The notes below the pieces were generated by a model, which was not told where the DNA came from, ran no database searches, and worked only from the letters and a program-made list of their open reading frames with translations. The position numbers and the translations under genes are program-made. From Thermococcus sp. (GTDB lineage Archaea > Methanobacteriota_B > Thermococci > Thermococcales > Thermococcaceae): a stretch of 61,593 bases of DNA. Positions 1 through 61,593 of the stretch are shown here, in pieces; the first letter of the stretch is position 1, and the number at the start of each line of letters is the position of its first letter. The stretch covers positions 1-61,593 of the forward strand of contig NZ_JALSLB010000027.1 in the NCBI RefSeq assembly GCF_026988555.1. The letters run 5' to 3'.

Positions 1-558
1 AACTCGGTGATGCTGGAAAGCCTCGTAAGGAAGTACTTCGGTGAGCCAGTCTTTTACGGAGTCTTTCCTGACGACGAAGAAGATATAAGGGGCGCAATAG
101 AGAGGGCCAAGAATGAGAACGACCTCATTTTGGTTACCGGAGGTTCTGCCTTCGGCGATAAGGACTTCGCCCACCGCTTCGTCAAACTCCTTTTCCATGG
201 AACGACGATAAAACCGGGGAGACCCATAGGCTATGGCGAGCGGATCTTCATAATGAGTGGTTATCCAGCGGCTGTCTTTGCCCAGTTCCACCTCTACGTC
301 AAACATGCCCTGGCAGAGCTCGTCGGTGCTAAGAACTACGAGGTTCGCGTTAAAGCAACGCTCACCGAGCGTGCATCAAGCCAGCTCGGAAGACACGAGT
401 TCGTGAAGGTGTGGTACGAGAACGGGGAAGCCAGACCGATCAAAAAGAAGGGCAGCGGAATAATAAGCTCGCTCGTGGAGAGCAACGGTTATATAGTTAT
501 CCCGGAGGACAGTGAGGGGTACCTCGAGGGAGAGACCGTGGAAGCCGTGCTCTACTGA
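1..558 (+). CDS. moeA: MoeA-type molybdopterin molybdenumtransferase, C-terminal part
   Basis: This is the 3' part of a MoeA-family enzyme, which inserts molybdate or tungstate into adenylylated molybdopterin in the cytoplasm. The frame is open from base 1, so the true start lies before the window. Visible family features are the MPT-binding segment TGGSAFGDKD, the KPGRP loop, SGYPAA in place of the usual PGNPVS, and a C-terminal domain IV of the type KGSGIISSL..NGY..IPE. In Thermococcales the metal is normally tungsten, which fits the aldehyde oxidoreductase at 55590 and moaC at 24840. The gene ends just before a structured RNA on the opposite strand. MoeA is preferred over MogA/MoaB because of the domain IV tail. 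Confidence 0.88.
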   Translation, partial: NSVMLESLVRKYFGEPVFYGVFPDDEEDIRGAIERAKNENDLILVTGGSAFGDKDFAHRFVKLLFHGTTIKPGRPIGYGERIFIMSGYPAAVFAQFHLYVKHALAELVGAKNYEVRVKATLTERASSQLGRHEFVKVWYENGEARPIKKKGSGIISSLVESNGYIVIPEDSEGYLEGETVEAVLY

Positions 559-625
559 GGTCAAGGGCATCTGTACAGAACGGACTGGGAAAGGCCCGCC
601 TCTCTGTTTTCTTCGTTTGGGGGTG

Positions 626-846
626 AGATATGGCCCGCCCGTAACACCCGCCCCCATCGAAGCCTACGGCAGAACTCGGGCGGGTTAACCCAGGCGGGCC
701 GAGAAGTGTGCCCGGTCTGGGTTTCCCACGGTCATTGCGCTCCGTAACGCGGAAGGCCCTCCCGCGGGGACCTCGCTGTAAGACCGGGCTGTGGCCCCCG
801 CATCGCCCCCCGGTTCATTCGTCCCCGGGGTCCTCGCGCGGGGGCA
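626..846 (-). ncRNA. Three-hairpin H/ACA guide sRNA
   Basis: Read on the minus strand, three successive hairpins each end in an ANA box at or next to the base of the stem. Hairpin 1 has lower stem 838-845/794-801, upper stem 825-830/808-813, a K-loop-like GGACGAATGAA apex and ACA at 790-792. Hairpin 2 has a 9-bp lower stem 781-789/710-718 and ACA at 707-709. Hairpin 3 has lower stem 693-700/632-639, upper stem 678-684/647-653 and ATA at 629-631. In hairpins 1 and 3 the distance from the ANA box to the upper stem is 15 nt, as in archaeal pseudouridylation guides. The upper part of hairpin 2 is not clearly resolved. A TATA box ends about 20 nt upstream of the predicted 5' end. Three-hairpin H/ACA sRNAs are known in Archaeoglobus and Pyrococcus. 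Confidence 0.8.
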
Positions 847-865
847 AAAAGGGTTGGAGGATTCC

Positions 866-875
866 GTATATAAGG
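866..875 (-). promoter_or_regulatory. TATA box of the H/ACA sRNA
   Basis: The minus strand reads CCTTATATAC here. Its distance of about 25 nt places transcription start near 845-846, exactly where the first GC-rich stem begins. The box lies in the gap after the stop codon of the upstream minus-strand gene, so the RNA has its own promoter. Confidence 0.7.
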
Positions 876-880
876 CTACC

Positions 881-1975
881 TCAACCGACCAGCTTATGAA
901 GTTGAGCGAAGAGCTTCTCCCCCAGACTCATGTTGTCAACGACGAGTATCAGGGTGCCGTTGTTTACCACGACGAAGTCCCGGAGCTTCGCGAGGAACTT
1001 CATAACGCTGTCAGGTGGGTTGTACACCAGCAGGTACTCAATGCAATCCATGAGCACTATACCCCTACCTCCAGCCTTCGAGGTCTCCTGCAGGTACCGA
1101 TAAGAAACCTCGGTTATCCTGGCGAGGTTCGTGGGGATTATGGTCTCTTTGATCTTGTCGTTGAAGGGAACGGTGGTGACGAAGTAGAAGCGCCATGCCT
1201 TTGGAACGTCGGTAACATCCCTTATAAAAGCGAGAACCGGAACGTCTTTGAGCTTGTCTTTGATTTTCCCGTATTCTTCAGTGTTAATTATCATAACACC
1301 GGGTTCAATTGGGGTCTCTGAGGCTTCAACCGGTTTCACGTTCATGAAGGATTCGGAGGACATCAGTCTCAGCATAAACATTACCATCAGGACTATCAGG
1401 GTTGTTGACATGGAAAACCCTATGGGCGCGTACCACTCGTGGATGCCGAAAAGGGCGGCGGGAACCAGATGGAATCCAAAGAGCACGATGCTTATGTATA
1501 GATATCGGGCAGCGCTCTTGTATATATCAACGGTCTCCCTGAGGAGCATCCCGGCCGTTATAACAAACATCCCCGTTATGCCGAGGGAAGCAGCCGCCGT
1601 GGTGGTCCACACAGCATCTTTGGTGTACGCATAGACCCCAAGCATGTAGAGCATAAATACGGTTGGCATTGGAATGAGAATGTAGATCGAGTCGCGTGGC
1701 ACTTTGAGGGATTCTTCCTCCAGAAACTTCGCGGCCCCGTAAAGGAGAAACGCTGAGAACAACGTGAGAGAGATGTAGCTGAGCTCATTGAGGGTTGGAG
1801 ACCCAAACGCACTCAGCAGTATGGCAATGAAATCAAAGAACCACGCAAGTGAAAATATCAGCGCGGCCTTTCTCCTGTTCTTGAGGTATATCCTGAGGAT
1901 GAGAAACATGGCGGTTAGGTCGGCGATCATAACTACAACGCCCTCAGCCATCACCACCTGCTGCAGCACCGCCAT
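881..1975 (-). CDS. Multi-spanning membrane protein with DUF835 domain
   Basis: The 364-residue product begins with a series of hydrophobic helices over roughly residues 1-210, consistent with about seven membrane spans. A soluble C-terminal domain of about 130 residues follows. Its segment GGRGIVLMDCIEYLLVYN, followed by LRDFVVVNNGTLILVVD, is typical of DUF835, a domain common in Thermococcales and often joined to membrane modules. DUF835 has no established biochemical role; a signalling or sensory role is often supposed. The ATG has a good AGGTGAT site. The gene starts 4 nt after the stop of the ANL-like gene at 1980-3047, so the two are co-transcribed. Confidence 0.75.
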   Translation of the reverse strand: MAVLQQVVMAEGVVVMIADLTAMFLILRIYLKNRRKAALIFSLAWFFDFIAILLSAFGSPTLNELSYISLTLFSAFLLYGAAKFLEEESLKVPRDSIYILIPMPTVFMLYMLGVYAYTKDAVWTTTAAASLGITGMFVITAGMLLRETVDIYKSAARYLYISIVLFGFHLVPAALFGIHEWYAPIGFSMSTTLIVLMVMFMLRLMSSESFMNVKPVEASETPIEPGVMIINTEEYGKIKDKLKDVPVLAFIRDVTDVPKAWRFYFVTTVPFNDKIKETIIPTNLARITEVSYRYLQETSKAGGRGIVLMDCIEYLLVYNPPDSVMKFLAKLRDFVVVNNGTLILVVDNMSLGEKLFAQLHKLVG

Positions 1976-1979
1976 GAAA

Positions 1980-3047
1980 TCACCTCAACACCCGGCGCTC
2001 CGGGTCTCCAAACCCATCCCATCTAAACGGACCTTCCGGGGGAGTCCTGACCGCGGTTTCGTTCTCAAGCTTCACCACCAGGAGCTCCGGACGGGCGATG
2101 AGCATTCCGACCTGCCCCCTGTCACCGTACCCAACGACACGGTACACCCCTTCTTTCCTCACGGGTAGTATCACCGTGAAAGGATAGTTGGGATAATACC
2201 AAAAGCTTTTCGCATGCATCATACCAACGAGGTCGCCGAAACCGTAGTAACCGTACATGGGTATGAGCCTCGTCCCGCTGAACTTCTCCAAGAGGTACTT
2301 GAAGAAGGCGTAGTCTATCCCCACACCGCTCACTATGGCCGTCTCGATGTTCTCGCTGTAGGGCTCAAAGAGCATCATCAGCGGAGGGGCCGACCTGACG
2401 GTGTTTATCATATCGGCCTCCATCACCCGGTGGGTGTATTTCACGAGGGGATCAAGAAGCTTGAGAACCGCTTCAATCCCCTGTTCTGCCAGAACCTTCT
2501 TCGTTCCATCGGTTTCCATTCCTATGAAGTACAGAACGCCCCCATAGCTCCAGACAAGTTCGCTTATCTCATCCTGGTACCAGCCATAGGGACCGTGAGC
2601 CAGCGCCCTCATCTGGTGCTCCCCAGTGTAGATGCGGTCCAAACGATAGATAGAATCAAGGGCAGCGCGTAGGTATGCATGCAGGTAGTGGAGATATTCT
2701 CTGTCCCAGTGTCCTATGGCGCGTTCCCTTGTTGTTCCAGAGGACTGGTAGAACCTGATGTGCCCTTGGTAATCCCTCGGAACGAACTCCAGCCAGTGGT
2801 TGCGCAGGTATTCCTCCTCGGCCACCAGGCCGGCGTTGAGCAGGTTCTCAAAAACCTCCTCCAGAGTTCCCTGGAACACATCATCCAGATTCGGTTTGAG
2901 CCTTTCATTGAGTCCCATCCAGTACGGCGTATTATGAAGATGAAACTCAAAAACTGCCCTGAGGTATTCCACGGTGTCACTGTTTTTAACGTTCAAGGGA
3001 TTATCTTGAAATTTTCCCAACATGTTATCGAATTTCGCGTACCTCAT
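1980..3047 (-). CDS. Short adenylate-forming (ANL/PaaK/LuxE-like) enzyme
   Basis: The 355-residue protein has the ANL P-loop motif SSGTTRERA at residues 102-110, where the usual GTTGxPK lysine position is changed. A MYGYYGFGD segment resembles the ANL A5 region, and the C-terminus has GYGDRGQVGMLIARPELL. The small C-terminal lid domain of acyl-CoA ligases is missing, so the length matches LuxE-type acyl-protein synthetases (about 370 residues) better than PaaK (about 430). The family activates carboxylic acids as acyl-adenylates; the substrate here cannot be told. A TATA element (TTTTATAC on the minus strand near 3070) predicts a nearly leaderless mRNA. It forms an operon with the DUF835 gene and faces a second ANL gene. 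Confidence 0.65.
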   Translation of the reverse strand: MRYAKFDNMLGKFQDNPLNVKNSDTVEYLRAVFEFHLHNTPYWMGLNERLKPNLDDVFQGTLEEVFENLLNAGLVAEEEYLRNHWLEFVPRDYQGHIRFYQSSGTTRERAIGHWDREYLHYLHAYLRAALDSIYRLDRIYTGEHQMRALAHGPYGWYQDEISELVWSYGGVLYFIGMETDGTKKVLAEQGIEAVLKLLDPLVKYTHRVMEADMINTVRSAPPLMMLFEPYSENIETAIVSGVGIDYAFFKYLLEKFSGTRLIPMYGYYGFGDLVGMMHAKSFWYYPNYPFTVILPVRKEGVYRVVGYGDRGQVGMLIARPELLVVKLENETAVRTPPEGPFRWDGFGDPERRVLR

Positions 3048-3155
3048 GCTGTGAATTTAGTCCCTTGGAGTATAAAACTTTTCCCATACTACGGTTCGTT
3101 GGAGCAAACCCAATGTTTAAATAAAATGAATACACAGTTCATACGGTGGTTACCT

Positions 3156-4439
3156 GTGGATATGATTGCAGGTAGAGTCGCTAAGGAGGACCTCTCCGAT
3201 TTAAGGTACACCCTTGAGAGGGCCCTTGAAACAACGGAGTTCTGGAGAAGGAAATTCCATGGGGTAGACGTGGATGGTATAACACCATCCCGGCTCTCGG
3301 AACTTACCGAAACCGTTAACATCACACCCCACGATCTCTACAGAACCGATGAGGTCTGGCCCGAGTACATCAGGAGGGGTACCGTGTTCCACGCCGTGAT
3401 GAGGACAAGTGGAACCACCGGGAAGCCCAAGCGCGTTCCCTACACGCGGGACGACAGGTTCAGGACAGGAAGACAGATCGAACCCTGGGTGCGGGAGTAT
3501 ATGGACAGGGGGGATCGGATCGCCTCGTTCTTCCCGCCGCTACCCTCCTCCTCCGGTATGTTCGCGTACGGCGGATTTGAAGCCATCACCGCAAAGGCCG
3601 CGTACTACCAGATCCCCATACAGTACCTCTTGGATAAGAACATGCTCCTAAGCGAGCTCAGGGACATAAAACCAACCGCCCTCTTCTGCTTGACCGCGAC
3701 GGCCTACAACCTCGGCCTTATTCTCCCAGAGAGTATAAAGAAAGACATCCAGACAATAGTGGTCGGGGGAGAGACGCTAACGCCGGAACTCGCCAAGGCC
3801 ACCTTGGAGCTCTTCGAGGATGCTGTTATAGTGGACAACTTCGGCTCAACCGAGGATGCGATCACTGGATATCGGGTCGTCAAAAGCGGGAAGACCACCC
3901 CGTTCACGTTCCCAGACTCGGCGGTTATCCTCAAGGACAACAACGATGGCTACTCGGAGTACAAGAGAATGTATATAACCAAGGTCATGCACGAAGGAGA
4001 GCTAACGGGGCTGCCGCTCTTCAACTACGATATAGGGGACCTAGCCAGGATAGCCGACGGGAGGGTTATGAACATCATCCGCGTCAAGGACGTTGTGAGC
4101 CTCGCGGGGGCCAAACTGCACATCGACCAGGTTATGGAGATAGTCTACAATCATCCAAACCTGCTCGACTTCGTGATGATATACCACCCACTCTCCCCAG
4201 AAAACCCGAAACCCAAGGTTATCATACGGGTGGCGTACAGAGAAAAGAAGCCGCCGGGGATAGAGGATGAGGTCAGGGAACTCATCTACGAGGCAAACAA
4301 CCCCGTCAGGTACGAGGTCGAAGAGTCCAAACAGGCCGAGCTCATCATCGAAGCGGTGCCCCCCGAAAACCTTAGGGCGGACCTCCCCCAGAGGCTGGGG
4401 AAGACGAAAAGGATATACATAGTCGGCAGGGATCTCTGA
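3156..4439 (+). CDS. PaaK-like adenylate-forming enzyme
   Basis: The product (427 residues from GTG 3156) carries the canonical ANL P-loop TSGTTGKPKR near residue 84, an A5-like NFGSTED motif and YDIGDLARI near residue 290, which is the ATP-binding A7 type motif. A C-terminal lid domain follows, containing KDVVSLAGAKLH. It resembles phenylacetate-CoA ligase-type enzymes, which form acyl-AMP and then usually an acyl-CoA. The start was chosen because GGTGGT lies 5 nt upstream and a TATA box (TTTAAATA, 3115-3122) predicts transcription start near 3142. ATG codons at 3126 and 3162 are alternatives. It is divergent from the shorter ANL gene, so both may belong to one pathway. The substrate is unknown. 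Confidence 0.7.
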   Translation: MDMIAGRVAKEDLSDLRYTLERALETTEFWRRKFHGVDVDGITPSRLSELTETVNITPHDLYRTDEVWPEYIRRGTVFHAVMRTSGTTGKPKRVPYTRDDRFRTGRQIEPWVREYMDRGDRIASFFPPLPSSSGMFAYGGFEAITAKAAYYQIPIQYLLDKNMLLSELRDIKPTALFCLTATAYNLGLILPESIKKDIQTIVVGGETLTPELAKATLELFEDAVIVDNFGSTEDAITGYRVVKSGKTTPFTFPDSAVILKDNNDGYSEYKRMYITKVMHEGELTGLPLFNYDIGDLARIADGRVMNIIRVKDVVSLAGAKLHIDQVMEIVYNHPNLLDFVMIYHPLSPENPKPKVIIRVAYREKKPPGIEDEVRELIYEANNPVRYEVEESKQAELIIEAVPPENLRADLPQRLGKTKRIYIVGRDL

Positions 4440-4525
4440 CCCATTTTCTTTTAACCTTCTACCCCGTTGTCACAATGGCGAAAAATTATTTAAGCAATTT
4501 CTCGGAATTCCAACCGGTGATGGGT

Positions 4526-5776
4526 ATGGATGGAAAGATCATCCACGACGGGATACACGGCAGTATGAAGATAAGCGGTCTAATCCTGGATCTCGTTAAG
4601 ACACCTGAGTTTCAGCGTTTGAGGAACATACGACAGCTCGGTCTTGCCTACCTCGTTTATCCGGGCGCGAACCACACCCGTTTCGAACACTCCCTGGGGG
4701 CATGGGATATAGCAAGACGGCTCTCCGCCGAAGTTGGTCTGGATGAGAGTGAGAGCATGCTCCTCCAGGTCGGGGCGCTCCTCCATGATATCGGCCATGG
4801 GCCGTTCAGCCACACCTTTGAGAGCATCTACAAACACTACGTTAAGGAGCACGACCATATGCGCCTCGGTCAGGACATCATACTGGGCAGGACGAACATA
4901 ACGGAGAGGGAGGATGGAGGCAAGATACCCGAGATAATCGAGGCATACGATTACGACTTCACGGCCAGAGACGTTGCCGAGCTGATCCTGGGCAGGCATG
5001 GAAACCCCTACCTCGGGCATATGCTCCACGGCGACGTTGACGTTGACCAGCTTGACTACCTCATAAGGGATGCACACTACACCGGCGTCGCCCACGGCAT
5101 AATAGACATGGAACGACTTCTGAAGGTCCTAAAAATCCACGACGATGAACTGGTGGTTGACGAGAAGGGTATAGAAGCCGTGGAGGGCATGATGGTGGCA
5201 AGGTCCCTCATGTACTCCAGGGTCTACTTCCACCACACGGTTAAAATCGCCGAGGGTATGCTGACCAGGGCCCTGGAATTCGCCTTGGAGGAGGACCACC
5301 TATGGGACTTCTGGAGGATGATCGATTGCCGAGTTCTGGTTGAGCTGGAGGATCTGGAGGGACTGCCTGTGGAGATAGTGCGGAGAGTTAAATACCGCGA
5401 TCTGTACAAGGCAGCGGTCTTGGCGAGTGCCGATGACCTGAGCGCCGAGGAGAAGAGGGAGCTTCTGGCCGCATACCGAAACGTGAAAAGAAGGCAGGAA
5501 ATGGAGAGGGCTCTGGCTGATGCAGTCGGTGCGAGGGAAGGCGAAGTCATTCTGGAGTTCAGCATAGCGGACCTCATGCTCAGCGAGCCGAGGCTGAAGG
5601 CCACAGAGATAAACGTCCTCCTAGACGACGGAACGATCGAGCCCCTAACAAAGGTCACCCCACTGGCCAACGCCCTTAAAAGACGACAGACACCGAGATG
5701 GGCCGTCCTGATAGCGGCACCTTCAAAATACGTGCCAAAGGTCAGGGAGACGTGGAGAAAGATTGTATTTGGATGA
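4526..5776 (+). CDS. HD-domain phosphohydrolase (dNTPase-like)
   Basis: This 416-residue protein shows the HD-superfamily signature: RLRNIRQLGLAYLVYPGANHTRFEHSLG near the N-terminus, then LLHDIGHGPFSH, and DVDQLDYLIRD. These are the metal ligands and arrangement of dGTPase/SAMHD1-like triphosphohydrolases (COG1078 type). The predicted activity is hydrolysis of deoxynucleotides or related phosphates, without direct evidence on the substrate. The start at 4526 is supported by GGTGAT at 4516-4521 and by a TATA-like AATTATTTAA around 4483-4493, which rules out the more upstream ATG at 4475. The gene converges with the HTH regulator that follows. Confidence 0.85.
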   Translation: MDGKIIHDGIHGSMKISGLILDLVKTPEFQRLRNIRQLGLAYLVYPGANHTRFEHSLGAWDIARRLSAEVGLDESESMLLQVGALLHDIGHGPFSHTFESIYKHYVKEHDHMRLGQDIILGRTNITEREDGGKIPEIIEAYDYDFTARDVAELILGRHGNPYLGHMLHGDVDVDQLDYLIRDAHYTGVAHGIIDMERLLKVLKIHDDELVVDEKGIEAVEGMMVARSLMYSRVYFHHTVKIAEGMLTRALEFALEEDHLWDFWRMIDCRVLVELEDLEGLPVEIVRRVKYRDLYKAAVLASADDLSAEEKRELLAAYRNVKRRQEMERALADAVGAREGEVILEFSIADLMLSEPRLKATEINVLLDDGTIEPLTKVTPLANALKRRQTPRWAVLIAAPSKYVPKVRETWRKIVFG

Positions 5777-5789
5777 ATCGAAGAGGGGA

Positions 5790-6752
5790 CTACCTGGAGA
5801 ACAACCCTTTCTTTATCTCCCTCTTCAACTCCTCTATGAGGTCTATGAGTTCATCCGCATCCCGAATCTCCCTAAGGCGCTCCTTGGGTATGAGAGGGAC
5901 CTCCCCAACGACCTGTGTCTTGGTCTTCTCCAGTATGAAGACTCCGTCGCTGTTTATGATCTTCCCAACCTCGGCAACCATCTCGGCCCGTTTAACGGTT
6001 GAGCTCGTCTTTTTCTCATCAACCCCCGTTAGTATCCTGAACTTATCCTCCTTGGAAACTGCGTTAAACGGTGCTTTCTTCACCTTGACAACGCCCAGAC
6101 CCAAGAGGCGCAGACGCTCGAACACCTCCTGTTCAAGGGGAGTTTCGGGCTTAACGTCCAGCCTCGCCTCCACGGTTGAGTGCAGAACGTCTATGGGCTC
6201 CGCGAGGGGTTCGTCGAATATCTCCTCAAGTCTGAGGGCAACGTCTATTGAAACCGCCTGCTCCCCACGCTCGTAGTTGAGGAGACTCTTTCGGGAGACA
6301 CCTGCCATCTTGGCAAGTTCATTAATGGAGTACCCGTACCTCTCCCTGAGTTCGCGCAGGAGGCTACCGTTCACCCGGACATAAAAGCCGCCGCGCTCGG
6401 CAAAGATCGCCGGAAGTTCGTTTTCAACGAGGACGTCGTAGAGGGTCTCGGGCCGGAGGGAGTATATGCCGAAGCGGTCGTAAACCACCCCCTCCTCCAG
6501 CTCGGAGTTCTTGGTTTTAATGCCGATTATGAGGGGGGATGCGTTGAAGAACTTTGAGAGGCGCTTGAGATCCTCGGCCTGCTCCTGGGTCACGGTATCG
6601 ATGTTGGTAACCACCTTTATGAACAGCAGGAGGAATAACCTGCTCGCCACTAGGTCGAAGCAGGAGCCCTTAAACTCAAGGCGGGCGGTCTTATACCCTG
6701 TACCCCTTAGAATGCCCTCCACAGCCCGTATGAGTCTTTCCCTGTCCATCAT
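5790..6752 (-). CDS. HTH transcriptional regulator of the archaeal COG1395 type
   Basis: The 320-residue protein has three parts. The N-terminal 130 residues form an alpha/beta domain resembling a nuclease-like fold (LFLLLFIKVVTNID, then PLIIGIKTKN). The centre has a Cro/CI-type helix-turn-helix, LRERYGYSINELAKMAGVSR with KSLLNYERGE, at roughly residues 130-170. A C-terminal domain ends with DLIEELKREIKKG. Proteins of this architecture are conserved through Euryarchaeota as putative HTH regulators with unknown targets. The gene is divergent from the acetyltransferase at 6794, with only about 40 bp between them, so it could control that promoter. Confidence 0.8.
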   Translation of the reverse strand: MMDRERLIRAVEGILRGTGYKTARLEFKGSCFDLVASRLFLLLFIKVVTNIDTVTQEQAEDLKRLSKFFNASPLIIGIKTKNSELEEGVVYDRFGIYSLRPETLYDVLVENELPAIFAERGGFYVRVNGSLLRELRERYGYSINELAKMAGVSRKSLLNYERGEQAVSIDVALRLEEIFDEPLAEPIDVLHSTVEARLDVKPETPLEQEVFERLRLLGLGVVKVKKAPFNAVSKEDKFRILTGVDEKKTSSTVKRAEMVAEVGKIINSDGVFILEKTKTQVVGEVPLIPKERLREIRDADELIDLIEELKREIKKGLFSR

Positions 6753-6793
6753 ACTTAAATAGGATTTCCCCTTAATAAACTTAAGGTGTTGAT

Positions 6794-7330
6794 ATGAGAC
6801 CGATAATCATCAAAGGAAGGCTCGTCTCCCTTGGAGTGCTCACCCGGGAAGATCTAAAACGGTTGTGGATGTGGTACAACGACAGAAGCGTGAGGTCGTA
6901 CCTCTCTTTCCCCGGGGAGGTCTACTTCTACGAAGATGAGCTTGAGTGGTATGAGGCACTGCGGCGGGGGAAAAAGCGTGAGAAAGTGTTTACCATCCTG
7001 GAACGGAGCAGTAAAGGGCTCACCGGGGTTGTGGGCCTTCACGGCATCGACCACGAGAATGGCCGTGCGGAAGTTGGATACTTCCTCTCACCGGAATACT
7101 GGGGAAGGGGCTACGCGACTGAAGCAGTTGCACTCGCCCTGAGGTACGCTTTTGAGTGGCTCAACCTGAGGAAGGTCTACGCCCACGTCTTCGAGACGAA
7201 CCTGGCCTCAATAAGGGTCTTGGAAAAGAACGGTTTTAATCTAGTCGGAAGGTGGAGGAAACATCAATACGTGCCGGGGGAAGGCTTTGTCGACGTTCTC
7301 ATGTACGAGAGGTTCCGTAGTGGCGTTTGA
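6794..7330 (+). CDS. GNAT-family N-acetyltransferase (RimJ/RimL-like)
   Basis: The 178-residue protein fits a single GNAT domain. It has the acetyl-CoA binding motif A region [18 protein letters not shown] and the C-terminal motif [17 protein letters not shown] that is typical of RimJ/RimL and SpeG-like enzymes. It probably transfers an acetyl group from acetyl-CoA to an amine, such as a protein N-terminus or polyamine; the acceptor is not evident. The ATG has an upstream AAGGTG site. The stop codon lies about 30 nt before the tiaS start. Confidence 0.85.
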
Positions 7331-7359
7331 TTTTTAAACCCCCCCTCCCTTCTTCAACC

Positions 7360-8634
7360 ATGCTCCTCCAAATTGGAATCGACGACACAGACTCACCAAA
7401 CGGCATGTGCACCACCTACATAGGTGCGCTCCTTTACAGGGAGCTTTCCCGCATAGCGGAGCCAATCGACCTGCCGAGGCTGATAAGGCTCAACCCAAAC
7501 ATCCCCTACAAGACGCGCGGCAACGGAGCGGTCGCGATGACCTTCGAGGTCGATGAGTGGGTTATCCCCAAAATCAAAGACACCGTCCTTTTCTACGTTA
7601 ACCAGCTGGCAGACTTCACCCACGAGAACACGAACCCGGGAGTTGTCTTCTTTGAAGGGAATATTCCAGAAGAGCTCCGCGAGTTTTCGCTTAAAGCCCT
7701 GAAGGAGCACGTTACGATTGAAGATGCCGAAAGGGTCGCGAAAGATATCGGGGCGGAGGTCTTCAAGTTCAAGCTCGGCAGAGGGGTAATCGGCGCGCTC
7801 GCTTCAATCGGCTACCCTCTGAAAAGGTTCACCTACGAGCTGTTAGCTTACCGCGAGCCTGAGAACTGGGGGACGCCGAGAAGGGTCGATTCGGAGAGCG
7901 TTTTTATGGCAGACCACTGGAGCTACCCCTTCACCTACGACAACGTTGACCCCTACAAGAGGAGCGTCATCATAACGCCACACGGCAAAGACCCCGTTCT
8001 CGTTGGAATACGCGGGATTGATAAGGGAAAAGTCCTACAGACCTTTGAGCGGGTCGAGTTTGGTGAACCTATCGCTTTCTACCAGCTCTACAAGACGAAC
8101 CAGAACACCGACGACCACTTGACTCCTAAAAAAATCGGCGAGCTGAGGCTCTACGACAGCGCGGTTGTGAGGGGTAAAGTGGCCGGCCCCTACTGGGAAA
8201 AGGGCCGGCACGTCTTCTTCGAGCTTGAGGACGAGACCGGTAGAATCCGCGTCGCGGCCTTCGAGCCGACGAAGAAGTTCAGGAACTGGGTCAGGAAACT
8301 CCTACCGGGCGATGAAATCATCGCGGCCGGTGGCGTTAAGGAGCACGATGGAATCTTGACGCTCAACCTTGAGAAGTTCTACCCGGTGAAGCTCGCCTCC
8401 AGAATTGAATACCGGAAGCCGAAATGTCCAAAGTGTGGGGGAACGATGAAGAGCAAGGGCGACTATTTGAAGTGCAAGCGCTGTGGCTATAGAATGCCGA
8501 AGAAGCTTATTCCAGTCGAAGTCCCGCGCGAGTTGGCCAAGAAAATCTACGAGGTTCCTCCAGATGCCAGGAAGCACCTGTCGAGGCCCCTCGTCCTGCC
8601 GGGTGGTGAGGAGAGGATTTTGAGACTTTTGTGA
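7360..8634 (+). CDS. tiaS: tRNA(Ile2) 2-agmatinylcytidine synthetase TiaS
   Basis: TiaS attaches agmatine to C34 of tRNA-Ile(CAU), using ATP, so that the anticodon reads AUA. The product (424 residues) starts with the family signature [16 protein letters not shown] and continues with [19 protein letters not shown]. An OB-fold region follows ([21 protein letters not shown]), then a C-terminal zinc ribbon [15 protein letters not shown] near residue 350. The start at 7360 follows a TATA element TTTTTAAAC (7331-7339) at leaderless distance and gives the usual N-terminus. An in-frame upstream start would add only low-complexity residues. Confidence 0.95.
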
Positions 8635-8652
8635 GCGAAAGGGTTTAAAATG

Positions 8653-8681
8653 ATAATTGCCATTATCATAATGGTGATTAT
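8653..8681. promoter_or_regulatory. Tandem palindromic operator of the ATPase gene
   Basis: Two copies of the palindrome ATAAT-N4-ATTAT begin at 8653 and 8668, a 15-bp period. The first is extended to ATGATAAT/ATTATCAT over 8650-8669. They lie between a TATA-like TTTAAAAT (8643-8650) and the ATG at 8685, so a protein bound here would block transcription start. Autoregulation by the ATPase's own winged-helix region is a reasonable inference. Confidence 0.55.
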
Positions 8682-8684
8682 CAT

Positions 8685-10058
8685 ATGAGCTATTTTGTGG
8701 GCAGGAGGGAGGAGCTTAAAGCACTAAGAGAAAGAATCTCAAGCGATAATTTTGAGTTAATCGTCATCTACGGTAGGAGGCGTGTTGGAAAGACCCGTCT
8801 CGTCCTCGAAGCCGTGAAAGACGTCCCCCACGTTTACTACCTCGCCGTCGAGGGGGATAACCTGAGGCATTTCCGAGAGACTGCCGGGAGAGTTTTTCAG
8901 GAGGTGAGATACGCCCGGGAAGACTGGGAGGGCCTTCTCCACGCCCTCAGAGGGAAAGTCATCGTTATTGACGAGTTTCCGAACCTGATAAAGGAAGACC
9001 CCACCGTTCTGAGCGTTTTTCAGAGGGCTATTGACACGGACCTTTCGGATTCAAAGACAAAGCTAATTCTTCTTGGCTCTTCAGTGAGCATAATGACTGA
9101 GAAGGTTCTCAGCTACAAGAGCCCGCTCTACGGCAGAAGAACGGGCTCAATGAAGCTCAAGCCTTTGAAATTTTTCCATCTAAGGGAGTTTTTCCCCAAT
9201 GCCGACTGGAAGGAACTCGTAGAGGTCTACGGCATGACCGATGGGATTCCATTCTACATAACTCAGGTTAGGTTGCCCTTCTGGGAATGGCTTGATAGAG
9301 AGCTGAAAAACCCCGTAAGCCTTTTCCGCGATGAGGTTGATTTTCTGCTGAAGTATGAGTTCACGGAGACGAGAACATACCGGAGAATCCTTGAGGCGAT
9401 ATCTCTTGGCAAAACGACACCGAAGGAGATAAGGGACTTCATCGGCATGAGACACTCGGACGTAACACCCTACCTCAGAAACTTAATCGAGACCGGGCTC
9501 GTCGTGAGGGAGGTTCCGATAACTGAAAAGCCGAACTCAAAGAGGGGTCGCTACTACCTGGCCGACAACTTCCTCGCTTTCTGGTTCCGCTTTATCTACC
9601 CGAACCTCTCGGCCATCGAGGAGGGCATCTTTGACGCTGAGGAGGTTAAGAGGGATTACAGCCACTACCTTGGCCCGGTGTTTGAAAAAGTAGCCAAACA
9701 GGTTCTGATCGAGCTGAACAAGACTGGAAGGCTACCCTTCCGTTTCACCAAGATCGGGCAGTGGTGGAGGAAGGGCGAGGAGATTGACTTGGTGGCGCTG
9801 AATGAGCGCGAAAATAAGGCTCTCTTCGTTGAGGTGAAGTGGAAGGAGTTGAGCGAAAGGGAAGCGAGGGGAGTTTTGAGGGGCTTGGAGAGGAAGGCTG
9901 AGTTGGTTGGTCTTGATGGATGGGAGAAGAGCTATGGACTGATTGCTAGGGGAGTGGAGGGCAAGGAGGAGTTGAGAGCAGGGGGCTGGTGGGTTTGGGA
10001 CTTGGAGGATTTCGAAAGGCTTATCTCTTCTGAAATCCAAATTCAGAGGGAGGCATGA
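8685..10058 (+). CDS. Archaeal AAA ATPase with DUF234-type C-terminus
   Basis: The 457-residue protein belongs to the expanded archaeal ATPase family found in many copies in Thermococcales. It begins FVGRREELKAL and has Walker A GRRRVGKTRLV near residue 30 and Walker B VIVIDEFPNLI near residue 100, followed by LILLGSS. A winged-helix region around residues 235-290 contains KTTPKEIRDFIG and SDVTPYLRNLIETGLV. The C-terminal DUF234 nuclease-like domain has EEIDLVALN and LFVEVKWK, a PD-(D/E)XK-like arrangement. The cellular role is unknown; such genes behave as mobile accessory units. It is translationally coupled (ATGA) to the frameshifted gene that follows. Confidence 0.9.
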   Translation: MSYFVGRREELKALRERISSDNFELIVIYGRRRVGKTRLVLEAVKDVPHVYYLAVEGDNLRHFRETAGRVFQEVRYAREDWEGLLHALRGKVIVIDEFPNLIKEDPTVLSVFQRAIDTDLSDSKTKLILLGSSVSIMTEKVLSYKSPLYGRRTGSMKLKPLKFFHLREFFPNADWKELVEVYGMTDGIPFYITQVRLPFWEWLDRELKNPVSLFRDEVDFLLKYEFTETRTYRRILEAISLGKTTPKEIRDFIGMRHSDVTPYLRNLIETGLVVREVPITEKPNSKRGRYYLADNFLAFWFRFIYPNLSAIEEGIFDAEEVKRDYSHYLGPVFEKVAKQVLIELNKTGRLPFRFTKIGQWWRKGEEIDLVALNERENKALFVEVKWKELSEREARGVLRGLERKAELVGLDGWEKSYGLIARGVEGKEELRAGGWWVWDLEDFERLISSEIQIQREA

Positions 10059-10060
10059 CA

Positions 10061-11043
10061 ATGGTGCTCACGCGGAAGAAAACAGGAATAGTAGTGGTGG
10101 AAGAAAAAAAGAGATTCAGAACGGTGAAGAGGAAGGAACAGGTAGATGTATACACGGCACCCACAGGACGTAACAGCACGGTTTTCGCCGAAATTGCCCA
10201 GATCGCCGCAGGATTGCCTGACCTGCACCCAACACACACGCACTGGGCCAGCGATGGAACCAATTTTATATCAGAAAGAGACACACCCACAGAGGTAGGA
10301 TACGATTTTCTGATAGGTCTGTTCACTGGGTTGGCAAGAGATGGCGTCGGCGGCGCACACACAAATCACGTAGAGTTCCGCTTCCACAACATACTCAAGG
10401 AAATCGGTGAAGAAGTTGAGATACCATCTACACGGCCTACAAACTGAGGGGAAAGATCAGAGACAAGGAGAAAATCAGAAAAGCCGTTGAGAATGCCATT
10501 GAGATTTCGGACAAACTTGCGCACAACATATTCGATAACCGAGCAGATCCGTACTGGATCGCTGTTAATCACTACAAAAACTTGTATAATCAACCGCCGC
10601 CAGTCCAGCTGACTGGGATATTTGACGGACTTCTCCGAGTACCGCGGGAGAAGGTGCTTGGAACAATAGGAGATCACATAATCGAACTGAAGAAGGTATT
10701 CCCAAACGTCGTGAAACCAGAGGAAGTATATGGTGATCTATGGTTCGAGTTCCCCAAGAAGAAAGGGATCGATCCAAAAACGCTGGAGCCGATTGAGGCA
10801 AAACCAAAATCCTCTGAGGAGAAGATTTCCACCTTTACCGAGCTTCTTGCCATAGCTAAAGCCCTCAAATACGCGGGATTCTCAAGCGAAGCGATGAAGC
10901 GAGCGGAGATGGACTTAATTAACAGGCTCGACCGGCTTCTCGAAAACCCTGAGGAAAACGCCATCGAGATAGCCCATACGGTTAAGCTCCTCAGGCTCGT
11001 TCAGAAGAAGGAGACTGAGAAGATAGCAGAGTTCGCTAAGTGA
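10061..11043 (+). pseudogene. Frameshifted gene of unknown function next to the ATPase
   Basis: Two frames together encode one protein of about 325 residues. The first runs from ATG 10061 (or 10055, overlapping the ATPase stop) to a TGA at 10445, with the sequence continuing sensibly only up to about 10422. The second is open from about 10420 to 11043 and starts with IYTAYKLRGKIRDKEKIRKA. One missing base near 10422 would restore a single frame. I recognise no family. The N-terminal half contains HPTHTHWASDGTNF and GGAHTNHVEFRFH, with several histidines that could bind metal. The C-terminal half is helical and charged. Programmed frameshifting is possible but no slippery site is seen. Confidence 0.6.
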
Positions 11044-11122
11044 GAGAATGCGGGAAAATTCCTGTTTTAACATTTGAACCCCTGCAAAGGGATTTAAAAA
11101 GAGTTTGCAGTGAGGATGCAGT

Positions 11123-11574
11123 CTATCTAATGACCTCAATCGCGTTAATGCCCTCAAAGTCAGAATCAAAAGTCGCTATCCTCGGAATGCCGTGCTTTAT
11201 GCAGGTCGCGAGGATCGTTGCATCGCTTGGCAGGAGACCGTACATGGCGGCAACTTCTTTTATTATTTCGGCTCTATCTTCATCGGGGAGGATATCAATC
11301 CAGCATCCCCGATGAGACCTAAGACCATGGAAACCGCCGTTTCAATCAGTTTTAAACCATCTGGAGTCTTGACGAATTGCTTTACATCGTAGATGTTAGA
11401 AATTCCGTGTTTCTCTTTGGCGAGCTTCCTAAAAGAGACGTAAACTGCCTCGTTGATTGAAATCGGAGAAATAACCAGCTCGTCTTCTGAAGTCAGCATG
11501 TCCCTCGCTCTTGGAGTTAAGGATGTCATGAAAAGAAAGTTGTAGATGATGTTGGCGTCAATGTATGTCCTCAA
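11123..11574 (-). pseudogene. VapC-type PIN-domain toxin, frameshifted
   Basis: The minus strand encodes a PIN-domain RNase in two frames. The first, from a TTG start at 11574, has YIDANIIYNFLF with the first catalytic Asp and continues to about 11285. The second supplies the missing end, LLPSDATILATCIKHGIPRIATFDSDFEGI, with the last two acidic residues, and stops at 11123. A one-base shift around 11275-11300 separates them, so no complete toxin is made. The intact antitoxin gene overlaps the TTG start by TTGA. VapC enzymes cleave tRNA or rRNA; loss of the toxin with retention of the antitoxin is a common decay path. Confidence 0.75.
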
Positions 11575-11768
11575 AGCCCTTTAGATAGAGCGTAGGTGTC
11601 GAGCTCCTCAACGGAAGCCTTTCCGAGTATTCCCATGTAGCTCTCAACGGGAAGTTTCTTACGTTTTTTCTTTGATTTTAATTCAAGGTAGATTCGAAGG
11701 GCTTCAAGCTCAAGCTCTCTTTCAATGGCCCGTTTGGTCTCCTCACTAACCTTTCCGGGCAGTTTCAC
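11571..11768 (-). CDS. VapB-type antitoxin
   Basis: This 65-residue, highly charged protein has a basic and acidic helical pattern (KRAIERELELEALRIYLELK) and precedes a PIN-domain gene with a 4-base TTGA overlap, the classical VapBC layout. The start is GTG at 11768. Antitoxins of this kind bind and inhibit the cognate PIN RNase and usually repress their own promoter. Because the toxin gene is frameshifted, this protein may now act only as an orphan antitoxin. Family assignment rests mainly on context, size and charge. Confidence 0.65.
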   Translation of the reverse strand: MKLPGKVSEETKRAIERELELEALRIYLELKSKKKRKKLPVESYMGILGKASVEELDTYALSKGL

Positions 11769-11828
11769 GCGAAGGTTGCCCCTTCCATACCCCCACCGCT
11801 CTTAGTTTGGGGTTCATTGGATATAACC

Positions 11829-12905
<1,077 letters not shown>

Positions 12906-13012
12906 TTAGAAATTCTACCAAGTTTTTTGTAAAATTGACAATAAAGAAAAAAAAATCTTAAATAGTATTGTATTCCTAACTTTACTGAAATAACTCTATA
13001 GGAGGGATAGAT

Positions 13013-13512
13013 ATGATAAGGAAAAAATTAGCCAGTATTCTTATGGTATTAAGTTCCGTGGTATTAGCAACAACAATAGAGCTGCAGGGATAATTATTCC
13101 AGGTACGTACCATAACTACTCAGAGGTTACTGCATACGCAACTGACATTGTTGGATGGCACATGGCGTGGGTGACGTCCAAGTGGACATTCGCAACCTCA
13201 TCCAATGGGCAGTTCCTCCTAGACAGGAACACATTCATCGAAACAACTACTGGAGGCCACTTAGGAGACTATGGAAGCTGGGATTATACTCAGGCAATCC
13301 CAAGTTCCAACGAATTGGAGTTCTGGGGAGTATTCACGCTTCATGGGTTGCCAGGAAACGATCTACAGGGAGTTCTGTATAATAGAGTCCGCTTTAACGG
13401 GAAGACTCCAGATGGTATGAACTATAAATACGAGGTATATTATGGGGTTAATGGCATAGCTAGCCAAACTGAAACACTTCCTGTGGAATTCGCCATAGAG
13501 ATTGATGCATGA
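13013..13512 (+). pseudogene. Secreted protein of unknown function, frameshifted after the signal peptide
   Basis: A GGAGGG site at 13001 precedes ATG 13013, which encodes a clear signal peptide: MIRKKLASILMVLSSVVLA. That frame ends at a TAA near 13091. The adjacent frame is open through to a TGA at 13512 and encodes about 145 residues starting NNRAAGIIIPGTYHNY. They are rich in Gly, Tyr, Trp and Thr and probably form a beta-sheet protein. A one-base shift around 13070-13085 would join the two. I recognise no family. A TATA box (CTTAAATAG near 12960) precedes it. The region is A+T-richer than its neighbours, suggesting acquisition by transfer. It precedes a surface-protein gene and an ABC transporter on the same strand. 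Confidence 0.55.
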
Positions 13513-13583
13513 TAGTTCTTGCAAATACAAATAGCATAATTTTTTATTTATTTAGCCTTGTATACCAGTAGGAGGAACAAACA

Positions 13584-14377
13584 ATGACAAAAAAAAGTAC
13601 ATACCGGATAATCGCTATTACTCTTATAAGTTTTGGCCTTTTAGTCAATTTTGGGCCGGTCATGTCGTATTATGCTAACACATATATTCATGTCCCTCAC
13701 AAAGGCAACATTGTCAATGGTAGCACACTCTCGTTCTATGCATTTGTGGGGTCTTTCTACGACAACAAGAGAAGAGCCACGAAGAGTTTAATCTCGGGTT
13801 AATCCTTAACGTTACCAGTTTGGGGGGTGATAGATATAAAATTAAATACACAATCTATAAACTCCTGGGGGAAAAAGGTGGACTCAACCCTGAACTTCTA
13901 CCCAAGTTCCCGTTTTATTCAACTGGAGGTATCTCAAAGGTCGTTGATGGTCAAAAGACTTTTACCTCTCAGGATGATTTGATTAAACTTCTTTTGCCTT
14001 CAAAACCCTCAAATGGATGTTTTTTGAACAACACCCACACATTTCCAAATAAATTCTACGGGTTCCCCAGAGTGTTGTATTGTGGACATAATAGCACCAT
14101 AGGTGAGTATACCAGGTTTCAAAATGGCGGGATACTCCTGTTACAGGTCCTCACTTCAAATATTACCTCAATACGTCCGCTATTGTCCCTTACAAACGCC
14201 CCTGTTAATGAAACGGATGGGGTGATGATGGGTCTTTTTCTTGGTGGTGGCAACACGGTACCCCCTCAGGACTGGGCCGGCTGGTTGAGGTACGGCTTCG
14301 GGACATCTTTTCCATTGAATGTAGGTTTTGTAATTCTCGGAATGCTTTTGCTAATAATAGCATCGAGGAGGACCTAA
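13584..14377 (+). pseudogene. Surface-anchored protein of unknown function, frameshifted
   Basis: The gene starts at ATG 13584 after a GGAGG site and encodes an N-terminal membrane segment (YRIIAITLISFGLLVNFGPV). The frame breaks near 13770, where it runs into KRRATKSLISG and a stop. The second frame resumes as QQEKSHEEFNLGLILNVTSLGG and continues to a C-terminal membrane anchor, FPLNVGFVILGMLLLIIASR, with a stop at 14377. The extracellular part would be about 210 residues with several N-glycosylation sequons (NVT, NST, NIT) and two cysteines. This resembles archaeal surface proteins anchored at both ends. The ABC gene follows directly, so a transporter-associated role is possible but unproven. 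Confidence 0.55.
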
Positions 14378-14378
14378 C

Positions 14379-15215
14379 TTGATAATTGAAATTGAAATTG
14401 AAACAGATGGGCTGGGCTTCAGCTACGACTCAAGAACCCCCGCCCTAGAGGATGTTACCTTTGAAGTCACGGCCAGGAGAATCGGCATCGTCGGTCAGAA
14501 CGGGAGTGGAAAAACGACCCTCCTCTCGATCTTTATGGGGTTCTTAAAACCGGACAAAGGAGAGGTCATGATCAACGGACTCGTGCCCTTTAAAGAGAGG
14601 GACAAGTTGCTGAAAATGTTTGCCCCAGCCTTTGAAAAGGGCCACCTTCCCTACGGCATGAAGGTGCGGGAGCTCGTAACACTAATCGGTGAGATAGTGG
14701 GGGACGAGAAGGATGTTGAGGATTTGGCTGGAGAACTCGGTCTTCTAAGTTTTAAGGACAAAAAGGTTTACGAGCTTTCCTCTGGCCAGGGGCAACTCCT
14801 TTGGATTTTCAATGCCCTCGCAGACAGAAACAGGGTACCTGTACTGGATGAACCTTTTGTTCATCTCGATATACACGCTTACAAGCGAGTTGCCAGGGTT
14901 CTAAAGGAACGCTTTGACAGTTACATACTTACGTCCCATATACCTGAGGACGTTGAGCTCTTGACCGAGTCGGTAATCGTACTTGAGGATGGCAGGGTCT
15001 GGTGGCATGGCAGCCTGCCGGAAGTTGAATCAACGTACGAGGTCTTTGTTCCTGCGGGTGCAAAAGTTGGGCTTCCAAAGGTTCTGGCGGATTTCGGCAA
15101 CGTCGTTGTCTGCGAATGTCCCGAAGAGCTCCTTGAATCTTTGATGAGGGATGGTTCTATACTGGGCTACAAACGTGCGGGGGTGCGTTTGCTCTATGCT
15201 AAGATACGTAGTTAG
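14379..15215 (+). CDS. ABC transporter ATP-binding subunit
   Basis: The 278-residue ATPase has Walker A GIVGQNGSGKTTLL, signature motif ELSSGQGQLL, Walker B RVPVLDEPFVHLD and the switch histidine in ILTSHIPED. This makes it a complete nucleotide-binding domain of the drug or peptide export (ABC-2) class. The C-terminal 60 residues form an extra domain (VFVPAGAKVGLPKVLADFG) seen in similar exporters. The start is TTG 14379, with GGAGG upstream and the previous stop immediately before it. The N-terminus contains a short tandem repeat (IEIEIET) encoded by repeated ATTGAA units. The permease gene overlaps its 3' end. Confidence 0.85.
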   Translation: MIIEIEIETDGLGFSYDSRTPALEDVTFEVTARRIGIVGQNGSGKTTLLSIFMGFLKPDKGEVMINGLVPFKERDKLLKMFAPAFEKGHLPYGMKVRELVTLIGEIVGDEKDVEDLAGELGLLSFKDKKVYELSSGQGQLLWIFNALADRNRVPVLDEPFVHLDIHAYKRVARVLKERFDSYILTSHIPEDVELLTESVIVLEDGRVWWHGSLPEVESTYEVFVPAGAKVGLPKVLADFGNVVVCECPEELLESLMRDGSILGYKRAGVRLLYAKIRS

Positions 15216-15888
15216 GATGTACCTCAAGGAGATATTTACAGGCTCCACGTACTGGATAATTCTTGGAGTCCTTCTATGGTCGGAGTACTTTGCGGCCAGC
15301 CAATTTAAAGGAGAACTGGCTCTCGTTGAAATGCTACAGTTCATTGCGATTCCAGTTTACATCTTCCTCGTTTCGACGGTGTTCTTCACCGAGGACAAGG
15401 TTCTGACTTTTGAGCTCGTCATGTTCCGGGACTGGTCTACAGTGGCCGTTGGGAGGTTGCTGTCCCTCTTCCTCTCCCTCACGCCCTTCACAGTAGCCAC
15501 CGTTCTCATAGTGGGGCACTACCATGCGGGCACTTTCATGGTCCCTATCTCCGTCGCTGTCCTCCTTTACAGCACAACGATAATCCTCTCAACCGTCATA
15601 GGGGGCGGCAGCAAGCTCTACGTCCTCTCGATGGGACTGCTCTTTATGCTCCCGTTCTCGTCGCTGGTTTTGATACAGAATCAGGCAAGCCTTGGAAACC
15701 CAGTACATGGCGCCATGGGGTACCTCACTTATCTTTTCGCCCCGGTTTACGGTTCCTACGCCGTTTCCTCAAGAATCCTGCTGGTTGATTCAAACCTGGC
15801 CAACTGGATTGTTTTTGGTCTCTCGGTGTTTCTGGGGATAGGCTATCCTTTCATCTTTAAAAGAAGAGAGGTGCATCCAGGTAATTAG
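15196..15888 (+). CDS. ABC-2 type permease subunit
   Basis: The 230-residue product is strongly hydrophobic with about six membrane spans (WIILGVLLWSEYF, FIAIPVYIFLVSTVFF, LLSLFLSLTPFTVATVLIV, ISVAVLLYSTTIIL, LLFMLPFSSLVLI and WIVFGLSVFLGIGYPF). Its start at ATG 15196 lies inside the end of the ATPase gene, so the two are translationally coupled and form one transporter. The pair probably exports or immunises against a substrate linked to the upstream exported proteins; there is no direct evidence for the substrate. The ATG at 15151 is an alternative but would extend further into the ATPase gene. Confidence 0.75.
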   Translation: MLRYVVRMYLKEIFTGSTYWIILGVLLWSEYFAASQFKGELALVEMLQFIAIPVYIFLVSTVFFTEDKVLTFELVMFRDWSTVAVGRLLSLFLSLTPFTVATVLIVGHYHAGTFMVPISVAVLLYSTTIILSTVIGGGSKLYVLSMGLLFMLPFSSLVLIQNQASLGNPVHGAMGYLTYLFAPVYGSYAVSSRILLVDSNLANWIVFGLSVFLGIGYPFIFKRREVHPGN

Positions 15889-15889
15889 T

Positions 15890-16038
15890 AACCTCCGATC
15901 AAAACCAACCTATCAGTAGGTGGTAACTTAAACCCAGGAGATTACGCGGAGGTTTTGGGTGAACCAACCTTTGTCCCCTTTTCCTGCACCTCCCAAGAAG
16001 TTCCGAGGTTTCCATGAGACGTCGCCGGGACAAAGGTT
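15890..16038. repeat. Inverted and direct repeats upstream of the SDR gene
   Basis: This gene-free stretch holds a perfect 12-bp inverted repeat, AACCTTTGTCCC at 15966-15977 and GGGACAAAGGTT at 16027-16038. An 8-bp pair AACCTCCG/CGGAGGTT lies at 15890-15897 and 15947-15954, and a direct repeat ACCAACCT at 15903 and 15963. The right arm of the long repeat merges with a TATA-like GGTTATTAG (16035-16043) about 25 nt before the SDR start. The arrangement fits paired operator sites or a small decayed element. Confidence 0.45.
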
Positions 16039-16064
16039 ATTAGCCACTCCTCGAAGTGAGTATC

Positions 16065-16868
16065 ATGATCAAGATCAACCTCAGGAAAATGGGCGTAGTT
16101 GTTACGGCCTCATCCCGGGGCATAGGCTTCAACGTTGCAAGGGAACTGCTGAGGAGAAACGCAAGGGTTGTGATAAGCTCCAGGAGTGAGGAAAACCTAA
16201 AGAAGGCGCTGGATGAGCTTTTGAGCTACGGTGAAGTGTACGGGGTTAAGGCGAACCTCCACAGCCAGCGAGACCTCGAGAATCTTGTAAAAGAAAGCTG
16301 GGAACTTCTTGGAGAAATTGATGCCCTCGTCTGGAACGCTGGAAACGTCCGCTGTGAGCCGTGCCTCCTCCACGAGACGAGCTATACAGACTGGATCGAA
16401 GCTTCCGCTCTCCACACAGTCGCTCCGGGCTATCTAACAACCCTTTTGGTCCGGGCTTGGCTTGAAAGGAATATGAGGGGAACACTGATTTACCTCAACT
16501 CCGTCTCAATAAAGGAACCCATGCCCCCCCTTGTTCTGGCCGATGTTACGAGGGCTGGACTCGTTCAGCTGGCGAAGAGCGTTTCCAGGACCTACGGGGA
16601 GGATGGAGTAAGGGCATACAGCATCCTGCTCGGCAGCTTCGACACGCCCGGTGCGAGGGAGAACCTTAAAGCCGTCGCCGAGTCGAGGGGAGAACCCTTT
16701 GAGGAGACCTGGGAACGGGAGGTTTTGAACAGAACGCCCCTCCACAGGACTGGAAAATGGAGAGAACTCGGTTCGCTGGTGGCTTTTCTCCTCAGCAAAG
16801 AAGCCGAGTACATGCTCGGCTCGACCGTTGTCATAGACGGCGCGATGACCAGAGGCGTCTTCATCTGA
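16065..16868 (+). CDS. Atypical short-chain dehydrogenase/reductase
   Basis: The 267-residue product has the Rossmann dinucleotide motif VTASSRGIGFNVA and the WNAGN motif near residue 89. It also has the LNSVS strand-serine region, and SILLGSF followed by VVIDGAMTRG at the C-terminus. In place of the catalytic YxxxK it reads ADVTRAGL, so both the tyrosine and the lysine are changed (Lys to Arg). This pattern is known from a subset of SDR proteins whose chemistry is unclear; it may bind NAD(P) without classical catalysis. The start at ATG 16065 fits the TATA box at 16035-16043; a GTG at 16056 is possible. Confidence 0.75.
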   Translation: MIKINLRKMGVVVTASSRGIGFNVARELLRRNARVVISSRSEENLKKALDELLSYGEVYGVKANLHSQRDLENLVKESWELLGEIDALVWNAGNVRCEPCLLHETSYTDWIEASALHTVAPGYLTTLLVRAWLERNMRGTLIYLNSVSIKEPMPPLVLADVTRAGLVQLAKSVSRTYGEDGVRAYSILLGSFDTPGARENLKAVAESRGEPFEETWEREVLNRTPLHRTGKWRELGSLVAFLLSKEAEYMLGSTVVIDGAMTRGVFI

Positions 16869-16904
16869 GCATCAGGAAACACACCCAAAAAGAAGAGAGA
16901 AAGT

Positions 16905-17780
16905 TCAGAAGTATATGCCCATCTCCTCCGCTATTTTCCTGAGCCTTTCTATCCTAGCTTCAGTGGGGGGATGTGTGGAGAAGAGGGTTGCCAGTCCAAG
17001 CCCCCTGAAGGGATTGATGATGAACATGTGAGCCGTTGCCGGGTTTCCGTTCTTCAAAGGCCGATAGCGGACAGCAGTATCTATCTTCATCAGCGCGCTC
17101 GCGAGTGCCTGGGGTTTTCCGCTTATTCTCGCGCCCCCCTCATCCGCGAGGAACTCCCTTGAGCGACTTATGGCCGCTTGGATGAGCATGGCAGCGATAG
17201 GGGCCAGAACCGCCACCAGGATAGCAGCGAGTACATTTTCACCGTCGTCCCTGTCACCTCCAAAACCACCAAATATGGCTATCCATCGCGCCCAGTAAGC
17301 GAGCTGGATTATAGCACCGGCCATGGCGGCGGCTAGGGTTCCTATAAGCATATCCCTGTTCTTTACGTGTGTGAGTTCGTGACCGAGCACCCCCTCCAGC
17401 TCATCGCGGTCAAGTATCTTAAGGAGCCCCTGCGTAACGGCCACCACAGCATGCTCCGGGTCCCTACCCGTTGCAAAGGCGTTGGGTGTTTCGGTTGGGA
17501 TTATCGCAACCCTCGGCGTTGGAAGACCGGCCCTCTCGGCTAGACCTCTTACGATGGAGTAGAGCTCAGGTGCCTCGTACTCGTCAACGACCCTCGCCCT
17601 GTACCAGCCCAGGACTATTCTGTCGCTGTACCAGTACGTTATGAAGTTGAAGAACATCGAGAAGACGAACATTATCAACGCCAGATTTGGCCCGCCGAAG
17701 ATGTAACCTATCCCCATCAACAACCCCGTGAGGATTGCCATCAGCAGACCAGTTCTGAGCCACATCGCAAGCCCCATCAT
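16905..17780 (-). CDS. htpX: HtpX-like membrane zinc metalloprotease (M48)
   Basis: The 291-residue protein has two N-terminal membrane spans ([17 protein letters not shown] and [16 protein letters not shown]), the zinc motif [10 protein letters not shown] near residue 133, two further hydrophobic segments, and the third-ligand region [15 protein letters not shown]. This is the HtpX layout: a membrane protease with its active site in the cytoplasm that removes damaged membrane proteins. The start was set at the ATG pair 17775-17780 because GGAGGTGAG directly precedes it; an ATG at 17816 lacks such a site. It lies next to the thermosome gene, so both are on the protein-quality-control side, each with its own promoter region. 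Confidence 0.9.
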
Positions 17781-17893
17781 CTCACCTCCAGCAACTCTAT
17801 CTCTCCAAGACGGCACATCACCCTCAAAAGAACGTTTGGATTTTCACAATAAAAGGTTTTGGAACATAAAAAAGGGCAGAAAAATTGGGGACA

Positions 17894-19552
17894 TCACATG
17901 CCCATTCCAGGCATTCCCCCCATGCCACCCATACCAGCGGGCATTTCCCCGCCCTGACCGCCTTCTGACTTGCTCGCCTTCGCGGCGATGACGTCGTCGA
18001 TTCTGAGGATCATTATTGCGGCCTCGCTGGCGCTCTTGATGGCCTGCTTGGTGACCCTGACTGGTGCTATAACACCGCGCTCCATCATATCAGCCGGCTC
18101 GCCTGCGAAGACGTCGATGCCGATGCCCCTGCCCTTGTTCTTGTGTTCACTGATGACCTTCACGAGGACGTCAACGGTGTCAAGGCCGGCGTTCTCTGCG
18201 AGGGTCCTGGGGATTATCTTCAATGCTTCGGCGAAGTTCTCAATAGCAAGCGCCTCCTTGCCGCCAACCTCCTTTGCATACTCGTCAAGCCTGATGGCGA
18301 GCTCAATCTCCGGAGCACCACCCGCCGGAAGGACTGCGCCGTCCTCCATGACGTCTTTGACGACTTTGAGTGCGTCTTCCAGAGCTCTCTCGACTTCGTC
18401 GACGACGTGCTCGGTGCCGCCCCTGATGAGTATGGTGACGGCCTTCGGGTTCTTGCAACCCTCAACAAAGATCATGTTCTCCCCAGCAACCTTCCTCTCC
18501 TCAACGAGTTCAGCCTCTCCAAGGTCCTCCGGGGTTAGGTCACGAATGTTGGTGACGATCTTGGCGCCGGTGGCTTTAGCAAGCTTCTCCATGTCACTCT
18601 TCTTGACGCGCCTAACGGCCAGGATCCCAGCCTTAGCGAGGTAGTGCTGGGCAAGATCATCAATACCCTTCTGAACGAAGACGACGTTGGCGCCGACCTC
18701 CTTGATCTTCTCGACCATCTCGCGGAGCATCTTCTCCTCCTGTTCTATAAAGGAGTAGAGCTGGTCCGGGGCTGTTATGTTGATCTTCGCGTCCGTTTCG
18801 GTCTTCTTAACCTCGAGGGCCTCGTTGATGAGGGCGATCTTGGCGTTCTCAACTCTACTGGGCATCCTCGGGTGGACGCGCTCCTTGTCGATGATTATAC
18901 CACGAACAAGCTCACTCTCCTCAGCACTCTCCCCTGCCTTCTTCTCGATTTTAACGTTGTCGAGGTCAACCTTGTAGCCATCTCCCGTCTTCTCGGCGAC
19001 CTGCCTGACGGCCTCGACTGCGAGCTTTGCGAATATCCCTTTGTGGGTCTCTGCGTTCTTACCGGTTATCGAGGTGGCGGCGATCTTCGTGAGGGTCTCC
19101 TCATCTGTTGGGTCCACTTTCACGGCGATCTCGTCGAGTATTTCTTGGGCTTTTTCGGCGGCCATGGTGTAGCCTTTAACTATGATGCTTGGGTGAATGT
19201 TCTGGTCTAAGAGCTCCTCAGCCTTCCTGAGGAGTTCACCGGCAATAACGACGGCAGTAGTAGTACCATCACCAGCCTCCTTATCCTGAGTCTTAGCAAC
19301 CTCAACCATCATCTTAGCAGCTGGATGCTGGAGGTCGATTCTGTCAAGAATCGTGGCTCCATCATTTGTGACAACGACATCACCGAGGCTGTCGACGAGC
19401 ATTTTATCCATTCCCTTCGGGCCGAGCGTTGTTCTAACCGTCTCGGCTATAATCCTTGCAGCTAAGATGTTTAACCTCTGGGCGTCCCTTCCGACGTATC
19501 TCTGGGTCCCTTCCGGCAGAATAACAACAGGCTGTCCACTAAGCTGTGCCAT
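17894..19552 (-). CDS. Thermosome (group II chaperonin) subunit
   Basis: The 552-residue protein folds other proteins in an ATP-driven double ring. Motifs include [12 protein letters not shown], the ATP-binding NDGATIL, and GDGTTTAVV near residue 95. The C-terminus is the repeat-like tail [19 protein letters not shown], which projects into the cavity. The start at ATG 19552 has an AGGAGG site. In Thermococcus the two thermosome paralogues respond differently to heat or cold; the GGM-rich tail is found in the heat-induced beta-type subunit, so that assignment is likely but not proved here. Confidence 0.96.
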
Positions 19553-19586
19553 TTGACATTCCTCCTATTCAGTTGCTTTTTGCAGA

Positions 19587-19616
19587 AACGCTTCGTCAGC
19601 GTTCTATAAAAAGTTT
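19587..19616 (-). promoter_or_regulatory. Thermosome promoter with inverted repeat
   Basis: On the minus strand a TATA box AAACTTTTTATA (19605-19616) is followed by a perfect 6-bp inverted repeat, AACGCT at 19587-19592 and AGCGTT at 19598-19603. The repeat sits between the TATA box and the expected start near 19584, where a heat-shock repressor such as Phr would act in Thermococcales. Assignment to Phr is an inference from position only. Confidence 0.5.
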
Positions 19617-19727
19617 TGGGTTAAAAATTTTAGATAGCTCGCAGAATATGGATGAAATGACTAAAAAAGTACTACAAATTGAGGAAAGGGCTAAAACCTG
19701 TTGGGCCGAGTGGATACGGTGAGCGCC

Positions 19728-20066
19728 GTGGAGCCAATGATTTACAGGGTACCCCATGAAGAAGTTAGGGCGATCCTGGAGAAGATCCCCGGATACGGAT
19801 TGATCGGGGTTGACGTTGAGAACGAGGCGTCGTTGATGGACGACATGCTGGCCTCGGAGAAGGATAGGATCGGGTACGCCCGCAAGAAGGTGACCGAAAA
19901 CGGAGCCGACTCGGCAATCTTTCTTGTAAAGGACGATACCGGAATCCTCACCATAAATATTGGAGACGTTATAACGATCCGGATAAGGATAAGGGGACAT
20001 AGAAGGTTCTTAAACGATCTCGGCCTGAGGAGGGAGGGGAATGGAACTGATAAAACAGGGTGCTGA
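19728..20066 (+). CDS. Conserved-looking protein of unknown function upstream of bud32
   Basis: The 112-residue product (GTG 19728, with GGTGAG at 19718-19723) is acidic in its first two thirds (IYRVPHEEVRAILEKIPGYG, DVENEASLMDDMLASEKDR) and has beta-like segments near the C-terminus (SAIFLVKDDTGILTINIG, VITIRIRIRGHRRF). It has no membrane segment or recognised motif. Its 3' end overlaps the bud32 start by 26 nt, so translation of the two is probably coupled. Upstream in-frame starts exist at 19701 and 19710. I cannot assign a function. Confidence 0.6.
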   Translation: MEPMIYRVPHEEVRAILEKIPGYGLIGVDVENEASLMDDMLASEKDRIGYARKKVTENGADSAIFLVKDDTGILTINIGDVITIRIRIRGHRRFLNDLGLRREGNGTDKTGC

Positions 20067-20703
20067 GGCGAGGATATACAAAGCGGAGTTCGGGGAGCTG
20101 TATTTCCCGTGGGATGACGAAAAGGTCATCGTAAAGGATCGCATTCCAAAGCGCTACCGCATAGAGGAGATCGACAGGAAGCTCAGAAAGGAGCGGACGG
20201 TTAGGGAGGCGAGGATACTCCACAGAGCAAAGGAAGCTGGGGTGAACTGTCCGTACGTTTATGAAGTCGATACACTGAACATGAGAATCGTCATGGAGTT
20301 CATCAATGGGAAGAGGATGAAGGAGCTCCTTGAGGAGGTTCCGATGGACGAGCGTCTCTCCCTCTGCAGGGAGATCGGCCGTCAGATCGGCAGACTGCAC
20401 GAAGCTGGACTAATGCACGGCGATTTGACAACGAGCAATATGATACTCCGCGGGGAAAAGGTTTACCTTATAGACTTCGGTTTGGCGGACTTTGACCCCA
20501 CCCTGGAGGCCCAGGGCGTCGATCTGCATCTCCTAAGGCGGGCCATGGAGAGCACGCACTACACGTGGTTTGAGAGAGGCTTTAAGGCGGTTCTGGAGGG
20601 CTACGCCGAGGTTCGCGGCGAGGAGGCCCGGAGAGAAATAGAGGCAAAAATCGATGAGATAGAAAGCCGCGGTAGGTACCGGGAGAGGAGCTGGGTGGGG
20701 TAA
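20041..20703 (+). CDS. bud32: KEOPS complex kinase/ATPase Bud32
   Basis: Bud32 is the small atypical protein kinase of the KEOPS complex, which makes t6A37 in tRNAs reading ANN codons together with Kae1. The 220-residue protein begins IKQGAEARIYKAEF. It has the ATP-lysine region VIVKDRIPKRYR, FINGKRMKELL, the catalytic HGDLTTSNMI near residue 128 and the metal-binding IDFGLAD, and ends in the family tail RGRYRERSWVG. Here it stands apart from kae1, whereas in some archaea the two are fused. It converges with the decayed ATPase gene. Confidence 0.96.
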   Translation: MELIKQGAEARIYKAEFGELYFPWDDEKVIVKDRIPKRYRIEEIDRKLRKERTVREARILHRAKEAGVNCPYVYEVDTLNMRIVMEFINGKRMKELLEEVPMDERLSLCREIGRQIGRLHEAGLMHGDLTTSNMILRGEKVYLIDFGLADFDPTLEAQGVDLHLLRRAMESTHYTWFERGFKAVLEGYAEVRGEEARREIEAKIDEIESRGRYRERSWVG

Positions 20704-20705
20704 GT

Positions 20706-21880
20706 TCAATATATCAAGCCAAAAAGGAAGAGCGGAATCCTGCCGTTTCCGGTCAGCAGTCCATCCATGGCTATGTAATCCGGCCTCTGATATCTCCTCT
20801 TCTTCTCACCACCAACTTCTATTGTCCAGTCTCCAACTTTAAAGTCCGCGGTTTTTTCACCCCGCTTTCCCTTTAGGTAGCACGGCTGGGAGATCCACCT
20901 CACGTGGTTCACGAAGAACTCTTCCCTCAAAGCACCCAAATGGACACTGAAGCCCTTTTTTGCAAAGAACATCCTGAGTGGAACGGTAAGGTAGAGCTTT
21001 GGTTCCTTTCTTACGCTACCGCAGGGCTGGAGGGTGTATAGCAAACCTGCCTTGGAGAGGTCCTCAACGAGCCTTATGGCCATGTTCTTTGAGACGTCCA
21101 GCTCCTTGGCAATTGAGGAATAATTCACCTCAAAGGGAGCAGATTTAGCCACGAGATAGAGCAGGCGGTATGCATCTGTCTCGTACTTCACGCTGATTTC
21201 CCTCAGCGCGGATAGGTCCTCGAGTATAACCTTTCTAACTGAGTTTTCAATGGCATCGTAGAATCCGCTCCCGGGATAGAGTACCTCTCCCCTTTCCATA
21301 TACTCCATCCAGAGAGCGTGGGGTCCATGTACATCTGTGTCATGTCAAACGGTCTGGAAATCACTTCTTCCATTGAGTGAACGGGGATATCCATACCCTT
21401 TTGTATGTTCGGCCACTCCCTAAACGATGCCGGCGGCAGCTCCTTCAGTACGACCCTGTGGGATAGATCCGGCCCGGAATGCAGATATCAATGGTAAATA
21501 AACCGGAAAAGGATATTCTAACCTCATGTTCGTCGTACAGAGTTTTTACGTCTTCCTCCCAGTCGGGTTTTCTATGGATTTCGTCTATGAAGACGTTCCT
21601 GTATCCGAGGCTGGAGAAAGCCTTGACAACCTCGTAGAGGGGGAAAGGCTTTATAAGCGTGGAATCCACAGAGAAATATGTACTCTTCTCCGTTTCTATG
21701 GCAAGCTGGAGCATTAAAACCGTTTTGCCAACGCCCCGAATTCCTTTGGATGCCGACGTAGTATTCCCCGTCTATTCTTTTTAGTTTCGGGTAAAGAAAG
21801 CGCTTCTTTGGAAATTTTTTCGCCCGCGCCATCAACCGCCGGCTCGTTGCTACCAGGGAAGTTAATATTCTATCCCCCAT
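20706..21880 (-). pseudogene. AAA ATPase (archaeal expanded family), multiply frameshifted
   Basis: Fragments in several minus-strand frames line up in order as one ATPase. From 21880, the N-terminus reads MGDRILTSLVATSRRLMARA to ..RIDGEYYVGI. The frame then shifts near 21755 to GIRGVGKTVLMLQLA (Walker A), NVFIDEIHRKPDWEEDVK (Walker B) and ..DEHEVRISFSG. It shifts again near 21470 to DLSHRVVLKELPPASFREWP, and once more near 21305 into a frame open to 20706, with a winged-helix segment NYSSIAKELDVSKNMAIRLVEDL. At least three frameshifts make it inactive. It resembles DUF4143-like ATPases of mobile families. Confidence 0.75.
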
Positions 21881-21918
21881 GATACCCCCTGCGCGTCGTT
21901 TTTTACAAACCTTATCCC

Positions 21919-21956
21919 TACGTGAGGACGATATGCATGCATTTCGTCACCACGTA
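21919..21956. repeat. Imperfect 13-bp inverted repeat upstream of the decayed ATPase
   Basis: TACGTGAGGACGA (21919-21931) and TCGTCACCACGTA (21944-21956) form arms that match at 11 of 13 positions around a TATGCATGCATT spacer. It lies between the end of the MutS-like gene and the start of the decayed ATPase, upstream of an A-rich TATA-like run on the minus strand near 21900. It may be an operator or a transcript-end hairpin. Confidence 0.4.
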
Positions 21957-21973
21957 AGGACAAAGTGCAGAGC

Positions 21974-23719
21974 TCACTCCTGCCTGAACGCCCTCAGAAC
22001 CCTCTCAAATATCTCCCTCTCCTTCCCGCGCTTCCTCCTCGCGAGGCTCTCCACTATTAGCTCGGGGGTGCTACGCCCGAGTTTTCCAAAGACAGGCTGC
22101 CTGTCAACGATAAGGTTAAGGTCATCATCAAGGCCCTTCGCCTCTATCCCATCGACCCTCGCGAATGGAAGCTCCTCCCCCAGTTCCCCGCCTAGATGGG
22201 AGACTATAACAACGTAGAAGCTACGCTCATATGCTATCTTGAGGAGCCCCCCGATTATCCTCACCGCAGCACCGGGCTCCGTTATCGCCTCAAATTCATC
22301 TATCAGGATAAGCTTTCTCTCGGAGCGCTTTTTCCTTGAGTTCCGCAGGGCCCTTACGAAGGAACGCAGGGCAGTTTCAAAGGTACCGGCCCCATAGCTG
22401 CTCCTCTTCCGCCTGAAGAAGAACAGCCCGTCAAGGGGCTCGATCCACGCCCTCTCCGCCGGAACCGGAAAACCCATATGGGCTAGAATTTCTATCTGTG
22501 TTATCAGCTCCAGGAGACTGGTCTTCCCACCACTGTTGGCACCGGTGAGGATAACAACGCTCTCGCCGCGGACGTTCTCCGAGCCCGAGACTGAAAAACC
22601 ATCGGGTACATCTCCAACGACGTGGCTGACCGGCTGCGGGTTCTCGATAAAGAGGTGCCGGCCGTTGACAAACGCTATCCCCCCATCCGACAGTTTGGGA
22701 AAAGAAAACCCACTGGTGAACTCACTAACTGCCAAAAGGAAGTCGAGCTCGTGGACCCTCTCAAGCTCCCCCCTGAGTCTCGGCAGCAGGGGCCTAATCT
22801 CATCAAGCACCTCACGGCTTTTAAGGTAGATCCCAACCTTCAGCTCACGTTCGAGCTCCTCCCGGAGCAGCTCCACCTCCTCCGGGGGAACGGTTACCGG
22901 ATAAAGCTCCTCACGCGGGAACAGTTCAACTGTAACGCCCAACTTTTCGCTCAGCTCGTTTTCAACCTCGTTTATCAGCTCAAGTATTTCGTTCTCAACA
23001 TCACCAAAGTGCCGGAATATGGCCCCGTAGTTTCCTGCCCTGAGCTCCCCAAGGAAGTCGAGTAGCTCCTTTCCGCTTAGCGTCAGGCTGAACTTTTCGA
23101 GCTTTTCCGCTATCCTCTCGTTGAGCCCGCGCTCCTTCTCGGCTATCAACTCCTCCAGACCGTCGAGGAGCTTCCGTCTTTCCATCATCTCTTTAATTTC
23201 GCTCAGCTCACGGAGGATTTCCGACGCTACGCTTCCCTCTCCCCTCAATTCGCCTATCCTCGCCAAGGCTCCCAGCGTCTCCTGGTTCTCCCAAAGGGGC
23301 ATGATATAGAGTTCCGGCACTATCTGGGACGGTGTCAGTTCCACGTCGATTCCATACCCAACGGTGCTCAGCACCAGCGAGTAACCTTCTACATCCTCAA
23401 GGTTTGTGGACACTTCGCAGAGGCCCAGGTTTTTGGCCCTTTCGAGCTCGTCATCATCGACTATTAGAATCCTGTCGTGGAGGTAATCGCGACGGAACTT
23501 TATCGGTTTGACATTAGCTATCTCTCCCTTTAGTTCTGGCCGGAGGTTAGATAGGTTTTCCCGGAAATAGGCCTGCCTGCGAAGAATCTCTTCCACCTCA
23601 GGTGTAGGTTCAAACTCGTCGAGAATGTGCAAACTCCCAGGCAGGACTAACCTCCTTTTTATCTCCTCCCTGATTGAGCGATATACTGCCTTTGCCTCTG
23701 GGTTGAGCTTGAGCGCCAT
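21974..23719 (-). CDS. MutS-like ATPase of the archaeal MutS2/MutS5 group
   Basis: The 581-residue protein carries the C-terminal MutS ATPase: Walker A ILTGANSGGKTSLL near residue 400, SSYGAGTFETAL (the MutS S/T-containing loop) and Walker B LILIDEFEAITEPGAA. The central region is coiled-coil rich, as in the clamp of MutS proteins. No N-terminal mismatch-recognition domain and no Smr nuclease domain are seen, so a role in canonical mismatch repair is doubtful; recombination control or replication-fork processing are alternatives. The start at ATG 23719 was preferred over 23764 because the TATA element TTTAAAC (near 23735) and the one at 23774-23780 put transcription start inside the longer version. 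Confidence 0.75.
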   Translation of the reverse strand: MALKLNPEAKAVYRSIREEIKRRLVLPGSLHILDEFEPTPEVEEILRRQAYFRENLSNLRPELKGEIANVKPIKFRRDYLHDRILIVDDDELERAKNLGLCEVSTNLEDVEGYSLVLSTVGYGIDVELTPSQIVPELYIMPLWENQETLGALARIGELRGEGSVASEILRELSEIKEMMERRKLLDGLEELIAEKERGLNERIAEKLEKFSLTLSGKELLDFLGELRAGNYGAIFRHFGDVENEILELINEVENELSEKLGVTVELFPREELYPVTVPPEEVELLREELERELKVGIYLKSREVLDEIRPLLPRLRGELERVHELDFLLAVSEFTSGFSFPKLSDGGIAFVNGRHLFIENPQPVSHVVGDVPDGFSVSGSENVRGESVVILTGANSGGKTSLLELITQIEILAHMGFPVPAERAWIEPLDGLFFFRRKRSSYGAGTFETALRSFVRALRNSRKKRSERKLILIDEFEAITEPGAAVRIIGGLLKIAYERSFYVVIVSHLGGELGEELPFARVDGIEAKGLDDDLNLIVDRQPVFGKLGRSTPELIVESLARRKRGKEREIFERVLRAFRQE

Positions 23720-23823
23720 CGTTAAGGGGATGTTTAAAATGGCTAAAAAGGTATCCTTTGCCACAACCTTAAAAGTTATAAATGCCGAGCGTAACCCAAT
23801 GACGATAGCATCGGGTGATTGCC

Positions 23824-24024
23824 ATGGTTTTCAAGCGATTCTTCAATCCAATCTACTTATTCTACTGGCTGGAGCTTACGGAGGGAGATGCCGAATTGGC
23901 TCTTCAGAGCTTTAAAAATAGGGGGCTCGTGTTCACAGGATTGAAGGAACCATGGAACCCGAACTTGAGATCGAATCCTTTCTCGCCTCCAGCTTTGGGA
24001 AGTATGTTTACCTCATATGAGTGA
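23824..24024 (+). CDS. Small protein of unknown function, possibly frameshifted
   Basis: ATG 23824 has an excellent GGTGAT site and follows a TATA box (GTTATAAAT, about 23776), so a transcript starts here. The frame as read encodes 66 residues beginning MVFKRFFNPIYLFYWLELTE. A shift in the GGGGG run near 23924 would instead give ..KNRGARVHRIEGTMEPELEIESFLASSFGKYVYLI, ending in an ATGA overlap with the next gene. That version looks more protein-like and better spaced, so a frameshift or sequence error in the G-run is likely. No family is recognised. Confidence 0.45.
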   Translation: MVFKRFFNPIYLFYWLELTEGDAELALQSFKNRGLVFTGLKEPWNPNLRSNPFSPPALGSMFTSYE

Positions 24025-24238
24025 AGAAAACATCATGGAACGGAAGTGGCGGCCACAGAGTTACCTTGTGAGGGACGAAAACGGCCTCAAAAGGCTCATC
24101 GTCAAGGAAATTTCCCCTTTCAGGACACTCCCCTGGAAAACCCTCTATCTGGTCCTGTGGATTGGGCTATGGTTCCTCCTATGGGAAAATTCACGGGAGT
24201 TTCATGGCCACAATGGTGTTTTGAGCAATAAGCTTTGA
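24017..24238 (+). CDS. Small membrane protein of unknown function
   Basis: The 73-residue product has a charged N-terminal half (MSEENIMERKWRPQSYLVRDE) and one membrane-spanning segment, PWKTLYLVLWIGLWFLL, then ends with a short hydrophilic tail. It probably forms a two-gene unit with the small gene before it, whose shifted frame would overlap its start as ATGA. Nothing in it points to a specific function; translation is supported mainly by the gene arrangement. Confidence 0.4.
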   Translation: MSEENIMERKWRPQSYLVRDENGLKRLIVKEISPFRTLPWKTLYLVLWIGLWFLLWENSREFHGHNGVLSNKL

Positions 24239-24268
24239 TTCCCTCTCTGGAAGACGTTGTCCACTACA

Positions 24269-24792
24269 TTACGATCGGTTACTGCAACCGATGACTTTCA
24301 ACCTTCCAACGAACTCATCCCTATCCATACAGGGCCCATTCCTTTTGAGCATCACCGCGGCGACCTTGTAGTTCCCTTTTCCGATAAACCTGCAGGCTTT
24401 TTCAGGCTCATCAACGAGCCTCGCAACTGCGTAAGTTATACCTTCGAGCTCGATGTAGTCTATGACCGTGTCCTGAAAGCCCGTAAAGATTACAACGCAC
24501 TTCCTGTTCGGGTCAAATGGTTCCAAATCCCCATCTATCAAAGGGAGTCTCTTAACTGTGCACTCCTCCGGAAACTCGTGGGCCTTGAGTCTTCTAACCA
24601 GTTCGGGCATCTCCCCCTTTTCTCAAACCTCTCAAGCTCCTCCTCCGGAACCTCAACCGGCTTCATCGAGTAGCAGAGGAACTCCTCATCGTGGAACATC
24701 ATGTAGGTTCCGTCCTTAAGGAACATGAAAGCTACCCTCTCACGCGGAAGGTCGAAGATGTAACCCGATCTGCTCTTTTTAACTGAGTACAT
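24269..24792 (-). pseudogene. Protein of unknown function, frameshifted in a G-run
   Basis: From ATG 24792, with GGTGGTGA upstream and a TATA box at about 24824-24832, the minus strand encodes YSVKKSRSGYIFDLPRERVAFMFL and so on as far as ELERFEKRG. A shift in the AAAAGGGGG run at about 24612-24620 then leads to the second frame, EMPELVRRLKAHEFPEECTVKR and onward to 24269. The overlap of the two frames by about 70 nt and their smooth junction indicate one protein of about 173 residues. It has no membrane segment and no motif I recognise. The homopolymer position makes sequencing error as likely as real inactivation. Confidence 0.5.
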
Positions 24793-24839
24793 CGTCACCA
24801 CCGGGCCCAATTTGATGGGCCACTTATAACCATTGCTGG

Positions 24840-25307
24840 TCATTTCTGTTTAATCTTTTCCACGACGTGAACGTCTTCAATCCTCGTCAGTGGGTACTGG
24901 CCGTTCTCGTCCTTTTCAACGGCCTTGACCATGTCCCATATCGTCAGCAGGGCAACGGTTACACCCGTTAGGGCCTCCATCTCAACCCCCGTCTTGTAGT
25001 ATGCGCGGATCTCACAGGTCGCCTCGATGTAGTCCTCACCGAAGTCGAAGGTTATGTCAACGCCCGTGAGAGGTATCGGGTGGCAGAGTGGTATGAGTTC
25101 CGGGGTTTTCTTGACGGCCAGTATTCCTGCGATCTGGGCGGTCGCTATTACGTTGCCCTTCTTCGTCTTTCCAGCTTTGATAAGCTCAATTGTTTCCGGT
25201 TTCAGCCTGATCCTGCCTTTGGCTACCGCCCTCCTGAAAACCATGTCTTTGTGCCCGACCTCGACCATCTTGACGCCCTTCTCATCGACGTGTGTGAGTT
25301 CCTTCAT
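24840..25307 (-). CDS. moaC: Cyclic pyranopterin monophosphate synthase MoaC
   Basis: MoaC converts the MoaA product 3',8-cyclo-dihydro-GTP to cyclic pyranopterin monophosphate, the first committed pterin of molybdenum and tungsten cofactor synthesis. The 155-residue product has the family signature motifs [37 protein letters not shown] and the catalytic [22 protein letters not shown]. In this genome the cofactor most likely serves tungsten enzymes such as the oxidoreductase at 55590. It lies just downstream of rtcB on the same strand but about 30 nt away, with its own GGTGA-like region absent, so start assignment rests on homology. Confidence 0.96.
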
Positions 25308-25340
25308 CGTGAAGCCCCCGCTTTGAATAAAAAGAAGGTA

Positions 25341-28223
25341 TCAGCCCTTGGCAACGCCCATCGGCCTCATCCTTGCCACGAGGTTAGCTATGCCCGCCCG
25401 GTGGACGACGTTGACGACGTTGTCGACGCTCTTGTATGCACCGGGAGCCTCTTCGGCAACGACCCTGAGAGAAGCCGCACGGATGTAGATGCCCCTCCTC
25501 ATGAGGTCGTTTCTCAGTCTGTCGCCGCGGTACTGCCTCGTTGCGGCTTTTCTGCTCATCAGCCTTCCCGCACCGTGGCACGTTGAGCCGAAGGCCTCTC
25601 TCATTGATCCCTCCGTACCGGCCAGAACATAGCTCGCGGTCCCCATTGAGCCCGGAATCAGGACGGGCTGGCCGACGTCGCGATACGCTCTGGGAACGTC
25701 CGGATATCCCGGCGGAAAAGCCCTCGTCGCTCCCTTCCTGTGGACGACCACCTTAACCCTCCGTCCATCAACCTCGTGCTCCTCAAGCTTGGCTATGTTG
25801 TGGGCGACATCGTAAACGATGTTCATCTCCATGTCCTCCGCTTTTCTCTTAAAGACCTCTTCAAAGCTCTCCCTGATCCAGTGGACTATCATCTGCCTGT
25901 TTGCCCAGGCGAAGTTTGCCGCCGCTTTCATCGCGCTGAAATACCTCTGCCCCTCTTCGCTCTGGAACGGAACGCTCACAAGCTCACGGTCCGGCCAGGG
26001 GACGCGGTATCTCCTTGCAGCCTTCTCCATTATCCTCAGGTAATCGCTCGCAACCTGATGGCCCAATCCCCTGCTTCCGGTGTGCTCCATCACAACGACC
26101 TGTCCCTCGAAGAGGCCGTAAGCTTTAGCTATCTTCTCGTCGAAGATTTTATCAACCACCTGAACCTCTAAGAAGTGGTTTCCGGAGCCGAGGGAACCGA
26201 GCTGCGGAGCGCCTCTCTGCTTCGCCTTCTGGCTGACGGCCTCTGGATCTGCTCCCTCCATTCTGCCTCCTTCCTCAAGGTGCTCAAGATCCTCCTTCCA
26301 GCCGTAGCCGTTATCAACTGCCCACTTGGCTCCATCGGCCAAGACGTCATCGAGCTGGCTCCAGTGGAGCCTCACGCGGCCTTTGCTGCTGAGGCCACTT
26401 GGAACGTTTTTGAAGAGCGTATCGACGAGCTCCTTTATCTTCGGTCTTACCTCTTTCTCGGTCAGGTTGGTTCGGATTAGCCTGACGCCGCAGTTGTGGA
26501 CAACTACGCCATTGGCTATGAAGTTGTGGGTCCTGTGATAGACACCGATGTCGTAGAATTTCTCATAGTCCGGCCTGACTCTCTCGACCTTGACGACCTT
26601 CTCCGCCACGAAGCCACCTTCGTAGCCCCTATCCTCTGCAAACTCTTCGAACGCTGGAAAGTCCTTCGGGACGCGTGGTTCCTTTTTGCCTTCGTAGATT
26701 GCCCTCTCGACGAAGCGTCTGTTCACGGTGTCTTTGACCCTGAGATAAGCAAGCTCAATTCTTCCGGTCTCTGCATAAACTTTTCTCGCGGTTTCAGCGG
26801 CTTTCCTCCTCCCGGCCCTGGCGTGCCCCTTTAAGAGGAGGTATGCGTAGGCGATCAGACCTTTTGCCTTCTTTTCAAGGTCATACTCGTAGTTTACCCT
26901 TCCGAGGAAGTTTCTAACGCTCTCCTCACCAACGAGGGCGAGCCTGTATGTGATGCCCTTCTTTGACTTAACTGGGTATACTGTTGTTCTAACGCCGAAC
27001 TCGGCAAGAAGCTTTGCTACATCTCCCATGAACTTCCTAAGGCTTTCCTCAAGCTCTTCGACCTTTGACTGGGTAAGGTTTATGGGCAACGGAGTAACGC
27101 CTTTGAACTCAACTATACTGCCGTCAGCCGCGAACAGTCCCGCCAGGAAGTTCCTCTTTATCCAGAGTGGGGCTTCCTTAATCCACTCCGGAATGGTATA
27201 AGGCTTCTCGGCCTTCCTGCCCCTCGGCATGCCGAGCTTCTCCATGAGGAAGGCAAAGCTCCTAGAAGTTATCCTTAGCTCGGCGGAGATGCTTTTACCG
27301 CTGTATGAACCACTCACCGTTTCGATGCTGTAATCCCTCTTCCTGACGTATAGGTTCGCATTGATCCCAAGCATTTCAAGGTCTTTTTTGAGCTCCCTCA
27401 GGGTTTCCTCCCTTCCATAGAAGCTTAGGTAAAGCCTCCCATCCATCTCACCGAGGTGACCGTCGCCAAGGGCAAAGCCAAGGATTCTCGCGAGGGTTCC
27501 TATCTTTGGATCCTCCCAGCGAAGCGGTAGAAGACCTTTCTCCCTCAGGAACATTATCACCTGTTTATCTAAACCGTCAAAGTCCTTTTCATCAAGGAGA
27601 ACGCCCTTTCTCTCCTCGAACTCCACGCCCTCGAACGGATAGACGATGACCATGTCCCCCTCTCTGACGTTCCTAAGGTAAACGTAGCCCTCTGGTGTCA
27701 AAACAGGATGGTCCTTACTGCCCTCGATAACTTTTCCGGACTCTGTGGTTATCCTGACGGCGAGCTCTCCGGGCTCGACTTCCCTCTCTGCCACGAAGGA
27801 CACTCTTGAAAAATCGTTGTGGCCCTCATCGATGTTGTAAACCCTCAACCCCTGAAGTTTGAACTTCTCCGGCATTTCTTCAACCTTAACCCAGTAGCCA
27901 TGCTCGGTTAAAACTTTCGAGCCCGGAGCAAGGCAGTTGATATCGTAGCCCACTCCTCCGGGGCTTATTATTCCCTCTTTGGCATCAAACGCTGCAACAC
28001 CGCCAATTGGGAAGCCATAGCCCTGATGGCCATCCGGCATGACTATCGAGTACTTATATATTCCCGGGAGCATGGCAACGTTTGCCGCCTGCTCAAGCGT
28101 CCTATCCGAGCGCATCTTCTCTATCAGAACATCATCCGCATAAACCCTTCCCGGAACGCGCATTCGTTTGTCATACTTCGGGATCTCCCACCTTATCCTG
28201 TCAATTCTCTTCAGCGGAACCAT
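25341..28223 (-). CDS. rtcB: RNA-splicing ligase RtcB, interrupted by an intein
   Basis: RtcB joins 2',3'-cyclic-phosphate and 5'-OH RNA ends using GTP and Mn2+, and is the archaeal tRNA-splicing ligase. The 960-codon frame contains a 479-residue mature ligase. Its motifs are [29 protein letters not shown] (the conserved metal Cys directly after the intein), [24 protein letters not shown], and [11 protein letters not shown] with the guanylylated His. The C-terminus ends at [12 protein letters not shown]. The intein sits between Asn96 and the active-site Cys, so splicing is required for activity. Archease, its known activating partner, is encoded 3 kb away at 31100. Confidence 0.97.
26493..27935 (-). 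mobile_element. RtcB intein with LAGLIDADG-type homing endonuclease
   Basis: The 481-residue intein starts with Cys ([21 protein letters not shown], block A) and ends in VVVHN followed by the extein Cys. Block B is [21 protein letters not shown]. The endonuclease carries two dodecapeptides, [15 protein letters not shown] and [13 protein letters not shown], and the splicing block F region is [17 protein letters not shown]. All residues needed for splicing are present (N-terminal Cys, TxxH, penultimate His, terminal Asn, +1 Cys). The endonuclease looks intact, so it may still be capable of homing. Inserting into the conserved metal-binding site of the host is typical of inteins. Confidence 0.95.
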
Positions 28224-28264
28224 CCTCTCACCCCATCTTAGATTACCCTGAAGTTATTTAAAGC

Positions 28265-29422
28265 TTAAGCTGGCCATTCAATCTCCCTGAGATGTCTTAC
28301 CCTTTCCTCTATTGATGGGTGGTAGTTGAGCAGATTGAACCACTTTCCTGTTCTCTTTGGAGTCAGGTTTACCTCGGCAAGCTTTTCGAGGGTTCTTATG
28401 ACGGTTTTCTTTCCAACGACCTCTGCCGCGAACTCATCCGCCTTAAACTCGTTTCTCAGCGAGATTCTTCCCTGAATGATTACAAAGTAAATGACGTATG
28501 CGACACCAAAGGCTCCGAAGAACACCGCAGGGGATAGAATATCCACGCCGAGCTTTATCAGGGCAAAAACTACGCCCATCCAGAAACCAAACCAGCCAAT
28601 TGCAACGAGAAGGTTTATCCAAAGGTGTTTCCCCTTAATATGGCCTATCTCGTGGGCTATCACTGCCTTGATCTCCTCCGGCTTAAAGGTTTCGAGCATG
28701 TATTCCGTAACGAAGATGTACCTCGCGAAGGGAAGTATCCCAGTGACCCCGGCGTTTGCTATCCTGTACTCTTTCTTTCCGGTCACCCTTATGTCCTTCA
28801 CTCTGAAGCCAAGGCCTTCGCAGAACTTCAGAAGTTCGCTCCTCATGGGCTCGGGCATCGGTTTCGGTTTGCTGAAGAACCTCGTGAGATAGGGCGAAAG
28901 CGCGAAGAAGGCAATGATATAAACCACGAAGATGCCAAAGCTCGCGGGGGTGCTGTTCCTAACCCTATCAGGAAGGGCCGTATAGATGGCGAGCCATATG
29001 ATTCCCGGAAGAAGAATAAAGGCGAAGGCTTTGAGGATTCCCTTGACTATTTCCAGGGTTCTGATGCTCAATCCTTTCTCTCTGATTTCAATTTTTGAGG
29101 CAGCGAGTATTGTGAGTGCAATTGAAATCAGCAGGGGAGCAATAAGAATTCCCATAAAAATCAGGGCACCAAAAAACGGGCTGGAGATGTGCTCGGCGAG
29201 GGGTTCCATAACCTTTCCAATGATTCCCAACCCGATGACGGGTGGAAAATAAACTCCAACCGCGAGAAGGGTGCAGAACGTTATTCCCCTAACTCCCTTG
29301 TACATCTTTTCGTCGTCTGGAATGTCGCTCCCCAAAATTCTTTTTGTGTAAAGTTTCATAACCAGCGGCGGCACAACGACGGTTAACGCGGAAATTATGA
29401 TGAAGGTGAGGAGCCAGTGCAT
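28265..29422 (-). CDS. M48-family membrane zinc metalloprotease
   Basis: The 385-residue protein has several N-terminal membrane segments (LLTFIIISALTVVVPPLVM, GITFCTLLAVGVYFPPVIGLG, FFGALIFMGILIAPLLISIALT) and the zinc motif HEIGHIKGKH near residue 258. Two more spans follow (LLVAIGWFGFWMGVVFALI and a segment containing AYVIYFVII), then the third-ligand region NEFKADEFAAE. The layout matches CAAX prenyl protease 1 / Ste24-like M48 enzymes better than HtpX because of the larger N-terminal membrane part. Its substrate in archaea is unknown. The ATG 29422 has a GGGGGTGA site about 8 nt upstream. Confidence 0.85.
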   Translation of the reverse strand: MHWLLTFIIISALTVVVPPLVMKLYTKRILGSDIPDDEKMYKGVRGITFCTLLAVGVYFPPVIGLGIIGKVMEPLAEHISSPFFGALIFMGILIAPLLISIALTILAASKIEIREKGLSIRTLEIVKGILKAFAFILLPGIIWLAIYTALPDRVRNSTPASFGIFVVYIIAFFALSPYLTRFFSKPKPMPEPMRSELLKFCEGLGFRVKDIRVTGKKEYRIANAGVTGILPFARYIFVTEYMLETFKPEEIKAVIAHEIGHIKGKHLWINLLVAIGWFGFWMGVVFALIKLGVDILSPAVFFGAFGVAYVIYFVIIQGRISLRNEFKADEFAAEVVGKKTVIRTLEKLAEVNLTPKRTGKWFNLLNYHPSIEERVRHLREIEWPA

Positions 29423-29523
29423 ACATCATTCACCCCCTTGGACTACCCCGGGGCTATCATGGGAGTCCCCAATCCCAGCACATACTTGTTCCATGTCACC
29501 CCAGGACTTCATTGAATCCCCTC

Positions 29524-29685
29524 TCAATGATGCCTCCTGGGATTGTATTCGGTTAGTATGTATGTTAGAACAAAGAGAAGGGCTCCGCTCCAAGTTATAA
29601 CCCATCTCATGCTGAAGATTCCAAGCAGAATCAGCAGAGCCCCAGCAAGAAGCCCCGGATTCTCTATTAGTTTATCCAGATTCAT
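29524..29685 (-). CDS. Small two-span membrane protein
   Basis: ATG 29685 follows a GGTGA site and encodes 53 residues: a short N-terminus (MNLDKLIENPG), the hydrophobic segment LLAGALLILLGIFSM, WVITWSGALLFVLTYIL, and the tail TEYNPRRHH. Two membrane spans with a short turn are predicted. It lies about 100 nt upstream of the M48 protease gene on the same strand and could be co-transcribed with it. An A+T-rich stretch at 29721-29755 (AAATTTTTC followed by AATTAAAAAATTTTT) probably holds its promoter. Function unknown. Confidence 0.55.
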   Translation of the reverse strand: MNLDKLIENPGLLAGALLILLGIFSMRWVITWSGALLFVLTYILTEYNPRRHH

Positions 29686-29777
29686 CTTCGGTCACCCAAT
29701 GCTCAGGAAAGTGCCATTTACAATTTGTGAGAAATTTTTCAATTAAAAAATTTTTGGTTCAACTCTGGAAATGCTTC

Positions 29778-30170
29778 TCACTCAATCCTTAGCCTCCTCT
29801 CCTTAGGGATGTAGTTGTGCACCCTGCCTCCCCTCAACTTACCCGTTCCGAGGTAGTAACTTCCCCACTTCAGGATAACCCACCCCTCCAGCTCTGCATT
29901 AACCTCGATGTCCTCCCCGCTCAGGTAGCGCCTCGCCCTCTCGTCGTCGAGCTCGACGACGTTCTTGGTCGCTTTTGGCCCGACGAGGAAAGAGCCCTCT
30001 ATGCTCAGCCTTATCCCATCCGCTTCGATCCTCCCGAAGTATATTCCCCTGTCTGTCCTGACTTTGGGGTCAAATCCGCACGGCCGGTATGCGTATATCT
30101 TCCTGCTTCCCCGGATTTCATAAATCAGCCCGGGGGCATGGCCAAACTGCTCTATCAAAGCCCTTCTCAC
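29778..30170 (-). CDS. PUA-like RNA-binding protein coupled to the NSUN methyltransferase
   Basis: The start is a GTG at 30170 that overlaps the TGA of the upstream methyltransferase gene as GTGA. The 130-residue product has IYEIRGSRKIYAYRP, GIYFGRIEADGIRLSIEGSFLVG, the YLSGEDIEV segment and VILKWGSYYLGTGKL. This pattern resembles the C-terminal PUA-like region that is fused to m5C methyltransferases in other organisms (RsmF/NSUN type). It probably helps the enzyme at 30167 bind its RNA. An upstream in-frame ATG would run well into the methyltransferase gene and is rejected. Confidence 0.7.
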   Translation of the reverse strand: MRRALIEQFGHAPGLIYEIRGSRKIYAYRPCGFDPKVRTDRGIYFGRIEADGIRLSIEGSFLVGPKATKNVVELDDERARRYLSGEDIEVNAELEGWVILKWGSYYLGTGKLRGGRVHNYIPKERRLRIE

Positions 30171-31090
30171 GGCTTCACTATCTTCGCCACGAAGAAGGCC
30201 TCGCTGTCGTTGTCCTGCGGGTGCAGCCTGAGGCATTTGCTCACCTCCTCCGAGTATTTCCTCCCCTCAAACTCAAGAACCGGCTCGCTTGATTTTAGGG
30301 GAAGCTGAATCCTCTCAATCTCCGCATCCGTTTTCTTCAGGAGGTAATCCACCACCTCCTCATTTTCAATCGGGTCAATCGTGCATGTCGAATAAACCAA
30401 AACACCGCCGGGTTTTAACGCCCTGTAGGCGGCAAGAATAAGTCTTTTCTGGATGTTTGAGTATCTCAGAGCTGTTTTAAGCTGCCACTCCCTCAGGAAC
30501 CTGAAGCTCTTCCTCACCATTCCGACGCTTGAGCATGGCGCATCGAGGAGAATCCTGTCAAAGGTGTTATCGAACCTCCCGAAATAGCGGCCGTCCTTTA
30601 TCGTGACCCTCGCATTCAGCACCCCCATCCTGTTAAGGTTTGCTATGAGGACATTTACGCGTCCCTTCTTCATGTCATTTGCAATCAGGCAGCCTCCGTT
30701 CTTCATGTACTGTGCCATCTGACCGGTCTTTGAACCCGGCGCGGCGGCCATGTCGAGGACCAGCTCACCCGGCTTCGGATCGAGGACAACTGGAGGTATC
30801 ATGGAACTCGCTTCCTGGCCGAAGATTAGGCCAAGACCATGCTCAGGAACGCCAGCGAGGTTGTCCGAATTTATAAAGAAACCCTCCTCGACCCATGGAA
30901 CCGGTTCAAGCTCGAACTCCTCGCTAAGCCTCTCAACGACCACATCAAGAGGCGCCTTGAGGGTGTTGACCCTTATGCTCTGCCGCAGGGATCGAATTAT
31001 GAACTCCCAGAACTCGTCGGTATCTTCGAGCAGGGAGTAGCGCTCGTAGAATTTACGGTTTGCTTCACGCACGATGTCTCTCGCACTCAT
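30167..31090 (-). CDS. NOL1/NOP2/Sun-family RNA m5C methyltransferase
   Basis: The 307-residue enzyme uses S-adenosylmethionine to methylate cytosine C5 in tRNA or rRNA. Visible motifs are the SAM-binding LDMAAAPGSKTGQMAQ near residue 115, VTIKDGRYFG, the motif IV catalytic DAPCSSVGMVRKS and the motif VI cysteine in LVYSTCTIDPIENE. It has a short N-terminal domain with LRQSIRVNTLK. Its operon partners are archease, 10 nt upstream, and the PUA-like protein, which overlaps its stop. In Pyrococcus abyssi archease was shown to affect the specificity of such a tRNA m5C methyltransferase, so the arrangement is functionally meaningful. Confidence 0.93.
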   Translation of the reverse strand: MSARDIVREANRKFYERYSLLEDTDEFWEFIIRSLRQSIRVNTLKAPLDVVVERLSEEFELEPVPWVEEGFFINSDNLAGVPEHGLGLIFGQEASSMIPPVVLDPKPGELVLDMAAAPGSKTGQMAQYMKNGGCLIANDMKKGRVNVLIANLNRMGVLNARVTIKDGRYFGRFDNTFDRILLDAPCSSVGMVRKSFRFLREWQLKTALRYSNIQKRLILAAYRALKPGGVLVYSTCTIDPIENEEVVDYLLKKTDAEIERIQLPLKSSEPVLEFEGRKYSEEVSKCLRLHPQDNDSEAFFVAKIVKP

Positions 31091-31099
31091 GAAACCACC

Positions 31100-31528
31100 T
31101 CATATGTCCGGAACAAGCTGCGCCATCCACCTGCCATCTGGCAATTTCTCAATCCTCATTTCGTGGTAGGTTATCGCCTTCACCTCTTCCTTTGGCTCGT
31201 GCCTTTCGTAGTCGAGGGGTTCACCACACACCTTTGCCTTAAGCCAATAGCCGTTTTCGTTCTCCTGCATCTGAACTCTAACATCCCCAAAGACCAGCCC
31301 CTCCATGTCGTGGAGCACGAGAAGCTCCTCAAGGAAGCTGTAGAGGAGCGCCATCAGGTCCTCGCCCTCAACTTCAACCTCTCGGCATTCTCTGCTCTTC
31401 ACCTTCCTTACGTTGACCATCACGTCAAAGAGCGCCAGCGCAACGGCCTCAAAGGCCCCCCTCAGGGTATCACCGTACCCCCTGATACCAACATCAGCGG
31501 TGTGCTCGTAGTGTTCCCAATTCCGCAT
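31100..31528 (-). CDS. Archease
   Basis: Archease is a small chaperone-like protein that stimulates RtcB guanylylation and ligation and also modulates an m5C methyltransferase. The 142-residue product has the family features [19 protein letters not shown] with the metal-binding His and Asp near the N-terminus. A central [17 protein letters not shown] follows, and the C-terminal [13 protein letters not shown] ends near LVPDI with the third ligand. It heads the operon archease, methyltransferase, PUA-like protein, and rtcB lies about 3 kb downstream on the same strand, so both known partners are encoded nearby. Confidence 0.95.
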
Positions 31529-31585
31529 ACCTCCACCCCCAGAAGGCTTATAGGGACGGAGGTTTATTAGCCTACGGGTGAGAAA

Positions 31586-32446
31586 ATGAGGGAGACAACG
31601 CCTCGGAAAATAATCGAGATGAAGGGTAAGGAACCGGTAGTTATGGTTACTGCTTACGATTACCCCTCGGCTCTGATAGCCGATAGAGCCGGGATGGATA
31701 TAATCTTCGTCGGTGACTCACTGGGGATGGTGGTTTACGGAGAGGAAAACACGCTGAACGTCACGATGGAGCAGATGATCCTCCACACCAGGGCGGCCTC
31801 AAAGGCCGTCAGGAGGGCACTCGTTCTGGCGGACATGCCCTTCGGGAGCTATGAAGTGGACACCGAGGATGGTGTCAGAAACGCGGTTAGACTCATACAG
31901 GCCGGGGCGGACGCGGTGAAGATCGAGGGCGGTTACGATCACCGAAAGCTCGTGAGGAAGCTGGTTCGCATGGGCATTCCCGTTATGGGGCACACTGGTC
32001 TAACACCACAACGCTACCTCCGCCTGGGTGGATACAGGCTCATGGGCGAAGCCGAAGAGGAGATCGAGGAGATCCTCCGCGACGCCAAGGCACTGGAGAG
32101 GGCTGGGGCCTTCGCGGTAGTCATCGAGTTCACACTGGCGGACGTTGCGAAGCTCGTAACCGAAGAGGTCTCAATACCCACCATCGGAATTGGGGCCGGC
32201 CCCTATGTCGATGGACAGGTTCTCGTCTGGCACGACCTCCTTGGAATATATGATAACACACCCCCGTTTGTGAAGAAATACGCCGATATTGGTTCAATGA
32301 TTCAGCTTGCCCTAGAGAACTACCGCGAGGATGTTAAAGGGCTCCAGTTCCCGGGCAGGGAGCACTACTGGGAATACCTCGACAAGAACGACTTTGAGAG
32401 AAAGAAACGAAGAGTTCTTGAAAGGCTGGAAGAGGAAGGGCTATGA
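31586..32446 (+). CDS. panB: 3-methyl-2-oxobutanoate hydroxymethyltransferase PanB
   Basis: PanB makes ketopantoate from 2-oxoisovalerate and methylene-tetrahydropterin in coenzyme A synthesis. The 286-residue protein has [21 protein letters not shown], the Mg-binding [31 protein letters not shown] and [18 protein letters not shown] with HTGLTPQ between. All metal and substrate residues expected for the family are in place. In Thermococcus kodakarensis this enzyme was shown to function in CoA biosynthesis using the archaeal kinase/synthetase route. It overlaps the glycosyltransferase start by ATGA, so the two are co-transcribed. Confidence 0.97.
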
Positions 32447-33108
32447 CCGGGGGAAAGAGAATAAGCATTGTCGTACCCGCGTACAATGAAGAAAAGCGGC
32501 TTCCGGAGGTCCTCAAGCGGGTACCTGATTTCGTCGATGAGTTAATCGTTGTCGACGACGGCAGCACGGACGGAACTTACAGTACTGCCCTTAAGATGGC
32601 GGAGGAGGATCCGCGTGTGGTGCCGATCAGGCTTGAGGAGAACTGTGGTAAAGGTTGTGCCATGAGGGAGGGAATTAAACACGCAAGGGGAGACGTGGTA
32701 GTGTTCATGGATGCCGACGGACAGCACCTCCCGGAGGAGATAGGTAAACTCGTGGGACCAATAGTGCAGGGAGAAGCGGACGTTGTTATCGGGGCACGGA
32801 GGCTTGAGGTACAGGGAAAGCGACCCATCCACCGACGGCTCAGCAACATGATCACCACACGGTTGCTCAGACTGAAGCTTGGAACGTACGTGTACGACAC
32901 TCAAAGCGGTTTCCGGGCATACCGAAGGGAATTCCTACCTAGAATAGAGAGCAGCAGGTATGAGGTCGAGAGTGAGATGCTGATAAAAGCTGTCAAAATG
33001 GGGGCCCGCATAAGGGAAGTACCCGTGAGCATGGTATACGGGGTTGAAACCGGCCATTTCAAGGTTGAGGATGTTTTCAGATTCTTGTACGCCCTCATCA
33101 AGTTCTGA
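32443..33108 (+). CDS. Family 2 glycosyltransferase (dolichyl-phosphate sugar synthase-like)
   Basis: The 221-residue protein begins [21 protein letters not shown], the GT2 nucleotide-binding start. It continues with [28 protein letters not shown] (the DxD-type metal site) and GARRLE. The domain ends near [15 protein letters not shown], followed by VPVSMVYG. No membrane helix is visible after the catalytic domain, so it resembles the soluble dolichol-phosphate mannose synthase type. It likely transfers a sugar from a nucleotide donor to a lipid phosphate used in surface glycosylation, which fits the glycosylated surface proteins in this window. The exact sugar is unknown. Confidence 0.85.
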
Positions 33109-33365
33109 GTCGCTTTTCATCTTTACAGCGCCCACGATCCCTGACACCGGGAGTGAAGAGGTGATGAAACTGCCCCGTACCCCTTACCCCACCACTTCCT
33201 CTTAAAAAATCCCCGGAAAATCATTAGAACTTCTACAAATCCCTATAGTCACAGAAATCCGGGTAAATTCCCCCTCTCTTGGAGTTTGTTCAATTTAATG
33301 GACATGTTACAGATTATGAAGATATAAGTAATAAAAAACAATAAAATTAAGACTTAAAGTCACAA

Positions 33366-33376
33366 GATTTAAATAC
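33366..33376 (+). promoter_or_regulatory. TATA box of the 33409 gene
   Basis: GATTTAAATAC sits about 30 nt before the expected start near 33396, and a run of G just before ATG 33409 provides the ribosome site. The rest of the 300-bp gap from 33109 is A+T rich toward its right end. I see no gene, RNA or repeat in it; a 14-codon ORF after GGTGATGA at 33162 is not convincing. Confidence 0.6.
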
Positions 33377-33408
33377 AGTGATAACAAGATTACAATGGGG
33401 GGGTAGGG

Positions 33409-33840
33409 ATGGCAGCGACAACCACTAGGGTCCTTAAGACAAAGAAAGCAGAGGTGTTTGGGTTCACGATTCTACTCATCGGGGCTATTCTCATATCCAC
33501 CATATTATTGGGGGCTTCATACAGCTCCCAGAGGAAAATCGTGATACCCCCAGGAGGATACTACGTGTACAAACTAAGCGGACACGAATGGAGTATGATA
33601 CAATTCTCCATGAGGTCGAATGAGCCGGTGACCGTATGCATCACAGACGAGACGGGATTTAGAATACTAAAATCCGGCGACGGGGCCCTGTGTTTATTCA
33701 AAGTAGACGGTGCCACTCGTATAGATAAAGTCTGGAGGTTTCCCAAGAACGGTCCAATGTACATGGTGATAATCCCAGACTCAAAAGAGGACCCCGTTTC
33801 AATCTCCCTCCGTGTGAAGGGCGGGCTGATTCTGTGGTGA
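33409..33840 (+). CDS. Membrane-anchored protein of unknown function
   Basis: The 143-residue product starts with a basic stretch (ATTTRVLKTKKAEV), followed by one membrane segment, GFTILLIGAILISTILLGA at about residues 18-36, and then a domain of about 100 residues that is probably extracellular and beta-rich (KIVIPPGGYYVYKLSGHEW, PVTVCITDETGF, SISLRVKG). Two cysteines could form a disulphide. This topology resembles small pseudopilin-like or surface proteins, but no class III signal sequence is obvious. It is a single-gene unit with its own TATA box. Confidence 0.6.
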   Translation: MAATTTRVLKTKKAEVFGFTILLIGAILISTILLGASYSSQRKIVIPPGGYYVYKLSGHEWSMIQFSMRSNEPVTVCITDETGFRILKSGDGALCLFKVDGATRIDKVWRFPKNGPMYMVIIPDSKEDPVSISLRVKGGLILW

Positions 33841-33909
33841 GCTGCAATGGGGGGATAGTCCACGAGGGCTTCTTCCGAAGTAAGGGATTTGAGAAAGGGA
33901 CGAAGATTG

Positions 33910-33986
33910 TGGAGCCGGGAGCGGGATTTGAACCCGCGACCTGCGGATTACGAGTCCGCCGCCCTGCCGAGCTAGGCTACCCCGGC
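33910..33986 (-). tRNA. tRNA-Thr (anticodon CGU)
   Basis: On the minus strand the acceptor stem GCCGGGG pairs with TCCCGGC. The anticodon stem-loop is GCGGA-CTCGTAA-TCCGC with anticodon CGT at positions 34-36, and the T arm is GCGGG-TTCAAAT-CCCGC. The discriminator is U and the 3' CCA is encoded. No intron is present. A TATA element (CTTATAAA on the minus strand, 34015-34022) lies at the expected distance upstream. CGU reads ACG threonine codons. Confidence 0.97.
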
Positions 33987-34041
33987 ACGACCGATGCATT
34001 GGAGGTAGGCTAGGTTTATAAGTTTTTCCCGGCCTTCAAAC

Positions 34042-34860
34042 CTAAGGTTTAGGGGTGTGGATGGCGAGAAGTAGCACCGATAGGCCCACAAGGAGCCCAA
34101 CCACCGTCACCCGCTGGATGTGAGAAACCCCCATCTCCCTGATGCTCTCCGGTACTTTAAGCGTGTGTCCACTGGTGACTTTCACGATGATGAAAGCAAG
34201 CAGGATACCCGCCACTGCGTCGTATACCCAGTGATGCCCCAAGAGAACCGTCGCAAAGGGTATCATCAGGTTCAACAGAATCAGGAATTTTGCCCAAATT
34301 TTATCCCTGTGGTGCCATATAGTCAGCAGATTTATCATCGCAACGGTGTTGTGAAGTGAGGGAAAGACGAACTCCTGCCGGGTGAGGTAGGTGTTGTCCA
34401 GGTAGAATCCGGGGATGTGATAGACGTAGTGGGGGGCATAAACGTGGAAGATTGAGTAGATCAACCCGCATGAAACATAGGCCAGCAGGTACCTCACGGC
34501 AAGCTCATCGGATGCCTTTAAGTCCCTCCAGTAAATCAGCATGAAAAAGACGGTGAGGGCTATCGAACCCGTGAAACCGATGTAGTACGTTACCCTCAGG
34601 GTGATGTAGAGGGGAGGAATGGAGTGGGTGAACCGTACCACGGAGAGGACAAAGGACTTCGAGGTGAGCGGCAACCTCAGGAGCTCCTGGGTTACGTTCC
34701 TGCTGTGGTTTTGGATGAGCCCGTAGGCGACGGTAAACGCGATCCATCCAAGGTACAGTAGAAGAAGGACGTTCAAACGGACCAATACCTCTTTGTCGTT
34801 AAGCGAGGACTTCACCACCCGAGCAGTGCTGGCAAGCACGTCCTTCACCCTTCCCGCCAT
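34042..34860 (-). CDS. PAP2-superfamily membrane phosphatase or lipid transferase
   Basis: The 272-residue protein has about six membrane spans and the PAP2 signature in two parts: FPSLHNTVAM near residue 165 (PSxH) and LLGHHWVYDAVAG, which corresponds to SRxxxxxHxxxD although the Ser-Arg is replaced by LG. The first motif KxxxxxxRP is not apparent. It is close to the inositol phosphorylceramide synthase-like (PAP2_3) group, which handles lipid or inositol-phosphate substrates. The reduced motif leaves open whether it acts as a phosphatase or a transferase. A TATA element (GTTTAAATATAA near 34890-34902) is present upstream. Confidence 0.8.
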   Translation of the reverse strand: MAGRVKDVLASTARVVKSSLNDKEVLVRLNVLLLLYLGWIAFTVAYGLIQNHSRNVTQELLRLPLTSKSFVLSVVRFTHSIPPLYITLRVTYYIGFTGSIALTVFFMLIYWRDLKASDELAVRYLLAYVSCGLIYSIFHVYAPHYVYHIPGFYLDNTYLTRQEFVFPSLHNTVAMINLLTIWHHRDKIWAKFLILLNLMIPFATVLLGHHWVYDAVAGILLAFIIVKVTSGHTLKVPESIREMGVSHIQRVTVVGLLVGLSVLLLAIHTPKP

Positions 34861-35015
34861 TTCTGATCAACCGCTCCAACTTATCGAAGGTTATATTTAA
34901 ACTTTTCTGAGTTGTACTGTGACATGTCAACAATTTTAACGGGCTTCATCTATCCGATTAGCCCTTGTTCACAACCTTTTTATGGGTTCCGGTGTAACGT
35001 CCCCCGGTGAGTGAA

Positions 35016-35468
35016 ATGGAAGCAGTTGTCCCCAACTTTGGGAGAATCTCATTTAAGAATGTACTTTTTGACCTCAACGGCACTCTGGGGGAAGAAGGGC
35101 ATTTAGAGGGGGAGGTTAGACGTCTCATTGAAAGGCTCGCGGATAAATACACGGTCGTCGTTCTGAGCGCGGACACCTTTGGAACGCTGGAGGAGGAGTT
35201 TAAAGGACTTCCCGTGAGGATTGAGAGGGTTTCCAGCGGCACTGAGAAAGCCATGATAGCCGAGGGCTACAAACCCTACGCCGCGGTCGGAAACGGCAAC
35301 AACGACGTGGCCATGCTCGAAGGTGCAGAGCTTGCTTTCTGTGTGATAGGGCCGGAGGGAGCGAGCATAGATGCTCTCCTGGCGAGCGACGTAGTGGTGA
35401 GGGACGTTAAGGACGCCATAGGCATGCTCCTCGATGAGAAGAAGCTCACAGCGACCCTGAGAGGGTGA
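35016..35468 (+). CDS. HAD-superfamily hydrolase related to soluble P-type ATPase domains
   Basis: The 150-residue protein has the HAD motif I as FDLNGTLGEEG, where the second Asp is Asn, motif II in VVLSADTFGT, and motif IV GNGNNDVAMLEGAELAF. It lacks a cap domain and matches the small archaeal family of soluble P-type ATPase-like HAD proteins (COG4087). It may be a phosphatase, but the substrate is unknown. The start at ATG 35016 has GGTGAG 4 nt upstream and a TATA-like CTTTTTATGG about 35 nt before it. The next gene begins 4 nt after its stop. Confidence 0.8.
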   Translation: MEAVVPNFGRISFKNVLFDLNGTLGEEGHLEGEVRRLIERLADKYTVVVLSADTFGTLEEEFKGLPVRIERVSSGTEKAMIAEGYKPYAAVGNGNNDVAMLEGAELAFCVIGPEGASIDALLASDVVVRDVKDAIGMLLDEKKLTATLRG

Positions 35469-35471
35469 ACT

Positions 35472-36101
35472 ATGGACTACAGAACGCTGAAGGGTATCGG
35501 AACGGCGGAGCTGGTGATCAAGAAGTCCGTCTTCATAGGCTACGCCTTGCCAGCGAAGACGGAAGAAGAGGCCAAGGCCTTCATCTCAAAAATCAAGGCC
35601 CACCACAGCGATGCAACGCACAACGTCTCCGCATACCTCATCAACGACGGAAAGAACTTTGCGGTTCGCTACGATGACGACGGCGAGCCCAAAGGCTCTG
35701 CCGGAAAACCGGTTCTCAAGGTAATCCAGAATAAAGGTCTCAGTAACGTTGTGGTCGTCGTTACCCGCTACTTCGGTGGCATACAACTCGGCTACGGGGG
35801 TCTGATTAAGGCGTACAGCGATGCGGCCAGTTTGGCCATTGAGAACGCGGGTATAGTCGAGGTTTACGAGACGGAGCGCTTCCAGGTTGCATTACCCTAC
35901 AGCCTCTTTCACCCCGTCAGAGAGACCGTTGAGAATTCCGGCGGGAGGGTCGTTGGGGAAGAGTACGGCGAGCTGGTAACCTTCACCGTCGAGACGAGAA
36001 AGGGGGAGGCGGAAAAGCTGATGGAGCTTTTGACGGAGAGGACGAGAGGGAGGGTTAGACTAAGGTCCCTCTTCATGAGCTCGTTTGAGGGCAACCTTTA
36101 A
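35472..36101 (+). CDS. YigZ/IMPACT-family protein
   Basis: The 209-residue protein has the IMPACT/YigZ N-terminal domain: KKSVFIGYALPAKTEEEA, HNVSAYLI, YDDDGEPKGSAGKPVL and VVVTRYFGGIQLGYGGLIKAY, all typical of the family. A small C-terminal domain with a DUF1949-like ferredoxin fold follows. Eukaryotic IMPACT regulates the translation kinase GCN2; the bacterial and archaeal proteins are thought to bind nucleic acid or act in translation, and their role is not established. It is translationally coupled to the HAD gene. Confidence 0.9.
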   Translation: MDYRTLKGIGTAELVIKKSVFIGYALPAKTEEEAKAFISKIKAHHSDATHNVSAYLINDGKNFAVRYDDDGEPKGSAGKPVLKVIQNKGLSNVVVVVTRYFGGIQLGYGGLIKAYSDAASLAIENAGIVEVYETERFQVALPYSLFHPVRETVENSGGRVVGEEYGELVTFTVETRKGEAEKLMELLTERTRGRVRLRSLFMSSFEGNL

Positions 36102-36103
36102 AT

Positions 36104-36150
36104 TTACACGGTATGTAATTTACATGGGGTGTAAATTACATGGGGTGTAA
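36104..36150. promoter_or_regulatory. Three tandem 15-bp palindromic operators
   Basis: The palindrome TTACA-N5-TGTAA occurs three times with an exact 16-bp period, beginning at 36104, 36120 and 36136. The spacers are CGGTA, TGGGG and TGGGG. A TATA-like TTTAAATTT (36097-36105) precedes them, so the sites cover the transcription start and the beginning of the downstream ATPase gene. A repressor bound cooperatively along one DNA face is the obvious reading. Confidence 0.65.
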
Positions 36151-37270
36151 AAACTTCTTCCGAACCAGACCGGTGATGGAGGAGGAATGTCTCTGGGGAG
36201 AGGGCCACAGAAAGACCGTTGAGAGCCTTCTCAGAGCAGTTCTCCGGGGCAATGCTGCGGTTCTTCTCGGTCCGAGAAGAGTTGGAAAAACGAGTGTGGT
36301 CAGTGTGATGGCAGAAAAGCTACGGAGAAAAAGGGGACACCACTACGTCTATTTCAACTTCTCCCGATTCCTCGGGTCGAAGGCGATTTCAATATCGGAT
36401 ATAGAACCCAAGAGAACATCGCTGAAGATGATAACGACGAGCAAGAGCTATACACTATCTCTCAGGGGCCTCAGCGTGGAGGTGAGAAAAACGAGCATCG
36501 AGGAGTTCAGCAGGGACTTTTCAAGGCTGGTCAGGGTATTGTCTGAGAACGCCAGGCTGGGTGTTTTGATATTCGACGAAGCCCAGGTCTTAGCGAGACT
36601 GAAGAACCTCGACTTTAGAGGGCTTTTGCAGGAGATAACGGACAGCTATCCGAACATCTCCCTCGTTTTCACAGGTTCAATGCCGGGCATGCTGGTTGAA
36701 TACCTGAATCCAAGCGCCGAAAGGCCCAACTTCATGCGCTCGGCGGAAATCTTTACCCTTCCAAGGTGGAGCATCAGTGAGGGAAAGGGCTACCTCATGG
36801 AGGGGTTCAGAAGTTACGGAATAAGCCGGGTGAACGAGCTGGAGCTCTCAAGAGCCGTTGAAGAGCTGGGGGGAGTTCCGGGATTTGTCTCCCACTATGG
36901 CATCACGGTCGTCAACTTCGTGAGGGATGGAAAAAGCCCGGAAGAAGCTCTTCCAATGGCACTTATGGAAAGCAGGAGGTATGCGCTTGAGGAATGGCGG
37001 AAGGATATAGAGGCCTTTCTGAACGTCTACAACAGTACGGTTTACATGGGGATCCTCAGAGTCCTTGCCGGGGCTTATCCCAGCGCCCTCAGGGGGGCCG
37101 AAATCTACAGGAGGCTTCAATCCATAGGTCTTGCTCCTACCAGGGTACAGCACGTTTACAAATACCTCGAAACGCTGGAAAAGGCGGGCTTCGTTCGTTC
37201 ATCGGAAAAAAGGTACTGGGTTGAGGATCCACTCCTCCGGGAGGCAGTTAAAAGATTCAGCACCCCTTGA
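36140..37270 (+). CDS. AAA ATPase of the archaeal expanded family
   Basis: The 376-residue protein has Walker A LLGPRRVGKTSVV near residue 47, Walker B LGVLIFDEAQVL near residue 147, a sensor 1 region SLVFTGSMPG, and a C-terminal winged-helix part (LRGAEIYRRLQSIGLAPTRVQHVYKYLETLEKAGFV). It lacks the nuclease-like DUF234 end seen in the ATPase at 8685 and is closer to the shorter AAA_14-like group. ATG 36140 gives a plausible N-terminus, although it lies within the third operator; ATG 36176 is an alternative. The function is unknown and probably accessory. It overlaps the helicase 3' end by 14 nt. Confidence 0.8.
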   Translation: MGCKNFFRTRPVMEEECLWGEGHRKTVESLLRAVLRGNAAVLLGPRRVGKTSVVSVMAEKLRRKRGHHYVYFNFSRFLGSKAISISDIEPKRTSLKMITTSKSYTLSLRGLSVEVRKTSIEEFSRDFSRLVRVLSENARLGVLIFDEAQVLARLKNLDFRGLLQEITDSYPNISLVFTGSMPGMLVEYLNPSAERPNFMRSAEIFTLPRWSISEGKGYLMEGFRSYGISRVNELELSRAVEELGGVPGFVSHYGITVVNFVRDGKSPEEALPMALMESRRYALEEWRKDIEAFLNVYNSTVYMGILRVLAGAYPSALRGAEIYRRLQSIGLAPTRVQHVYKYLETLEKAGFVRSSEKRYWVEDPLLREAVKRFSTP

Positions 37271-39953
37271 AGCCCTCCCCTTTATTTTCCAGAACCTTTT
37301 CCCACACCCTTATCGCTGTCCACTTGTCAAGGAACTCATTGAAGGTGCCGCACTTCGGTGAGAGCGTGCACACGGGACAGCCATCTTTACATGGGCAGGA
37401 ACGGAGGTGCTCTAAACTCTTCTCCATCAATTTTTCGGCGTTCCCATAGATTATCGGAACTAAACCACTTCCCCCTTCGTTCCCGTCGTAGATGAAAACA
37501 ACCGGCCTTCCAGCGTGAGGCAAACCAGGAAAGCTCGCGTAGCTGTAGCCTCCGAGCTCCCTGCTGTCAATGTAGGTGAAGATGGGGGCGATTTTTATCA
37601 TGTTGTGCTCTATCGCATGCAAAGCGGAGCCGATTCCGTCCTTGCTGTCGACCATCTTCTTTATAGCAAAGGCCAGCTCCTCGTCGCTGATTCCGAGCCT
37701 CTGGAGGGCATCACCTATTGTTTTCCTTATGACGTGGGTGGTAGTCCCGAGGTAGAGCGGAAAGAGCTTTCTCCGGTCGAGGTCGCTGTAGAGGGTGAAG
37801 GCGAGGTCTTCAGAGCCTTTCTCGACGGCAACATCGAAGAACTCCTTGAACTCCTCGGAAGCAGCTTCCCTTATCGAGTCCGGAAAGACGAGCCATATTC
37901 CTTCGGTCTCAAACTCCCTGACGTGTGGCTCCTCGAACTCGACCTTCGCGAACTTCTCCCAGTTGAGGATCGAGTAGTCCCCTTCATCAACCCTCTCGCC
38001 GGTCATCGGGGAATATATTTCGGCTCGAAGGATTCCGCTTTCCTTCAGCTTGAGAAGTTCTTCCACGTAGTTCCCTGTGTCGGCCCCCTTGACGGCGAAT
38101 CCGGTGTAGACGTGCCTGACCCTCAGCCGGCCGAGATGAATCTCCACTCCCCTGTAGGTTTTCTTCTCCCCCCTTTCCAGTATCTCGACCTCTTCCCTCT
38201 TGGCCGCGAAGGTCTCAACACGCCAGAAGCGGTTAAGTTGCCTTGCGAAGACGAAGTGAAACTTTCCGAGGGAGAGTCTATCCATGGCCATGTAGAGCTC
38301 TCCCCGCGAGAAGTAGGCCATTCCCGGAAGGAGAGAGCGGTGATACTCGTTGGAATCGACCTCCTCGATGATGTAGCCCTTGAGCTTGAGCCAGTTGGTG
38401 AAGTTGAGGAGCTCCCTGAGTGAGGACTTCTCTATCAGCCTGTCCCGTATCCATGGCTCGTCTTTGACGAGGAAGAAAGTCTCATCGCTCGCCGTCCTCA
38501 GGGAGGAGTAGCTGAAGGCCGGCTTTCTGAGGCGGACTTCAAGTTTGCCCGTGAGCGGATTTCTCTTCAGGTCCGACTTCCGTTCGATAACGAGCCTCTC
38601 CACGACTTTCCTCTCGAACTCGTCAAGCTCGTCCCAGTCGACTATTCCCAGCTCCGTGAGGAGGTAGTGGAGGTGCTTCTCGGCTATGCGGTCGTTCTCC
38701 AGGTTGACCGGCATGTATTCGATTATACCCCTCCCCAGCCTCTCAACGAGCTCGTCGAAGTGTTCCCTGTAGTAGTAGTCGAGACCGTTCTTCCTGAGGA
38801 CTATGGCGTTCAAAGCTTCCCTATCGGCACTCCTCCCGGCCCGGCCGAAGCGCTGGATGAGGGAGAAGAGCCCGTCGGGTGGGATTCCGTAGTTCACCAC
38901 CGCATCGAGGTCGCCGATGTCTATGCCGAGCTCGAGGGCGTTGGTCGTCAGGAGAACAAGCAGTTTGCCGTCCTTGAAGTCCCGTTCTATCTCCCATCGG
39001 ACGTTCCTGGGCAGGGTTCCCTTGTAGGTGGTCACCTTCGAGAAAGCCGTTGAACCGAGGAGGAATCGGAGGAGCTTTTCGGTTCCCCTTCTGCTGTCGA
39101 AGAACACAAGCGTCTTGACCTTCTCCCAGGTGAGGCGCTCGACCACCGCCCGGAGGAGCTGCCTCTCGTCGAGGTTTTTGGGTTCGAAGAGGACGAGATA
39201 TCTCCTCGGAAAGGGGTTGGTGGCACCGCTTATCGCCCCAAATTCCTTCCTGAAGAGCTTCTCCGCGAAATCCCTCGGGTTCCTCAGCGTTGCCGAGAGC
39301 GCTATGATCTGGGGCCTTGCTCCAAGTTTCCTTAGCCTGAAGTCGAGGCGGCGGAAGAGGTACGCGAAGTTGCTCCCGAAGACGCCCCTGTAAACGTGAA
39401 GCTCGTCAACGACCAGGTAGCGGAGGTTTCTGAGGAGCCACTCGTAGTCCCTCCATCTCCTCAAAATGTTGTAGTGGAGCATGTCAGGGGTGGTGAAGAT
39501 AACCCTTGGTCTCTCGCGGATTAGGGTTTTCCTCTCCTCCCATGGGACGTCGCCCGTCAGAACCCTCGCGCTCACGTGTTTTCCGGTGAGGCGGTAGAAG
39601 ACGAGGTTCTGGATGGAGAACTTTTCGAGCTGATTGTTTATGAGGGCCCTCGTGGGGTATATGAGCAGATAAGTTGCGCGGGGATTGGAGAGGTAGGAAT
39701 CAAAAATGGCCAGCCGGAATATCTCGCTCTTGCCGCTGGCCGTTGGTGTTGTAACGACGATGTTCTTTCCAGTGTAGAGGCTCTTGAGGGCCTCGACCTG
39801 GTGGTGGTAGAGGGAAAAGCCGAGCTCTTCGAGGAGTTCGTTTACCTCCGGGTTGTCGAATCGGAATTCCCCGAATTCGCCTTCCTTTGGGGGAAAAACG
39901 TGAACCCTCGCTATCTCGGACTTGAGGGGCTTGAACGTCTCAAAGAGGGACAT
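37257..39953 (-). CDS. DEAD/DEAH-box helicase with C-terminal DUF1998 (MrfA/YprA-like)
   Basis: The 898-residue protein has the Q-motif region GFSLYHHQVEALKSL, Walker A TPTASGKSEI near residue 68, motif II VVDELHVYRG, motif III LSATLRNP, and motif VI QRFGRAGRS in its SF2 core. A large C-terminal region ends in a four-cysteine zinc site, CPCKDGCPVCTLSPKCG, typical of the DUF1998/MZB domain. The bacterial homologue MrfA (YprA) repairs mitomycin-type DNA damage, so a DNA-repair helicase is probable. The start at 39953 lies about 25 nt after a TTTTTAG TATA element, giving a leaderless transcript. Confidence 0.88.
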   Translation of the reverse strand: MSLFETFKPLKSEIARVHVFPPKEGEFGEFRFDNPEVNELLEELGFSLYHHQVEALKSLYTGKNIVVTTPTASGKSEIFRLAIFDSYLSNPRATYLLIYPTRALINNQLEKFSIQNLVFYRLTGKHVSARVLTGDVPWEERKTLIRERPRVIFTTPDMLHYNILRRWRDYEWLLRNLRYLVVDELHVYRGVFGSNFAYLFRRLDFRLRKLGARPQIIALSATLRNPRDFAEKLFRKEFGAISGATNPFPRRYLVLFEPKNLDERQLLRAVVERLTWEKVKTLVFFDSRRGTEKLLRFLLGSTAFSKVTTYKGTLPRNVRWEIERDFKDGKLLVLLTTNALELGIDIGDLDAVVNYGIPPDGLFSLIQRFGRAGRSADREALNAIVLRKNGLDYYYREHFDELVERLGRGIIEYMPVNLENDRIAEKHLHYLLTELGIVDWDELDEFERKVVERLVIERKSDLKRNPLTGKLEVRLRKPAFSYSSLRTASDETFFLVKDEPWIRDRLIEKSSLRELLNFTNWLKLKGYIIEEVDSNEYHRSLLPGMAYFSRGELYMAMDRLSLGKFHFVFARQLNRFWRVETFAAKREEVEILERGEKKTYRGVEIHLGRLRVRHVYTGFAVKGADTGNYVEELLKLKESGILRAEIYSPMTGERVDEGDYSILNWEKFAKVEFEEPHVREFETEGIWLVFPDSIREAASEEFKEFFDVAVEKGSEDLAFTLYSDLDRRKLFPLYLGTTTHVIRKTIGDALQRLGISDEELAFAIKKMVDSKDGIGSALHAIEHNMIKIAPIFTYIDSRELGGYSYASFPGLPHAGRPVVFIYDGNEGGSGLVPIIYGNAEKLMEKSLEHLRSCPCKDGCPVCTLSPKCGTFNEFLDKWTAIRVWEKVLENKGEGFKGC

Positions 39954-39984
39954 GAAAAGTTGGTAACGGGGAAAGGCTAAAAAC

Positions 39985-41640
39985 CTAACCCCTGGGATCC
40001 CCGACGCCCCTCCCCTCAATGAACTCCCTGTGGTACTCGTCGAGGGTCTTCCTAATGGTCCGTCCTATCTTCAGGTAGTCCACCTCACGCAAGTTGGCCA
40101 GTGAAACCCTGGCTGAAGGATGGGGCACGTCAAAGCCTTTACCTGGAAGGAGAACGACACCCGCCTCCCTGGCGAGACGGGCTATGAACTCCTCCGGCGG
40201 GAAATTCTTGATGAACCATCTGCTAAACTCCCTCCCGTAGAGGCGCTCCGCGAGAGCCTCAGCGTCCAGCAGGGTGTAATAGTACGCGTAGTTCTGAAGG
40301 CTCAAGGGCTCAATGCCAAGCCCCCTGTAGAGGGCCTCATAACGGCGCCTCAAGATGTGCTTCACCGCTTTCTTATATTCCTCTTCCTCATCCATCAGGG
40401 CGTAGAGGGCGAAGAGCACCATCTGCACCTGTTGGGGCGTCGAAAGGCCTGCGGTGTGTCTCAGAGCAACGTTCCTGCTGTCAGCGACCAGCCTGTCCAT
40501 GAACTTCAGCTCCCGTGGGTTGGGGGTTATCGGGGCATACCTCCCATCCAGCTCCCTCTTAATGTCCTCCGGTAGCCCTCTGATCAGTCGATCGACGACG
40601 TTGTCCCTGTGAAGGGCTATTACACCGAGGCGCCAGCCTGTCGCCCCAAAGTACTTGGAGAATGAATATACAAGTATCGTGTTGTGGGGCAGGATGGCGT
40701 AGAGGGACTTGAATCCGTCCACGAAGGTCGCGTAGACGTCATCGGTTATGATGATCAGGTCCCTCCTGTCTCCCTCAACCAGTTCTTTGATGCGATTCAG
40801 AGTGCCCTCGTCAAATTTGACAGAGGTGGGGTTTCCCGGATTTACGACGAAAAAGACCTTTATATCCGGATCGCGAAGTTTCTCAAGCTCCTCCCCAGGA
40901 ATCTGGTAGCCCACCTCAGGATCGGCCCGAACCTCGATCTCAACGAGGCGGTAGGTGTCGAGTTTGGGTATCTCCAGGTAGGGGCTGAATATCGGGACTG
41001 CCAGGGCAACCTTGTCCCCAGGGTTGAGTATCTTGTTGGCACTGAGGGATTCGAAGAGATAAGCCATGGCCGCGGTTCCTCCCTCAACGGCGAAGAGCTC
41101 CGTCTCGTCGACGAGGGAGTACCCGAGGTCGTAACCGGCACCCATCTCCTTCAGCAGATACCTCACGACGATTTTTTCAATTATTCTGAGCATCCTTGGT
41201 GGAGAGGGGTAGTCGCAACCGAGGTAACCCTGAACCATCTCGTGTAGGAATTCGCCCGCCGAAAGGCCCAGGTAGTCCCTCACATAACTCACTGCAGAGT
41301 GCAGGAACCTTGTACCCCTCTCGTTCCAGTGGTTCCGTACGAATATCTCAAAGCGGGCCTCTATACCCTCCCTCTCGCAGTGGCCCCCTATAAGGTCACC
41401 CATGTACCCAAAGTGCCTCTCGGCCTCACTCAGCGCAAACCTCCCGAGCTGCAGAAAGGCGTACCTCGGTTCCAGGGCGAGGAAGTTTGGGTTTCCCCTA
41501 CCTGCGTTCAGCATCACCCTCTCTGACGTCCTGCCCGCGAGTTTGATCAGCAGGTCTTTAAACTCAAATGGGCTGAGCTCCCCAAGGCTCTTAACATCCT
41601 CAAGGATGTTGCCCCCGTTGGTCCCATCGGATGAATCCAT
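39985..41640 (-). CDS. asdA: Aspartate 4-decarboxylase / aspartate aminotransferase (AsdA-like)
   Basis: The 551-residue PLP enzyme belongs to the fold-type I aminotransferases and shows the PLP-binding lysine in VYSFSKYFGATGWRLG, the substrate-binding FFVVNPGNPTS, and IITDDVYATF. Its length, the long N-terminal helical part (NAGRGNPNFLALEPRYAFLQL) and RGLPEDIKRELDGRYAPITPNPRE match bacterial L-aspartate beta-decarboxylase rather than the 390-residue aminotransferases. That enzyme converts aspartate to alanine and CO2. The ATG 41640 has a GGAGGTG site, and the longer upstream open frame is rejected. It lies next to ABCE1 but divergent from it. Confidence 0.82.
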   Translation of the reverse strand: MDSSDGTNGGNILEDVKSLGELSPFEFKDLLIKLAGRTSERVMLNAGRGNPNFLALEPRYAFLQLGRFALSEAERHFGYMGDLIGGHCEREGIEARFEIFVRNHWNERGTRFLHSAVSYVRDYLGLSAGEFLHEMVQGYLGCDYPSPPRMLRIIEKIVVRYLLKEMGAGYDLGYSLVDETELFAVEGGTAAMAYLFESLSANKILNPGDKVALAVPIFSPYLEIPKLDTYRLVEIEVRADPEVGYQIPGEELEKLRDPDIKVFFVVNPGNPTSVKFDEGTLNRIKELVEGDRRDLIIITDDVYATFVDGFKSLYAILPHNTILVYSFSKYFGATGWRLGVIALHRDNVVDRLIRGLPEDIKRELDGRYAPITPNPRELKFMDRLVADSRNVALRHTAGLSTPQQVQMVLFALYALMDEEEEYKKAVKHILRRRYEALYRGLGIEPLSLQNYAYYYTLLDAEALAERLYGREFSRWFIKNFPPEEFIARLAREAGVVLLPGKGFDVPHPSARVSLANLREVDYLKIGRTIRKTLDEYHREFIEGRGVGDPRG

Positions 41641-41730
41641 CGCCCGCACCTCCGTTAAAATCCAGTGACATGACGTAAGATTCCCGCAACCCTTTAAAAC
41701 CCTCCCCCTCAGCCTAACCCGGTGGTGGAA

Positions 41731-43509
41731 ATGACGAGGATAGCGGTCATCGATTACGACAGGTGCAACCCGGATAAGTGTGGCAACTTTCTGTGCGAGA
41801 GGGTATGTCCGGTCAACCGGATGGGCGGTGAGGCTATAGTGATAGATGAAGAGAACTACCGCCCGGTGATCCAGGAGGCGAGCTGTACCGGCTGTGGGAT
41901 ATGCGTCCACAAGTGCCCCTTCAACGCAATAACCATCGTCAACCTTCCGGAGCAACTGGATGAGGACTGCGTTCACAGGTATGGAATCAACTCCTTCGTT
42001 CTCTACCGCATGCCGGTTGTCAAGGACGGTATGGTCGTCGGAATCCTCGGTCCAAACGGTACAGGCAAAACAACGGCGGTTAAGATACTCTCCGGCCAGA
42101 TACTGCCTAACCTCTGCGGCGACAACAAAAGCTGGGACAGCGTTATCAAGGCATTCCGCGGCAATGAGCTCCAGAACTACTTTGAGAAGCTGAAGAACGG
42201 AGGGATACGCCCTGTTGTAAAGCCACAGTACGTTGATCTGATTCCCCGCGCAATTCGGGGTAGGGTCGAGGAGCTCCTCAGAAAGGCCGATGATAGGGGG
42301 ACACTGAAGGAGGTCGTCGAGGAGCTGGGACTCGGGAACATACTCGATAGAGATATAAAACAGCTCTCCGGCGGTGAGCTCCAGCTAGTTGCGATCGCGG
42401 CCGCCCTTCTGAGGGACGCTCACTTCTACTTCTTTGATGAGCCGTCAAGCTACCTCGATATACAGCAGAGGCTCAAGATCGCCAAGATAATACGACGCCT
42501 TGCCGAGAGCGGGAAAGCCGTCCTCACGGTCGAGCACGACCTAGCAATCCTCGATTACATGAGCGATATCATCCACGTCGTCTACGGCAAGCCAGGAGCG
42601 TACGGCATATTCTCCAAACCAAAGAGCACACGCAACGGAATAAACGAGTTCCTGAGCGGCTACCTCAAGGATGAAAACGTCAGGTTCAGACCATTTGAGA
42701 TAAGCTTCACAAAGAAGAGCGAAAGGAAGAGCCAGGAGGGTGAGATACTCGTCCAATACCCCCGTCTTGTCAAGGACTACGGTTCGTTCAGGGTTGAGGT
42801 GGAAGGTGGGAACCTCCACATCGGAGAGGTCGTTGGAATAGTGGGACCGAACGGTATAGGTAAGACGACCTTCGTCAAGATGTTGGCTGGGGTCGAGAAG
42901 CCGACCGAGGGAGAGGTTGACTGGAACCTGACCGTCAGCTACAAACCACAGTACATCAAAGTGGACTACGAAGGAACCGTGTTTAACCTCCTGGGCAAGA
43001 TAGATGCCTCAAAGCTCATGAGCAGCTTTTACAAGAGCGAACTCCTGAACCCACTCGGAATCCCCGAACTGTACGATAGGCAGCTCAACGAGCTCTCCGG
43101 CGGTGAGCTTCAGCGTGTGGCGATCACGGCCTGCCTGATACGGGATGCGGACATATACCTCCTCGACGAACCCTCCGCCCACCTGGACGTTGAACAGAGG
43201 CTTGCGGTTTCGAAGGCCATCCGCTCGCTCATGGCAAAGAACGACAGAACCGCCCTGATAGTCGAGCACGACGTCATGATGGTTGACTATCTAAGCGACA
43301 GACTCATAGTCTTTGATGGCGAACCGGGGAAAGCGGGTAGGGCTCTGCCCCCTATGGGCATGAGGGAAGGAATGAACCGGTTCCTCTCCTCCGTTGGCAT
43401 AACCTTCCGTCGTGACCCAGACAGTGGGAGACCAAGGGCCAACAAGGAAGGGTCCGTCAAGGACAGGGAGCAGAAGGAGAGAGGCGAGTATTACTACACT
43501 ATCCCGTGA
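41731..43509 (+). CDS. Ribosome-recycling ATPase ABCE1 (Rli1)
   Basis: ABCE1 splits post-termination 70S ribosomes together with aPelota. The 592-residue protein has the two N-terminal iron-sulfur clusters (DYDRCNPDKCGNFLCERVCPV and ASCTGCGICVHKCPFNAI). They are followed by two ABC ATPase domains with GILGPNGTGKTTAV, LSGGELQLVAIAAALLRD, FDEPSSYLD, then GIVGPNGIGKTTFV, LSGGELQRVAITACLIRD and LDEPSAHLD. The twin-ATPase layout, with the hinge in between, matches the family in full. The start was placed at ATG 41731 because GGTGG precedes it. Two upstream GTG codons overlap that site. Confidence 0.98.
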   Translation: MTRIAVIDYDRCNPDKCGNFLCERVCPVNRMGGEAIVIDEENYRPVIQEASCTGCGICVHKCPFNAITIVNLPEQLDEDCVHRYGINSFVLYRMPVVKDGMVVGILGPNGTGKTTAVKILSGQILPNLCGDNKSWDSVIKAFRGNELQNYFEKLKNGGIRPVVKPQYVDLIPRAIRGRVEELLRKADDRGTLKEVVEELGLGNILDRDIKQLSGGELQLVAIAAALLRDAHFYFFDEPSSYLDIQQRLKIAKIIRRLAESGKAVLTVEHDLAILDYMSDIIHVVYGKPGAYGIFSKPKSTRNGINEFLSGYLKDENVRFRPFEISFTKKSERKSQEGEILVQYPRLVKDYGSFRVEVEGGNLHIGEVVGIVGPNGIGKTTFVKMLAGVEKPTEGEVDWNLTVSYKPQYIKVDYEGTVFNLLGKIDASKLMSSFYKSELLNPLGIPELYDRQLNELSGGELQRVAITACLIRDADIYLLDEPSAHLDVEQRLAVSKAIRSLMAKNDRTALIVEHDVMMVDYLSDRLIVFDGEPGKAGRALPPMGMREGMNRFLSSVGITFRRDPDSGRPRANKEGSVKDREQKERGEYYYTIP

Positions 43510-43649
43510 TGTGTTTTATCTTTGGAGGCACCATCCTGCTCTTTATCCTTTTAATCCAGCAGTCTACCGAGAACAACCGAGTTCTGGAGGTATCCGTCCT
43601 CCATGAACGTAGGTAAACAGTGATCAACGTTGTTTAACGATAAAACACA
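43510..43649. repeat. Structured element with 11-bp inverted ends after ABCE1
   Basis: A perfect 11-bp inverted repeat, TGTGTTTTATC (43510-43520) and GATAAAACACA (43639-43649), encloses four possible small hairpins: CTGCT/AGCAG (43536-43562), AGAAC/GTTCT (43570-43585), GGAGG/CCTCC (43586-43602) and AAACA/TGTTT (43615-43635). It starts at the base after the ABCE1 stop codon. It could be a 3' UTR element, a small RNA or a non-autonomous insertion. No flanking target duplication is seen. Confidence 0.4.
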
Positions 43650-43760
43650 GGGAAGGGCAGCATCCGCCTCCTATTTGAACAAACATTAATCTACACAGAC
43701 GATTTCCTGAAAAAAGCTTAAATAGAGGGTATTAACCACATATCAACGAGGTGATTGGCC

Positions 43761-44969
43761 ATGATGTGGAAAAAACTTGTTTCGGTGCTCATTGGTTTAA
43801 TACTATTGGGCACCACGGGAGCCGTAAGTGCGGCCAGCGGAAGTGGAGGGAGCGCCGGAGCTTCCGTGACTGTGATACTGGTGAGTGATAATGCGGCCGA
43901 CTCAGCACTGGCTCATTACATAGCAAACCTGACCGGGAGCGTGGTGGTCACAATCCCCTGGGGGGTCTACGACCCGAACGTCACCGCCGAGATAGCGGGT
44001 TACGGTCCGGACCTTGTGATAATAATAGGGGGCCCAGACGCAGTGCCCCAGCAGTACGCCTCGGACATTCAAAACTTGGGGATACCGGTGAAACGCTGGT
44101 GGGGTGAAACCAGGTACGGTACCAACATCGCGGTCATAAAGAACGCCACGGTAGAGCTTGGAATAAAGTTCAAGGGGCCTGTGATAATAGTCCCTGGAAA
44201 CGACACCGCCGCCATACAGGTTGCCCTTCAGAACGCCTTGAAGAACATGGGGGTCATCCTCCTGGCAAACGACACAACCAACATAACCAAGGTCATGATG
44301 AAGATTAAAGTCGCACCCAGCAACGTTACTATAATCCGGAGCCGTGTCTTCGGGGTTCACCTGAACCGGCTGATGGAGGAGCTGAAGAGGGAGGCGATGT
44401 GCAACTGCACCGAAATCGACGTAAACATCACCGCCCAGATGGCTCTCAAAGCGATAAACGCCAGCGAGGAGAGGCTTGGCATTGCTAAGGAACTCCTGCA
44501 GAACATGACTGAGCAGAACGTAACGCTGAGACCGGGGCCCAAGATGATGATCTCCAGGATGATCAACATTGCAGAGAACGAGATCAGAGCCGCAAAGGAG
44601 GCCTACGAGCAGGGGTACTACGGAAGGGCTTACGGACAGGCGATAGCCGCAAGGGCCCACGCGGACGTTGCCATCAAGCTGGCATCCCACAAGTGGCTGG
44701 ACGAAAGCGAAAGGAACCCCAGGCTCAGGGGAGACATGACCTTCTGGAGGGTGAACGCCACACTGTGCGTGCTTGAAAAGGCGGGCGTGGATGTTACCCT
44801 GCTGACAAAGCTGCTGAAACAGCTTAAAGAGGCCGTAATAAACGGAAACAGGGAGCAGATAGAGGCCATAATAGAGCAGATCCACGACATCCTGAAGCAG
44901 ATATACAAGCAGAACCGCGGAATCGTTAGGGCTCACTCTTTCGAAATGCACCACCATGGCCGAGGCTGA
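43761..44969 (+). CDS. Secreted surface glycoprotein with cell-wall-binding-type (CWB2) domain
   Basis: The product of about 400 residues starts with a signal peptide, WKKLVSVLIGLILLGTTGAVSA. A CWB2-like domain follows: VTVILVSDNAADSALAHYIANL, the segment DLVIIIGGPDAVPQQYASDI, and RWWGETRYGTNIAVI. The second half is helical with many N-glycosylation sequons (NVT, NIT, NCT, NMT) and ends in a histidine-rich tail, HSFEMHHHGRG. The protein is probably exported and attached to the S-layer; no C-terminal anchor is visible. TATA (AAGCTTAAATAG near 43720) and GAGGTGAT (43748-43755) support the start. Confidence 0.78.
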   Translation: MMWKKLVSVLIGLILLGTTGAVSAASGSGGSAGASVTVILVSDNAADSALAHYIANLTGSVVVTIPWGVYDPNVTAEIAGYGPDLVIIIGGPDAVPQQYASDIQNLGIPVKRWWGETRYGTNIAVIKNATVELGIKFKGPVIIVPGNDTAAIQVALQNALKNMGVILLANDTTNITKVMMKIKVAPSNVTIIRSRVFGVHLNRLMEELKREAMCNCTEIDVNITAQMALKAINASEERLGIAKELLQNMTEQNVTLRPGPKMMISRMINIAENEIRAAKEAYEQGYYGRAYGQAIAARAHADVAIKLASHKWLDESERNPRLRGDMTFWRVNATLCVLEKAGVDVTLLTKLLKQLKEAVINGNREQIEAIIEQIHDILKQIYKQNRGIVRAHSFEMHHHGRG

Positions 44970-44979
44970 CTTCTCCACT

Positions 44980-45000
44980 CGGCTTTCTTTTATTTTTTGT
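44980..45000 (+). terminator. T-rich terminator of the surface glycoprotein gene
   Basis: A pyrimidine tract, CGGCTTTCTTTTATTTTTTG, begins 11 nt after the stop codon. Runs of T of this kind end transcription in Thermococcales without a strong hairpin. The next promoter, TTTTTTATTGGG (45047-45058), follows for the next gene. Confidence 0.5.
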
Positions 45001-45099
45001 TACGGGGCTTTTCTGGGGTTGATACTTAACGGGGCCGTTGACGGAACTTTTTTATTGGGAAAACCGAAAGAGGTCTAGAGTTTAGTGGGGGGGCAGGAG

Positions 45100-46089
45100 A
45101 TGCTACCAGGGAAGGTTCCACCGGAGGTCCTGGAAAGACTGGTATTTACTAATCTGGGCATCAGCGATAAGAGGGTTCTAATGGGTTCTGGAAAAGGCAT
45201 AGACGCGGCCGCAATAGAGTTCGGGGACCGTGTTCTCGTCGCATCAACGGACCCCATAACAGGTGTTGGGGAAAATATCGGCTTCTACGCGGTTCACATA
45301 AACGCAAACGACGTTGCCACCTTCGGCGCGAGACCGCGGTGGTTTCTGGTCTCCATACTCCTTCCGGAAGCGGCAGATGAGTCGACCCTACGGGAGATTA
45401 TGGGGGAACTCCACGAGAACGCGGCTAATCTTGGTGTTTCAATAGTAGGAGGGCACACCGAGGTAACACCGGGTCTGAACAGGCCAGTGGTCGTGGGGAC
45501 GATGATGGGTGAGGTTGACCGGGAGAGACTTGTGACGTCAAACGGGGCCAGGCCTGGAGACGCTCTGATCGTAACAAAGTGGATCGGACTTGAGGGCACG
45601 TCGATAATAGCCCGTGAGCGGGCCGAGGAACTGGAACAAACCTTCGGAAGGGAGTTCGTCGAACGGGCAAAGGGGCTGATAGACATGATAAGTGTTGTTA
45701 AAGATGCCCTGGTGGCCGCTGGAATAGGTGTCAACGCGATGCACGATCCAACGGAAGGTGGAATCGCCAATGGACTCCACGAAATGGCCGATGCCGCGGA
45801 TCTGGGATTTAAGGTGTACGCGGAGAGGATTCCAGTTAGAGAGGAAACCCTGAAGATCTGCGGGCTGTACGGCTTGGACCCCCTGGCCCTCATAAGCTCC
45901 GGAACCCTCATGGTAGCGGCTCCTAGGGAGAGAGCCAGCCGGATAGCCTCCGCCCTCGAAAGGGAGGGAATCCATGCCACGGTCGTAGGAGAGTTCGTGG
46001 AGGACCCGGACGTCAGAGTGCTCGTCGAAAAGGACGGGGAAAAGGAGCTCCCCCAACCCAAAAGCGATGAGATATGGAAGGTCGTCTAA
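45100..46089 (+). CDS. AIR synthase-related (HypE/PurM-like) protein
   Basis: The product of about 330 residues has the two-domain PurM/HypE fold: GKGIDAAAIEFGDRVLVASTDPITG with the ATP-lid region, HINANDVATFGARPRWFLVSILLP, GHTEVTPGLNRPVV, and the C-terminal DPTEGGIANGLHEMADAA. It lacks the HypE C-terminal Cys tail (it ends KSDEIWKVV), so it is not a hydrogenase cyanide-ligand enzyme of the usual kind. It resembles the AIR synthase-related proteins common in Thermococcales, whose substrate is unknown. ATG 45100 was chosen over GTG 45085. Confidence 0.8.
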   Translation: MLPGKVPPEVLERLVFTNLGISDKRVLMGSGKGIDAAAIEFGDRVLVASTDPITGVGENIGFYAVHINANDVATFGARPRWFLVSILLPEAADESTLREIMGELHENAANLGVSIVGGHTEVTPGLNRPVVVGTMMGEVDRERLVTSNGARPGDALIVTKWIGLEGTSIIARERAEELEQTFGREFVERAKGLIDMISVVKDALVAAGIGVNAMHDPTEGGIANGLHEMADAADLGFKVYAERIPVREETLKICGLYGLDPLALISSGTLMVAAPRERASRIASALEREGIHATVVGEFVEDPDVRVLVEKDGEKELPQPKSDEIWKVV

Positions 46090-46955
46090 AGCTCAACGGA
46101 GATCCTCAGTTTCTCCTCTTCTTCCAGCTTTTTCAGGATTTCAAATGCCTTGGCCGGAGGCAAATTCAGTGCCCTGAGGTGCTCGTAAGCCAGCCTTATC
46201 TCCGAACGTTCCGGCTCAGGAGCTCTGCGCTCCATGTACATCAGAACCGCCAGAAGAACTCCCCTGATGCTCGGCTCCTGGAGGGGCAGGAGCTTCCAGC
46301 CGTTTTCGTAAACGTACGCTGCCCTAGGGGTATCCGTCTCCGAGATCTCATCTATGGGGAGCAGGTTCGAGGAGCTGGCCGTCAGATAGCCAACGAGGGT
46401 CTCCTCAGAATAGCCCTCCTTCTTGAGGCTTGAGAAACTGAGCTCCAACGCCTTCAACAGGGAGGAGCGACGCTCGATTCCTGTGATTCCATCCTTAGAG
46501 AGGAAGGATAGCTTCAACACGGATCTCTCAAGCGGCTCAGCCTCCAGGTTAACCCTTAAAAGAACGCGATCGCTAAGGCGCGAACCCTCCTCGAAGGCCT
46601 TTATAGCTATCCAAACGGCTCCGTTTGTAAGGATTCCATACCTAACTCCAGCGTTAAAGCAGTACCTCCCAAGCTGGCGCAGGGGCCCCTCGTTCTTCAG
46701 TATGTTGACTCCCAGGTTCTTGGCCTCCACAAAGGCAAAGACCGATCCGTTCAGTATCAGTGCATAATCGGCCCTACCGTCCTCGGTCCGTTCCTCGGGT
46801 CGGACTTCCTCAGGATTGTTCCAGTCCCACCCAAGTGCCCGGAATATCTCACCGAGAAGGTGCTGTTTCACCGCCTCTTCGTTCTTTTCGTAGAGGTTTC
46901 TGTGTGCCCGCATCCTCCGGGACACCCTAAGGACCGCACTCCTAAGTCCGTCCAT
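46086..46955 (-). CDS. Nuclease-like protein with type I restriction HsdR N-terminal-type domain
   Basis: The 289-residue protein has an N-terminal PD-(D/E)XK-like domain: KQHLLGEIFRALGWDW, EERTEDGRADYALILNGSVFAFVEAKN with the D and ExK residues, and YGILTNGAVWIAIKA. This is the HSDR_N pattern found both in restriction subunits and in orphan proteins. The C-terminal half is helical with no helicase motor, so it cannot be a complete HsdR. It does not belong to the hsdM operon at 57569 and may be a lone nuclease or regulatory protein. ATG 46955 follows GGTGGT; it converges with the AIR-synthase-like gene, overlapping by 4 nt. Confidence 0.65.
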   Translation of the reverse strand: MDGLRSAVLRVSRRMRAHRNLYEKNEEAVKQHLLGEIFRALGWDWNNPEEVRPEERTEDGRADYALILNGSVFAFVEAKNLGVNILKNEGPLRQLGRYCFNAGVRYGILTNGAVWIAIKAFEEGSRLSDRVLLRVNLEAEPLERSVLKLSFLSKDGITGIERRSSLLKALELSFSSLKKEGYSEETLVGYLTASSSNLLPIDEISETDTPRAAYVYENGWKLLPLQEPSIRGVLLAVLMYMERRAPEPERSEIRLAYEHLRALNLPPAKAFEILKKLEEEEKLRISVEL

Positions 46956-47035
46956 GTGTACCACCGGTCCCTCTGGACTACACCCAACAACCTAAAAGCT
47001 TTTGTGGTTGAATCCGAAAACCCAAGGGGATTGAA

Positions 47036-47833
47036 ATGTGTCGGATACTCTTTGCAGCCGGGGAAGGGGGGCGGATACGACCGCTTCTGGATGCACTCGT
47101 GAACGCATCAAAGAAGGACCCGTACAAAGAGGCCAGGGGAAAGGGGAGCCAGCACAGGGACGGGTGGGGGTACCTGCTCATCAGGGATGGAACGGAGAGG
47201 CACTACAGATCGGTTAACCCGATGTTCCATGATATAGATGAGATCCAAACCCTCAACGAGAGGCTGAACGGTTTCGTGGTCTTGATGGCTCACGCACGAG
47301 CTGCCAGTCAGGGAAGCGTCGGACTCCTGAATACACACCCGTTCGCGTTCTCCTCCCGAAGGGGTTTCAGTTTCTGGTTGTTCCACAACGGGGACCTAAA
47401 CAAAAAGCAACTGGTCGAGATGGCCGGGTTTGAGGAGGAGGACCTTAAAGGAGTTTCCGACAGCTACGTACTGGCAGCTTACCTCTGCAGGCACCTGGCG
47501 GGTACGTCAAAGGAAGACGTGATTGAAGCTTATAGAGAGGCGGTAAAAGCCACCAGGACCTCGTTAAACACCGTGACGGTGTTCCAGGATACCTCACCGG
47601 AAATCCGCGCTTTCATAACAGCGTATTCGACGGAAAACCGCGTTAAGGAACCCAAGGACTGGGACTACGCCAAGATACTGTCCCTTGAGGAAGATGACCT
47701 CTTCGCTATTGCCTCCTCAACAGTGGAGCTTTACCACCCCTCGGACTGGAGGGTTCTTAAAAACGGAACCGCGCTGTACCTCCGGATCGACCCACGGAAG
47801 AGGAGGGTGGACCGCACAGTGGAGAGCCTCTGA
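47036..47833 (+). CDS. Class II glutamine amidotransferase
   Basis: The 265-residue protein begins MCRILFAAG, so the N-terminal nucleophile Cys2 is in place after Met removal. It continues with GSQHRDGWGYLLIRDG, LMAHARAASQGSVGLLNTHPF and FWLFHNGDLNKK, the standard Ntn glutaminase motifs. There is no synthetase domain attached. It resembles the stand-alone YafJ/EgtC-like group, which releases ammonia from glutamine or hydrolyses gamma-glutamyl compounds; its partner is not evident here. An upstream stretch of about 80 bp contains the promoter. Confidence 0.85.
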   Translation: MCRILFAAGEGGRIRPLLDALVNASKKDPYKEARGKGSQHRDGWGYLLIRDGTERHYRSVNPMFHDIDEIQTLNERLNGFVVLMAHARAASQGSVGLLNTHPFAFSSRRGFSFWLFHNGDLNKKQLVEMAGFEEEDLKGVSDSYVLAAYLCRHLAGTSKEDVIEAYREAVKATRTSLNTVTVFQDTSPEIRAFITAYSTENRVKEPKDWDYAKILSLEEDDLFAIASSTVELYHPSDWRVLKNGTALYLRIDPRKRRVDRTVESL

Positions 47834-47877
47834 AATGTTATATACTCCTTTTCCCAGAACAGTATCACGGTGATCTC

Positions 47878-48285
47878 ATGGAGAGGGACACCCCCATAAA
47901 GGTCTACATGACGAGGAAACTAATCGGTGTTTCTCCGGGAGACTCGGTAAAACAGGCGTGCGAGATAATGGTGGAGTTCGACATCGGCTCCCTAGTCGTC
48001 ATAGAGGATAACAGAGTGGTCGGTTTCTTCACAAAGAGCGACATAATAAGACGCGTCGTTATCCCGGGCCTCCCGAACTCAACCCCCGTGAGGGAGATAA
48101 TGAGCAGCGAATTGATAAGTGTGGACAGCAACACCCCTCTGAGGGAGGTTCTGGATCTGATGGCCAAGAAGGGCATAAAGCACATGCTTGTCGAGGACAA
48201 CGGAAAGATCGTGGGCATCTTCAGCCTGAGCGACCTTCTCACCGCCAGCAGGAGGCGGCTTGAAACCGCCATAGCTGCGGAGTGA
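47878..48285 (+). CDS. CBS-domain protein
   Basis: The 135-residue protein consists of two CBS motifs: KVYMTRKLIGVSPGDSVKQA with VVIEDNRVVGFFTKSDIIRRV, and VREIMSSELISVDSNTPLRE with MLVEDNGKIVGIFSLSDLL. Tandem CBS pairs bind adenosine nucleotides and regulate partner enzymes or channels. No partner domain is fused. The gene lies 44 nt after the amidotransferase and just before the metallophosphoesterase gene, so the three may share a transcript. Confidence 0.9.
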   Translation: MERDTPIKVYMTRKLIGVSPGDSVKQACEIMVEFDIGSLVVIEDNRVVGFFTKSDIIRRVVIPGLPNSTPVREIMSSELISVDSNTPLREVLDLMAKKGIKHMLVEDNGKIVGIFSLSDLLTASRRRLETAIAAE

Positions 48286-48290
48286 TACGC

Positions 48291-49802
48291 ATGATAAGGA
48301 TAGCCCACATAAGCGACACGCACATAACGAGCGACGCGGCCTACAAGGGATACGCGTTTGACCTGATAGCCGAGGAGATAAACCGCGGGGACTTCGACTT
48401 CGTCATCCACACCGGTGACGTGACCAACCAGGGGCTCAGGGAGGAGTACGAGAGGGCGTCCTACGAGCTGAAGAAGATACGCAAGCCTATCGTAGTGCTA
48501 CCCGGGAACCACGACGTCCGAAACGTGGGCTACAAACTCTTTGAAAAGTTCATAGGCCCCCCAAACGGCGTGTTTGAGTTCCAGGAGGGGGTTCTGATAT
48601 GGGTTGACTCCACGATCCCGGACCTCAGCGACGGCAGGATCGGGGAGTATAAATTCAGATGGCTCAGGGGAAAACTTGAGGAGTACTCCAGCAGAAGGAT
48701 AAAGATAGTGGCAGCCCATCACCACCTAATACCACTCCCAGACACGGGCAGAGAGAGGAACGTACTGTACAACGCAGGGGACGTGCTTGATCTCTTCCTC
48801 AGGCATGAAGTCACCCTGTATACCTGCGGACATAAACACGTGCCCAACCTGTACCGCGTGGAGGACCTCGTGGTGGACAACGCGGGCTGTACATCATGCC
48901 GCAAGACCCGCGCGGGGGACGTCAATAGCTACAACGTGATAACTCTGTACGACGACGGCCGGATGGAAGTCAGGATAAGGCGCGTGACGGGGGACGAATT
49001 CAGAAAAGAGCACAGAGCCGTAAAACCCAAGCTCTTTATCCCCAAAGGAAAACGGCTCGTGAGAGTAGTCCAGATGAGCGAAAGCAATGTATCCGACCGT
49101 GTGTACTTCAGGAAGAAGGTTCTAGAGCATGCGATCAGGATGATAAATGAGAAGCTCAAACCCGATCTCGTCATACACAACGGTGATCTGGTGGACGCCG
49201 GCATCGAGCGCTACTACGCCAAGGCATACGAATTCTACGAGAGGATAAAGGCCCGAAAGCTGATAGTACCTGGTCATAACGACATAACCTACCTCGGACA
49301 CGACCTCTTCAAAGAGTACTTCGGAAGGCCCAACACCGTCGAGATAGGGAAGTTTGCCTTCATCCCAGTTCAGAGTGCACAGTACGAAACCCCAATCGGT
49401 GTCGTCGGGAGGATGGGACAGCGTATCCTCCGCGATCTACTCCGGGAGCATGATGACAAGTTCACCACGGTCGTAATGCACCACAACATAATCCCAGTCC
49501 CACGGAGCAGGGAAATCGGCTTTCTGGAGGATGCTGGCGATGTGCTGAAGATGATCACGGAAGAAAACGCCAACCTTGTCCTCACGGGACACGGGGGAAA
49601 CGCCTTTGGGGTAAAGGTTGAGGACTCCCCGATAGTGAACGCGGGATCGGTGAGCTGGGAGCTCCACAGAAACCCCTACGGAAACACGTTCAACGTCATA
49701 GACATTTACACTCACATCGTGGTGGCGTTTGAGGTCCAAGCGACATGGGGCTCCGGCAGGCTCCTGGGGATATGGAAGGTAAAGAAGAACCTCAATCCGT
49801 GA
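48291..49802 (+). CDS. Tandem metallophosphoesterase (two calcineurin-like domains)
   Basis: The 503-residue protein is an internal duplication of the calcineurin-like fold. Domain 1 has [31 protein letters not shown] and HHHLIP followed by CGHKHVP, all five metal motifs. Domain 2 (from about residue 255) has [40 protein letters not shown] and [10 protein letters not shown], so its first motif (Asp-His) and last motif (HxH) are degenerate. The second copy may be non-catalytic. Substrates could be phosphodiesters such as cyclic nucleotides or nucleic acid ends. ATG 48291 follows GGAGTGA. Its 3' end overlaps the 2PGK gene on the opposite strand. Confidence 0.85.
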
Positions 49803-50682
49803 GGTCCTCCACCCGCTTCATCATTCGTTCCATCAGGTCCTTCATTATCCTTGAAACCGTTGCCTCCAGCTCAATGTTTTCAAAAACCGGAACTCCCCGC
49901 TCCTTCGCCTTACGCACTATGAACTCCTGTATCTCCATTATCTCATCGAGATGTTTCAGGTAGTACTCCGCGGGACGCCTGCTGTACCTTCCCCTCTCGT
50001 AGAACCGCGCCCTGAGGTCCTCCTTGGTGGGCACGGTTATCACGTACATGAAGCTGTTCTCCGCGGGGTCAACGTACCCGGGAACCAGATGTATGCCCTC
50101 TAATATCGCATTGAGACCCTCCCTACGGGCCCGTTCGACAACCGCGTTGACGCCAACCGAGACGTGTTTCACCTGATTTTCAAAACCCCTCCACAGGGCG
50201 ACCTCCCCCCTTCGATCCGGAGAGTGGAGTGTCCTCCAGGCAAGGAACGAGGAGGTGTGAAGGTCGGGCAGGAGTTCGGGGGCAATCATCTTCCTCATGA
50301 CCTCCCTGATGGTGTCGGTTCCGATAACGCTCCTTACCCCAAGCCGGAACGCCAGCTCCGTGGCTATCGTTGATTTGCCCACCCCGGTAGTCCCACCGAT
50401 CAGGAGAACCATCGGGAGCTTAAGCCGTTTGAACCTGCGCCAGAACACGTACCTCTGGGCTTCCTCAGTGAGGCCGTGCTCCCGGAGTTTGAGGTAGGTC
50501 AAATCACGGATTTCATCGGAGGTCACGACCCTCTTTCTCCTGGCCTCAAGCTCCTTCTGCACCTCGGTGGCTATCCCGTAAGCTATTCCAACGTCCACCC
50601 CAGCTAGGGTTATTGAACGCGTTAGTATCCCTCTGGAAAACGGGAGTCGGGTGTTCCGCTCCCTATCGGCAACTATTATCAT
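49792..50682 (-). CDS. pgk2: 2-phosphoglycerate kinase
   Basis: The 296-residue enzyme phosphorylates 2-phosphoglycerate to 2,3-bisphosphoglycerate. It has an N-terminal ATP-cone-like region ([20 protein letters not shown]), then [23 protein letters not shown] with the Walker A P-loop, [11 protein letters not shown] and GIHLVPGY. This is the architecture of the kinase first described in Methanothermus fervidus. It overlaps the cyclase gene by ATGA, and together they form the route from 2-PG to cyclic 2,3-diphosphoglycerate, a thermoprotectant and phosphate store of some methanogens. The gene symbol is used for the function, not for a specific locus. Confidence 0.88.
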
Positions 50683-51977
50683 CCCCCCGCCTCCAGAACC
50701 CTCTTTCCAAGCTCAACGAATGCGGCCGCCAAGTCCTTGCCGTCTATGTTCAGAGGTTCGTTGTCTAAGTATACAACTTCCACCCCCCTTTCAAGCGCCC
50801 ACCTGGTTACCACATCGACGGCGGCCGCTTTAAGCTCCACCGCAACCGCATCCACCCTTTCAAACCTCCGGAGATCCCTAATGAGCCGGGGTCGGTTGGC
50901 AAGGTTTCCCGAGACCTCCACTACATCCGAACCGAGGGGCTCAAGGTAGCTGCGTGCCTTGCCCGCCGCCTCCGTAGAGGTCATGATTACCCCGATCCTT
51001 TTCCCAGTAACGTCGCCCAGTGGCCTCGGCCTAAAAGCCGTGAAATGGATGTCGGCTTCAGGGTTTACCTCCATCACGATCCTCTCGATCTTTTCAAGCT
51101 TATCCGCACTGACCACGTCTGCCATAGTCACCACAACAACGTCCGCAAAGGCCAGTCGCAGAGGGCCGAAATAGCCGGATATATGAGTTAGGGGTTGCTT
51201 TGCCCCGACAACCACCACATAAGCATCCGCACGATAAGGTGGGAACGTCGCCCCGCTCCCCTCCAGGATCACGAGGTCAACCGGGAGGCTCTCCGCGAGC
51301 TTTACTCCCTCGTGTACAACATCTAAAAAGGGAAAACCCGCCATTCCACCACCACACCGCCTGCATCCGATGGTCTTCACTCCCGATGTCAAAGCATCCT
51401 CCAGATGGTCCGAGGCCGCGTGCTCACCACCCTCCACCAGTTCAATGAGGTACTCCGGCGTAATATCTTCCGCATCCCCCGGGATAAGCTCAGGCTGCTC
51501 CGGGCCCCCCCTTCCCATGGTCACTATCACCGGTTCACAGATCTCCTTCAGGGTTCTGGCGAGAAAGCCGCTAACTGCGGTTTTCCCTATCCTTTTTCCC
51601 GTCCCTATAACCCCGACGCTCGGCTTTTTGACGCGACCCAGAGGCTTTGGGGTAAAGTGAAAGTCCGCTCCCCGGTAGGAGACCCCGTGAAGGAGGCAGA
51701 GTGAAGCGATCTTAAACCGGTCCTCGTAGGTGACAACTGGCTCATCGCTTAGATCAACCACTTCTTCAACGTGATTCTCCATGAGCGCCCGTTTAAGGGA
51801 GGCCAAATACTCATCCGAGTAATACAGACGGATTCCAAGTTTTTCAGCCAGTGATTCAATGGAACCAACCTTCTCGATGCCACCGAGAAAGACAGCACAG
51901 CAGACATCACCGAGGGTCCTCACGGCCCAGGCGGTTACGTCGGGGTAATGTTCCCCATCGATGAGGACCATTCTCAT
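50679..51977 (-). CDS. cpgS: Cyclic 2,3-diphosphoglycerate synthetase
   Basis: The 432-residue enzyme cyclises 2,3-bisphosphoglycerate with ATP. Motifs are [15 protein letters not shown] at the N-terminus, the P-loop [20 protein letters not shown] near residue 125, [28 protein letters not shown] and [18 protein letters not shown], followed by a GTPase-like [17 protein letters not shown]. Length and order agree with the Methanothermus fervidus enzyme. Its stop overlaps the kinase start, so the two are co-transcribed. Thermococcales are better known for di-myo-inositol phosphate and mannosylglycerate as thermolytes, which makes this pair notable. Confidence 0.88.
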
Positions 51978-52103
51978 GAGATCACCATAGAAGAATCCGC
52001 ACTGGAGGATTTAACCTTTGCCGATGGCAACACAAGCGTTATAAATCCTAAAAGGACTATACTTACGACGCCACTTAGGGCGTCATGTATGGAGGTGTAA
52101 GCC

Positions 52104-52283
52104 ATGGTTGAGATGCTGGTTAAGTCCAAGATTAAAGAGGCCGTTAAGGCCGTTGACCCCGACATGAGGGTTAACCCAGAGTTCTACGACGCCCTTGAAG
52201 CGGAACTCAAGGCCCTTGTCGAAAAGGCCGTCAGAAGGGCCAAAGACGAAGGCAAGAAGACCCTCTACCCAAGGCACGTCTGA
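52104..52283 (+). CDS. Small histone-fold protein of the DUF1931 type
   Basis: ATG 52104 follows a strong GGAGGTG site and a TATA element (GTTATAAATCC near 52039). The 59-residue product starts MVEMLVKSKIKEAVKAVDPD and continues RVNPEFYDALEAELKALVEKA, with a basic end RRAKDEGKKTLYPRHV. A helix-strand-helix pattern with a terminal loop is that of half a histone fold, matching the DUF1931 family of archaeal histone-like proteins that dimerise. It probably binds DNA, but its role beside canonical archaeal histones is not established. Confidence 0.75.
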   Translation: MVEMLVKSKIKEAVKAVDPDMRVNPEFYDALEAELKALVEKAVRRAKDEGKKTLYPRHV

Positions 52284-52359
52284 AGGTATACTTCGGACCG
52301 TTTTCGTTCTCAACCGGTGGTCTTTTATCCACCGCCCCCTAATTTCTTTGGTGCTGAAC

Positions 52360-53238
52360 ATGGGAGTGAGAAAACTAGGTGACTCTCTGTACATATACCC
52401 TGGAAGTCCGGGCACGTTCATAAAAGTGGTTGAGGATAAAGCGGTCCTTGTAGACCCCGGACACGGGGGTAAGAGGCACAAAGACCTCCGGAGAGAGGTC
52501 AAAAGACTGGGAGTCGATGTGCGAGCCCAGCTGGCTACCCACGGACATGCCGATCACATATCCGTCTGCCCGCGGATTGGGGCACCCCTCTTCATGCACC
52601 GCTTTGAATTCAGCGTGGCGGAGAGCCCCCTGAACCGGGAGCTCCTGACCTTCGGATCGAAAGCTCCCGAAGGATTTCTGGTGTTTCAGTTCCCCGAGGA
52701 GGTTAAGGTTCACGCGGTTTTTGAGTGGAACGACAACCTCTTTGGGCTCAGGGCCCTCAAGCTCAACGGCCATTCCCCTGGAATGACGGGCTTTCTCGAC
52801 GAGGATGAGGGGGTGATCTATGCGGGGGACTCCTTCTTCGGGGAGAGGGTTCTGGAGTCCGTCGGTGTTCCCTATCTGATCGACCCAGTGTTATTCAAGA
52901 CATCAATAAACGAACTGCATAATTATACAGAGAAGGGCTACACGCTTGTACCCTCCCACGGGAAGATCGTCGAAGGGGAGGAGGCCATCGAGCTACTTGA
53001 CCTCAACATGAGGAGGATTGAAGAAACAGAAGCGCTTGTCCTTCGTCTGCTTGAGAACCCCCTGAGCATGGATGAACTCGCGTTCAGGATAATGAAGGAA
53101 TACGGCGTCGAGATAACACCACAAAAACTCGCCCTCAACTTGGTGCCCCTCCGGGCGTTCATCGCAGAACTCCACGACAGGGAAGAGGTGGAGGCACTGA
53201 TCGAGAACGGTCTGAAGTGGAGGGTTAAAAGGGTGTAA
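52360..53238 (+). CDS. MBL-fold metallo-hydrolase
   Basis: The 292-residue protein shows the metallo-beta-lactamase fold: KAVLVDPGHGG, the metal-binding ATHGHADHISVCP (HxHxDH), LNGHSPGMTGFL, IYAGDSFFG and VPSHGKIVEG. A C-terminal winged-helix-like tail is present (SMDELAFRIMKEYG). Substrates of such stand-alone proteins range from glutathione thioesters to nucleotides and RNA; none is indicated here. The start at ATG 52360 has GGTG upstream and a TATA-like TCTTTTATCC (52321-52330). Confidence 0.85.
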   Translation: MGVRKLGDSLYIYPGSPGTFIKVVEDKAVLVDPGHGGKRHKDLRREVKRLGVDVRAQLATHGHADHISVCPRIGAPLFMHRFEFSVAESPLNRELLTFGSKAPEGFLVFQFPEEVKVHAVFEWNDNLFGLRALKLNGHSPGMTGFLDEDEGVIYAGDSFFGERVLESVGVPYLIDPVLFKTSINELHNYTEKGYTLVPSHGKIVEGEEAIELLDLNMRRIEETEALVLRLLENPLSMDELAFRIMKEYGVEITPQKLALNLVPLRAFIAELHDREEVEALIENGLKWRVKRV

Positions 53239-53255
53239 ACTTGTGAGTTGCGGTT

Positions 53256-53888
53256 CTATTCCCCGTCCTCGGGGTAGCAGATGTACTTGTAGGGACAGAA
53301 CCTGCACGCGTATGAGTACTTCCTTGGGGGAAGTCTATCATTCTCGTAGTGCCGCTTCACCGTGTAAAAATGCCTGAGAGTTTCGCGGAACATTTTGCCA
53401 TCGTAGAGGACTTCAAACGCCCTAAAGTTCGGGCCCTTGACAACCGGGAACCCCGAAAAGTCTATCTTGCTGATGATTTTCATAGGCTCCTCATGAAGCT
53501 TGACGTAGTATAAATAGCCATAGTCCGCCTCCGCCCACCTCATGTAGATGTTGAGCTGGGCCATGTGGTAGTCGTAGGGCTCCCTCGGGAGACTGGTCTT
53601 GCCCTTTATCTCTATGGGAAAATCCCGTATAGCATCGATCCTGCCGTGGATCTCGAATCCAAGCCTCTCAGAGCGTAGTATGAGGTGTTTCTCCAGCTCA
53701 AAGCCGTACCTCCGCGAGAGTATCCCCTGAAGGACATTGTGGGTGTCTATCCCCTGATTCAACCGCACCCTCACGAATTCAGGCCAGCGTTCGGGGTAGC
53801 CCTTCAGCCTGAAGTATATCCTCCTCGGGCATGTGAGAGCCTCACTGGCGTAAAATTCCAGCAGTCCATCACCATCGTTCTCTTCCAT
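53256..53888 (-). CDS. Cas4/RecB-like PD-(D/E)XK nuclease
   Basis: The 210-residue protein (from ATG 53888) has an N-terminal YASEALTCPRRIYFRLKG with one cysteine, then a RecB-type nuclease core with GRIDAIRDFPIEIKGKTSLP, and a C-terminal CRFCPYKYICYP cluster. The one N-terminal plus three C-terminal cysteines would hold a 4Fe-4S cluster as in Cas4. There is no CRISPR array or other cas gene nearby, so it is better called Cas4-like. The product could act in DNA repair or be a relic of a defence locus. ATG 53918 would lengthen it by 10 residues. Confidence 0.7.
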   Translation of the reverse strand: MEENDGDGLLEFYASEALTCPRRIYFRLKGYPERWPEFVRVRLNQGIDTHNVLQGILSRRYGFELEKHLILRSERLGFEIHGRIDAIRDFPIEIKGKTSLPREPYDYHMAQLNIYMRWAEADYGYLYYVKLHEEPMKIISKIDFSGFPVVKGPNFRAFEVLYDGKMFRETLRHFYTVKRHYENDRLPPRKYSYACRFCPYKYICYPEDGE

Positions 53889-53940
53889 GAGTTTCCCCCC
53901 AGGAACGGGGCGGGTCATCGGTCCGCGAGCCTCACCACCC

Positions 53941-54003
53941 CTGCGTCAGCTAATACCGACGTCATCACCCGTTCAGACTGGGCAAGGGTCGTCATCCGCG
54001 CTG
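53941..54003 (-). ncRNA. Box C/D guide sRNA
   Basis: The minus strand has box C ATGACGA (53989-53995), a 12-nt guide, box D' CTGA (53973-53976), a 4-nt spacer, box C' GTGATGA (53962-53968), a second 12-nt guide and box D CTGA (53946-53949). A short GCG/CGC terminal stem encloses the boxes. This is the compact, symmetric form of Thermococcales 2'-O-methylation guides. A TATA element (GGTTTTAAAG on the minus strand, 54024-54033) places the start at about 54002. The guides are complementary to ACUGGGCAAGGG (D') and CUAAUACCGACG (D); the targets were not searched. Confidence 0.85.
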
Positions 54004-54060
54004 ATACTTAGTGCAGAAACCCTCTTTAAAACCTTTGGGGAAAGGAAGCAAAGAGAAGCG

Positions 54061-54405
54061 TCAGAGTATCGTGCCTTTCTTCCTTTTGAGGGAGTAGCTG
54101 AGACCGTAGGCGGGCCAGATGCTTGGGGGCTGGTCGTAGTGATGCAGGTTGCAAAGTATCTTCTCCGCGGTTTCCCTGTTTCTGGCCCTGACGCGGAGGG
54201 TGCCATCTTCAAGTTCCACCACACCCTCGGCCAGACGAAGCCTTAATCTAGAACCGTCCCGTTCAGGTCGGGCCCTCATCAGGAGCCGTTCGTACTCCTC
54301 GTATGCCTCCCGACTCAGTCTCTGCTCAAGAAGTGCACTTTTTTTCTTATTCTTAAACAGGCGTGACAACCAACTATTCGGTGGGTCTTCCTCCATACCG
54401 TTCAT
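54061..54405 (-). CDS. Charged protein of unknown function
   Basis: The 114-residue product is strongly charged and mostly helical, with SRLFKNKKKSALLEQRLSRE, YEEYERLLMRARPERDG, and beta-like LRLRLAEGVVELEDGTLRVR. No motif or membrane segment is recognised. Start codons at 54405 and 54396 are possible. It lies upstream of the C/D sRNA on the same strand, with the sRNA promoter in between, and is divergent from taw2. Its length and codon pattern look genuine, but nothing shows its role. Confidence 0.5.
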   Translation of the reverse strand: MNGMEEDPPNSWLSRLFKNKKKSALLEQRLSREAYEEYERLLMRARPERDGSRLRLRLAEGVVELEDGTLRVRARNRETAEKILCNLHHYDQPPSIWPAYGLSYSLKRKKGTIL

Positions 54406-54525
54406 CGACCTCCAAGAGGATTCTCATCATCTACTCTCTCTTTCGAGTTTTTAAGGATTTCCCGTCGACTTTCACCAAAACGGCAAGTGGGAACCTTTTT
54501 AAGGAACCTTCCTCAGGGAAGTGCG

Positions 54526-55374
54526 ATGGATGGAATAAAAAAGACCCAGCTCATAAAACCCCGCATAAGGAGGATACTATCCAAGGAACTCCCCCCAGAA
54601 CTCATCCCAAAGCTTCCCAGACACTGGGTTCTGGTAGGCGACGTTCTGATTCTTCCAATCCGCACCGAGCTTGAACCCTACAAGCACCGTATAGCCGAGG
54701 TCTACGCGGAGGTTATCGGTGCCAGGGCCGTTCTACGAAAAGGAAGAATAAGCGGTGAGTTTCGCGAGACGAACTACGAGCTTCTCCACGGGAACGATAC
54801 TGTGACGGTGCACGTTGAGAACGGGATAAGGTACAAGCTCGACGTTGCCAAGGTCATGTTCTCTCCGGCCAACATCAAGGAGCGCGTTAGAATGGCGAAG
54901 GTTGCAAGACCCGGCGAGCTGGTCGTCGATATGTTCGCGGGAATCGGGCACCTGAGCCTTCCGATGGCCGTCCACGGAAAGGCCCGAGTGATAGCCATAG
55001 AGAAGAGCCCTTACACGTTCCAGTTCCTCGTTGAGAACATCGAACTGAACAGGGTTCAGGGCAGGATGACAGCCTACAACATCGACAACCGCGACTTTCC
55101 CGGGGAGAACGTAGCGGACAGGGTCTTAATGGGCTACGTGGTTAAAACCCACGAGTTCATACCAAAGGCACTGGACATAGCCAAAGACGGGGCGGTGATC
55201 CACTACCACAACACGGTACCTGAGAAGCTGATGCCCGAGGAGCCATTCAGGACGTTCCGGGAAATCGCGAGGGAGCACGGCTACGAGGCCGAGAAGCTCA
55301 ACGAGCTGGTAATCAAACGCTACGCCCCGGGTGTCTGGCACGTTGTCGTTGACGTGAGAGTGTTCAAGGGATAA
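54526..55374 (+). CDS. taw2: tRNA(Phe) wyosine-pathway aminocarboxypropyltransferase Taw2
   Basis: Taw2 transfers the 3-amino-3-carboxypropyl group of SAM to 4-demethylwyosine at G37 of tRNA-Phe. The 282-residue protein has the class I methyltransferase-like motif LVVDMFAGIGHLSLPMAVHG, then VIAIEKSPYTFQFLVENIELN and the motif IV position DRVLMGYVVKTHEF, where Trm5 would have NPP/NLP. The N-terminal domain (LPRHWVLVGDVLILPIR) is the tRNA-binding part shared with Trm5. MGY in motif IV and the length near 280 favour Taw2 over Trm5. A TATA element (CCTTTTTAAGG, 54494-54504) predicts a leaderless mRNA. Confidence 0.88.
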   Translation: MDGIKKTQLIKPRIRRILSKELPPELIPKLPRHWVLVGDVLILPIRTELEPYKHRIAEVYAEVIGARAVLRKGRISGEFRETNYELLHGNDTVTVHVENGIRYKLDVAKVMFSPANIKERVRMAKVARPGELVVDMFAGIGHLSLPMAVHGKARVIAIEKSPYTFQFLVENIELNRVQGRMTAYNIDNRDFPGENVADRVLMGYVVKTHEFIPKALDIAKDGAVIHYHNTVPEKLMPEEPFRTFREIAREHGYEAEKLNELVIKRYAPGVWHVVVDVRVFKG

Positions 55375-55589
55375 CCCCCAACGTCCGGTTTTAAGGTCCC
55401 CCATCACGTTGTTCGACCACGTTCACTGAGGGAAATTTCAGGACATCCGAATAAAAATTTGAGCCCCCCCGCCATCCCTTGATACCCTGTGGTTAACGCA
55501 TGAACTTAACCTCTTATCCCCTGTGAAACGCTTCCTTTTGCGAAGACCTTATATCTTCGGACCCGAAAATCTTTCGAGGTGATTCTGAC

Positions 55590-57491
55590 ATGGAAGCTAA
55601 GGGTGGTTACTGGGGCAAGGTTCTAAGGGTCAACCTGACGACCCACGAGATCAGGGTGGAGCCCCTGTCCGAGGAGTTCCCGAGGAAGTACCTCGGCGGC
55701 GTTGGCTTCGGTACAAGGGTTCTCTACGACGAGGTTCCGGCCTGTACCGATCCGCTTGGGCCGGAGAACAAAATGATAATCACGCCCGGCCTGTTCGTTG
55801 ATACAGGCATCGGGACCGGTTCCAAGACGGCCTTCAACTTCAAGAGCCCGCTTACAGGCGGCTACGGAAGGGCCATGGCCGGTGCAGAACTCGGTGTCCA
55901 TCTGAAGAGGGCCGGCTACGATATGCTAATCATAGAGGGGGAGAGCGAAGAACCCGTTATGCTCGTTATAGAAGATGATGAAGTAATGTTTGTCCCGGCC
56001 AACGGCTACTGGGGACTCACAACCGGCGAGGCCAGAGCCAAGGCAAAGGAGGAGTACCCCGGTCACGCAACGGCATTTATAGGCCCAGCGGGCGAGAACC
56101 TCAGTCTCATCTCAACCATCGAAACCGATGAGAGACAGGCCGCTCGCGGTGGTCCCGGTGCGGTTCTTGGAAGCAAGAAACTCAAGGGAATCCTCATAAA
56201 AGGCACCGGAAAGATACCGATAGCCGATCCTGAGAAACTCCGCGAGCTCATCAAGAAGTGGGCAATGGTATTTAAGGACCACCCGGCGATCAAGGCGGAC
56301 ATGGACTACGGAAGCGGCGAGTTCCTCGACTGGATGAACCGCGAGCGCGGTACCTTCCCGGTCAGGAACTGGCAGATGGGCTTCTTCAAGAAGGCCTACG
56401 AGAGGGCCAAGGAGGAGGGAAGGGAGCACATCGGAATCGACCCCTACTTCTGGGCACCGAAGTACCGCGCGGGAAGGAGACCGTGCCCACTCTGTAACAA
56501 ACCGTGCAGCCAGTACGTTCAGGTCGAGAGCGAGAAGTGGGGCACCTTCATGGTGGACGGTCCCGAGTACGAGACCCTCTACTCCTTCGGCGGCGTTCTT
56601 GAGCTCGACGACTTCGAGACCGTTGCATACCTCAACAAGATAGCCGATGAGTACGGCCTCGATACCATCTCTGCAGGTGTTACCATCGCCTGGGCCATGG
56701 AGGCCTACGAACGTGGATTGCTCACCAGGGAAGAGACCGACGGTATCGAGCTCACCTTTGGCAACGGTGATGCAGCCGTTCAGGCCCTCCGGAAGATGGC
56801 GCTTCGCGAGGGCAACCTTGGAAAACTCCTCGCCGACGGTGTAAAGAGGGCCAGCGAGAGGCTAGGAAAAGACAGCTGGAAGTTCGCCATGCATGTCAAG
56901 GGTATGGAGCCACCTGCCTACGACGTTAGGGGAATCAAGGGAATGGCACTCGCCTTCGCCGTGAACGTTCGTGGTGCAGACCATCTAACCTCCGGAGCTT
57001 ACGGAACCGAGCTCGTAGGAAGGTGGTGGAAGTTCGACGGCGTGGACAGGACGAAGGGCGAGAACAAGGGCTTTGAGATTGCCTTCCACGAGAACCTCAT
57101 GGCGGTCTACGACGCCACCGGAACATGCAAGTTCTCAAGGCACATGTACTTCCTTGAGGGCTTCCCGGAGCTCGTCAAGGCGGTCACCGGCATGAACATC
57201 GGCGAGGCCGAGCTGATGGTCATCGGCGAGAGGATAATGAACATCGCCCGCGCCTTCAACGTCCGCGAGGGCTTCACCAGGAAGGATGACACCCTGCCGT
57301 ACAGGGTTATATGGGAGCCGATTCCAGAGGGGGTCAGCAAGGGGCTCCACGTTCCGCCGTGGGAGCTCGACAGGATGCTCGATGAGTACTATCAGGCTCG
57401 CGGATGGAGCAGGGATGGAATCCCGGCCAAGGCCAAGCTCATGGCCCTCGACCTCCCGGACATCGCAGAGGACATCGGGGCGGGGATTTGA
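55590..57491 (+). CDS. Tungsten-containing aldehyde:ferredoxin oxidoreductase family protein
   Basis: The 633-residue protein has all domains of the AOR family: KVLRVNLTTHEIRVEPLSEE, KSPLTGGYGRAMAGAELGVHLKRAGYD binding the pterin cofactor, GPAGENLSLISTI, RGGPGAVLGSKKLKGI, and the 4Fe-4S ligands CPLCNKPC with a further Cys in GTCKFSRH. The C-terminus has DDTLPYRVIWEPIPEG. These enzymes oxidise aldehydes to acids with ferredoxin and need the tungsten bis-pterin made by the moa/moe genes. The subtype (AOR, FOR or a WOR paralogue) cannot be fixed from motifs; the length excludes the 653-residue GAPOR. The TATA element ACCTTATATC (about 55546) and AGGTGAT support the start. Confidence 0.93.
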   Translation: MEAKGGYWGKVLRVNLTTHEIRVEPLSEEFPRKYLGGVGFGTRVLYDEVPACTDPLGPENKMIITPGLFVDTGIGTGSKTAFNFKSPLTGGYGRAMAGAELGVHLKRAGYDMLIIEGESEEPVMLVIEDDEVMFVPANGYWGLTTGEARAKAKEEYPGHATAFIGPAGENLSLISTIETDERQAARGGPGAVLGSKKLKGILIKGTGKIPIADPEKLRELIKKWAMVFKDHPAIKADMDYGSGEFLDWMNRERGTFPVRNWQMGFFKKAYERAKEEGREHIGIDPYFWAPKYRAGRRPCPLCNKPCSQYVQVESEKWGTFMVDGPEYETLYSFGGVLELDDFETVAYLNKIADEYGLDTISAGVTIAWAMEAYERGLLTREETDGIELTFGNGDAAVQALRKMALREGNLGKLLADGVKRASERLGKDSWKFAMHVKGMEPPAYDVRGIKGMALAFAVNVRGADHLTSGAYGTELVGRWWKFDGVDRTKGENKGFEIAFHENLMAVYDATGTCKFSRHMYFLEGFPELVKAVTGMNIGEAELMVIGERIMNIARAFNVREGFTRKDDTLPYRVIWEPIPEGVSKGLHVPPWELDRMLDEYYQARGWSRDGIPAKAKLMALDLPDIAEDIGAGI

Positions 57492-57568
57492 TTCCTGCCT
57501 TCTCTTTGCTTCTCCCCAATAAGTTAAATATAAGAACCTGCTGGAGTATCCCCTCTTCGGTGTGAATC

Positions 57569-59119
57569 ATGGAGAAGAAGCTCACTGATTTCCTAGATGC
57601 TCCACCAAAGAAGGATACCGGTTTAACCCGCGAGGAGCTTGAGCGGGCTCTTAAGAAGGCCGCGGATTTAATCAGGACGAGGGTCGATTATAAGTACATC
57701 CCCCTTCTGCTCTTCCTGAAGCGTCTGAGCGACGAGTGGGAGAAGGAGTTTGAGGAGTACGTTAGGAAGCTCACCAAGGAAGGCCTGGACAGAAAGACCG
57801 CCGAGGAGCTCGCCCTCAAAGACAGGGAATCATACACGATTAACTATCCGCCAGAATACCTCTGGAGGAAGCTCCGCGAGAAGGACATCGAGAGCCTTCC
57901 CCAGAACCTTTCGCAGGCCCTCAAGAAGCTCGCCGAGCTCAACCCCAACCTGAGGGGTGTCGTCGACCGCTTCGACTTTATGGAGTTCATGCTCCACAGG
58001 GACAACGCCGAGATACTCAGGCAGCTCTTCGAGCTCTTCAGCGGGCTTGACCTAAAGCACGCCTCGCCCGATGTTCTTGGCGATGCCTACGAGTGGATTC
58101 TAAGGTATTTCGCCCCGCAGAAAGCCAAGGAGGGTGAGGTTTATACCCCAAGAGAAGTCATCAGGCTCCTAGTTGAAATCCTCAAGCCGGAGCCGGGCGA
58201 AGAAGTCTACGACCCCGCGATGGGCTCCGGGGGAATGCTCATCGGGGCTTACCTTTACGTTAAGGAGCACCGCGGAGCGGATGAGGCTAAAAAGCTCTTC
58301 CTCTACGGCCAAGAGGTCAATCCAACCACCTACGCTTTAGCCGAGATGAACATGATACTCCACGGCATTAAGTCTCCAAAGCTCGCCACCGGCGATACAC
58401 TTCTGAGACCACAGTTTAAAGAGAGCGAAAGGCTCAAGTGCTTCAATGTGGTTATAGCCAACCCTCCGTGGAACCAGGACGGCTACGGTGAGGCGACCCT
58501 CAAAAAGGCCGAGTTTACCGAGCGCTTCAAGTACGGCTATCCGCCGAACAACTCCGCGGACTGGGCGTGGATCCAGCACATGCTCGCGAGCGCCAAATAT
58601 ACTGGAAGGGTCGGCATCGTCATAGACAACGGCGCGCTCTTCAGGGGCGGGGCCGAGAAGAAGATAAGGGCGAAGATACTCAAAGAGGATCTGCTTGAGG
58701 CGATAATTTTACTCCCCGAAAAGCTCTTCTACAACACCGGCGCTCCGGGTGCGGTAATGATATTCAACAGGAACAAGCCAGAGGACAGGAGGGGGAAAGT
58801 CCTCTTCATCAACGCCTCGCAGGAATACGAAAAGCATCCGGAGATAAGGAAGCTGAACAGACTCGGCGAGGAGCACATCAGAAAAATAGTAACTGCCTTC
58901 GAGAAGTTTGAAGATATCGAGGGCTTTGCGAGGGTCGTTGAGCTGGACGAGATAAAGGAGAACGACTACAACCTCAACGTCACCCTCTACGTCTTTTCGA
59001 TGGAGGAAGAGGAGGAGATAGACGTTAAGGCCGAGTGGAAGGAGCTGAAGAGGATTAACGAGGAGCTCGCGAGGGTTGACGAGAGGATTGAGGGGTATTT
59101 GAAGGAGCTGGGGTATTGA
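57569..59119 (+). CDS. hsdM: Type I restriction-modification DNA methyltransferase HsdM
   Basis: The 516-residue subunit methylates adenine in the target of the type I system. It has an N-terminal helical HsdM_N domain, the SAM-binding YDPAMGSGGMLIGAYLYV near residue 213, the catalytic motif IV NPPW near residue 298, and VIDNGALFRGGAEKKIR with LPEKLFYNTGAPGAVMIF. The TATA element AAATATAAG (about 57526) and GGTGTGA support the start. It is the first gene of an operon with a PIN-domain protein and hsdS. No hsdR is in the window; it may lie to the right or be missing. Confidence 0.96.
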   Translation: MEKKLTDFLDAPPKKDTGLTREELERALKKAADLIRTRVDYKYIPLLLFLKRLSDEWEKEFEEYVRKLTKEGLDRKTAEELALKDRESYTINYPPEYLWRKLREKDIESLPQNLSQALKKLAELNPNLRGVVDRFDFMEFMLHRDNAEILRQLFELFSGLDLKHASPDVLGDAYEWILRYFAPQKAKEGEVYTPREVIRLLVEILKPEPGEEVYDPAMGSGGMLIGAYLYVKEHRGADEAKKLFLYGQEVNPTTYALAEMNMILHGIKSPKLATGDTLLRPQFKESERLKCFNVVIANPPWNQDGYGEATLKKAEFTERFKYGYPPNNSADWAWIQHMLASAKYTGRVGIVIDNGALFRGGAEKKIRAKILKEDLLEAIILLPEKLFYNTGAPGAVMIFNRNKPEDRRGKVLFINASQEYEKHPEIRKLNRLGEEHIRKIVTAFEKFEDIEGFARVVELDEIKENDYNLNVTLYVFSMEEEEEIDVKAEWKELKRINEELARVDERIEGYLKELGY

Positions 59120-59129
59120 GGTGAATGAC

Positions 59130-60224
59130 ATGACTAATTCCCGCCCAATTCCAATAGTTGAGAGCATTTCTGTTCAAAACATCTACGAGGCTCCAGAATT
59201 GAAGCCAATATTTGACGAGTTCCTAGTAGAACTGCCTCCAAGCATGTTGGAGATTATCAAACAATTCGCAGAGCGCATTCTCATGGATATCACGGGGATT
59301 AAGGGCACGCTAGAACTTTCCATTGTTGTTGATGCAAATCAAGTAATATCCGAAGCAATTAACTACATCCGAGATGGTAGATTGCCCCTCATTATTGAAC
59401 TATCGAAAACGCCATTTGTTAAGCTATATGCTCCCCCATCAATCCGTGAGGAAACTTTGAAAGATGAGAGAAAACTAGAGAAGATCTCAAAGAAGAAGGG
59501 AATCCCAGTTGAAGCACTCAAGAGCGCCATTGAGGAAATTCTAGAGCACATCACCTTTAAAGTGCCAGAGGGTTATGAGGAATATAAAAAGGCTATGAAA
59601 TTAGTTGGTGAAAGGGATCCTGATGATGTAGACTACGTGTGGCTGTATTTTTCAATAAATGCAACCGCTATTGTTTCTTCCGATAAAGACATCACAGAAA
59701 CCACAATTAAAACATGGAAAAACATGGGGCCGTTAAAATACATTGAAGTTATCCTTAGGAGAGGCTCTCTTTCTTTTGTTGTCTTATCTCTGGGAGGGCG
59801 TGCCATTTTGGAGTTTCTGTTTAAGATAATCCTGGCCGTAATTGGAACAATCTTAGGAATTTTAAAAGTCATGTGGAGTTATACAAAACGCATTATTGCA
59901 TGGATTAGTGAGGGTATTCAAAATTTATCTGAACTACAAGCATTGGCTTTCTTCGCAACTCTCGGGGCCATTGTGTATTATTTTGGCAGAGAAATTAAAG
60001 AATGGGCAGAAACCTTAGTGAATAGAGTTATAGAATTCTTGAGGTCTGTAAAAGACTTTATCATTAGCCTCTTGAATATAATCTTGGACAGCCCTATAGT
60101 TAGGGCCTTAAGAACCTTAATGGAATACTCTGCGATTTTGATAGAACTTTACAAAGAGATTAACCTCAAGGACATTGAGGAAAATGTCATCAAAGTGGGT
60201 GGTCCCAATGAAAGCTCAGGCTAA
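59130..60224 (+). CDS. PIN-domain protein with hydrophobic C-terminus inside the RM operon
   Basis: ATG 59130 has a GAGGTGA site spaced 5 nt, and the gene starts 10 nt after hsdM. The 364-residue protein has a PIN nuclease domain at about residues 64-195: VVDANQVISEAI with Asp68, APPSIREET with Glu107-108, DPDDVDYVWLYFSINATAIVSSDKDI with Asp165-166 and Asp185, giving the usual acidic D-E-D-D set. The C-terminal part has hydrophobic segments of about 35 and 18 residues (FKIILAVIGTILGILKVMW and ALAFFATLGAIVYYF) and amphipathic helices. It is A+T richer than hsdM. PIN proteins cleave RNA; membrane insertion and coupling to restriction are inferences. Confidence 0.8.
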   Translation: MTNSRPIPIVESISVQNIYEAPELKPIFDEFLVELPPSMLEIIKQFAERILMDITGIKGTLELSIVVDANQVISEAINYIRDGRLPLIIELSKTPFVKLYAPPSIREETLKDERKLEKISKKKGIPVEALKSAIEEILEHITFKVPEGYEEYKKAMKLVGERDPDDVDYVWLYFSINATAIVSSDKDITETTIKTWKNMGPLKYIEVILRRGSLSFVVLSLGGRAILEFLFKIILAVIGTILGILKVMWSYTKRIIAWISEGIQNLSELQALAFFATLGAIVYYFGREIKEWAETLVNRVIEFLRSVKDFIISLLNIILDSPIVRALRTLMEYSAILIELYKEINLKDIEENVIKVGGPNESSG

Positions 60225-61464
60225 AACCAAGTTCAAGAAAACCCCAATCGGCGAGATTCCCGAGGATTGGGAAGTTGTCAAAATAAAAGAGGTTATCAAA
60301 GAAGCTAAACCCGGGTTTGCAAGTGGAAAACGTGATGAAAACGGGATAATTCAGCTTAGAATGAACAACATCACTACCGAAGGCAAGGTCACACTAAAGG
60401 AATACTTGAAAGTCCCAGTTCCTGACAATATTGATGATTATCTCCTTAAACCCGGCGATGTGCTGTTTAACAACACAAACAGTGTTGACTTAATAGGAAA
60501 GACTGCAATATTCCGAGGTGAATGCAGGTTTTGTACATATAGCAACCATATAACACGAATTAGAGTAGATTCAAATCAAGTTCTTCCAGAGTGGGTTATG
60601 TACTACTTCTTAGAACTTTGGCGTATCGGATACTTTAGACAGATTTGTGTTAGGTATGTTGGACAGGCCAGTGTTAAAAAGACCGACTTGTTGAATATAA
60701 AAATCCCCCTCCCACCCCTCCCCGAGCAGAAGAAAATAGCCGAGATTCTAAGGACAGTTGACGAGGCCATCGAGCGAACGGAGCGCCTGAAAAAGGGCCT
60801 CATGCAGAGGCTTTTAACGAAAGGCATCAAGCATGAGCGGTTCAAGAAGACCGAGCTGGGCGAGATTCCAGAGGAGTGGAGGGTTGTAAGAGCTGGTGAA
60901 ATTTGTCAAAGTATAGTTCCTGGTAGAAATAAACCAAAAAAATTCGATGGCGATATCCCTTGGATAACCCTAGCAGATATAGACGGCATGTATGTTGGGG
61001 CTTCAAAATCTGGCCTAAATGTGAGCAAAGAGGAAATTAAAAGGTGTGGGAATAAAATTATTCCTCCTAATAGCGTCATAATGAGTTGTGTAGGAAAGTT
61101 TGGTATTGTTGCAATAACTACAAGGGAAGTTGTATTAAACCAACAACTACACGCTTTTGTGTGCCCTAAAACATTAGATCCATATTTTCTTGCAGTTGCG
61201 TTAATGTCCCAAGCTAGATATATGGAATCAATAGCAACTAAAACGACCGTTCCATATCTAAATAAAGACAAGATTAATAGCATTCCGATACCTATTCCTC
61301 CCCTCTCCGAACAGAAACAAATAGCCAAAATCCTCTCCACCGTCGATAGAAAGCTCGAACTCCTCCGGCAGAGAAGGGAAAAGCTTGAGCGCGTTAAGCG
61401 CGGGCTGATGAAAGACCTGCTGACAGGAAGGGGGAGGGTGAAGTATTACAACCAAAAAGTATAA
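60208..61464 (+). CDS. hsdS: Type I restriction-modification specificity subunit HsdS
   Basis: The 418-residue subunit recognises the split DNA target. It shows the typical two-fold repeat: TRD1 (about residues 20-150), the central conserved region PLPPLPEQKKIAEILRTVDEAIERTERLKKGLMQRLL, TRD2 and the distal repeat IPIPPLSEQKQIAKILSTVDRKLELL. Each repeat begins with F.KT.LGEIPEEW or similar. The A+T-rich TRDs and conserved G+C-richer repeats are what recombination or exchange of specificity would leave. Its ATG at 60208 lies inside the PIN gene, overlapping it by 17 nt, with GGGTGG as ribosome site, so translation is coupled. Confidence 0.95.
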   Translation: MKAQAKTKFKKTPIGEIPEDWEVVKIKEVIKEAKPGFASGKRDENGIIQLRMNNITTEGKVTLKEYLKVPVPDNIDDYLLKPGDVLFNNTNSVDLIGKTAIFRGECRFCTYSNHITRIRVDSNQVLPEWVMYYFLELWRIGYFRQICVRYVGQASVKKTDLLNIKIPLPPLPEQKKIAEILRTVDEAIERTERLKKGLMQRLLTKGIKHERFKKTELGEIPEEWRVVRAGEICQSIVPGRNKPKKFDGDIPWITLADIDGMYVGASKSGLNVSKEEIKRCGNKIIPPNSVIMSCVGKFGIVAITTREVVLNQQLHAFVCPKTLDPYFLAVALMSQARYMESIATKTTVPYLNKDKINSIPIPIPPLSEQKQIAKILSTVDRKLELLRQRREKLERVKRGLMKDLLTGRGRVKYYNQKV

Positions 61465-61570
61465 ATAACCTTTTGTCTTGAATATTAACATCCCGGTGGG
61501 TCTCCTGCTCCTGATGACCTCGGGAACCGTCAGCCCCGACACAGTTTCAGCAGTCGTTGGGGTGATTGAC

Positions 61571-61593
61571 ATGGTGGTCCAAGCAACTTCAAG
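61571..61593 (+). CDS. Possible 5' end of a gene truncated by the window
   Basis: An ATG at 61571 is preceded by GGTGATTGAC, a strong ribosome binding site for this organism, and the frame (MVVQATS) stays open to the window end. An in-frame ATG at 61514 or GTG at 61496 could be earlier starts, and a TATA element (AGTATAAATAAC at about 61458) lies before them. Only 23 bases are visible, so no product can be named. An hsdR gene at this position would be the informative outcome, but the short N-terminus does not allow that claim. Confidence 0.35.

Follow-up and report, generated by a model that had tools for sequence, protein, structure and literature searches.

The gene lying between hsdM and hsdS in a type I restriction-modification (RM) locus of Thermococcus sp. 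(contig NZ_JALSLB010000027.1) could encode a membrane-associated PIN endoribonuclease, designated here PIN-TM, which is carried in the locus as an exchangeable passenger and would serve as a second-layer antiviral effector. The probability of this reading is estimated at about 0.5. PIN-TM would be co-expressed with hsdM and hsdS, the restriction locus providing both a transcript and a vehicle for exchange without acting as an obligate inhibitor. Latency could be maintained by autoinhibition through the N-terminal and membrane regions of the protein itself; no antitoxin gene is present. Infection would be the trigger: RNA cleavage by PIN-TM would stop translation and virus production. The window, i.e., the whole stretch of DNA analysed, comprises 61,593 nucleotides, and the features under discussion are collected in Table 1.

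Table 1. Coordinates of the features discussed, as positions in the window.
Feature	Position	Strand	Basis
End of the upstream aor-like gene, 90 nt also starting contig C11	57402..57491	+	
hsdM, type I methyltransferase subunit, 516 aa	57569..59119	+	N6_Mtase E 1e-115, HsdM_N E 1e-15
Shine-Dalgarno-like GAGGTGA overlapping the hsdM stop, 5 nt 5' of the PIN-TM ATG	59118..59124	+	Sequence reading
PIN-TM gene, 364 aa, between hsdM and hsdS	59130..60224	+	
PIN_2 domain, residues 61-192, with D68, E108, D166 (D163), D185	59310..59705	+	Pfam, model, Foldseek, alignments
Main hydrophobic (putative transmembrane) segment, residues about 226-244	59805..59861	+	Hydropathy 2.36 (mean about 2.2-2.4), conserved in four homologues
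Second, weaker hydrophobic segment, residues 269-289, then amphipathic helices	59934..59996	+	Sequence reading; helices in model
hsdS, specificity subunit, two target recognition domains	60208..61464	+	Methylase_S, two stretches, E 2.4e-55
hsdS stop to contig end, 129 nt	61465..61593	.	

PIN domain and hydrophobic half of PIN-TM

The PIN domain proposed in the preliminary description was recovered both by profile search and by structure prediction. PIN-TM matches Pfam PIN_2 (PF10130) with 45.0 bits against a curated cut-off of 22.4 (E 1.6e-11); the Pfam search returned no ATPase or HEPN domain. A first structure model, built from 3 sequences, was discarded (pLDDT 48.5), and its place was taken by an AF2 model built from a 28-sequence alignment, with pLDDT of about 80-97 across residues 61-190. 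The best PDB matches of this model in Foldseek are archaeal PIN proteins; PAE0151 and PAE2754 were retrieved with a probability of 1.00 (E values of only 0.003-0.02) and VapC15 with a probability of 0.85. A viral fold library searched with PIN-TM gave no match.

The acidic quartet is intact and consists of D68, E108, D166 (with D163) and D185. Asp68 and Asp185 had been named correctly at the outset, and the two residues given as Glu107 and Asp165 were off by one. E108 and D166 do not vary among the 28 aligned sequences, D163 and D185 are nearly invariant, and D68 is kept in most, being replaced by N in some. Judged by profile, alignment and model, PIN-TM has a genuine PIN fold with its catalytic residues.

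Beyond the PIN domain the protein includes an extra N-terminal region and the hydrophobic C-terminal half described earlier, which is supported by the retention of the main segment (residues 226-244) in four homologues; the structure of this segment in the AF2 model is of low confidence. The hydropathy of the second segment is below the threshold of 1.6. These properties suggest a membrane-tethered RNase. An antitoxin fused to the N-terminus was also considered, and the N-terminal 64 residues gave no match in a profile comparison with the small proteins encoded upstream of related genes.

Type I locus and the position between hsdM and hsdS

The embedded position of the gene (364 residues, overlapping hsdS by 17 nt) is borne out by the coordinates. 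According to sequence reading, the most plausible start is the ATG at 59130, located 10 nt 3' of the hsdM stop; the longest frame, beginning with GTG at 59121, would give 367 aa. The overlap extends from the hsdS ATG at 60208 to the end of PIN-TM at 60224. The GC content of PIN-TM is 0.392 vs. 0.540 for hsdM, in agreement with the earlier statement that it is the more A+T-rich of the two; the values for hsdS and the window are 0.422 and 0.525, respectively. The cassette-like nature suggested on this basis is also consistent with synonymous divergence, since dS between genomes G000 and G026 reaches 1.02 for PIN-TM and 0.54 for the flanking hsdM. The gene is mosaic, and recombination was seen on sequence comparison. 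Its dN/dS is 0.12-0.16 where dS could be estimated, a rough value owing to high dS, and points to purifying selection.

Of 115 genomes, 5 gave matches to the family profile, and four of these matches extend over nearly the full length. The association with type I genes holds in these relatives: all four near-full-length genes, from two genera, occupy either the hsdM-hsdS slot or what is left of it, and the fifth copy, which is split, is carried by a large M. jannaschii plasmid about 1.5 kb after an hsdR. This linkage rests on five members and hence on few events. One genome-collection scan yielded no PIN-TM and a second yielded the G030 locus only; no copies were found in viral contigs and phage records, and PADLOC has no family covering the protein.

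Slot content was compared across 13 loci whose hsdM genes are related; it comprises three PIN families, membrane proteins, a protein with weak HEPN likeness, and unknowns. A Kiwa-type pair (KwaA and a KwaB-like gene) takes this place in a paralogous type I clade. Of these slot proteins, functional assignments cover KwaA, the PIN proteins and the one with weak HEPN likeness. Relatives with a near-identical RM backbone carry unrelated inserts in this position, or none intact. On the evidence of gene content, the hsdM-hsdS slot is an exchangeable site for defence-type genes.

Type I loci are not the only setting of the small membrane protein (117 aa); its relatives on haloarchaeal plasmids are located outside them.

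It is doubtful that the archaeal hsdM-hsdS junction is a dedicated effector slot, in which HsdM/HsdS would act as a sensor and the resident gene (membrane PIN RNase, another PIN with a small membrane protein, HEPN-like protein or Kiwa-type pair) would execute the response, PIN-TM then being a membrane-tethered PrrC counterpart with a different nuclease fold.

That no hsdR is visible in the window is true, yet uninformative, given that the contig itself stops at 61593, shortly after hsdS. No hsdR was found in the same assembly either. This gene is present in all 8 intact same-clade relatives searched and also in G124; in G026, a 411-aa gene and hsdR lie beyond the point matching the contig end. 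Given this distribution and the presence of an RM-less allele in the same assembly, the absence is probably due to an assembly gap or contig break; as a biological trait it is unproven. The RM-less version of the site is carried by contig C11, which begins with the same 90 nt of the aor-like gene. The type I locus is itself optional at the aor/tRNA-Ser site.

Alternative explanations

Coupling of the PrrC type, in which the PIN RNase would be bound and silenced by HsdM/HsdS, possibly with HsdR, and freed when a virus disables restriction, is considered unlikely. PrrC provides an established case of this principle (PMC3874165, PMC3506569), which would agree with the tight operon and its 17-nt overlap, with the lack of an antitoxin gene belonging to PIN-TM, and with type I linkage in every case found. 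However, closely related HsdM and HsdR pair with unrelated slot proteins or with none intact, and the HsdS subunits of PIN-TM loci are no more alike than others (hsdS of G000 is 42% identical to that of G026 and 63% to that of G024). The M. jannaschii copy sits outside the hsd genes. In G030, PIN-TM is intact beside remnants of hsdM, hsdS and ygjP, and the rest of this assembly, a fragmented MAG, yielded neither a type I hsdM nor an hsdR; the decay could be recent, and the intact frame would then say little. The preliminary description had presented PIN-TM as a possible archaeal analogue of PrrC. Its embedding in a type I operon and its different nuclease fold stand, whereas the analogy in terms of silencing by HsdM/HsdS is weakened because the same backbone carries unrelated inserts and G030 keeps an intact PIN gene beside remnants.

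PIN-TM could also stabilise the locus as a toxin, i.e., as a VapC-like RNase harming cells that lose the RM genes, with no role in infection. This is rather improbable. Outside type I loci, PIN-TM is indeed most closely related to single-domain PIN_2 genes, and a small antitoxin-like gene precedes 23 of 26 of them, but hsdM and no such gene lies directly upstream of PIN-TM, and no antitoxin-like N-terminus was revealed by profile comparison. RM-less alleles and relatives exist, and in G030 the PIN gene has outlived the RM genes, the opposite of the prediction for addiction.

It is very improbable that PIN-TM is an RNA-processing enzyme or a neutral passenger without a defence function: some PIN domains do process cellular RNA (PMC3710099) and PIN-TM is rare, but it appears to be under purifying selection and confined to type I loci, and the same slot elsewhere holds KwaA and other PIN genes.

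The preferred reading, an antiviral RNase travelling as an exchangeable passenger, is consistent with two bacterial PIN systems without a classical antitoxin, which defend via their active sites (PMC13092281), and with TgvAB, which is embedded in a type I locus and acts without HsdR activity (PMC11411939). If it is correct, the pattern of RNases embedded in type I loci, known from bacteria with HEPN-type enzymes, would also cover hyperthermophilic archaea, where another nuclease is joined to a membrane part. The exchangeable position adjoining the specificity gene could also lead to further archaeal defence genes. Two natural tests of the effector's dependence on the restriction system exist, the decayed locus of G030 and the allele without RM genes.

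Comparison with known systems

VapC/PIN_2 toxins of VapBC-like modules share the PIN fold and the acidic quartet with PIN-TM. They are single-domain proteins with a small upstream gene, whereas PIN-TM has the extra N-terminal region and the hydrophobic C-half and lacks such a gene. DS-3 and DS-5 (PMC13092281) likewise possess a PIN domain and no classical antitoxin, and their PIN domains are needed for phage defence; these systems were tested in bacteria, their likeness to PIN-TM is one of description, and type I embedding is not reported for them in the available part of the source.

RloC beside an hsdR relic in Geobacillus (PMC2610378) resembles the G030 case as an RNase gene that persists next to type I remains; unlike PIN-TM, it combines a Rad50-like ATPase with HEPN and is rarely RM-linked. 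TgvAB and DarTG2 (PMC11411939, PMC12255303) are defence genes that, like PIN-TM, lie inside a type I operon, and TgvAB works independently of HsdR (PMC11411939). Both are bacterial and are different genes from PIN-TM. DarTG2 separates hsdS from hsdR, a position also held by the gene with which the authors of the TgvAB study compared TgvAB; PIN-TM occupies the hsdM-hsdS slot.

EcoprrI/PrrC (type IC locus with an embedded anticodon nuclease; PMC3874165) shares with PIN-TM an RNase-type gene in a type I operon and the lack of a classical antitoxin. PrrC consists of an ABC-ATPase and HEPN and is held by the RM complex, whereas PIN-TM joins a hydrophobic half to a PIN fold and has no ATPase domain, and the genomic evidence argues against an obligate RM inhibitor for PIN-TM.

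Right end of the window and the missing hsdR

The source assembly is archaeal (1.97 Mb in 68 contigs), and the window is its contig C27. At its right end, a gene for a protein with a PIN domain and a hydrophobic C-terminal half (hereafter PIN-TM) lies between hsdM and hsdS of a type I restriction-modification (RM) locus (Table). On sequence reading, the hsdM stop shares nucleotides with a Shine-Dalgarno-like GAGGTGA, and the last 17 nt of the PIN-TM gene are also the start of hsdS; on this basis, the three genes very probably form one translationally coupled operon. The GC content is 0.54 for hsdM, 0.39 for the PIN-TM gene and 0.42 for hsdS. The preliminary description of the insert (364 aa, a 17-nt overlap, more A+T rich than hsdM) is thus borne out.

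Its statement that no hsdR is visible is true of the window but carries little weight: the contig ends 129 nt after hsdS, and hsdR is present in all intact same-clade relatives searched (8/8), as well as in G124, a genome of another genus. The hsdR of the relative G026, used as a query, had no match in the source assembly. Contig C11 of this assembly opens with the last 90 nt of the aor-like gene upstream of hsdM; past these, no RM gene is found, and tRNA-Ser, rps10 and EF-1alpha follow. The complete relative G001 has the same RM-less arrangement across the whole 700-nt query. The assembly therefore seems to contain the site in two versions, with and without RM genes. Since C27 also stops so close to hsdS, the missing hsdR is most simply explained by an assembly gap, and its absence should not serve as evidence. 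Elsewhere in the window, a 292-aa ORF has an HSDR_N-like match (42.5 bits, including neighbours in frame) and is by position unrelated to the type I locus.

Features of the window and of compared loci (L numbers are locus extracts with their own coordinates)
Feature	Coordinates	Strand	Remarks
hsdM	window 57569-59119	+	right end of window
PIN-TM gene	window 59130-60224	+	364 aa; alternative longest frame from GTG 59121, 367 aa
hsdS	window 60208-61464	+	right end of window
292-aa ORF	window 46086-46964	-	HSDR_N-like match
End of aor-like gene	window 57402-57491		repeated at start of C11
RM-less site, C11	L065 1-560
Putative Kiwa-type pair between hsdM and hsdS	L082 3016-4754; L085 3207-5426		paralogous type I clade, G021 and G024
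Small membrane protein family	L048 10556-10909; L072 7913-8266; L085 3207-3677; L135 1645-1980
552-619-aa slot proteins	L052 3075-4781; L089 9275-10933; L016 8361-10220		function unassigned
Nucleotidyltransferase-like genes	L047 6414-7431; L052 6431-7337; L046 6340-6948; L017 8075-9098
G026 hsdR	L016 14110-17069		two frames
YgjP-like metallopeptidase gene	L016 17060-17722		and relatives
Split PIN-TM copy, M. jannaschii	L135 7926-9030		near A8 run

The PIN-TM protein and its relatives

Profile search and structure prediction both recover the PIN domain. Pfam reports PIN_2 (45 bits, E 1.6e-11), and the structure model from 28 homologues has high confidence over residues 61-190 (pLDDT about 80-97). 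In Foldseek, two archaeal PIN proteins, PAE0151 and PAE2754, come first among the PDB matches (probability 1.00, E 0.003-0.02), VapC15 ranking lower (probability 0.85); PAE0151 was also matched in a profile search of PDB sequences (E 1.4e-6). The acidic quartet is D68, E108, D166 (with D163) and D185, within one residue of the set proposed earlier (Asp68, Glu107, Asp165, Asp185). The hydrophobic C-terminal half, likewise anticipated, contains a hydrophobic stretch near residues 226-244, shared by four homologues (hydropathy about 2.2-2.4), after which long amphipathic or weakly hydrophobic helices follow; the model is weak at residues 221-250 (pLDDT 42-63). Because of this hydropathy, PIN-TM is putatively membrane-associated.

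Only two further near-full-length PIN-TM genes (77% and 72%) were found in 101 genomes; the fourth (55%), in G124, came from a profile search across the phylum (115 genomes). A set of 115 genomes of the class gave about 110 PIN_2 matches, of which only these four genes have frames >350 aa, the others lying in frames <=208 aa. Of the single-domain PIN_2 genes, 23 of the 26 examined are preceded by a small ORF, overlapping or adjoining, whose size and position resemble those of an antitoxin gene.

The suggested search for linkage showed all four genes in an hsdM-hsdS junction or its remains. The gene order is hsdM, a 619-aa gene, PIN-TM, hsdS, a 411-aa gene, an HSDR_N part, hsdR and ygjP in G026. 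At the type I locus of G124, which occupies a different chromosomal site, it is hsdM, PIN-TM, a 117-aa membrane protein, a second PIN (223 aa), hsdS, a 280-aa gene, a small gene with a PIN, hsdR and ygjP. In G030, a closely related Thermococcus MAG, intact PIN-TM has as neighbours the last 49 codons of hsdM, fragments of hsdS and one of ygjP; a search of this genome for a type I hsdM or hsdR was negative. The G026 hsdR is itself in two frames (190-aa HSDR_N and 795 aa), possibly through a frameshift.

Methanocaldococcus jannaschii carries a fifth copy on its large plasmid (NC_001732), about 1.5 kb downstream from an hsdR and more distantly related than the others (31% over residues 23-245, E 5e-16). 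Its reading frame is broken near the A8 run into parts of 256 and 109 aa, the second with a weak match to the membrane half; this may reflect a frameshift, a sequencing error or a truly divided gene. In the hsdM-hsdS junction of this plasmid locus lies a gene for a protein related to the 117-aa membrane protein.

Between the source genome and G026, silent-site divergence of PIN-TM is about twice that of hsdM (dS 1.02 and 0.54). The gene is mosaic: the source N-terminus resembles G030, the source PIN domain G026, and the G026 membrane half G030. Where dS is estimable, dN/dS is 0.12-0.16, which indicates a presumably functional protein.

The exchangeable hsdM-hsdS slot

The hsdM-hsdS junction, or slot, was compared across 13 loci whose hsdM is related to that of the window (about 63-94% identity; G030 included via its remnant). 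A PIN gene or remnant occupies 8/13: PIN-TM in four, a PF01850 PIN of 204-208 aa with a small membrane protein in G024 (contig C10) and G005, a truncated copy of the latter PIN in G034 (first 23 residues identical), and a third PIN type, 42% to the 223-aa PIN of G124, in G020 (contig C70). The other slots carry a 537-aa protein whose end is weakly HEPN-like (G013), membrane proteins (G022, G082) or proteins without assigned function (G020 contig C9, G036). The junction of a paralogous type I clade (G021, G024 contig C21) contains KwaA (E 6.5e-19) beside a KwaB-like gene whose match falls short of the curated cut-off (E 2e-4); the two form a predicted Kiwa-type anti-phage pair in which KwaA is clear and the KwaB-like member weak. 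Several other type I clades have no insert at this junction.

Other genes recur at these loci. Two of the 552-619-aa slot proteins, found in different type I clades, show clear homology (E 2e-12); the third shares a C-terminal stretch only. A family of small membrane proteins (111-156 aa) occurs in the slot beside PIN or KwaA genes, or alone; its haloarchaeal-plasmid relatives are not near type I genes. Several loci have nucleotidyltransferase-like genes upstream of hsdR, most with a small HEPN-partner-like gene (called by eye, Pfam giving no confirmation); such genes are still present in the decayed locus of G030. In nearly all loci the gene after hsdR encodes a YgjP-like metallopeptidase; in one E. 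coli strain, a type I island is followed by an M48-type metallopeptidase (PMC12255303).

Proposed role and comparison with known systems

PIN-TM is best read as a probable embedded antiviral effector, because it combines a predicted PIN RNase and a membrane part with no antitoxin, in a slot otherwise holding PIN genes and the Kiwa-type pair. In bacteria, two PIN systems that lack a classical antitoxin defend against phage via their catalytic residues (PMC13092281). TgvAB, embedded in a Vibrio type I locus, acts independently of HsdR activity (PMC11411939).

Toxin-like nucleases in type I loci are established (HEPN, Sir2, ParB and REase fold, PMC3506569; HEPN, PMC3710099), and defence loci are recognised to have defence genes embedded in them (Payne and colleagues, 2024 preprint, cited in PMC11411939, PMC12255303 and PMC13092281). 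A limited literature search gave no earlier description of a membrane PIN gene between hsdM and hsdS in archaeal type I loci.

The preliminary description had proposed a PrrC analogue, in which HsdM/HsdS would restrain the PIN RNase. Such restraint has a precedent in PrrC itself (PMC3874165, PMC3506569, PMC3710099), but it is disfavoured here, because unrelated inserts are exchanged over a conserved RM backbone and PIN-TM is intact in G030 among hsdM and hsdS remnants. An RNase gene outlasting its RM neighbours, as in G030, has a parallel in RloC of Geobacillus, which lies beside an hsdR relic (PMC2610378).
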